Part shown: piece after piece, positions 1 through 37,455 of the stretch | Numbering within the stretch: position 1 is the stretch's first letter | Layout of the letters: each line of letters opens with the position of its first letter | Assembly (NCBI GenBank): GCA_009702835.1 | Contig: WLHF01000002.1 | Span: forward strand, 1-37,455 | Reading direction: 5' to 3' | From: Actinomycetota bacterium | Lineage (GTDB): Bacteria > Actinomycetota > Actinomycetes > Nanopelagicales > Nanopelagicaceae | Length of the DNA stretch: 37,455 bases | The notes under the pieces: generated by a model | Databases searched by the model: none | What the model was told of the DNA's origin: nothing | The model's input: only the letters and a program-made list of their open reading frames with translations | Translations under genes and position numbers: made by a program

Positions 1-198
1 AACCAGCCCACCGATTACTCTCTCGCTGTCGCCATCTCCATAAGTATTTGCTGTATCGATGAAATTCCCACCAGCTTCAATATAAGCCCGGCATTGATCT
101 GCAGCTTCATGTTCATCGGTATCGCGACCCCAGGTCATAGTGCCAAGACCCAAACGCGAGAGCATTAATCCACTATTGCCTGCTCTGCGCATTTCCAT
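1..198 (-). CDS. aldo/keto reductase, N-terminal part (truncated by window edge)
   Basis: Own translation of minus strand from ATG at 198: MEMRRAGNSGLMLSRLGLGTMTWGRDTDEHEAADQCRAYIEAGGNFIDTANTYGDGDSERVIGGLV; the LGLGTMTWG and FIDTANTYGDGDSE motifs are typical of AKRs. Open at window edge. Confidence 0.9.
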   Translation of the reverse strand, partial: MEMRRAGNSGLMLSRLGLGTMTWGRDTDEHEAADQCRAYIEAGGNFIDTANTYGDGDSERVIGGLV

Positions 199-249
199 GG
201 GGCGACCTTAGCAAGGCGGTGGCGAAAAACCTGCGATAGCCTTATCTTT

Positions 250-927
250 ATGCAGATAGTTTTGATTCGACATGCCCACTCTGAAGCCAATGCCAGAGGC
301 GTTCTTTCTGGACGTATCTCTGGCGTCCATCTATCTGCAACTGGCGTCTCTCAATCCCAAGAACTTATTACTCGCTTAGGAGCGATAATCGTCAGTGAGC
401 TTCGTATTAGTCCGCTAGAGCGCTGCGCCGAAACCATTAATCCGTGGTGGGAGAGCATAGGCAAGAAAAGTAATCGTGGCTTAGATATTGTAAAAGATGA
501 GAATTTAATTGAAGTGGATTATGGAAAGTGGAGTGGTAAAAAACTAACGATTTTATCGTCGCATAAGCTCTGGAAGACAGTGCAAAACAATCCGAGTGCT
601 ATGTATTTTCCATCAGGAGAGGGCTTGGCGCAGATGCAAGAACGTGCCATGCGCGCAGTTCATTCCGCAATCGGTTCGAAGAAAAAAGGTGCAGCAGTTT
701 TAGTTAGCCATGGCGATGTGATTAAATCAATTGTTGCATCATGCCTAGGAATGCATCTCGATGATTTTCAACGTATTGTTATCGATCCTGCATCAGTGAC
801 AATCATTGATTTCAGTAGCTCCAAACCACGGTTGATATTGCTTAACGACTCAAGAGCAGACTTAGAGGGTTTTATTAATGCGCCATATAGGAAGCGCAAC
901 CTCTTAGGCGGAGGAGCGGGTAAGTGA
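250..927 (+). CDS. histidine phosphatase family protein (phosphoglycerate mutase-like, MSMEG_4193 type)
   Basis: N-terminal IVLIRHAHSEAN (RHG-type motif), VSHGDVIKSIVA C-terminal histidine motif; first gene of a conserved actinobacterial cluster ending in mshC. Confidence 0.88.
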   Translation: MQIVLIRHAHSEANARGVLSGRISGVHLSATGVSQSQELITRLGAIIVSELRISPLERCAETINPWWESIGKKSNRGLDIVKDENLIEVDYGKWSGKKLTILSSHKLWKTVQNNPSAMYFPSGEGLAQMQERAMRAVHSAIGSKKKGAAVLVSHGDVIKSIVASCLGMHLDDFQRIVIDPASVTIIDFSSSKPRLILLNDSRADLEGFINAPYRKRNLLGGGAGK

Positions 928-1430
928 GCTTTGTCTTTGACTCGGTAAATCGATTTGTAGCCGGCACCGTTGGAGAGCCAGGAGAGCGCGCTTTTTTTAT
1001 TCAAGCACAAAATGGGACACGACTAGTAACCCTCGCCCTAGAAAAAGCGCAAGTGGCAGCCTTGGCCGAACGTCTTGCGATCGTAATGAATGATCTACGC
1101 AGAAATGATTTTTCGCTGAAGATGCTGGATTTGGCCCGAGATGATGCGCCACTCAATACACCTATTGAAGCGGAGTTTGCAGTTGGATCTATTTCAATGT
1201 CTTGGGATGAGATCGAATCTAGAATGAGTATAGAGCTCTTTGAAATTGCCTCCCCCGATGAGGAGTCAGGTAACTCCCTAAAGGTCGCTCTCGATATTTC
1301 GCAGTGCGGTGCATTTGTTAAACGTTCTAAGGCGTTGGTGAGTGCAGGTCGTTTGCCATGTCCATTCTGTGGTTTTCCGATAGATCCGCAGGCTCACTTA
1401 TGCCCGAGGGCCAATGGCTATCGACGATAA
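924..1430 (+). CDS. DUF3090 family protein with C-terminal zinc-ribbon-like motif
   Basis: Overlaps upstream stop by 4 nt; MSFVFDSVNRFVAGTVGEPGERAFFIQA and CPFCGFPIDPQAHLC; position between histidine phosphatase and SCO1664-like gene. Confidence 0.85.
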   Translation: MSFVFDSVNRFVAGTVGEPGERAFFIQAQNGTRLVTLALEKAQVAALAERLAIVMNDLRRNDFSLKMLDLARDDAPLNTPIEAEFAVGSISMSWDEIESRMSIELFEIASPDEESGNSLKVALDISQCGAFVKRSKALVSAGRLPCPFCGFPIDPQAHLCPRANGYRR

Positions 1431-2118
1431 GTTTGAACTTCTCTCCATTGGTGATTTAAACGTAACGGGCAGATTAGTCGATGCTTCAAATGCAACTTTG
1501 TATGCCACAGCCACACATGGAGATCAATCGATAACTTGTATCTACAAACCCATCGCCGGCGAAAGACCACTTTGGGATTTCCCAGATGGGGCTTTGGCCT
1601 ATCGGGAGTACGCAGCGTTTCTAATCAGTAACACACTTGGTTTTAATCTAGTTCCACTCACAATTTTGCGTGATGGTCCTTATGGTTTTGGAATGGTGCA
1701 AGAGTGGATTGACATTGATGAGAGCATTGATCTCGGCACATTTTTCTCTTCTGATAACCCAATGCTTCGATCAATGGCCTTATTTGATGCGATTATCAAT
1801 AACACAGATAGAAAGATTGGTCATCTTCTACCAACTCCCGCCGGAGAATTATTTGGTTGTGATCACGGGGTCACGTTTCATAGTGAGAATAAACTGCGTA
1901 CCGTACTTTGGCAGTGGGCTGGTGATCCACTGACAAAAGATGAAATTCAAATCCTAGAAAGAGCACGGCAGTCGATTGTGCAGGAGATCGATCTCTCTCC
2001 TTATTTGACAACGACAGAGTTAAACGCCCTTTCTTTGCGCATAGATACATTGATATCTAATGGTGCAATGCCTACACCTAATCCGGATTGGCCGGCTGTG
2101 CCATGGCCGGCCTTTTAG
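1414..2118 (+). CDS. SCO1664 family protein (PI3/4-kinase-like fold)
   Basis: YKPIAGERPLWDFPDGALAYREYAAFLIS ... LFDAIINNTDRKIGHLL ... GCDHGVTFH kinase-like motifs; conserved neighbourhood with mshC. Confidence 0.82.
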   Translation: MAIDDKFELLSIGDLNVTGRLVDASNATLYATATHGDQSITCIYKPIAGERPLWDFPDGALAYREYAAFLISNTLGFNLVPLTILRDGPYGFGMVQEWIDIDESIDLGTFFSSDNPMLRSMALFDAIINNTDRKIGHLLPTPAGELFGCDHGVTFHSENKLRTVLWQWAGDPLTKDEIQILERARQSIVQEIDLSPYLTTTELNALSLRIDTLISNGAMPTPNPDWPAVPWPAF

Positions 2119-2142
2119 TCCAGGATTAACTAGGATAAGGGA

Positions 2143-3384
2143 GTGAAATCCTGGGACACTGTCGCCATTCCTACCTTAGCTAGTGGTGTAGACGTATTGC
2201 CACTTTATCTAACAAACTCACGTTCAGGCCACAAAGAGTTAGTACCTACAAAACCCAGTTACCGAATGTATGTCTGCGGAATAACACCATACGACGCTAC
2301 CCACCTAGGGCATGCGGCTACATATTTGACCTTCGATTTAATCAATCGATATCTACGAGCGCAGGGTGCAGAGGTCAACTATGTTCAGAATATTACGGAT
2401 ATAGATGACCCACTTCTTGAGCGTGCAAAACGTGATGGCGTTGATTGGACTGATTTAGCACATTCACAGATCAAACTTTTCGCCAATGACATGTTCAATC
2501 TGCGTGTTATTCCACCTGCACATTACATCGGGGCAGTTGATTCGATACCGCTAGTTGTAAAGTCGATAGAAGATTTGGATAAACGAGGTTCTATATATCC
2601 AATAGGAAGTGATTACTACTTCTCTAACTCTGCTGAATCAGATTTTGGTGCACTCTCTCATATGAGTCAATCAGAGATGGAAGCGATTTTTGCCGAGCGT
2701 GGAGGAGATCCAACACTGGCCGGCAAGATTCACTCACTTGACTGTTTAGTTTGGATGTCACAGCGAGAAGGTGAGCCAGGATGGCCTTCACCCTTTGGTG
2801 TTGGGCGCCCTGGCTGGCATATTGAATGTACTGCGATCGCACTTGAATACCTTAATCCAGGTTCTCAGGAGAGTTGTCTCATCGATATTCAAGGTGGTGG
2901 AAGTGATTTGATTTTCCCTCACCATGAAATGTGTAGATCCCAGGCGCGAATCCTTACCGGAAAAGAGTTAGCGGCTAACTACGTACACGCCGGAATGATT
3001 GGTTTAGATGGTGAAAAGATGAGTAAGAGCAAGGGAAATCTTGTTCTTGTCTCTAATTTAGTTGCCAATGGCGTAGATCCTATGGCCATTCGATATGCAT
3101 TGATGGGCCATCATTACCGAAATGATCAGATGTGGAGTACGGAATTACTAGACCGAGCACAATCATCGTTAAAGCGTTTGCGAAAAGCCATAGCAATGAA
3201 TACGGTTTATGAGAGCTCTGGTTTGATTCAGATAATTATTGCCAGCTTAGCCGATGATTTGAATACTCCTACAGTGATTGCCGCCATTGAAGAATGGGTC
3301 GAAAAAACTTTGCAAGGCTCAATCGGGGGGGATGTAACAGCAGTACGGTTTAGCTTAGATGCTTTATTGGGATTGAAGCTTTAA
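2143..3384 (+). CDS. mshC: cysteine--1-D-myo-inosityl 2-amino-2-deoxy-alpha-D-glucopyranoside ligase (mycothiol biosynthesis)
   Basis: CysRS-like: MYVCGITPYDATHLGHAATYLTFDL, GGGSDLIFPHHEMCRSQA, GEKMSKSKGN (KMSKS). GTG start. ~413 aa length and neighbourhood fit MshC rather than full CysRS. Confidence 0.92.
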   Translation: MKSWDTVAIPTLASGVDVLPLYLTNSRSGHKELVPTKPSYRMYVCGITPYDATHLGHAATYLTFDLINRYLRAQGAEVNYVQNITDIDDPLLERAKRDGVDWTDLAHSQIKLFANDMFNLRVIPPAHYIGAVDSIPLVVKSIEDLDKRGSIYPIGSDYYFSNSAESDFGALSHMSQSEMEAIFAERGGDPTLAGKIHSLDCLVWMSQREGEPGWPSPFGVGRPGWHIECTAIALEYLNPGSQESCLIDIQGGGSDLIFPHHEMCRSQARILTGKELAANYVHAGMIGLDGEKMSKSKGNLVLVSNLVANGVDPMAIRYALMGHHYRNDQMWSTELLDRAQSSLKRLRKAIAMNTVYESSGLIQIIIASLADDLNTPTVIAAIEEWVEKTLQGSIGGDVTAVRFSLDALLGLKL

Positions 3385-4244
3385 TCTTGAGAACGACGAC
3401 GTAGATAACGCTCAAACTCTTTTGCGATCATGTCACCAGATATCTCAGGGATATCAGCGGCATCTTTGCTCTCTTCTAAATTCTTAATATACTCTGCAAC
3501 ATCGTTATCATCTTTAGCCAATGTATTTATCTCCACCTCCCAAGCATCCGATGCCAATGCAAGTTCATCTTGAGGTATTGCGATAGTGAGAAAATCTTCG
3601 AGAGCATGAATTAAAGCCAATGAGGCCTTGGGTGATGGAGCATTTGAGGCGTAGTGGGGTACGGGCACCCATAATGAAACGGCGTCAATACCGCGACGTT
3701 GGCATCCATCATGAATGACGCCTAAAATTCCAGTTGAACCTTCGTAGGTTGATATCTCCACATCTAAACGTGTTGCGATTTTTGGATTAGCAGCGGTTAT
3801 GTTTACCGTGATTGGTCTGCTGTGTGGAATATCTGCAAGTAGCGAGCCCATCGTGAGAATCATCGAAACCTCACAATCATCGGCTAAATCCAAAAGCTCA
3901 CGCGTAAAACTCTTCCATCGCATAGATGGCTCCACACCCTTTACGATCACGAGATCATGATCGAGATGAGGAAGTACAAGACCATATACCTCGGTAGTTG
4001 GCCAGGTAATTTTTCGCGAATCACTCTCATCTGTAAATACTTGCGGCCGGTTGACTTGAAAATCATAGAAATCTTCAGGATCCACATCTGCGATCAACTG
4101 CGGAAGAATCTCACTTGAATCATCGCGCCACGCTGCAATCAAATGATCGAGGGCACCTGTCGCCGCCTCACCTGCATCGTTCCAACCAGAGAAGGCGATC
4201 ACCATTACTGGATTCCTTAACGTCGGAATCTGATGTATCTCCAC
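3381..4244 (-). CDS. PAC2 family protein
   Basis: ALVIAFSGWNDAGEAATGALDHL-like N-terminus; the ORF track starts at TTG 4274, a GTG at 4244 downstream of an AGGAGG-like sequence is the more plausible start. Confidence 0.87.
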   Translation of the reverse strand: MEIHQIPTLRNPVMVIAFSGWNDAGEAATGALDHLIAAWRDDSSEILPQLIADVDPEDFYDFQVNRPQVFTDESDSRKITWPTTEVYGLVLPHLDHDLVIVKGVEPSMRWKSFTRELLDLADDCEVSMILTMGSLLADIPHSRPITVNITAANPKIATRLDVEISTYEGSTGILGVIHDGCQRRGIDAVSLWVPVPHYASNAPSPKASLALIHALEDFLTIAIPQDELALASDAWEVEINTLAKDDNDVAEYIKNLEESKDAADIPEISGDMIAKEFERYLRRRSQD

Positions 4245-4274
4245 ATTAACAAACCTTACGGTACCCTCCTGCAA

Positions 4275-4961
4275 GTGACGAACTCAAACGAGCGCCGTTT
4301 TTTTGACGCCATTTTCTTTGATATGGATGGCCTCATGGTCGACTCCGAGCCGCTGTGGCTCGAATCTGAATCAGAGATCACAGCCGCCTATGGATATCAA
4401 TGGCAGGCCCAAGATCAAGTAGCATGCTTAGGCGGTCCACTTTCGCGCGTTGGTGAATATATGTCTGTTCGATGCCTAGGTGTCGAATCACCCGCCTACT
4501 TCACCCAAAAACTTATTGACGTCCAATGTGCGAAGTTGCGGGGAAAAACTCCTTTGATGCCAGGTGCTATCGAACTTGTTCGTGAGCTTGCAGCACATGG
4601 AATAGCAACTGCATTAGTTTCAGCTAGTCCACGTATTATCGTCGATGCAGTCCTAGATAACCTGGGAGGTAGTCCATTTCCCTTCTCTATTAGTTCCGAT
4701 GATGTTATCAACACAAAGCCTCATCCCGATGCGTATCTACTAGCGGCAAAAAAATCCGGTGCAGAGATATCGAATTCGTTGATCTTTGAGGATTCGCTAA
4801 CCGGTGTAGCAGCTGCACAAGCCAGCGGTGCTTGGCTCATAGCGGTGCCTCATCTAGTAACGGTTCTTGAAAGCACGCGTGTTCGGAGTATCAGGAGCTT
4901 GCAGCAACTCTCTTTTGCTAAGTTGGCGGAGTTATTCGAAGATTTTTCAGCCGCGATTTAA
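4275..4961 (+). CDS. HAD family hydrolase (beta-phosphoglucomutase-like)
   Basis: DAIFFDMDGLMVDSEPLW (DxDG motif), SASPR, KPHPDAYLLAAKKSG, FEDSLTGVAAAQASGA. GTG start at 4275 preferred over ORF-track start 4233. Confidence 0.9.
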   Translation: MTNSNERRFFDAIFFDMDGLMVDSEPLWLESESEITAAYGYQWQAQDQVACLGGPLSRVGEYMSVRCLGVESPAYFTQKLIDVQCAKLRGKTPLMPGAIELVRELAAHGIATALVSASPRIIVDAVLDNLGGSPFPFSISSDDVINTKPHPDAYLLAAKKSGAEISNSLIFEDSLTGVAAAQASGAWLIAVPHLVTVLESTRVRSIRSLQQLSFAKLAELFEDFSAAI

Positions 4962-5716
4962 CGTACATGTGCTGGACAGATAGTCTTAAAGAAACACCAA
5001 TCACACAACCTGCTGGGCTTGGGTGGCCAGTAATTTTTTTCGATTGAAATAAATATATCTTTTGCGACGCGGTGTAAAAACTTTTCTGCTGATTCAATAT
5101 CGGCCATTGTCGGGTTGTTCTTTATCAACTTGCCGTCGCCTAAGTAGATTAACTGCAACAAACGGGGGAGCACACCGCTAGTTTTCCAGTACAAGAGTGC
5201 ATACACGCGTAGTTGAAAGAGAGCCTTATCCTCCCACCCTGATTTGGGAGCTTTGCCAGTTTTGTAATCCACGATGCGCACCTCACCTGTTGCTGCTATA
5301 TCTAAGCGGTCGACATATCCGTGTAGATAGACATTTTCTTCAAAGTTATTCTCTAAATGCATCTCTCGATGGGTTGCTTCAAAACTTGAGGGTTGTTCGA
5401 GTGTAAAATATGTAGTGAGAAGGGATGATGCGCGATCTAGCCACTCTTTTTCATTTGTGACCAACTCGGTTAGCTCGGGCTTTGCATCAACCTGAGCCCT
5501 CCAACGAGATGGAAGTAGATCGATAGCAGTTTGAGGGGTGCGATCAGTTGGAATACTTTCAAAAAGATCGTGCAAAACAGTGTGGACGAGAGTTCCTCGC
5601 TCAGCATCTAGGCTAGGCGGTTGCGGAAGTCGATCTATCGCACGGTATTTATAGAGTTGCGGGCAATTGGTGTAGTCACTGACACTGCTAGGGGAGAGGC
5701 GTAGACGGGAATCCAT
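4958..5716 (-). CDS. RecB family exonuclease (PD-(D/E)XK nuclease superfamily)
   Basis: LSPSSVSDYTNCPQLYKYR, GTLVHTVLHDLF, GEVRIVDYKTGKAP, LCDWCFFKTICP (Fe-S/Cys cluster). ATG at 5716 preferred over ORF-track start 5815. Confidence 0.88.
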   Translation of the reverse strand: MDSRLRLSPSSVSDYTNCPQLYKYRAIDRLPQPPSLDAERGTLVHTVLHDLFESIPTDRTPQTAIDLLPSRWRAQVDAKPELTELVTNEKEWLDRASSLLTTYFTLEQPSSFEATHREMHLENNFEENVYLHGYVDRLDIAATGEVRIVDYKTGKAPKSGWEDKALFQLRVYALLYWKTSGVLPRLLQLIYLGDGKLIKNNPTMADIESAEKFLHRVAKDIFISIEKNYWPPKPSRLCDWCFFKTICPAHVR

Positions 5717-5773
5717 ATTCACGTGTTGCAAGATACCCGTACTCGGTCGATTTTTTTCATCTAAGATACTCTC

Positions 5774-6625
5774 GTGTCGAATTTGGGGTACTTCGCAGCT
5801 GGTGATCGGATTCAATTAACCGACCCCAAAGGTAAGTTATACAGTTTTACAATCGTGTCTGGAAAAGAGTGGCATACGCACAAGGGTTGGATCACTCATG
5901 ATGAGCTAATTGGAATGCCTGAAGGCTCCGTCGTAATGACAACTGCGGGATTAAAATTTACTGCATTTAAGCCACTTTTGGCAGATTTCGTTTTGACGAT
6001 GCCTCGCGGGGCCACAATCGTCTATCCAAAAGATGCCGCCATGATTGTTGGCTTAGCCGATATTTATCCAGGGGCCCGGGTACTAGAGGCCGGAGTCGGG
6101 AGTGGTGCGCTAACAATCTCACTTCTTCGCGCCTGTGGAGCCAGCGGAAGCCTTCATTCGGTGGAGCGTCGAGCAGATTTTGCGGAGAATGCGCGCTCAA
6201 ATGTTGAAAGCTACTTCGGTGCCTTACCCTCCAACTGGATGCTCACCGTTGGAGATTTACAGGATCAAGATGTAGTTGATAGTTACGACCGAGTTATTTT
6301 AGACATGCTCGCACCGTGGGAGTGTGTTGATTTAGCTGCACGTGCACTTCGACCTGGCGGAGTATTTCTGGCCTACGTCGCAACCACTACTCAGTTATCG
6401 GTGACTGCCGAGGCTATCAAGGCCGATGGCAGATTTACTGAGCCAGAGAGTTCAGAGACCATTGTGCGCGGCTGGCATCACGAGGGTCTTGCTGTGCGTC
6501 CACAGCAGCGCATGATAGGTCACACAGGATTTTTGATTCAAACGAGAAAGATGGCACCAGGAGTCGAAGTTCTTGCTAGACGTCGCAGACCAGCTAAAGG
6601 AGCTTACGGTGTCTCGGAAGATTGA
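5774..6625 (+). CDS. trmI: tRNA (adenine-N1)-methyltransferase (m1A58)
   Basis: RGATIVYPKDAAMIVGLADIYPGARVLEAGVGSGALTISLLRA; GTG start; follows recB-like gene as in other actinobacteria (cf. Rv2118c/Rv2119). Confidence 0.92.
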   Translation: MSNLGYFAAGDRIQLTDPKGKLYSFTIVSGKEWHTHKGWITHDELIGMPEGSVVMTTAGLKFTAFKPLLADFVLTMPRGATIVYPKDAAMIVGLADIYPGARVLEAGVGSGALTISLLRACGASGSLHSVERRADFAENARSNVESYFGALPSNWMLTVGDLQDQDVVDSYDRVILDMLAPWECVDLAARALRPGGVFLAYVATTTQLSVTAEAIKADGRFTEPESSETIVRGWHHEGLAVRPQQRMIGHTGFLIQTRKMAPGVEVLARRRRPAKGAYGVSED

Positions 6626-7550
6626 GCGTTTGATCAATCTCACCATCGCTCTGCTCGCAACAAAAAGATATTTGACCAAAAGTGAAATCTTTAGGTCTGT
6701 AGATGGCTACGAAGGTAGTGCAGAGACTAAAGAGCGTATGTTCGAGCGCGATAAAGATGACCTGCGAAATCTTGGAGTTGTAATTGAAGTGGGAAGCTTT
6801 GATCCAGTATTTGAGGATGAAGCCGGCTATCGCATTAAACCAGAGAGATACGCTTTAGATCTTGGAGAGATTTCTGGAGTTCAAATCGCTCTACTTTCAC
6901 TCGCAGCTGAGGCGTGGCGAGGTGCCGCACTAGATGATGCTGCACACAGCGCTCTGACGAAACTTCGATCAATAGGTGTCGAATCCGATCTCGATGGAGT
7001 TCCTGCGATCGCGCCCAGATTGAACGCTGCTCATGATGATTTCCTCGTGATTACGACGGCGATTGCTAAACGACAAAGGATTTCATTTACTTATCTCTCA
7101 TCGAACCTCGAGCGGCAATCTCGAATAGTCGAACCCTTTGCAATCGCAACAAAGAACTCGCATTGGTATGTTGCAGGCAAGGATACGGAGAAATCGCAGA
7201 TACGTACTTTTAGATTAGATCGCATCGATGGCGAAATAACCTCTATGCAGGTTCCAGGTGGGTATGAGATTCCGGAGGGCTTCGATGTCTTTCAATCCCT
7301 ATCCAATTTGGAAAACGCCACAGTTGCCACTATAGATATTCGCAAGGGCAAGGCGCAACTGCTAAGAAATACTGCATTATCGATTATTGATAAGGGGGAG
7401 TGGGATCAGATAACAGTTGAGTATTTTAATTCGCAAACCTTGATTGACTTGGTTCTGTGGCATGGAGAGGATGCTTTTGTTATAGCACCCATCGAACTTC
7501 GTACAGATGTCATGACTAAACTCCACGAGATTGTTCTCTTGCATGTCTAG
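6609..7550 (+). CDS. pafB: WYL-domain transcriptional regulator, PafB-like
   Basis: SRKIERLINLTIALLATKRYLTKSEIF HTH start, WYL-type core (SHWYVAGKDTEKSQIRTFRLDRI); paired with second WYL protein upstream of tatA. GTG at 6609 overlaps trmI stop. Confidence 0.88.
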   Translation: MSRKIERLINLTIALLATKRYLTKSEIFRSVDGYEGSAETKERMFERDKDDLRNLGVVIEVGSFDPVFEDEAGYRIKPERYALDLGEISGVQIALLSLAAEAWRGAALDDAAHSALTKLRSIGVESDLDGVPAIAPRLNAAHDDFLVITTAIAKRQRISFTYLSSNLERQSRIVEPFAIATKNSHWYVAGKDTEKSQIRTFRLDRIDGEITSMQVPGGYEIPEGFDVFQSLSNLENATVATIDIRKGKAQLLRNTALSIIDKGEWDQITVEYFNSQTLIDLVLWHGEDAFVIAPIELRTDVMTKLHEIVLLHV

Positions 7551-8460
7551 GGCGCCGCAAACCCCACTGGGCCGTACAGCTAGACTTTTAGATCTTGTGC
7601 CCTACTTAGCCTCACATCAAGGGATAGAACTTCTCTCTCTGGCTCAAGAGTTCGATGTGAGCCAAAGCCAGATGGTTGCAGATTTAACAACTCTCTGGAT
7701 GTGCGGTCTGCCGGGCTACACACCGCTAGAGCTGATGGATCTCTCCTTTGAGTCAGGTTTTGTGACGATTCATAACGCCGAAACTCTCGCACATCCGCGA
7801 ACTCTTAGCGATGAAGAGTCCATCGCGCTCTTATTGGGACTTGATTTAGTTATTGAATCTCTACCCAACGACCGTGAAGATCTGAAAAAGATCGCCCTTG
7901 ATTTAGTAACACGCCTATCAGCCCGAAGTTCGATTCCAGCCAAGTTAAGTGCGTTACCGGTGATGCCAGGGTCAGTCCGCTCCATTGTTGAGAGGGCCGT
8001 GCGAGAAAAAAGTGGAGTTGAAATTGTTTACCACTCCTCTTATTCAGATACGATCACAAAGCGAATAGTTGTACCCATAGAGCTTCGAGTTGAGAATGGC
8101 TCTGAATATTTATGGGGGATATGCCAGAACGCCCGCGCCTTCAGAAGTTTCAGACTCGACCGTATCCAAACGGCGGTACTGACTGCGGTGCAAAAAATAT
8201 CCACCACACCGTCAGAACAAAAACACGAAGTTGCATACACGATCTGTACTCACTCGAGGGAACGCGAGGTGATGGAGAGATTTGGCCTCGATCGAGAATC
8301 TCATCGTGGTGCGATGGAGACCACTTCATTCTCACATGAGTGGATCAGGCGCTCTGTATTGGCATCCTCGGGCAGCGTTGAAGTTCTCAGTCCGGCCGAC
8401 ATTCGCTCTGACGTGCTACGGGCGGCGCAGTCAATACTCAACCGTTATGCATCCACCTAA
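7543..8460 (+). CDS. pafC: WYL-domain transcriptional regulator, PafC-like
   Basis: RTARLLDLVPYLASHQGIELLSLAQEFDVSQSQMVADLTTLWMCGLPGYTPLELMDL; WYL region LWGICQNARAFRSFRLDRI; overlaps pafB by 8 nt. Confidence 0.88.
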   Translation: MSRAPQTPLGRTARLLDLVPYLASHQGIELLSLAQEFDVSQSQMVADLTTLWMCGLPGYTPLELMDLSFESGFVTIHNAETLAHPRTLSDEESIALLLGLDLVIESLPNDREDLKKIALDLVTRLSARSSIPAKLSALPVMPGSVRSIVERAVREKSGVEIVYHSSYSDTITKRIVVPIELRVENGSEYLWGICQNARAFRSFRLDRIQTAVLTAVQKISTTPSEQKHEVAYTICTHSREREVMERFGLDRESHRGAMETTSFSHEWIRRSVLASSGSVEVLSPADIRSDVLRAAQSILNRYAST

Positions 8461-8539
8461 AAGACCTATCTATAAAGCCCAGCTCTGCGGTAACCTTGTC
8501 TAACTATATTTCGTACTCATCTAAAAGGGAGTTTGCCCC

Positions 8540-8725
8540 ATGTTTCTCAAGGAGCCTAGCCATATTCTAATTCTTCTCATCGTGATTCTCGTCCTTTTTG
8601 GTGCCAAGCGCCTTCCAGACTCTGCTCGTTCACTCGGACGCTCTATGCGTATCTTTAAGAGTGAGATGAAGGAGATGGGCACGGAGGAAAAGAAATCTGA
8701 GGGCGACACTACTTCCGAGAAGTAG
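8540..8725 (+). CDS. tatA: Sec-independent translocase subunit TatA
   Basis: [35 protein letters not shown]; single TM plus FGxKRLPD motif, amphipathic helix, charged tail; AAGGGAG RBS. Confidence 0.95.
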
Positions 8726-8731
8726 ATAGTT

Positions 8732-9544
8732 ATGGCGTCCAATTCAGACGCACGGATGCCACTGCTTGAACATCTTCGCGAATTACGCAAGAGGGGTTTC
8801 CGTGCCTCGATCGTTATCGTGCTTGCATCAATCGTAGGATGGTATTTCTACAACGATATAATTACCCAGTTAGCCTTGCCTGTTTGCGATCTTAAAGCGG
8901 CTCAAAGCTCTGGTGCTACGCACTGCGGTGCTCTATATATCAACGGAGTTCTAGGTCCTTTGAATCTGCAAATCAAAGTCGCTCTTCTTACCGGCATAAT
9001 CCTCTCGGCTCCTTTTTGGCTCTATCAACTATGGGCCTTTATTGCACCTGGTCTGCATCGAAAAGAGAAGCGTAACTCGATACTGTTTCTACTATCGGCG
9101 ACACCATTTTTTGCTTTAGGTGCAACCTTGGGATATGTGATTCTGCCTATTGCAATTAAAGTCCTTTTTGGTTTTACACCAAACGCACTTTCGAATCTTG
9201 TTAGATTTGATGACTATTTAGATTTCGTTATGCGGATCATCTTGCTTTTTGGTTTAGCCTTTGAACTACCCATATTTTTGGTGACGTTTAATTTGATTGG
9301 ATTTTTGCGAGGCACAACAATTCTGCGTCCATGGCGAATCTGGGTCTTTTCAATAGTTCTCTTCACCGCCGCTTTTACTCCAACTGCAGATCCCTTCACA
9401 ATGGCGCTACTAGCGATTCCTCTCTGTGGCCTTTATTTTATGGCCGGTGGAATCGCCCTGTTAGTCGATAGACGGCGCGATAAGCGTTCGGCGCAGATCC
9501 CGACGGGGGTTTCAACAATCGAGGCTGCTACTCCTATCGAGTGA
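8732..9544 (+). CDS. tatC: Sec-independent translocase subunit TatC
   Basis: MPLLEHLRELRKRGFRA, multi-TM, FELPIFLVTFNLIGFL, FTPTADPFTMALLAIPL. Confidence 0.96.
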   Translation: MASNSDARMPLLEHLRELRKRGFRASIVIVLASIVGWYFYNDIITQLALPVCDLKAAQSSGATHCGALYINGVLGPLNLQIKVALLTGIILSAPFWLYQLWAFIAPGLHRKEKRNSILFLLSATPFFALGATLGYVILPIAIKVLFGFTPNALSNLVRFDDYLDFVMRIILLFGLAFELPIFLVTFNLIGFLRGTTILRPWRIWVFSIVLFTAAFTPTADPFTMALLAIPLCGLYFMAGGIALLVDRRRDKRSAQIPTGVSTIEAATPIE

Positions 9545-9564
9545 TAGGGCGATAAGGTCGCCTC

Positions 9565-10434
9565 ATGTGGGCCTTGGTTATCAATCCAACTTCTGGATCT
9601 GGCAAAGGCTCCACTACCGGCGGCCGTGTCGCGGCCTTTCTTACATCACGAAATATTGAACACCAGATCATTTCAGGCATTTCGGCCAGTTCGGTTGCTA
9701 CTAACCTTGCCGTATTCATCGATAATTTCCCAGAGTGCAACGGTGTAATCAGCGTTGGGGGAGATGGATTAGCCCACATCGTCCTGCAGAAAACTACTCC
9801 AGCACAGATACCACTAGCGGTTATTCCAGCGGGAACAGGAAATGACTTCGTTCGAAGTTTGGGATGGTCTCTTGAACATATAGATCCCTACCTGGAGGCA
9901 ATCATCTCAACGGCGCCGAAGTCGATTGATCTGGGCTTAGTCGATGGTGAGTGGTTTGGTGCTGTTTTATCAACTGGCTTTGATTCAATGGTAAATGAGA
10001 GGGCGAACACAATGTCATGGCCGAAAGGACCCATGAAATACAATGCAGCTATTGCTATCGAACTACCGCGATTCAAGCCACGACATTACGAGATAACCCT
10101 AGATGATCGCAGTATTTCAACGGAAGCGATGCTAATTGCGGTAGCAAATGGTCGAAGTTACGGTGGAGGGATGTTGGTCTGTCCTGATGCAGATATTGCG
10201 GATGCACTCTTTGATGTCATGGTTCTACATCCAGTGTCAAAAATAGAATTCCTAAAAGTTTTCCCACGTGTCTTCAAGGGAACACATGTGACACACCCAG
10301 CTGTTGAGATTGTACGCAGTTCCAGTGTAAAAATATCAGCCGATGCAGTTGCCTATGCCGATGGAGAGCGTATCGGCCCACTACCTATATCTGCGCAGTG
10401 CATACCAAAGGCGATGTTGACATGGATTCCGTGA
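9565..10434 (+). CDS. diacylglycerol/lipid kinase family protein
   Basis: ALVINPTSGSGKG, NGVISVGGDGLAHIVLQ, PLAVIPAGTGNDFVRSLG (DAGK catalytic motif GGDG). Confidence 0.92.
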   Translation: MWALVINPTSGSGKGSTTGGRVAAFLTSRNIEHQIISGISASSVATNLAVFIDNFPECNGVISVGGDGLAHIVLQKTTPAQIPLAVIPAGTGNDFVRSLGWSLEHIDPYLEAIISTAPKSIDLGLVDGEWFGAVLSTGFDSMVNERANTMSWPKGPMKYNAAIAIELPRFKPRHYEITLDDRSISTEAMLIAVANGRSYGGGMLVCPDADIADALFDVMVLHPVSKIEFLKVFPRVFKGTHVTHPAVEIVRSSSVKISADAVAYADGERIGPLPISAQCIPKAMLTWIP

Positions 10435-12806
10435 CAACACCTGCTGAAAAATTTGCAGCAGCGAAGCTACGCACTGCTCACCCCATAACACAGGAGTTTC
10501 TCGCTACCTTTGATTTTGAATTTGATCCATTCCAAATCGCCGCAGTTCATGCCGTGGAAGAGGGAAATAGTGTTCTTGTAGCAGCACCAACCGGTGCTGG
10601 AAAGACGGTGGTTGGAGAGTTTGCCGCCTATTTTGCTCTGTACTTAGGTAAGAAATGTTTCTATACAACACCGATTAAGGCTCTCTCTAATCAAAAGTAC
10701 TTTGAGTTTGTGGCGAAATTTGGCGAGGATCGAGTTGGTTTGCTAACGGGAGATTCAAGTATTAATAGCGAGGCAGATATCTTGGTCATGACGACCGAAG
10801 TACTGCGAAATATGCTGTATGCCGGTTCTTCTACACTTACCAACTTGGGATATGTTGTGATGGATGAGGTTCATTACTTAGCCGATAAGTTTCGCGGCGC
10901 CGTTTGGGAGGAAGTCCTCATCCATTTGATGGAGAGTGTCCAAGTAATCTCGCTTTCTGCAACGGTTTCCAACGCTGAGGAGTTTGGTGAATGGCTCGGT
11001 GAAGTTCGTGGAAACACAACGGTGATAGTTAGTGAGATCAGACCGATTCCGCTCTACCAGCATGTGCTTATCGGTAATCGTATGATGGATCTCTTTGAAC
11101 GAGAGGGTGTGATAAATCCTGAAATCTTGCGGCGAGAGCGCGAGGCGATGCGCAAATCATCGATGGATAGACACCGTCGCGGACGATACAGTGAACAAAA
11201 AGAGCGTTTATCTCGCGCTGACATCATTGAAAAGCTTGCTGATGAGAATATGCTGCCAGCTATAACCTTCATTTTCTCACGTGTTGGTTGCGACGCCGCT
11301 GTAAAACAATGTCTGGTAGCAGGGATTCGATTAACTTCACCGGATGAGCGCACTGAGATAAAGGCTACAGCCCTTAAATACACGGCCAATATCGTCGCAG
11401 AGGATTTAGAGGTCTTGGGCTTTAGTGATTGGTTGACCGCTCTAGAGCGCGGAATCGCAGCCCATCATGCGGGTTTATTGCCAAGTTTTAAGGGCGCAGT
11501 CGAAGATCTATTTCAGAGGGGTTTAGTCAAGGCTGTGTTTGCGACAGAGACTCTTGCACTAGGAATTAATATGCCGGCACGCACCGTTGTCTTGGAAAAA
11601 CTAGTTAAATTCAACGGTGAGGCACATGTTCCAATTACTCCGGGGGAGTACACACAATTAACAGGTCGTGCCGGTCGCCGGGGTATTGATATTGAGGGTA
11701 ATGCAGTTATTCAATGGTCCCCAACCGTTGATTCTGCGGCTGCCGCCGGTCTGGCATCGACTCGTACATATCCGCTGCACTCATCATTTGCACCCTCATA
11801 TAACATGTCAATTAATCTCATCGCACAATTTGGTCGAGAGCGAGCACGTCGATCCCTTGAATCATCCTTTGCCCAGTTCCAGGCCGATCGCGCGGTGGTG
11901 GGTCTATCGCGACAGATACGAAAGAATGAAGGTGCGATTGAGGAAATATTGCTCAATGCAACCTGTCATCTCGGAGATTTCATCGACTACGCCAGTATTC
12001 GTCGTGAGATCAAAGAGGTTGAAGTACTCCTTAGCCGCCGGGATCAGAAAAAAACCTTTGATAATCGACAACGTTCTCGTTTAGAGAGTGATTTAGGTGA
12101 TCTACGCAAATCTCTTCGTAACCACAGTTGTCATAGTTGCAATGAGCGTGAAGATCATGCCCGCTTTGCCGAGCGAGCTGGCCGCCTCAACCGAGAGAAT
12201 GAAGGTCTTCGTACACGTGTTGAAAGTCGTACGAATGTAATCGCGAAAACATTTGATCAAATCTGTCAGGTCCTTAATCACCTTAATTATATTGAGGGTG
12301 AAAAGCCAACGGAGCAAGGAAAGATTTTAACTAAGATTTACGCCGAATCCGACCTACTTCTTACCGAATCGATACGGTGTGGCCTCTTCGATGAACTGAA
12401 CGCAGTTGAGCTTTTATCCATAGTTTCATGCATGATCTTTGAATCGCGTTCGGCTGAAAATTTAGCGCCTAAGATGCCAAGTCCTAAAGTCTCATCGGCT
12501 CTGACTGAGGTGATCGCAATTTGGGCACAGTTAGAGGAGATCGAAACACAGTACGGAGTGAAAACACAGCGCGAACCAGATGCCGGCTTTTGTTGGATCG
12601 CATATAAGTGGGCCAGCGGAGGATCATTGCAGAGCGTTCTCAAAGGCAGTGATATGTCGGTGGGGGATTTCGTTCGCTCTACCAAACAGTTAATCGATCT
12701 ACTCAATCAGATTGCAGGTGCTAGTCAAAAGCTGCGCCCAGTATGTAAAGATGCCGTTAAGCGGATCGATCGCGGAGTGGTTGCCTATCTCATGGGTGAA
12801 GTATGA
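10422..12806 (+). CDS. helY: DEAD/DEAH box helicase, Ski2/Mtr4-like (HelY type)
   Basis: VLVAAPTGAGKTVVGEFAA (Walker A), VVMDEVHYLAD (DEVH), SLSATVSNAEEFGEWL, QLTGRAGRRGIDIEGNAV; follows tatC/dagK. ATG 10422 preferred over ORF-track 10398. Confidence 0.92.
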   Translation: MDSVTTPAEKFAAAKLRTAHPITQEFLATFDFEFDPFQIAAVHAVEEGNSVLVAAPTGAGKTVVGEFAAYFALYLGKKCFYTTPIKALSNQKYFEFVAKFGEDRVGLLTGDSSINSEADILVMTTEVLRNMLYAGSSTLTNLGYVVMDEVHYLADKFRGAVWEEVLIHLMESVQVISLSATVSNAEEFGEWLGEVRGNTTVIVSEIRPIPLYQHVLIGNRMMDLFEREGVINPEILRREREAMRKSSMDRHRRGRYSEQKERLSRADIIEKLADENMLPAITFIFSRVGCDAAVKQCLVAGIRLTSPDERTEIKATALKYTANIVAEDLEVLGFSDWLTALERGIAAHHAGLLPSFKGAVEDLFQRGLVKAVFATETLALGINMPARTVVLEKLVKFNGEAHVPITPGEYTQLTGRAGRRGIDIEGNAVIQWSPTVDSAAAAGLASTRTYPLHSSFAPSYNMSINLIAQFGRERARRSLESSFAQFQADRAVVGLSRQIRKNEGAIEEILLNATCHLGDFIDYASIRREIKEVEVLLSRRDQKKTFDNRQRSRLESDLGDLRKSLRNHSCHSCNEREDHARFAERAGRLNRENEGLRTRVESRTNVIAKTFDQICQVLNHLNYIEGEKPTEQGKILTKIYAESDLLLTESIRCGLFDELNAVELLSIVSCMIFESRSAENLAPKMPSPKVSSALTEVIAIWAQLEEIETQYGVKTQREPDAGFCWIAYKWASGGSLQSVLKGSDMSVGDFVRSTKQLIDLLNQIAGASQKLRPVCKDAVKRIDRGVVAYLMGEV

Positions 12807-13705
12807 CGCTGATGCTTTTAGATAGCGCATCGCTCTGGTACCGCGCTTACTACGGAATGCCCGACACTTTGCTCGCCCCCGATGGAACTCCTATACATGC
12901 AGTTCGCGGCTTTATCGATATGAGTGCGCGTTTAATCGGCATTTACAAACCTGATCGCATCGTTGCATGTTTAGATGGAGATTGGCGCCCAACGTGGCGC
13001 GTCGAACTCTTTCCCGACTACAAGGCCAATCGCCTGGAGGAGGAGGGTGACGAAGAGGAGGAGCCCGAGACGCTCACCCCGCAGATTCCGATTCTCTTAG
13101 ATCTCCTCGATCTCTTTGGTATTCCAGTTGTTGGTGTTGATGATTTTGAGGCCGATGATGTGATGGCCACGTATGCCGAAGTTGAGAAAGGGCCAATTCG
13201 AATAGTCACCGGAGACCGTGATCTTTTCCAGATGGTTGATGATAAGCGGGATATTAAAGTTGTTTATCTGGCTAAAGGAGTATCGGCCCATGATTTAGTT
13301 GATCTGAAATATGTCTCTGATAAATATCAGATCCCGGGGGAGCGGTATGCCCTCTTTGCAATGTTTCGTGGTGATCCATCTGATGGCTTACCTGGTGTGC
13401 GCGGTATCGGTGAAAAGGGAGCAGCTCTTATCGCTAGCAACTTCGCCAACGTTGATGAGGCTATTGCAGCAGCTCATGCTGGCCATGAATCCCTGAGCGC
13501 TTCTTTAGCTAAAAAAATTATCGCAGGTGTAGATTATTTAAAGATTGCACCTACCGTTGTTCAGGTAGCACGCAACGTTACCCTACCAAAGATTGATTTA
13601 GCAATGCCTAAGGCTCCTGCAGATCTTTCGGCTATATACCAATTTAAGGAGCGCTACGGTCTTGGTGCCAGCGTTGATCGCTTGATCAGTGCGCTCGGTT
13701 GGTAA
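12803..13705 (+). CDS. stand-alone 5'-3' exonuclease (Pol I N-terminal / flap endonuclease type)
   Basis: LMLLDSASLWYRAYYGMPDTLLAPDGTPIHAVRGF, DDFEADDVMATYA, IVTGDRDLFQMV, MFRGDPSDGLPGVRGIGEKGAALI (H3TH). Confidence 0.93.
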   Translation: MTLMLLDSASLWYRAYYGMPDTLLAPDGTPIHAVRGFIDMSARLIGIYKPDRIVACLDGDWRPTWRVELFPDYKANRLEEEGDEEEEPETLTPQIPILLDLLDLFGIPVVGVDDFEADDVMATYAEVEKGPIRIVTGDRDLFQMVDDKRDIKVVYLAKGVSAHDLVDLKYVSDKYQIPGERYALFAMFRGDPSDGLPGVRGIGEKGAALIASNFANVDEAIAAAHAGHESLSASLAKKIIAGVDYLKIAPTVVQVARNVTLPKIDLAMPKAPADLSAIYQFKERYGLGASVDRLISALGW

Positions 13706-15072
13706 ATATCCTTCTCGCTATCTTCAGCGGGACGCTCTTAAGCGGTGCCTTCGCTCCGTTATCGGTGTGGTGGCTGGCACCGCTCGCTATAGGAGTTCAC
13801 ATCTTTTGCATCAAGCAATCAACTCGTCCTTTTCTTAACTCATTTCTATTCGCCCTTGTCTTTAACGCGATAGCACTGCACTGGACAAGTACTTTTGTAG
13901 GTGCAATTCCTTGGGCGATTCTTGCGATAGGACAGGCCGTTCTCTTTATGCCCCTTGGCTTTGCGAATAAATATGGAGTAGCCCTATACCCAGTTATCTT
14001 CCTGCTTCTTGAGCAGGTCCGTGGCAACTTTCCATTTAGTGGATTTGGTTGGATGCGTATTGCATATTCGCAGGCCGATGCTCCTTATAGCTCTATAGCA
14101 GCGATTGGGGGAGCCGTTGGATTGAGTGCATTGGTTTTATGTATTTCATTAACGCTTTTTGCGTTACTCAACGCACGATTACATGTGTTTCCGCTACTTC
14201 CACTTATTCTGCTGCTAATTCCAATCCATACCAATAGCATCGGTACAGTTAAAGTACTTATGGTGCAAGGTGATGTACCTGCATTAGGGTTAGATTTTAA
14301 TTCACGGGCAAAGGCCGTGTTTCTCAACCACGTAAATGAGACAAAAAAAGCATTAGCCAAAGATGGGAATGTCGACTTTATTCTCTGGCCGGAGAACGCA
14401 GTTGATGTGGATCCATTTACCAACAATGATGTGAAGGAAACGCTAAATTCTTTTCCTGCGCCTTTGATCATCGGGGCTGTGTCCCGCGAAGGAGAAAATC
14501 TTCAGAATGTGTCGATCATTTGGGAAAAAACATCACAAGAGATCTATGTTAAGCAGCATCTGACACCCTTTGGTGAGTACATTCCATTGCGCTCACTCGC
14601 ATCGAAAATCTCACCTTTAGCTGCCTCTGTTGAGGATTTCACGCCGGGAAGTTCGTCAAAGATATTTGCGATAGGTTCGGCAAAAATCGCACCAATTATC
14701 TGCTTCGAACTTATCGATGATTCGATTTTAAGCACTGCGGCACGAGCATCAAATCTCATAGTTGTTCAGACTAATAGTGCGACATTTGGATTCTCGCCAG
14801 AGAGCGCCCAGCAGTTAGAGATTTCACGGATCAGAGCTATTGAACATGGCAGAAATCTTCTCTCTGTATCCACCACGGGAATCTCTGCAGTTATTGATTC
14901 AACGGGTGAAATTACCTCCAGAACGCAGATTCACGTACCGGCCCACATATTCGCATCGGTGCAGTTACTGGATAGCCAAAGCCCAAGGGACAGAGCCGGT
15001 CATTGGGCCACAGTGGCAGCCTGTATCTGGTTATTAATAGTGGGTAGAGCAGGTCGAAAGGTTGTAACCTAA
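13699..15072 (+). CDS. lnt: apolipoprotein N-acyltransferase
   Basis: Multi-TM N-terminus, then nitrilase-like domain: VDFILWPENAVDV, VKQHLTPFGEYIPLRS, APIICFELI, RAIEHGRNLLSVSTTGISAVID. TTG start overlapping upstream stop. No Ppm1 domain. Confidence 0.92.
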   Translation: MVNILLAIFSGTLLSGAFAPLSVWWLAPLAIGVHIFCIKQSTRPFLNSFLFALVFNAIALHWTSTFVGAIPWAILAIGQAVLFMPLGFANKYGVALYPVIFLLLEQVRGNFPFSGFGWMRIAYSQADAPYSSIAAIGGAVGLSALVLCISLTLFALLNARLHVFPLLPLILLLIPIHTNSIGTVKVLMVQGDVPALGLDFNSRAKAVFLNHVNETKKALAKDGNVDFILWPENAVDVDPFTNNDVKETLNSFPAPLIIGAVSREGENLQNVSIIWEKTSQEIYVKQHLTPFGEYIPLRSLASKISPLAASVEDFTPGSSSKIFAIGSAKIAPIICFELIDDSILSTAARASNLIVVQTNSATFGFSPESAQQLEISRIRAIEHGRNLLSVSTTGISAVIDSTGEITSRTQIHVPAHIFASVQLLDSQSPRDRAGHWATVAACIWLLIVGRAGRKVVT

Positions 15073-15098
15073 CGCCGATAATGTACATTATGTAAAGT
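15071..15098 (+). other. dif: dif site (XerC/XerD chromosome dimer resolution site), replication terminus
   Basis: AACGCCGATAA-TGTACA-TTATGTAAAGT: 11-6-11 architecture; core ATAATGTACATTAT (15078-15091) is a perfect 14-bp palindrome; matches the actinobacterial dif pattern recalled from the literature (TTCGCCGATAATGTACATTATGTCAA) and the B. subtilis XerD-side arm TTATGTAAACT. Located exactly where gene orientation flips. Confidence 0.93.
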
Positions 15099-15136
15099 AA
15101 GACATAAGAGCCACATCCCCGCATCTACTGGCAAAA

Positions 15137-17992
15137 TTATGAGCTGTAGGCCTCTATCGGTGCGCAGGAACAGACTAAGTTGCGGTCTCCAAAAGCGCCA
15201 TCGATACGCCCCACAGTTGGCCAGTATTTGCCTCTGGATCCAATTAATTCCCCGGGAATGAGCCCTGTAATCGTTGCTGGGAAGGCTCCAGCCTCACGGG
15301 AGTAACTCCGATCCCAATTACTTGCAGCGATCGCCCCTATCGTGTGTGGTGCATTGCGTAGCGGTGAGCCATCAATACTCTGCTTGCCATCGATAATCTC
15401 CTGGATCTCAGAGCGGATACCGATCATCGCATCGATAAAACGATTCATCTCAAGAATATCTTCAGATTCAGTTGGTTCAATCATCAAAGTTCCAGCTACC
15501 GGGAAAGACATCGTGGGTGCGTGGAATCCATAGTCCATCAACCTCTTTGCAATGTCATCGACGCTTACACCTGAAATCTTTGTTATCTCACGAATATCGA
15601 GAATGCATTCATGGGCAACTAAACCTTTAGCGCCAGTGTAGAGAATTGGATATGAAGCCTTTAGACGTGCAGCCATGTAGTTTGCATTCAATATTGCAAC
15701 TTCAGTGGCATGAGTTAGCCCTTCTCCCCCCATGAGACGGATGTAGGCCCAGGAAATCGGCAAGATACTTGCAGAGCCAAAGGGCGCAGCCGATATCGGT
15801 CCAGGACCACTGGTTGGTCCTGCGAGTAGATCTAACGGGTGATTCGGAAGAAATGGCGCCAGGTGCGCCTTAGCGATTACTGGTCCCACTCCTGGTCCCC
15901 CACCGCCATGAGGAATACAGAAAGTTTTATGAAGATTGAGGTGCGAAACATCTGCGCCAAATTTTCCAGGCTGAGCAGTACCAACTAGGGCATTTAGATT
16001 TGCACCATCTACATAAACCTGCCCGCCTGCCTCATGAATCATCGCGCAGATTTGCGAGATTGCCGATTCAAATACGCCATGTGTAGATGGATAGGTGACC
16101 ATCAGCGCGGCAAGTGCATCGGCATGTAAGGCGATCTTTCGCTCTAAATCTTCAAGGCTTACGTTTCCCTCGTCATCGCAGTTCACAACAACCACGGACA
16201 TTCCTGCCATCACGGCGCTAGCAGCATTTGTTCCGTGGGCACTGGATGGAATAAGACAGATATTGCGCGAGAAGTCACCCCGCGAATCGTGGTAATTGCG
16301 AATCGCCAATAAACCAGCGAACTCACCTTGGCTGCCGGCATTTGGCTGTAGCGATACTGCGTCGTAGCCAGTTATCTCAATCAACCATTGTGAGAGCTGA
16401 TCAATAAGCAAACGTAAGCCCTTTGACTGATCGGCCGGTGCAAATGGATGCAATGAAGAGAACTCAGGCCAGGTAACCGCCTCCATCTCAGTTGCAGCAT
16501 TTAACTTCATTGTGCATGAGCCAAGAGGAATCATGGTGCGATCAAGGGCCAGATCACGATCGGCTAAGGTGCGTAGATAACGCATCATCGAGGTTTCAGA
16601 TCTATATGTATTGAATACTGGATGGGTCAGATAGCTCGAAGTTCGCGCAAATGACGGTGTGATCGCATCTGCTTTCGTATCAGATAAGCTCAAAATTCTT
16701 AGAACTTCATTGAAGGAATCATCGGTCGTGGTCTCATCGAAAGAAATTCGAATCTGTGTATCTGAGATGCGACCGAAGTTAATTTTTTTGGAGAGTGCAA
16801 GCTTATGAATCGCTTGCGCATCAGCGACATCTATTGTTACCGTATCGAAGATATTTTGATTACGTGAGGCAGAAGCCTTGTGCAGGCGGGATGCATAACC
16901 ATGTACTCGCTCTGCAATTTCACGTAGGCCAACTGGTCCGTGCCACATCGCGTAGAAGGCGCTCATATTTGCAAGCAAAACTTGGGCGGTACAGATATTG
17001 CTGGTCGCTTTATCGCGGCGAATATGTTGTTCGCGAGTTTGCAAAGCCAATCGAAAAGCGGGATTGCCGTGAGAGTCCACACTCTGACCAACCAATCGAC
17101 CTGGCAGCGATCTCTCTAAACCAGCACGCACTGCGATAAATCCAGCGTGCGGTCCACCAAATCCCATCGGCACTCCAAAGCGCTGAGCAGAGCCAACTGC
17201 AATGTCAGCGCCCCACTCCCCTGGTGCTTTAATTAAAGTCAGCGCTAAGAGATCGGTGGCCGCTATTACCAACGCTCCTTTTGAGTGCGCATACTCAGAC
17301 ACATTGGCGTAGTCACAAATCTCCCCAGTTGTATCTGGGTACTGAACCAGTAAACCAAAAAACTCTTGATCGAAACCATCACGCGCTACATGGCCCGCAT
17401 CGACTTCAATAACCTTAATCCCTAGCGGCTTTGCGCGAGTCTGCACCACTGCCTTTGTTTGCGGGTGTAGATGTTCTTCGATGAGAAAGACTGCATCATC
17501 GCCAGCCTTTGAGGTACGTCGCGCTAGAGTCATAGCTTCTGCTGCAGCAGTTCCCTCATCCAGCATTGACGCATTTGATAAAGAGAGCGCCGTCATATCG
17601 CAGATAACAGTTTGGAAGGCGAATATCGCTTCGAGACGACCTTGTGAGATCTCTGGTTGGTATGGCGTGTAGGCCGTGTACCAGGCTGGGTTTTCTAAAA
17701 CATTTCTCTTAATGACAGGTGGTGTAATTGTTCCGTAGTAACCGCCACCAATAAGCGATGTAAAGACTTGATTCTGTGAAGCGATCTCGCGAAGTTCGGC
17801 GATTACAGCTACTTCACTCTTTGCTGAGTCTAAAACCTGTGAAAGTTTCTTAGCGATATGAATATTTGCAGGAATTACATCGCTTATGAAAGCTTCAATA
17901 TCTTGGTAACCCAGCAGCTGCAACATCTCTGAAACGTCAGATGAGGATGGTCCAATATGTCGCTTTGCAAAGCGCTCACCGTTGTACGTCAT
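15137..17992 (-). CDS. gcvP: glycine dehydrogenase (aminomethyl-transferring), P-protein of glycine cleavage system
   Basis: [72 protein letters not shown] (PLP lysine). ATG 17992 preferred over 18088. Confidence 0.97.
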
Positions 17993-18035
17993 CACCGCTC
18001 CCCTGCTTGGTTTTGGTAGAGGTAGAGTATTAGGT

Positions 18036-18536
18036 TTAAGCGCCTTTACTCTTACGACGTAAGGAGAGCTCATCGTTATCTTGGCCACTTATTAACTGGC
18101 CATTAATCTCGCCCTGAAGTGTCAGTAGTGAACCCTCGACCTCGTGCCAGACCTTACCCACCGCGATACCAAAGACTCCTTGGCCACCAGCTAGTAAATC
18201 GATAATCTCATCAGAGCTCGTGCACTCATAGATAGATGCTCCATCACTCATCAAGGTAATGCGCTCTAGATCTGTGACTCCCCTACCGCGCAGATGATCA
18301 ACGGCGGTACGGATATTTTGTAGTGATACTCCAGCATCCAGTAAGCGTTTGACGATCTTCAAAACTAAAATATCGCGAAAGCCGTAGAGGCGTTGCGTTC
18401 CGGAGCCACTTGCGGTGCGGATACTTGGTTCAACTAACGATGTTCGTGCCCAATAATCCAACTGGCGATAGGTGATTCCAGCGGCCGAACATGCAGTAGC
18501 GCCGCGGTAGCCAATCTCTAAATCATGGGAAGTCAC
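18036..18536 (-). CDS. MerR family transcriptional regulator (Rv1830-like)
   Basis: [61 protein letters not shown]. Confidence 0.9.
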
Positions 18537-18643
18537 GTAGTGCTCGATTCTCTTGGGGAGTGCTGATAAATCTAAAGCAGTGGGGCCGCTCTTTCAATAA
18601 CCGACACGGTCCAAACCTCTACTAGAGATTGAGAGTTTTACGC

Positions 18644-19135
18644 CTATCCCGCGAAATCATCAGGGTTAATCTCCTCCAGAAAGGCTCTGAATCGTTCGAC
18701 CTCTTGGTTCTCGCTCCCGCCCTCTTGGGCTGGAATCTCAACCCCTGCATCATCTAGTAGCTCGGAGCTAGCCAAGATATTGCTATGGGTGCGAAGTGCA
18801 AGGGCAATAGCATCGGAGGGTCTAGCAGAAATTGTCGTAGTCGATGATCCCCCAGAACGGATAATGAGGTTGGCATAAAAAACGCCATCTCTCATCTCAG
18901 TCAGATGCACCGCTGTCAGCGTTGCATCAAGGCTCTCAACGATCTCGCGCATTAAATCATGTGTCAGCGGACGGGGAGGTTCAACGCCCTGCTGAGCAAA
19001 GGCGATTGCACTGGCCTCACTTGCACCGACCCAAATCGGTAAAAACCGAGAGCCATCAATCTCTTTCAAGAGAAGAATTGGTTGGTTGGAGGGCATCTCA
19101 ACGCGGACGCCGACTACCTCCATTCCTATAAACAT
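18644..19135 (-). CDS. bifunctional nuclease (DUF151) family protein
   Basis: VGVRVEMPSNQPILLLKEIDGSRFLPIWVGASEASAIAFAQQGVEPPRPLTHDLM; ISARPSDAIALALRT. Confidence 0.93.
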   Translation of the reverse strand: MFIGMEVVGVRVEMPSNQPILLLKEIDGSRFLPIWVGASEASAIAFAQQGVEPPRPLTHDLMREIVESLDATLTAVHLTEMRDGVFYANLIIRSGGSSTTTISARPSDAIALALRTHSNILASSELLDDAGVEIPAQEGGSENQEVERFRAFLEEINPDDFAG

Positions 19136-19138
19136 GGT

Positions 19139-19858
19139 TTATGGGCGAAGACGATGGAGTCCGCCACGAACAAGAGCGGCGTGTAAACGAATCGAGAGTG
19201 AGGCGATCTCTTTCTGAACCTCTTCTGCGCGAGCTTTAGACTCTGTTGATTTTTGACGAAGCAATGGAGTAATAACCTGTTCGATTAAACCGATCTCGCG
19301 ATCTGCAGCTGATTTAAATGAGCGCAGGTGGCGAGATTGAATTCCAAAACTTGCCATTTCAGTAACGGCCTTTGCAATCGCTAGGGCATCTCCATCGTAA
19401 TGGCGACCACGTGGTGCAATGAGACCATAACTCTCAATCTCAACGAGTTGATCATCACTTAGGCCAGAGTTCTTTAAAAGCTCATCGCGCGATAAGCGCA
19501 TCTCACTGATTTCAGCAAAGGCCCCCGGACTCATCTGACCATCTACGGTTGCAAGTGAGATCGCTGGGTATGCAACTCCCCCAACCGCGGCTGGCTGTAA
19601 ACCTCTATCCATTGCATCGAGATTATCTTTAATAACCTTCAGCGGTAGATATTGATCACGCTGTGCAAGTAGTACATATCGCAGACGCTCTAGATCTGAG
19701 CTTGTGAATTTACGATAGCCCGATGGTGTTCTCTGCGGCTCAATCAATCCCTCTGACTCTAAGAAGCGAATCTTCGAGATCGTGATATCTGAGAAATCGC
19801 CACGTAAACGGTTGAGAACCTCACCGATACTTAAGTAGGCACGCGCTGGAACTGCCAT
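19139..19858 (-). CDS. ftsR: MerR family transcriptional regulator, FtsR-like (Rv1828-like)
   Basis: YLSIGEVLNRLRGDFSDITISKIRFLESEGLIEPQRTPSGYRKFTSSDLERLRYVLLAQRDQYLPLKVI; adjacent to FHA gene and gcvH. Confidence 0.9.
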   Translation of the reverse strand: MAVPARAYLSIGEVLNRLRGDFSDITISKIRFLESEGLIEPQRTPSGYRKFTSSDLERLRYVLLAQRDQYLPLKVIKDNLDAMDRGLQPAAVGGVAYPAISLATVDGQMSPGAFAEISEMRLSRDELLKNSGLSDDQLVEIESYGLIAPRGRHYDGDALAIAKAVTEMASFGIQSRHLRSFKSAADREIGLIEQVITPLLRQKSTESKARAEEVQKEIASLSIRLHAALVRGGLHRLRP

Positions 19859-19887
19859 TAGAACTCCCCTGTTAGAAATCGCATCGT

Positions 19888-20343
19888 CTATTTACTCTTA
19901 CCGTGATCGCATACAAAAAGCAGATGGAACTTACCGATCTGTATCGCATCACCTGTTTTCAAAACAATTTCACTTATTGATTCATTGTTGACATAGGTTC
20001 CGTTGAGAGATCCAGAGTCACGCAGAACAAAAGCTGTACCTTTTTTTTCAACAACTGCATGAGCTCTAGAGACAGTTACATCATCTAGAAAAACCCCACT
20101 CGATGCAGATCGCCCAACCGTTGCTCCCTCATGAGTGATAAGAAATCTTGCGCCCTTACTCTCTCCTCGGTTGATAAGAAACATCGCCTTCTCGCCGTTA
20201 GATAGCTGAATCTCACTAACAACTGAACGATCTGCCTGCGACAGAGATGCTAGATACTCATCGAGAACTCCAGCAGGGGAAGTGCTGACCTCTCTCGATG
20301 AGAGATGAAGAACGCTAGTGGGTTCACTCTTGGAGTTCTCCAC
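19888..20343 (-). CDS. garA: FHA-domain protein of the GarA/OdhI family
   Basis: ARFLITHEGATVGRSASSGVFLDDVTVSRAHAVVEKKGTAFVLRDSGSLNGTYVNNESISEIVLKTGDAIQIGKFHLLFV; GTG start; conserved order gcvH-garA-ftsR. Confidence 0.9.
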   Translation of the reverse strand: MENSKSEPTSVLHLSSREVSTSPAGVLDEYLASLSQADRSVVSEIQLSNGEKAMFLINRGESKGARFLITHEGATVGRSASSGVFLDDVTVSRAHAVVEKKGTAFVLRDSGSLNGTYVNNESISEIVLKTGDAIQIGKFHLLFVCDHGKSK

Positions 20344-20398
20344 ACTGCCTCCTCTACTCTCAACCTTAAGCTGAGATTAAAGGCAGCAGAGGTTTTGG

Positions 20399-20773
20399 TC
20401 AAGCCGTCAAAGCAGCGTATTCGCTAGCCGTTAAAAGCTCGGTTGGTGGAGCGGTTATTTCAATTTTCATAAGCCACCCAGCGCCATAGGGATCGGAGTT
20501 GATTAACTCTGGAGCATTCGATAACGGTTCATTTATCGCACTCACTACACCTGTGACCGGTGCAAAGATCTCAGAGACTGATTTTGTTGATTCAACCTCA
20601 CCGCAGACTGTTCCGGCGCTAACACTCTCTCCGATCTTTGGTAGCTGCACGTAAACGATGTCACCAAGGGCCGACTGTGCATAATCAGTTATACCCATTG
20701 TGTAGATACTGGCATCTGCCAATACCCACTCATGCTCTTTTGTGTACTGCAGATTCTCAGGAGCTGATGACAT
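20399..20773 (-). CDS. gcvH: glycine cleavage system H protein
   Basis: YTKEHEWV, GITDYAQSALGDIVYVQLPKIG, GEVESTKSVSEIFAPVTGVVSAIN (lipoyl-lysine ESTKS). Confidence 0.97.
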   Translation of the reverse strand: MSSAPENLQYTKEHEWVLADASIYTMGITDYAQSALGDIVYVQLPKIGESVSAGTVCGEVESTKSVSEIFAPVTGVVSAINEPLSNAPELINSDPYGAGWLMKIEITAPPTELLTASEYAALTA

Positions 20774-21329
20774 GTCCGCCTCTTATCTGTGAAATAGCTT
20801 CGCGTGAATAACTAAGACCTGTAGAAATGTAGAGGGCAACGCCCCAGATAGCAAAACTCCACCCCAGCACAAATGCAAGGGAGGCAAAGGCGCTATCCAT
20901 TGTCGCAAGTAGTAGAAATGGAAAGGCGTACATCAGGTTAAAGGTCGCAGCCTTGCCCAAGTAGGTGACCTTCAGCGTTCCACGGCCACGACGCTTTAGT
21001 TCAATAGTCAGTAAAGCAAGTACACCATCTCGCAGAAGTATCGCAGCGATTAGCCAGATAGGAACAACGTGACGGATGAGAAAAACGACCAAGATCGCGA
21101 GAATATAGAGGCGATCGATCGCTGGATCAGCGATCTCACCAAAGCGCGAGGTCTGTCCCCAGGCCCGTGCCAACTTTCCATCGAAGTAATCGGTGGCTCC
21201 CCCCACTGCAAGAACAGCGATAGCCCATCCATCGGCATGAAGATTCAAGGTGAGGTATATAAATAGTGGAATTCCGCAGAAACGTAAAAAAGTAAGAGCG
21301 TTAGGGATAGTAAGAATGGAGCTGTTCAT
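20757..21329 (-). CDS. CDP-alcohol phosphatidyltransferase family protein
   Basis: IPNALTFLRFCGIPLFIYL; GGATDYFDGKLARAWGQTSRFGEIADPAIDRL (DGx2ARx8Gx3Dx3D motif). Confidence 0.92.
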   Translation of the reverse strand: MNSSILTIPNALTFLRFCGIPLFIYLTLNLHADGWAIAVLAVGGATDYFDGKLARAWGQTSRFGEIADPAIDRLYILAILVVFLIRHVVPIWLIAAILLRDGVLALLTIELKRRGRGTLKVTYLGKAATFNLMYAFPFLLLATMDSAFASLAFVLGWSFAIWGVALYISTGLSYSREAISQIRGGHVISS

Positions 21330-21333
21330 AGTT

Positions 21334-23289
21334 TTAGTCGCGCTCTTTTACACGGATCGCGACTTGAACAGGTGTACCAGGAAAGCCAAACTCTTCGCGC
21401 AGACGCCGCTCAATGAAACGACGGTAGGAGGCTTCGATCCAGCCACTTGAAAAGACCACAAACTTGGGAGGGGCGATCCCTGCCTGGGTGGCGTAATAGA
21501 TCTTGGGCTGCTTGCCGCCACGAACTGGTGGTGGGGTCGCACCGATCAGCGCTCCGAGGAATGAGTTGAGTTTGGCAGTCGGGACACGTCGCTCCCAGCT
21601 ATCCAAGGCTGTGCGAATCGCTGGAGCTAAACGATCTCGGTGCCAACCTGTCTTTGCCGCAACATTGACGCGCTGTGCCCATTCAACTTGATCTAAATGT
21701 CTATCTATTTCGCGATCCAGTTGATCACGTCGATCCTCATCAACTAAATCCCATTTGTTCATCACAATGACCATCGCTTTTCCTGCCTCTTCTACCATGG
21801 TTATGACACGAAGATCTTGTTCAGTGATTGGTTCAGATGCATCTAAAACTACAACCGCGACTTCGCAACGCTCAAGTGCGCTTTGAGTACGCAAGGATGC
21901 GTAGTAATCAGTACCCGATGCCTGATTAGCGCGTTTCTTTAGCCCTGCAGTGTCGATAAATCGCCAGGTCGACCCCGCAAACTCTATTAACTCATCAACT
22001 GGATCGCGAGTTGTACCCGCTACATCATCAACGATTGAACGGTTCTCTCCAGCTAGAGCATTGAGGAGAGAAGACTTACCTACATTTGGACGACCGACTA
22101 AAGCAATCTTGCGATATCCATCTTGAGTTTGGGCTCCCCCAACTTCAGGAAGCTCTGTAACTATGTGATCGAGTAGATCACCACTTCCACGCCCGTGTAA
22201 AGCGGAAACAAAATATGGCTCGCCAAGTCCAAGACTCCATAATCCATGAGCTTCAGACTCCTCGCGCTCACCATCAACCTTGTTACCAATTAAAATTAAT
22301 GGCTTCTTTGCTTTGCGCAGTCGTTGAACGAGAATGTCATCCTCATCTAAGGCACCTACTTGGGCATCGACAACAAAGGCTAAAACATCGGCCTCTTCCA
22401 TTGCTATCTCGGCTCCGGCGCTGACTTGAATTGAAATCCCATCGGGTTTTGCTTCCCACCCGCCTGTATCCATAACTATAAAGCGACGACCGCCCCATTC
22501 GCATTCATACTGCACGCGATCGCGAGTTACACCTGGAGTATCTTCAACAATCGCCTCGCGTCGACCGATAAAGCGGTTAATTAACGTTGATTTACCAACA
22601 TTTGGGCGACCCAGTATTGCAACAATGGGCAGACCGAGTAATGAACGCTCGCGTAGTAACTCCCAAATTCGCTCTATTGTTTCATCTAAATCTAAATATG
22701 TTGAGTCCACTTCAACTGCATCGAGAGCCATGGCAAGTGGAGAAACTTCGCGTGAGGAATCAATAGCATCGCGCGTATCCAAAGAGGTACGAACATCAAT
22801 AGTTTTATCTTCGGTTTCATTCTCACGACGCACTGCGCGAGCATCTAAATCCGCTGTCAGATAAATCTTTAAAGCAGCATCTGGTGCTACAACTGTGGAA
22901 ATATCCCGACCCTCGACTACGATACCTTTTTCAGCGCGATCGATAATCGAACGTTGAATACTCAGGAGCTCATGTCGAATCGCAGGCATAGCACTGATGC
23001 GACTGACATTCTCAGTTACTGATGCGCCACGTATTGCATGCGTAATCTGCGTATCTCCTGCAAAAATATTAGGATCATGAGGATCAGAGACAAAACGGAT
23101 GGGCATAGATTTCATCGCAGAGATGATTTCTTGTGCAGTTTCTGCTTTAGTTTCAAGTGCAATCCACGTTACTGCACGATACAAGGCTCCAGTATCTAAA
23201 TAATTCCAACCTGCGCGAATAGCAATTGCTCGCGATGTGCTTGATTTACCTGCACCACTGGGGCCATCTATTGCTACGACTATGCCCAT
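21334..23289 (-). CDS. cmk-der: bifunctional cytidylate kinase / GTPase Der
   Basis: N-terminal Cmk ([35 protein letters not shown]) fused in one frame to Der ([36 protein letters not shown]; second G domain [33 protein letters not shown]). Confidence 0.95.
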
Positions 23290-23304
23290 GTGATGAGCCT
23301 ACTT

Positions 23305-24357
23305 CTAATTAAGAATCGGATGAACATTCCATCCGATCGCAGATAAATGATCCGACAACAACTGCGCATCCGCTGATGAGAGCGCCAACATTATGAGTGC
23401 GCTTAACTGACCTGGTGAGTGCTCAATAGTTAAGTCTTCAACGTTTACAGAGATAGATTTACACTCATTAAAGATTGCAGCTAGCTGGCCAGGTTTGTCA
23501 TCGATAACAATTGGAAGATAGGCGTAGGCGCGTGCTTTGCCTCCATGTTTACCCGGAATACGCGCTCTACCTATACCTGCGCGATCAATAAACTGCGCAA
23601 TGGCCGATTTGTCATCAAGCTCTGCTATGAGCTCACCTAAGGCCTCATGCATTTTCCTTGCAAGCGGAGCGATTTCGGCTCTATTGGAGTAAATAATCTC
23701 ACTCCAGAGCCCCGGATCAGAGGCGGCAATCCTGGTCGTATCGCGAAGCCCAGTTCCTGCAAGCTCTAGCCAGTTGCTGGGAGTTGAGTTCAGGCTTTGA
23801 GCTAGGAGACTGGCCGTTATCTGCGGAAGATGAGAGATAGCTGCCACGGCGCGATCATGTTCATCGGCTGGCAGTTTAATCACGCTTGCTCCAAGTAGTT
23901 CAATAAGCTCGTTAACAAGGGCGATGCTCTCCTTCGAGCAGGAGGCATCGGGGGTAATCACCCAACTGCGTGTTGCAAAGAGATCGCCCCTAGCAGCGGC
24001 GGCTCCCCCTATCTCACGGCCTGCCATGGGATGAGTGGGAACGAAGCGCTCCAATGGAAGCGATGATGCTTTAACATAAAGTAAAGGTTCATTTTTTACA
24101 CTACCAACATCCATAAACGTCGAGTTTGGGTTTAATGCAAACTCTGCTTCGATGACCTGGGGTATGGCATGTGAGGGCAGTGCAAAGATTACTAACTCGG
24201 GAGAAGCGGTTTTTTCTCGACCAGTCAGATCATTGGCTAAGCGCTCTGCCGCCGGATCACTATCGACCATCTGACAGCGAATGCCATGAGCGCATAGGCC
24301 TAGGGCGATCGATGTTCCTATGAGCCCTGATCCAACGATGCGTACCTGGGTGAGCAT
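23305..24357 (-). CDS. tyrA: prephenate dehydrogenase
   Basis: VRIVGSGLIGTSIALGL (Rossmann), THPMAGREIGGAAAARGDLF, SHLPQITASLLA, C-terminal ACT-like DKPGQLAAIFNEC. Confidence 0.93.
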   Translation of the reverse strand: MLTQVRIVGSGLIGTSIALGLCAHGIRCQMVDSDPAAERLANDLTGREKTASPELVIFALPSHAIPQVIEAEFALNPNSTFMDVGSVKNEPLLYVKASSLPLERFVPTHPMAGREIGGAAAARGDLFATRSWVITPDASCSKESIALVNELIELLGASVIKLPADEHDRAVAAISHLPQITASLLAQSLNSTPSNWLELAGTGLRDTTRIAASDPGLWSEIIYSNRAEIAPLARKMHEALGELIAELDDKSAIAQFIDRAGIGRARIPGKHGGKARAYAYLPIVIDDKPGQLAAIFNECKSISVNVEDLTIEHSPGQLSALIMLALSSADAQLLSDHLSAIGWNVHPILN

Positions 24358-24713
24358 TATTGAGCGATATCCCGGCGCAGGGATTGAGCGCCATGGAGAT
24401 AGATATGCGAGGCCTCAACTGCGCTGTTCTGGCAGTGAACCATCACGCGAATCACCTTATCGAGGGCTCCCGGAACATCTACCTCAACAGCCCCAATCAG
24501 TGGCACTGCCTCAAAGCCGATCTCACGAGCGGCAGCTGCTGGGAAAGCGGCCGTTAGATCTGGAGTAGATGTAAAGAAAACGGAGATAACCTGATCGGGC
24601 GTTAAAGAGTTAGAGCTCATAATCGCACTCATGAGCTCTTTGACGCCATCGCCGATAGCCTCTGGCGTATTTGAGCGCACCTGTATCGCTCCGCGTATAG
24701 CTCTAATAACCAT
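24357..24713 (-). CDS. aroH: chorismate mutase (AroH type)
   Basis: VIRAIRGAIQVRSNTPEAIGDGVKELMSAIMSSNSLTPDQVISVFFTSTPDLTAAFPAAAAREIGF; stop/start TAATG overlap with tyrA. Confidence 0.94.
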   Translation of the reverse strand: MVIRAIRGAIQVRSNTPEAIGDGVKELMSAIMSSNSLTPDQVISVFFTSTPDLTAAFPAAAAREIGFEAVPLIGAVEVDVPGALDKVIRVMVHCQNSAVEASHIYLHGAQSLRRDIAQ

Positions 24714-24782
24714 GGGATAAGGGTACCTTTCCTACCCATTTTTCGTGGGCAATTGAAACTCTGCTAAGAGTTTTGTTTATAT

Positions 24783-24969
24783 ATCGATTAAACCCTTTTA
24801 CTACTTTTCACTCGATCGCTATACAGAAAATACATGCAAGCGCAAAAGAGTACATTATCGATTTATCGGTATTCAGAACGCTATGCAAGCGTAAATTTTA
24901 TCGATAAATTTACTTTTCAAACCTACAATGTCGATAAAACGTTATATTGATAATACGGCTAATATCGAT
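24783..24969. repeat. AT-rich intergenic cluster of ATCGAT/TCGATAA motifs and an ATGCAAGCG direct repeat
   Basis: ATCGAT at 24783, 24857, 24900, 24964; near-variants TCGAT 24812, TCGATAA 24931, ATCGG 24865, TTGATAA 24947; ATGCAAGCG[C/T]AAA at 24834 and 24883; near-palindrome TAAATTTTATCGATAAATTTA at 24892-24912. Confidence 0.7.
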
Positions 24970-24983
24970 TTAACATAAAACCG

Positions 24984-25688
24984 TTAAATCCCTAAAACGT
25001 TACGTAGATTTGTTAACTCTCCGCTATTGAGATCTCGCCATCTCCCCTCAGGCGTATCGCCCAGAGAGATAGGTCCAAACTTTGTACGTATCAATCGCAG
25101 GACATCGACCTCAACGGCCTCCATCAAACGACGGATTATGTGATACCTGCCCTCGTGGATCGTAACTTCAATCCACGTAGATGAGAGCTCCTTAAAGCTT
25201 AAAACCCTGCCCATACCATCTTCGAGTTCGACGCCCTTGAGAAGAGCCTTATCAATGCCGGGTGGGAGTTTTCCATCGTATTCAATAATGTATGTCTTTT
25301 CCAGACCAAATGACGGGTGCGTAGCCCTGAAAGTTAAATCACCATCATTTGTCAGAAGAATGAGTCCCTCTGAGTCCTTATCTAGACGTCCGACATGGAA
25401 TAATCTCTCCCTGCGCAGGTCGATAAAATCACTCAATGAGGGGCGGCCATCAGGGTCGTACATGGTAGACAAAACGCCCTTAGGTTTATGAAGTGCAAGA
25501 TAACTCTTAGTCATAGAACGCTTAATTGTCTCACCATCAACTGCTACTTCAGTCTTATCTGGGTCGAATTTTGCCCCCATCTCGCGAATCGCTAGCCCAT
25601 CGACTGTGACTCTTCCAGAGGCTATGAGTTCATCTGCACCGCGACGACTAGTTATACCTGCATCTGCGATGATCTTATTAAGGCGCAT
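24984..25688 (-). CDS. rluB: pseudouridine synthase (RluB/RsuA family)
   Basis: S4 domain MRLNKIIADAGITSRRGADELIASGRVTVDG, LFHVGRLDKDSEGLILLTNDGDLTFRATHPSFGLEKTY, EGRYHIIRRLMEAV. Confidence 0.94.
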   Translation of the reverse strand: MRLNKIIADAGITSRRGADELIASGRVTVDGLAIREMGAKFDPDKTEVAVDGETIKRSMTKSYLALHKPKGVLSTMYDPDGRPSLSDFIDLRRERLFHVGRLDKDSEGLILLTNDGDLTFRATHPSFGLEKTYIIEYDGKLPPGIDKALLKGVELEDGMGRVLSFKELSSTWIEVTIHEGRYHIIRRLMEAVEVDVLRLIRTKFGPISLGDTPEGRWRDLNSGELTNLRNVLGI

Positions 25689-25736
25689 ATCGCCCATGGC
25701 TGTCTCCCGACTGTCAGGGAGAGTCTAACTGAAGCT

Positions 25737-26288
25737 TTACTCGGTAAGCGAATCCAAAATATCATCGAGAGCCTCGAGATTGGGTAGATACGGCGCGAGA
25801 GCTGGTAGATCCTCAAGTGAGTTCAGCCCTAACCTCTCTAAAAAATAGCTCGTTGTCATATACAAGATCGCTCCGGTCTCGTGCTCAAGTCCTGACTCCT
25901 CAACCAGGCCACGGGTGATAAGCGTTTTCATTACCGCCTCTACGTTCACCCCACGGATAGCAGAGACCCGTGCCCGGGAAACGGGCTGGCGGTAGGCCAC
26001 TACCGAGAGTGTCTCAAGGGCGGCCTGGGTAAGGCGCGACTGCTGGCCATCGAGGACAAACTTCTCCACAACGCTAGATAGATCGGGGTGGCTATAGAAG
26101 CGCCATCCCCCAGCGATCTTCTTGAGGGCGAAGCCTCGATCCTCATAACTACTGGCTAACCTAGCCAGGGCGGCATCGATCTCATCGACAGTACGCTCTA
26201 AAACCTGGGCCAGGGTTATCTCAGTAACCGGCTCATCCACGACCATTAAAATCGCCTCGATTGAACGCTCAACCTCTACATTAGACAT
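25737..26288 (-). CDS. scpB: SMC-Scp complex subunit ScpB
   Basis: SIEAILMVVDEPVTEITLAQVL; AGGWRFYSHPDLSSVVEKFVLDGQQSRLTQAALETLSVVAYRQPVSRARVSAIRGVNVEAVMKTLITRGLVEE. Confidence 0.95.
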   Translation of the reverse strand: MSNVEVERSIEAILMVVDEPVTEITLAQVLERTVDEIDAALARLASSYEDRGFALKKIAGGWRFYSHPDLSSVVEKFVLDGQQSRLTQAALETLSVVAYRQPVSRARVSAIRGVNVEAVMKTLITRGLVEESGLEHETGAILYMTTSYFLERLGLNSLEDLPALAPYLPNLEALDDILDSLTE

Positions 26289-27153
26289 TATCGCTACTTT
26301 CTTCTACCTGGTCTTCAAGGATTACTGGAATATCGAACTCGTCACTGACCTCAACCTCGCCATCGAGTGAGCCTGTCCATGAGATCTGAAGCTCGCCTAG
26401 AGCGATCACCTGATTAAAGCGTAGAACTCCTTGGCGGTAGAGATCGAGCAGAGCTAAAAAACGGGCCACGATTACTAGGGTCGTATCGGCATCGGCTATG
26501 AGGTTTCTAAAGGAGAGTGAGGTCGACCTACGTAAAGCCTCTACTACGCGCTTAGACTCCTCCATAACGCTTACTAGGGGCAGGTGTAGATGCTCGACAC
26601 TGACCACCGGAGAGCTTTTGGGGGTCAAAACACGCTCAGCGATAGCGGCAAAGCGCGCCGGGCCCACACCTATCAAGACCTCAGGGAGTAGAGCACTCAG
26701 CGAGGCCTCTAAGGCGACCACACGGGCAAAGGATTTATCAGATAGTGCGATCCGATCGGCAAAGGTCGCGGCGATCTCCTTGAAGGCGCGATACTGTAAA
26801 AGCCGTGCAAAGAGGATGTCTCTGGCCTCAAGAAGTGCTAGATCCTCCTCATCGTCGACCTCTCCACTGGGAAGAAGGCGCGCCGCCTTCAAATCCAAGA
26901 GGGTAGCCGCTACGACTAAGAACTCGGTAGCTTGATCCAGACGCCATCCCTGCCCGCTCTGTTCTAGGGAGCGGATGAATGAGATGAACTCATCGGTGAC
27001 AAGGCTTAGAGATATCTCAGTGATATCCATCTTGTGGCGAGAGATGAGCTGTAATAGAAGATCAAAGGGGCCATCGAAGTTTTCGAGATGGACTGAGAAG
27101 GCGCCACTACTAGCGGCGTTAACATCCCTAGACTCCTCCATCGATAAATCCAT
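26281..27153 (-). CDS. scpA: segregation and condensation protein ScpA
   Basis: FSVHLENFDGPFDLLLQLISRHKMDITEISLSLVTDEFISFI; C-terminal FLALLDLYRQGVLRFNQ; 8-nt overlap with scpB. Confidence 0.95.
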   Translation of the reverse strand: MDLSMEESRDVNAASSGAFSVHLENFDGPFDLLLQLISRHKMDITEISLSLVTDEFISFIRSLEQSGQGWRLDQATEFLVVAATLLDLKAARLLPSGEVDDEEDLALLEARDILFARLLQYRAFKEIAATFADRIALSDKSFARVVALEASLSALLPEVLIGVGPARFAAIAERVLTPKSSPVVSVEHLHLPLVSVMEESKRVVEALRRSTSLSFRNLIADADTTLVIVARFLALLDLYRQGVLRFNQVIALGELQISWTGSLDGEVEVSDEFDIPVILEDQVEESSDNV

Positions 27154-27232
27154 CCCCGCACCTTACTTCACAGTTGCCTGCAATCTGTGTAACGCGTAGG
27201 CTCCCACGCATATCTAGAAAGAGGTTTGACGT

Positions 27233-28117
27233 TTGAGCGCTAAATCGACAATTCGGGAAGAGATATCCACCACCTCTACGCTCCTTGGCAAGAAGGCTCA
27301 AAGCTTTCCCATCCCTGCAGCGATTACCGATCACGGCAACGCCAAAGTCGTTGCGATATTTAATCAAAAGGGTGGCGTAGGAAAGACAACTACGACTATC
27401 AACTTAGGTGCCTCCCTTGCCGAACTTGGACGTCGAGTCCTGCTCGTCGACTTTGACCCACAGGGTGGACTCTCTCTTGGCCTTGGAGTTAACGCTCATG
27501 CCCTGCCACTGGAGCAGACCGTGTACTACGCATTGATGACGCCTACTGCATCCGTTGAAACAATTATATTAAAATCTCTTGTTCCGGGTTTAGATTTTCT
27601 TCCCGCTAACCGCGATTTAGGAACTGCGGAAACGACCCTAGGCGCTGAAATCGGTGGTCAACAGTATTTAAAACGTGCACTCACATCACTACGCGATTAC
27701 TACGATGTTATTTTGATCGACTGTCAACCAACTATGGGCCAGTTAACTATTAACGCACTTGTTGCAGCAGATGAGGTTATTGTCCCGTTGCAGTGTGAGT
27801 ACTTCGCTCTGCATGGATTCATTGAGTTAAAAGGCAATCTAGATAAGGTAAAGAATTTTCTGAATCCAAAGCTAAAACTAATCGGAATATTAGCGACTAT
27901 GTACGATAAGAAGACCTCTCACAACCGTCAAGTCCTTGAGCGCATACTTGAACAGTTCCCTGCCGATGTCTTTGAAACAATTATCGCAAAAACTATTCGC
28001 TTTCCTGAAACTACTGTTGTCGGTGAACCGATAACAACCTATGCCTCATCATCTGATGGCGCAGCCTCATACCGGCGTTTAGCCCGTGAACTTATCGCCC
28101 GAGGAGGCGCCCAATGA
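27233..28117 (+). CDS. parA: ParA family ATPase (Soj-like, Rv1708-like)
   Basis: KVVAIFNQKGGVGKTTTTINLGASLAELGRRVLLVDFDPQGGLSLGLG (deviant Walker A), YDVILIDCQPTMGQLTINAL. TTG start with AAAGAGG upstream. Confidence 0.93.
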   Translation: MSAKSTIREEISTTSTLLGKKAQSFPIPAAITDHGNAKVVAIFNQKGGVGKTTTTINLGASLAELGRRVLLVDFDPQGGLSLGLGVNAHALPLEQTVYYALMTPTASVETIILKSLVPGLDFLPANRDLGTAETTLGAEIGGQQYLKRALTSLRDYYDVILIDCQPTMGQLTINALVAADEVIVPLQCEYFALHGFIELKGNLDKVKNFLNPKLKLIGILATMYDKKTSHNRQVLERILEQFPADVFETIIAKTIRFPETTVVGEPITTYASSSDGAASYRRLARELIARGGAQ

Positions 28118-28524
28118 CCCGCAGAGCCAATCTTCCAGGTGCCGATGAGCTATTTCGTTCAACTGCCCCAGCACTTTCTTCGGTGCCAGCGGCACAAGAT
28201 GCCATAGCACCTCTTGTGCCTCCTTCGATCGCAACACCTAAAGCACCATCGGTTAAAAAAGGTGTGCGCTCGATTGCACGCCGCCGTGTTAGAACTGTTG
28301 ATCACTCTCCATCGGGTCGCGAACGCCACGATGAAAAAATCACTGTCTACTTATCTCCCGATGAGTTATTTGATTTAGATCAAGCACGTTTGTTGTTGCG
28401 CGGAGATTTGGGATTAGCTGCCGATCGTGGACGTATCGTGCGCGAATCCATTGCTGTCATCATCGCCGACCTTGAAGCAAAGGGTGATCAGAGTATTTTA
28501 GCCCGTCGATTACGTGGACTTTAA
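28114..28524 (+). CDS. small basic protein with probable C-terminal ribbon-helix-helix DNA-binding region, coupled to parA
   Basis: ATGA overlap with parA; basic linker KKGVRSIARRRVRTV followed by DEKITVYLSPDELFDLDQARLLLRGDLGLAADRGRIVRESIAVIIADLEAKG, which resembles beta-strand-helix-helix (RHH) organisation. Confidence 0.65.
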   Translation: MTRRANLPGADELFRSTAPALSSVPAAQDAIAPLVPPSIATPKAPSVKKGVRSIARRRVRTVDHSPSGRERHDEKITVYLSPDELFDLDQARLLLRGDLGLAADRGRIVRESIAVIIADLEAKGDQSILARRLRGL

Positions 28525-28536
28525 AATAACATTGAT

Positions 28537-29460
28537 TTAAGCCCGTGGATGGGCAGTTGCATAGCTCTCACGCACTTTATCTATCGTAATTAAAGTATAT
28601 ATCTGGGTTGTTGTAACTGATGCATGTCCAAGTAGCTCTTGCACTACACGTATATCTGCCCCTCCATCTAATAAGTGCGTTGCATATGAGTGTCTAAAGA
28701 CATGGGGAGATACTTTTTCGCTGATGCCTGTAGCCTGCGCCGCTTTTAGCACGATATTCCATGCACTTTGCCGGGTAAGACGTCCTCCTCTAGTGTTGAG
28801 AAATAGAGCCACATCCTTTGATGCGTTTTTTGCCGCAAGAGATGGGCGTATCCGAACAACGTAATCATCAATAGCTTTTGTGGCAAAAGAACCTAGAGGC
28901 ACAATTCGCTCCTTTGCTCCTTTGCCGCGTAGTTTTATAGTCGTAATCACGCCATCTTCGCTATCAACCGTTGCTATATCTGCGATGTTGATCCCGATCA
29001 ACTCGCTGACTCGTGCGCCACTACTATAAAGAAGTTCAAGTAAGGCGCGATCACGCAGTGTTATTGGCTCGCCCTCACGAAAGGCGGCATCTATCAAAGC
29101 GATAACCTGTTCTATCTCTAAGGCTTTGGGCAATCGCCGATTAGATTTCCCACTCACTAGCTCAAGCGTTGGATTTGCTAAACCTTTTTCAACCATCACA
29201 TGTCTAAAAAACATTCGTAAGGTGGATTGAACTCTGTTAAGGGAGGCTGGTGAGATCTGCAGCTTTCTTAAGCTCAGTTCAAAATCTGCGATAACTAGCG
29301 AATCAATACTCTCAACTGGCGTATTGGCTACAAATGCCGAGAACTTTGCTAAATCGCGGCGATATGCTGCAACCGTATTTAGCGATAAGCCTCGTTCAAT
29401 CGCACAGTAGTTAAGAAATGATTGTGCGAGAGAGTCAAAGTGCAACGTGCTTATATCCAT
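28537..29460 (-). CDS. xerD: site-specific tyrosine recombinase XerD
   Basis: FLNYCAIERGLSLNTVAAYRRDLAKF; LLYSSGARVSELIGINIADI; HVFRHSYATHLLDGGADIRVVQELLGHASVTTTQIYT (R-H-R-H-Y). ATG 29460 preferred over 29505. Confidence 0.95.
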   Translation of the reverse strand: MDISTLHFDSLAQSFLNYCAIERGLSLNTVAAYRRDLAKFSAFVANTPVESIDSLVIADFELSLRKLQISPASLNRVQSTLRMFFRHVMVEKGLANPTLELVSGKSNRRLPKALEIEQVIALIDAAFREGEPITLRDRALLELLYSSGARVSELIGINIADIATVDSEDGVITTIKLRGKGAKERIVPLGSFATKAIDDYVVRIRPSLAAKNASKDVALFLNTRGGRLTRQSAWNIVLKAAQATGISEKVSPHVFRHSYATHLLDGGADIRVVQELLGHASVTTTQIYTLITIDKVRESYATAHPRA

Positions 29461-30532
29461 GCGCCTCTGCCACGGCTGCGTAATAGATTTCACCGTTATG
29501 AACATTTAATCCCTTGGCAAGGTTCTTGTCCTTATTACAGGCCTCTCTCCAGCCAAAGTGTGCGATGGAAAGTGCATAGGGAAGTGTTGCATTAGTAAGG
29601 GCATATGTAGATGCAACCGGTACTGCACCCGGCATATTTGCCACGCAGTAAAAAACAGAGTTGTGGACCATATAAGTTGGCTCTGCATGTGTCGTTGGAC
29701 GGCTATCTTCAAAACAACCGCCTTGGTCAATTGCAATGTCGACTAGGACCGAGCCACTCTTCATCGATTTGACCAGAGCGTTTGACACTAACTTCGGTGC
29801 CTTCGCTCCGTGCACCAGAACTGCGCCGATTACTAAATCAGCTAAACGAACTTCGCGCTCAATGGCGTGAGCAGATGCAACGAGAGTCTTAATACGTCCA
29901 CCATAAATAGTGTCGATGTAGGCAAGACGATTAATAGATCGATCAATCACCGTAACATCAGCCCCCATTCCAACTGCAATCACCGCGGCATTTAATCCTG
30001 ATACTCCTCCGCCAATTACAACTACACGTCCAGGTGAAACTCCTGGCACTCCGCCAAGCAGAACTCCACGTCCACCATTGGGGCGCTGCAAAGCCGTTGC
30101 GCCAACCTGAGTTGCTAGGCGTCCCGCAACTTCGCTCATTGGAGCTAGCAAGGGAAGCGTTCCATTAACTTCAACCGTCTCATATGCAATCGCTGTTGTT
30201 CCAGATGCAATGAGAGCATCGGTACAAGGCTTAGATGCAGCAAGATGTAGATAGGTAAAAATCGTCTGTTCGCGACGCATCTTTGGATACTCAATTGCGA
30301 TCGGCTCTTTGACTTTAAGAATGAGCTGCGCCGTGCTCCAGACTGCATCGGCATCTGCAACAATTTTTGCTCCAGCTGCAATAAAATCTTCATTGGTCAA
30401 GGATGAGCCAACTCCTGCACCGTCTTCGATTATTACGCTATGTCCTGCGGCGACGAACTCGCTCACGCCTTCGGGTGTGATCGCAACGCGGGATTCGTGC
30501 ACCTTGATCTCTTTAGGAACTCCTACGATCAT
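29435..30532 (-). CDS. ald: alanine dehydrogenase
   Basis: [83 protein letters not shown]; overlaps xerD start. Confidence 0.96.
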
Positions 30533-30539
30533 GTGAACG

Positions 30540-32171
30540 TTAACCTTTCGCTGCTACCGCCGCTGCGATTAATCCAACAAAGAGTGGATGAGGTCGAGTT
30601 GGACGAGATCGAAGCTCTGGATGAGCTTGCGTACCGATGTAGTAAGGATGCACCTCTTGAGGTAGTTCTACAAACTCAACTAGGTTGCGCTCTTTAAAGA
30701 AACCAGAGAATACAAGGCCTGCCGATGAGATCGCATCACGATAGGCGTTATTAACCTCATATCGATGACGGTGGCGCTCTGATATCTGGAGCGATCCATA
30801 AACCTTCGCAACCATTGAGCCTGAGCTTAAATCGGCCGTGTAGAGACCCAGTCGCATTGTGCCGCCCATATCCTCTTTACCGGCGACGACATCTTTTTGA
30901 TCCTCCATAGTTGCAATAACTGGAGTTCCCGTATCTGAAAACTCCGCTGAAATGGCATCTTTAATGCCGGCTAAGTTTCGCGCAGCTTCTATAACCATGC
31001 ATTGGAGTCCTAAACACAGACCTAAAGTTGGAATCCTATTTTCACGGGCATAGGTAAGTGCACCGACTTTTCCTTCAATGCCACGGATTCCAAATCCACC
31101 AGGAACACAGATTGCATCTACATTCGCCAGATTCTTGGCAGCACCAACAGGTGTTTCACACTCATCACTTGCAATCCAAACGATTTCAATCTTTGCCGCA
31201 TTCGCAAAGCCACCTGCCCGTAAAGCCTCAGAGACTGAGAGATAGGCATCTGGCAAATCAATATATTTACCGACTAAACCGACTCGAACATGATGCTTAG
31301 GGTGATGAACTTTTTCAAGCAAATCATCCCATTCTCCCCATACAACCTCATGGCTCTTAAGCCCCAGGCGTTGGACGACATAGGCATCCAAACCCTCGGC
31401 ATGCAGAACCTTAGGAATGTCGTAGATCGATGGTGCATCGACAGCTGCTACGACGGCCGCTAAATCAACATCGCACATCAATGAAATCTTTTTCTTAACT
31501 GATAATGGAATCTCTCGATCAGAACGTAAAACGATTGCATCGGGTGCAATTCCGATGCTTCGTAGTGCAACTACTGAGTGCTGGGTTGGCTTAGTTTTTA
31601 ACTCACCCGATGGTCCGATATACGGCACTAATGAGACATGAAGATAGAAGACATTATCCCGGCCAACCTCTTGGCGAATCTGCCGGGCCGCCTCTAAAAA
31701 TGGTTGGGATTCAATGTCTCCTACAGTGCCACCGATTTCAGTAATAACGATATCGATATCGGGTGCTGCCATCGCGCGGATACGCTCTTTAATCTCATTT
31801 GTAATATGAGGAATTACCTGAACGGTCTCCCCTAGATACTCACCACGACGCTCACGTGCAATCACACGCGAGTAGACCTGACCCGTAGTGACGTTGGCAG
31901 AGCCATGCAGATTGGTATCTAAGAAGCGCTCGTAATGTCCGATATCTAAATCAGTTTCAGCGCCATCATCGGTAACGAAGACCTCACCGTGTTGAAATGG
32001 ATTCATAGTGCCAGGATCAACGTTTAGATAGGGGTCGAGTTTTTGCATAGTCACTCGAAGTCCCCGGGCCACTAGTAATCTGCCAAGAGATGAGGCGGTG
32101 AGTCCTTTACCAAGAGATGAGGCGACTCCGCCTGTTACAAAGAGATGCTTCGTCACATGTTGCTGGCCCAT
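30540..32171 (-). CDS. pyrG: CTP synthase
   Basis: [65 protein letters not shown]; GATase [20 protein letters not shown] 32171 preferred. Confidence 0.98.
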
Positions 32172-32206
32172 GGAAGACAAACCTATCACTTTTTATAGCA
32201 GCCCTC

Positions 32207-33925
32207 TTACACCCTCAGAGAGAGTAGCTCTGCGGCGTGTTCGCGCGCACTTGTGGAGCTCTCAAAACCTGCCAACATGCGTGCAATCTCTTCGATTCGT
32301 TCATCGCCCTCAACTTTTCGAACATCGCTTTGAGTGACCGATCCATTGCTGTCCTTTGTTACTACAAAATGTGAATCGGCCCATGCCGCCACCTGTGGCA
32401 GATGTGTAACTACGATTACTTGTGCATGGCGTGAGAGTGCGTGAAGTCTGCGACCAACTTCGATCGCCGCCTTTCCGCCAACTCCAGCATCAACCTCGTC
32501 AAAGACATAAGTACCAACGGGATGCGAAGCTGCAATCACTACCTCTAATGCCAACATCACACGCGACATTTCCCCACCACTTGCACCTTTTGCAAGTGCC
32601 ACAAGCGGTGCATCTTTATGCGATGAGATATACATCGCTACATCATCACAACCAAGTGCGGTGAAATCCGACTCTTTCAGCGACAAGTAGTCAGCGCTCT
32701 CAACGTGGAGAGAGAACTCTGTATGCGGCATCGATAATTGTTGAATCTCGACAGTAACTTCTGCACTCAATCTCTTACCTGCTTCAATGCGCACATGTGT
32801 GAGCTCTTTAGCAGATGCAACCAATGCCTTCTTTATTACAAGAAGATCTGACTCCATCTCTTTGAGGCGATTATCGCCCCCCTCTAAATCTGAGATCGAG
32901 TTTGCCGAAGATGCAAAGCGTTCGACTAGAAGATCTGCCTCAATATCTATCGCAGATGAACCACCGTATCTCTTTATCAAGGATGTGATTTCAGCTTTGC
33001 GTGCGTTCAGATAATCTAGGCGTACTGGATCTGCCTCTAACGAGTGCATATATCCCGCTAATGCGCCACGAGCTTCATCGATTAAAAAAAAGCCCTCGCT
33101 CAACTGTGTGTAGATGGCATCTAAAGCCAAGTCTTTTGAGCGCGCGATCTCCAGAGATTTTCGAGCAATACCGACTGAGGTAAGCGAGCCGCTCTCTTCA
33201 TCCTCGATCGCGTTAGTGGCCTTAGCACCGGCGATTCGAAGCTCTTCAACATTGGATAAACGATCGATATCGGCGTTGATTTGGGTGTATTCGCCAGATT
33301 CCAATTTGAGTTTTGTTAAGGCCGATACAAACTCTCGTAGTTCTCCTAACTCTTGATCGAGCTTGTCAATACTTTTTTTTAACGCAGTGATACGTGATTT
33401 CAACCCATGATATTGGGCTAGGAGATCCGAGTACGAGGCCATGGCAACGTTGAAATCACTTCCCGCATATCTATCTAATAACTCTCGCTGTCTTGCCGAT
33501 TTACTAATATGTATATTTGCTGCTTGTGCATGTACTTCAACTAATAGTTGACTAACTGCGGCCAAGGTGCTTGCCGTTACAGATACTCCGTTACTGGTGG
33601 CCTTGCTCTTGCCATCACTTGTTACTGAACGAGTGATTATCAACTCGCCATCTTCAACTATGACGCCACACTCATCAAAGAATCTGCTGCTAGATAATGG
33701 CACCGTAAAGCGGCCGCTGGCAATCAATCTTTCGCTGCCTTTTCGAACCAAGGCACTATCGCTCTTGCCCCCTAAAATTAAATTCAGAGCAGTTAAAATC
33801 ATGGTCTTTCCTGCTCCAGTCTCACCTGAGAGAACGGTTAATCCCTTTGAAATCTCTAGCGTGGCCTGATCAATGACACCGATAGATCGAATCGTTATCT
33901 CATCGAGAAAAGTGCGCTCACTCAC
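32207..33925 (-). CDS. recN: DNA repair protein RecN
   Basis: LDEITIRSIGVIDQATLEISKGLTVLSGETGAGKTMILTALNLILGGKSDSALVRKG; GASGGEMSRVMLALEVV (ABC signature); VFDEVDAGVGGKAA. Confidence 0.96.
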   Translation of the reverse strand: MSERTFLDEITIRSIGVIDQATLEISKGLTVLSGETGAGKTMILTALNLILGGKSDSALVRKGSERLIASGRFTVPLSSSRFFDECGVIVEDGELIITRSVTSDGKSKATSNGVSVTASTLAAVSQLLVEVHAQAANIHISKSARQRELLDRYAGSDFNVAMASYSDLLAQYHGLKSRITALKKSIDKLDQELGELREFVSALTKLKLESGEYTQINADIDRLSNVEELRIAGAKATNAIEDEESGSLTSVGIARKSLEIARSKDLALDAIYTQLSEGFFLIDEARGALAGYMHSLEADPVRLDYLNARKAEITSLIKRYGGSSAIDIEADLLVERFASSANSISDLEGGDNRLKEMESDLLVIKKALVASAKELTHVRIEAGKRLSAEVTVEIQQLSMPHTEFSLHVESADYLSLKESDFTALGCDDVAMYISSHKDAPLVALAKGASGGEMSRVMLALEVVIAASHPVGTYVFDEVDAGVGGKAAIEVGRRLHALSRHAQVIVVTHLPQVAAWADSHFVVTKDSNGSVTQSDVRKVEGDERIEEIARMLAGFESSTSAREHAAELLSLRV

Positions 33926-34769
33926 CGCGCCAGCCTTGGATTGGAAGTTTGAACTTTGCTACCAATCGATCGCTAAAAAGAGTCTTACTTAAGTGGGCAA
34001 GGCGGACAATGCCGGCATCCTTAGTAATGTGTACTCGATCACCCTCGATGAGTTGGAAATTGCGGAGTGAATCGGCCGATAACAAAGCGTGTTGGGATTC
34101 GATTCGGACAACTATCTGCGACTGCGTTGAGATTACTAGAGGGCGCGAGAAGAGAGCATGTGCTGAGATAGGCACAACAACTAAGGCATCAACCTCAGGC
34201 CATACAACAGGGCCCCCGGCAGAGAAGGCATAGGCCGTTGAACCCGTTGGCGTAGAACAGATAAGTCCATCGCAACCCCAACGAGAGATCGGGCGCTCAT
34301 CGATCTCTAAAAATAGTTCTACCATCGTGGCCTGTTCTCGCTCAACCGTTACCTCATTAAGTGCCCATCCATGCGCAACTTCGGCGCCTTTACGAACAAC
34401 TGAATACTTTAAAGTCATACGGGGGTCAATTACATATTTCTTATGAACGACTGAATCAACGACAACCTCTAAACTTACTTTTTCGACTTCTGCTAAGAAG
34501 CCAACATTGCCAAGATTCACCCCTAGCAATGGAATTTGATGTACCCGCGTCACTTCGGCCGCTCGCAATATTGTGCCATCTCCACCGAGTACCAGTGCTA
34601 CCTCTAATTCAGGTAAATCTGCAATCGTGCACTTTGTTATGCCATCAACATCAATCTCTGAAATAGTAAAGAGATTAAATCCAGCTGCTCGTAAATCGGC
34701 AGATAGTTTTATCGTCGCATCAACTGCCTGAGCCCGCGTTGGATTACAAACAATCAATAGATTGCGCAT
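33918..34769 (-). CDS. nadK: NAD kinase
   Basis: VALVLGGDGTILRAAEV (GGDG), GVNLGNVGFLAEVE, CDGLICSTPTGSTAYAFSAGGPVVWPEVDALVVVPI. ATG 34769 preferred over 34841; TAATG overlap with tlyA. Confidence 0.96.
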   Translation of the reverse strand: MRNLLIVCNPTRAQAVDATIKLSADLRAAGFNLFTISEIDVDGITKCTIADLPELEVALVLGGDGTILRAAEVTRVHQIPLLGVNLGNVGFLAEVEKVSLEVVVDSVVHKKYVIDPRMTLKYSVVRKGAEVAHGWALNEVTVEREQATMVELFLEIDERPISRWGCDGLICSTPTGSTAYAFSAGGPVVWPEVDALVVVPISAHALFSRPLVISTQSQIVVRIESQHALLSADSLRNFQLIEGDRVHITKDAGIVRLAHLSKTLFSDRLVAKFKLPIQGWRGE

Positions 34770-35557
34770 TATGCAGGCCCCTCTGCAATCGCTTGATCTA
34801 AGGCATCGATATCTATCGCTGGTGCTCCACGACGGAGCCACAAAAAGTATTCAACATTTCCGGCCGGGCCTGGTAGAGGACTTGCAGCGATCAACATTGT
34901 TCCAAGCCCTACGTCATATGCAGAATCGGCTACATCAATAACGGCAGATTTACGAAGGGCGGGATCGCGCACAACTCCCCCTGCACCTAATTTCTCCCGG
35001 CCTACCTCAAACTGTGGTTTGACCATCACCACGTAATCGGCCTCGGGCTTTGAAACTGCGGCAAGGGCTGGAAGAACTAAGGTCAATGAGATAAAGGATA
35101 AATCTGCTACGACTAAATCTATCGGCTCTCCAACGACTTCACCCGTTAAATGTCTAATATTGGTGCGATCTAAGATACTAACGCGCTCATCTTGTCGCAG
35201 TGCCCATGCAAGCTGTCCGTAACCCACATCAACTGCAACTACGTGAGCGGCGCCTCTGCGAAGGAGAACATCTGTAAAGCCACCTGTAGATGCACCTGCA
35301 TCTAAGCAGCGCTTGCCTTCAACAATCACGCCCGCGAAGGAATCTAAGGCGCCAGCTAACTTATGCCCGCCTCGAGAGACAAAGTCGTCGCGCTTTCCAG
35401 CCAGTTTTATCGAAGTTTCGGCATCGACCATCGTTGCCGGTTTAGTCGCTGGAATGCCATTGACCAAGACCGAACGCGATTCGATGAGATCAGATGCATT
35501 CTCGCGTGAGCGCGCAAGTTCGCGTCGAACGAGTTCGGCATCTAGTCGTGTCTTCAT
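34769..35557 (-). CDS. tlyA: TlyA family RNA methyltransferase (S4 + FtsJ-like)
   Basis: TRLDAELVRRELARSRENASDLIESRSVLVNG; FVSRGGHKLAGALDSF; CLDAGASTGGFTDVLLRRGAAHVVAVDVGYGQL. Confidence 0.95.
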   Translation of the reverse strand: MKTRLDAELVRRELARSRENASDLIESRSVLVNGIPATKPATMVDAETSIKLAGKRDDFVSRGGHKLAGALDSFAGVIVEGKRCLDAGASTGGFTDVLLRRGAAHVVAVDVGYGQLAWALRQDERVSILDRTNIRHLTGEVVGEPIDLVVADLSFISLTLVLPALAAVSKPEADYVVMVKPQFEVGREKLGAGGVVRDPALRKSAVIDVADSAYDVGLGTMLIAASPLPGPAGNVEYFLWLRRGAPAIDIDALDQAIAEGPA

Positions 35558-35571
35558 ATCGTTAAGACCTA

Positions 35572-35730
35572 TTACAGCCCATCGATAGATGAGAGAGCTG
35601 TAGCGAGTTTGGTATGTAACTCCTCGAAGCGTTGGGCGTGGTCGTTGATCTGCAGGGAATCGATCTCGACTAGCTCATTACGTATCTCTTCGACCAGGCC
35701 CTCACCGTCGACTACATCTTCCTGGTTCAT
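35572..35730 (-). CDS. 52-aa acidic small protein (absent from the supplied ORF track)
   Basis: Own translation: MNQEDVVDGEGLVEEIRNELVEIDSLQINDHAQRFEELHTKLATALSSIDGL*; ATG overlaps TGA of upstream gene (ATGA, coupling). Position corresponds to a small conserved ORF (Rv1693-like) next to tlyA in mycobacteria. Confidence 0.75.
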   Translation of the reverse strand: MNQEDVVDGEGLVEEIRNELVEIDSLQINDHAQRFEELHTKLATALSSIDGL

Positions 35731-36071
35731 TTACTGGCCACCTTTTTGCGCGTAGTTTTCTTCGAAGTGGTTTTCTTTACAGTAGTTTTTTTAGGGCTCT
35801 TCTTTTTAACAGTTGAGTCTTTGGAAGTGGCTCTCACAGGAGTCGATTTTAACCGAGCAACCTCTTCTTTGAGCGCTTCGAACTCGCCACGCTTAACAAA
35901 TCCCATCTTGGTCACTGAGCGCTCAACCTCATCTTCAATCTTTACCTTCAGCGCCTCACCACCTTCGCGCATCCAAGCATTAACGGCAGCTGCAACCTCG
36001 GTTGCACTCTTTTCGCCATCGCTCACCTTTGTAAGGTAGGTACGAAGCGTTGAAAAAATATCATTAGCCAT
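35727..36071 (-). CDS. coiled-coil (phasin/UbiK-like) protein with Lys-rich histone-H1-like tail
   Basis: KMGFVKRGEFEALKEEVARLK coiled-coil motif; tail KKKSPKKTTVKKTTSKKTTRKKVASK. Confidence 0.75.
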   Translation of the reverse strand: MANDIFSTLRTYLTKVSDGEKSATEVAAAVNAWMREGGEALKVKIEDEVERSVTKMGFVKRGEFEALKEEVARLKSTPVRATSKDSTVKKKSPKKTTVKKTTSKKTTRKKVASK

Positions 36072-36085
36072 AGGGCTAAGAGTAC

Positions 36086-36424
36086 CTATATCCGCCTAAT
36101 CTCTATCGCTTCTACTTGCCAGCGGCTAGCGAGACCGCTAGCTGCCTTCCAGAAACGCCTATGAATACTGCCCGATACTTCAATCCATTCATCACTCTTA
36201 AGGCTCAGTGCGCTACGCCGTGATTTCGCACTCCAAGCAGCTATATCCAAGGTGTCGACCCCCTCACCCTTTTCGCGAGAGACGATGAGTCGAAACTCAA
36301 CGATTTTATCTCCGCTGGGTAGCTCTTTTTCGATTGCAGGAGCCGATACCCTGCCGCGCAGTAAGAGATCGTTGAGTGAGTAATCAATCTCTACCTCATC
36401 CTGTGCGATTTTTTTCTTGGCCAT
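36086..36424 (-). CDS. single-stranded DNA-binding protein-like OB-fold protein, tailless
   Basis: NDLLLRGRVSAPAIEKELPSGDKIVEFRLIVSRE...DTLDIAAWSAKSRRSALSLKSDEWIEVSGSIHRRFWKAASGLASRWQVEAIEIRRI; SSB-like core without acidic C-terminal tip. Confidence 0.75.
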   Translation of the reverse strand: MAKKKIAQDEVEIDYSLNDLLLRGRVSAPAIEKELPSGDKIVEFRLIVSREKGEGVDTLDIAAWSAKSRRSALSLKSDEWIEVSGSIHRRFWKAASGLASRWQVEAIEIRRI

Positions 36425-36430
36425 AATTAA

Positions 36431-36455
36431 ACCTCCGAATAAGTTACATGGAGGT
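36431..36455 (-). promoter_or_regulatory. Candidate SD-sequestering hairpin in the leader of the SSB-like gene
   Basis: mRNA-sense ACCTCC-ATGTAACTTATTC-GGAGGT-TTAATT-ATG: the 6-nt SD GGAGGT, 6 nt before the start codon, is perfectly complementary to ACCTCC 13 nt upstream. Confidence 0.55.
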
Positions 36456-36520
36456 GCAGAGTTACTTATCGCTCTGACATAAGAAGCTGCGAACTAGGTC
36501 ATGCTGTGTATATCGTGGCT

Positions 36521-37372
36521 TTAGATACGCTCGCCCGCATCGGTCATCTCATCGACATCAAGGGCGGCGCACTTTGTGAACCACTCTCTAGCTTCCTTGC
36601 CTCGACCTGCAGCATCTAGCGCATCGGCGTATGCATAGCGAAGTCGCACCGCCCAATCTTCACTCTCATTCGACAATTCCTTACACGTCAAGGTAACTAC
36701 GGCTGCATCGAGTTCACCTAAATCACGACGGGCACCTGATGCAACAATGCGCATTTCTATTTCTTCGGGTTTTGCTAATCGTTTTACTTCAGGAGAGCCG
36801 GCAAGTGCTAATGCTTTGAGTGGATTGCCAAGACCGCGTTCGCAATCTGCCATGACGGGCCACATCGTTACATCCCCAGATATTCGATGAGCGGCGCGAA
36901 GCTCTTTTAAAGCAATCTCATAGAAGCCCGCGCGATATGCAGCAAGTCCAGCAGATTCACGAACAACTGCTAACCGTCCGGCGTGATGAGCTGCGGCAAC
37001 TCCATGTTTGTGTGCAAGCAGTGGATCGCTATCTGCATAGAGTGCTAAACACTCTAAATGTCGTGCAACAACTTTTGCATTCTCTGGCGATAGTGAGAGA
37101 AGTTCGGCGCGTAGCGATTTATCGAGCTCCTCCCCCGTAATCTCTTCTGGAATATCGGGTTCGAATATTCGTGGGCGCAGACGCGATTGATCGCGATCTA
37201 TCGGTGCAGACCTGGTGCCGCGAGGATCGCTTCCATCACGTGTTTGACGAGGTGCACCTGCGCGCGTATTAGATCCGCCGCGAGCTGGTAAATCCTCACG
37301 CCGGCGTGAACTATTTGGCCCTGATGGCTTGGATGAAGAGGGGCGTGATGGAGCTCTCTCTTTATTCTCCAT
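36521..37372 (-). CDS. tetratricopeptide-repeat-like protein (Rv1691-like)
   Basis: Disordered R/P/S-rich N-terminus then helical repeats (AGLAAYRAGFYEIALKELRAAHRISGD..., RLRYAYADALDAAGRGKEAREWFTKCAALD). Confidence 0.8.
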   Translation of the reverse strand: MENKERAPSRPSSSKPSGPNSSRRREDLPARGGSNTRAGAPRQTRDGSDPRGTRSAPIDRDQSRLRPRIFEPDIPEEITGEELDKSLRAELLSLSPENAKVVARHLECLALYADSDPLLAHKHGVAAAHHAGRLAVVRESAGLAAYRAGFYEIALKELRAAHRISGDVTMWPVMADCERGLGNPLKALALAGSPEVKRLAKPEEIEMRIVASGARRDLGELDAAVVTLTCKELSNESEDWAVRLRYAYADALDAAGRGKEAREWFTKCAALDVDEMTDAGERI

Positions 37373-37421
37373 TGTTTACTCCCTTCATCAATAATTATCT
37401 ACAGATTAATTCTAGAGAAAT

Positions 37422-37454
37422 AAAAAAGGGGCGCTGGTTAAAGCGCCCCTTTTT
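37422..37454. terminator. Rho-independent, potentially bidirectional terminator
   Basis: AAAAAAGGGGCGC-TGGTTAAA-GCGCCCCTTTTT: 7-bp GC stem extended by A/T run, T-tract on both strands. Confidence 0.9.
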
Positions 37455-37455
37455 A

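Follow-up and report, generated by a model that had tools for sequence, protein, structure and literature searches.

The question raised by this locus is why an AT-rich gap of 270 bp (24714 to 24983, unstranded) is kept between two neighbouring genes that both lie on the minus strand, and what would bind it. The window, that is, the whole stretch of 37,455 nucleotides analysed here, places upstream of the gap a gene of the 23S rRNA pseudouridine synthase family (24984 to 25697, minus strand), which we take to be rluB from family knowledge and from an earlier sequence-only reading, and downstream of it aroH, a chorismate mutase gene assigned through its orthologues (24357 to 24713, minus strand). 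Orthologues of the two border genes bracketed the gap in all relatives read. The window is a contig of a MAG of the genus Candidatus Planktophila, to which the closest named relative of its aroH also belongs; 135 genomes of this genus were available for comparison. The sequence-only reading had described a gap with strongly lowered GC content, four exact ATCGAT motifs, a near-palindrome and a spaced direct repeat. GC content was indeed 34% against approximately 48% in the window, the four ATCGAT copies were located at 24783, 24857, 24900 and 24964, and the near-palindrome at 24892-24912 was recovered as TAAATTTTATCGATAAATTTA. The direct repeat ATGCAAGCG[C/T]AAA was also present, at 24834 and 24883 with a spacing of 49, yet it was not conserved in relatives, unlike the TATCGATA units, which were the conserved elements of the gap.

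Across the whole window ATCGAT occurred 44 times, compared with 16.8 in shuffled sequences, an over-representation that apparently arises through coding sequence; four copies in the gap are therefore, taken alone, only moderately unusual. The doubt left by this frequency was removed by conservation among relatives. In 104 orthologous Planktophila gaps (256-286 bp, GC content approximately 27-39%), ATCGAT was found 235 times against 23.5 expected, which rejects a chance origin of the motifs; the lack of conservation that the sequence-only reading had held to count against its own proposal was thus not found. Sites close to ATCGAT averaged 6.5 per gap vs. 2.6, and pairs of such sites separated by exactly 8 bp were counted 108 times vs. 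2.9 in shuffles (24 vs. 2.5 for pairs at 16 bp). A general richness in ATCGAT, through ATC-GAT codons, accounts for isolated copies but not for the 8-bp pairing or the cluster.

The genus alignment resolved five blocks of one repeat unit, the typical unit consisting of two half-sites 8 bp apart, the second being a nearly perfect ATCGAT. Site A (24960 to 24972, core ATCGAT at 24964-24969) formed an aligned column block of moderate conservation, and site B (24927 to 24954) has its GTCGAT core at 24930 and a further half-site, ATTGAT, reaching 24952; its two motif-matrix scores in the window were 20.4 and 15.3, and its half-site columns are separated by 8 bp. Site C (24897 to 24913), TTTATCGATAAATTTAC, had the most conserved core, with TCGA at 95-98% in the genus and a matrix score of 18.2. 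Site D (24854 to 24870), with the tandem half-sites ATCGAT/ATCGGT at a spacing of 8 bp, gave the best matrix score of the window (21.4; columns at 92-97%), while site E, the one nearest aroH (24780 to 24796, core ATCGAT at 24783-24788), was a conserved block scoring 14.2. All five are unstranded; the cores of sites C and D exceeded 90% in the alignment, and the top four matches of the matrix scan of the window all fell inside the gap. A short GC-richer element, often acGCTca, was also conserved in the genus between sites C and D (24870-24895 in the window).

The same organization extended beyond the genus. In 14 further genera of the order 28 gaps of 237-331 bp were read, where RluB identity fell as low as 42%. 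The sites were still present; 26 of these gaps carried at least two RTCGAY motifs, nearly all of them above shuffles. The rluB-aroH gap was shifted towards AT in a further six families of the class, whose genomes are GC-rich, and RTCGAY was enriched in five of the six (shuffle p < 0.1); family f32 had a single site. The closed genome of a relative, G006, was scanned with a 17-bp motif matrix from which the target species had been left out; the scan took in 1.19 of 1.33 Mb (90%), all but 400-500 kb and 1260-1300 kb. Here the gap stood out with five sites and a summed score of 82.8, the next best place being a single site of 17.3, so that the comparable ATCGAT density elsewhere envisaged by the sequence-only reading was not observed. 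A tandem-pattern search of the whole genome returned five matches, two of them in this gap, and no other place with two close copies.

The gap could in principle be explained by expression of aroH. A likely -10 element, TACCCT (24720 to 24725, minus strand), lies 6 nt before the ATG within the conserved pattern GGTAcccTTa.cccATG, and GGTACC was found 44 times vs. 1.9 expected in the genus; judging from these patterns, the aroH mRNA is probably leaderless and transcribed from TACCCT (24714-24730, minus strand). The core promoter appears to comprise only the last 35 bp or so before aroH. Confined to the end next to aroH, a plain promoter does not explain the gap, and the earlier view that the gap is larger than aroH would need was right. 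A hidden small gene was likewise rejected: only short overlapping ORFs of 26-44 aa were found, and the conserved pattern was one of repeated palindromes, not of codons. It is very improbable that the gap encodes a small RNA or a structured leader. The window sequence did fold slightly better than shuffles (z -2.2), as expected for a single sequence with palindromic repeats, but there was no Rfam match, the consensus fold energy over 26 diverse gaps was 0.0, conservation was confined to the repeated palindromic DNA units, and several of these units lay outside any stable ORF or stem.

The genes around the gap point to a binder. In 20 outgroup loci a single conserved cluster was found, with small variations, in the order ald-xerD-parA-RHH-scpA-scpB-rluB-aroH-tyrA-cmk/der. 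In the window the last of these is represented by a Cmk-Der fusion, a single 651-aa ORF joining cytidylate-kinase-like and Der-GTPase-like proteins (21334-23289, minus strand). Two condensin subunit genes of the conserved cluster, presumably scpB and scpA from family knowledge (25737 to 27153, minus strand), lie between the array and a gene for a ParA-like ATPase (27233 to 28117, plus strand; AAA_31, E 3.7e-53). The AAA_31 domain started at residue 38 and no HTH family was recovered in the Pfam scan, which corresponds to a Walker-type ParA without an N-terminal HTH. This gene belongs to the conserved cluster and is the syntenic counterpart of PldP, SCO1772 and Rv1708; its orthology to PldP/ParA2/Rv1708 is likely, judging from synteny and from the genome layout of those organisms. 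PldP/ParA2/Rv1708 has been called an orphan ParA without a ParB partner, and PldP of C. glutamicum shows septal localisation and a division phenotype (PMC3989709, PMC4255298, PMC7022226).

Overlapping parA by 4 bp is the gene of the proposed array-binding protein (28114 to 28524, plus strand), a predicted ribbon-helix-helix (RHH) protein with a conserved SLPGADELFR N-terminus, a disordered linker and a predicted RHH C-terminus. All 17 genera of the order carry it (248 of 296 genomes), and of 122 genera drawn from the class 46 have it. At every locus read it adjoined parA. Searches of Pfam, NCBIfam and PHROG were negative, no PDB sequence match was meaningful, and the protein has no family name. 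Two parts were invariant: a SLPGADELFR-type motif at the N-terminus and, at the C-terminus, a KITVYxS strand followed by two helices. The structure model showed a strand-helix-helix pattern with confident helices at 82-99 and 105-126; residues 1-70, which contain the conserved SLPGADELFR and RRR, were of low confidence. Foldseek against the PDB gave weak matches, the best relevant one being to ParB of plasmid pCXC100, a centromere-binding RHH protein (E 3.1, probability 0.35), and an alignment with CopG was equalled by 1 of 60 shuffles. We regard the RHH fold as likely. No plasmid match was found for the ParA-RHH module, and a plasmid origin was rejected on finding no related plasmid gene.

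In order to evaluate the link between protein and array, their distribution was compared outside the order: the array was present in 8 of 18 gaps from genomes with the RHH gene and in 0 of 19 without it (p 0.001, Fisher, shared ancestry ignored). These 19 RHH-less genomes, from 14 families, had gaps of 5-232 bp with 0-1 RTCGAY and no array. The neighbourhood of the parA orthologue, read in 17 of them, contained no RHH gene, and scpA usually came straight after parA; some of these lineages (families f15 and f7; L367, L368, L379) had 690-980 bp between parA and scpA. In one genome of the order (G236) the array is present although no RHH match was obtained; the contig begins 746 bases ahead of rluB, so that the RHH gene lies off the contig. 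Conversely, four RHH-positive families (f13, f14, f16, f20; L273, L275-L279, L283, L284, L286) showed no array in the rluB-aroH gap, and no relocated array within the 19-kb neighbourhood, so that in these families this array is not strictly required by the RHH protein. Extra genes were found inside the rluB-aroH gap in f16 and f20.

A second array-like site, AGCGCTAAATCGACAAT, covers the first codons of parA (27236 to 27252, plus strand). It scored 15.7; beyond the gap no site of the window did better, and one inside cmk-der did equally well. We propose it as an autoregulation site; the motif over these codons took the form AACGCTAAATCGACATT and close variants. The Lys-Ser-Thr at the parA start was encoded with TCG-ACA in 38/40 sequences and TCG-ACT in 2/40, while in the rest of parA TCG made up 14% of Ser codons and ACA 26% of Thr codons. 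An AT-flanked RTCGAY was present at the parA start in 40/40 members of the order, in 14/20 RHH-positive outgroups and in 0/17 RHH-less lineages (p 6e-6, Fisher, shared ancestry ignored). Such a site is consistent with self-regulation of the operon by the RHH protein, and type Ib binders and RHH partition proteins also act as repressors of their own operon (PMC5016525).

Two alternatives bear on these observations. The RHH protein could bind the array as a multi-site operator controlling aroH-tyrA as well as its own operon, with no part in partition. Wherever the array occurs it lies upstream of aroH, and the additional site at the parA start, together with the repressor activity of RHH partition proteins (PMC5016525), would suit such a role. 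We nevertheless consider it unlikely: four of the five sites lie 125-250 bp upstream of what seems to be the aroH core promoter, the aroH operons of RHH-less lineages manage without an array, no second comparable cluster was present elsewhere in the scanned genome (G006), and the neighbours are parA, scpAB and xerD. The other alternative holds that a different DNA-binding protein, such as a nucleoid protein or another regulator, occupies the array and that the link to the RHH gene is a by-product of shared ancestry and neighbourhood. Array and RHH gene are in fact inherited together in one cluster, but the three parts vanish together in 14 families and the array motif recurs at the parA start, down to synonymous codon positions; this explanation seems distinctly improbable.

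The position of the gap on the chromosome was also constant. Measured from dnaA, the gap lay at 0.466-0.533 of the genome, opposite dnaA, in every one of the 17 closed genomes, which represent three genera. In the window a dif-like site, AACGCCGATAATGTACATTATGTAAAGT (15071 to 15098, plus strand), called by its resemblance to the dif consensus, coincides with the GC-skew switch, the skew changing sign within the window. It is 9.6 kb from the array, and a dif site within the gap itself was accordingly rejected. In the closed genome G006 a dif-like sequence, AACGCCGATAAGTTACATTATGTTAAGT, was located at 658137, within the 655-660 kb bin where the cumulative skew is highest; the array is at 668.0 kb. 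Distances from the array to the dif-like sequence were thus 9.6-9.9 kb (window and G006), and the skew switch and dif-like positions in the two genomes place the array about 10 kb from dif. Bacterial chromosome segregation is known to start from the origin. In all 17 closed genomes the canonical ParB was a separate single gene beside oriC, with the array at the opposite chromosome pole; the terminus array does not follow the HTH-type ParB with parS next to oriC that marks canonical chromosomal ParABS.

Such a position brings to mind MatP of E. coli, an RHH protein acting at the terminus, whose matS sites are scattered over a large domain. The gap might be a terminus-organising site of this kind. 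The RHH protein would then compact or tether the terminus and perhaps pass it on to ScpAB, XerD or the divisome, ParA having a minor or separate part. The terminus position, the RHH-like binder, the linkage to scpAB and xerD, and the occurrence of PldP at septa in C. glutamicum (PMC3989709) would agree with it. Set against this are the single dense array in place of scattered sites, and the tight pairing of the RHH gene with parA, which argues for ParA as a direct partner; we hold this reading to be rather unlikely.

The explanation we favour, with a probability of about 0.58, is that the gap is a centromere-like array for the RHH protein encoded 3 kb away, after the ParA-like ATPase, the whole forming a chromosomal, type-Ib-like ParA-RHH partition module at the terminus. 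It draws on the conservation, the spacing, the uniqueness in the scanned genome, the position and the co-occurrence of the three parts, from which we infer a segregation module in which the RHH protein occupies the array and ParA acts on the resulting complex. Among the options of the sequence-only reading (operator array, nucleoid-protein or centromere-like site, small RNA, or site for a terminus-binding protein, with the RHH protein named as one to test), a centromere-like, terminus-located array with the RHH protein as its likely binder has gained support, while a small RNA is disfavoured by Rfam and by the fold. Dimers of the RHH protein would bind 8-bp half-sites side by side (TATCGATA; RTCGAY in the wider class), and about five binding places in a fixed layout of approximately 270 bp would yield one nucleoprotein complex 10 kb from dif. 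The ParA-like ATPase would act on this complex, and the RHH protein at the site over the first parA codons would limit its own operon. These common freshwater bacteria may therefore pull or hold the chromosome terminus by means of a second, overlooked partition system. Whether many Actinomycetes carry a complete second chromosomal partition system on the terminus (PldP/ParA2, the unnamed RHH partner and a terminus array, next to ScpAB/XerD and beside the oriC ParABS) is a more tentative matter, which we would put somewhat below an even chance. Actinobacteria are not known to have Min or nucleoid-occlusion systems, and a module of this kind would link the position of the terminus to division in them. 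A single protein, one DNA fragment of 270 bp and one deletion would suffice to put the partition idea to a direct test.

Several known systems share features with this locus. The operators of MetJ (met boxes) are tandem 8-bp palindromic half-sites, a geometry alike to that of the array, while sequence, function and neighbours differ. MatP-matS is alike in having an RHH protein (here predicted) at the terminus and, as with matS-like restriction, the only strong cluster of the G006 scan was at the terminus; it differs from the present locus, which has a single dense array, a ParA partner and no visible sequence kinship, the RHH protein having no Pfam or NCBIfam match, the MatP family included. 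Archaeal SegAB also combines a chromosomal ParA with a site-specific RHH binder (here predicted) and sites near the genes, but the SegB motif is TCTAGA-S-TCTAGA, with approximately 45 sites over the chromosome (PMC12284271), as opposed to one dense terminus array. In architecture the locus resembles the type Ib plasmid systems (ParFGH of TP228, delta-omega of pSM19035 and ParAB of pCXC100), in which a Walker-type ParA adjoins a small protein with a flexible N-terminus and an RHH C-terminus (both only predicted here), together with a repeat array with AT-rich spacer DNA and an operon-start site suggesting self-repression (PMC5016525). In type Ib partners the flexible tail carries an arginine that stimulates ParA; the counterpart here would be the low-confidence residues 1-70. 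The direct or inverted repeats with AT-rich spacers of type Ib centromeres were found in the gap array as well. Here, in contrast, the module is chromosomal and vertically inherited in a core gene cluster, with no related plasmid gene found, and the array lies 2.3 kb from parA, beside aroH and near the replication terminus. In the literature searched, which did not extend to subscription journals and preprints, neither the RHH partner nor the terminus array was described. Finally, PldP/ParA2/Rv1708 of Corynebacterium, Streptomyces and Mycobacterium is an ATPase encoded in the same ald-xerD-parA-scpAB-rluB cluster and a likely orthologue. It has been described as an orphan (PMC3989709, PMC4255298), whereas a conserved partner gene and a site, both absent from other lineages, are proposed here; if this is true, the orphan PldP/ParA2 ATPase gains a partner, a site and a cargo.
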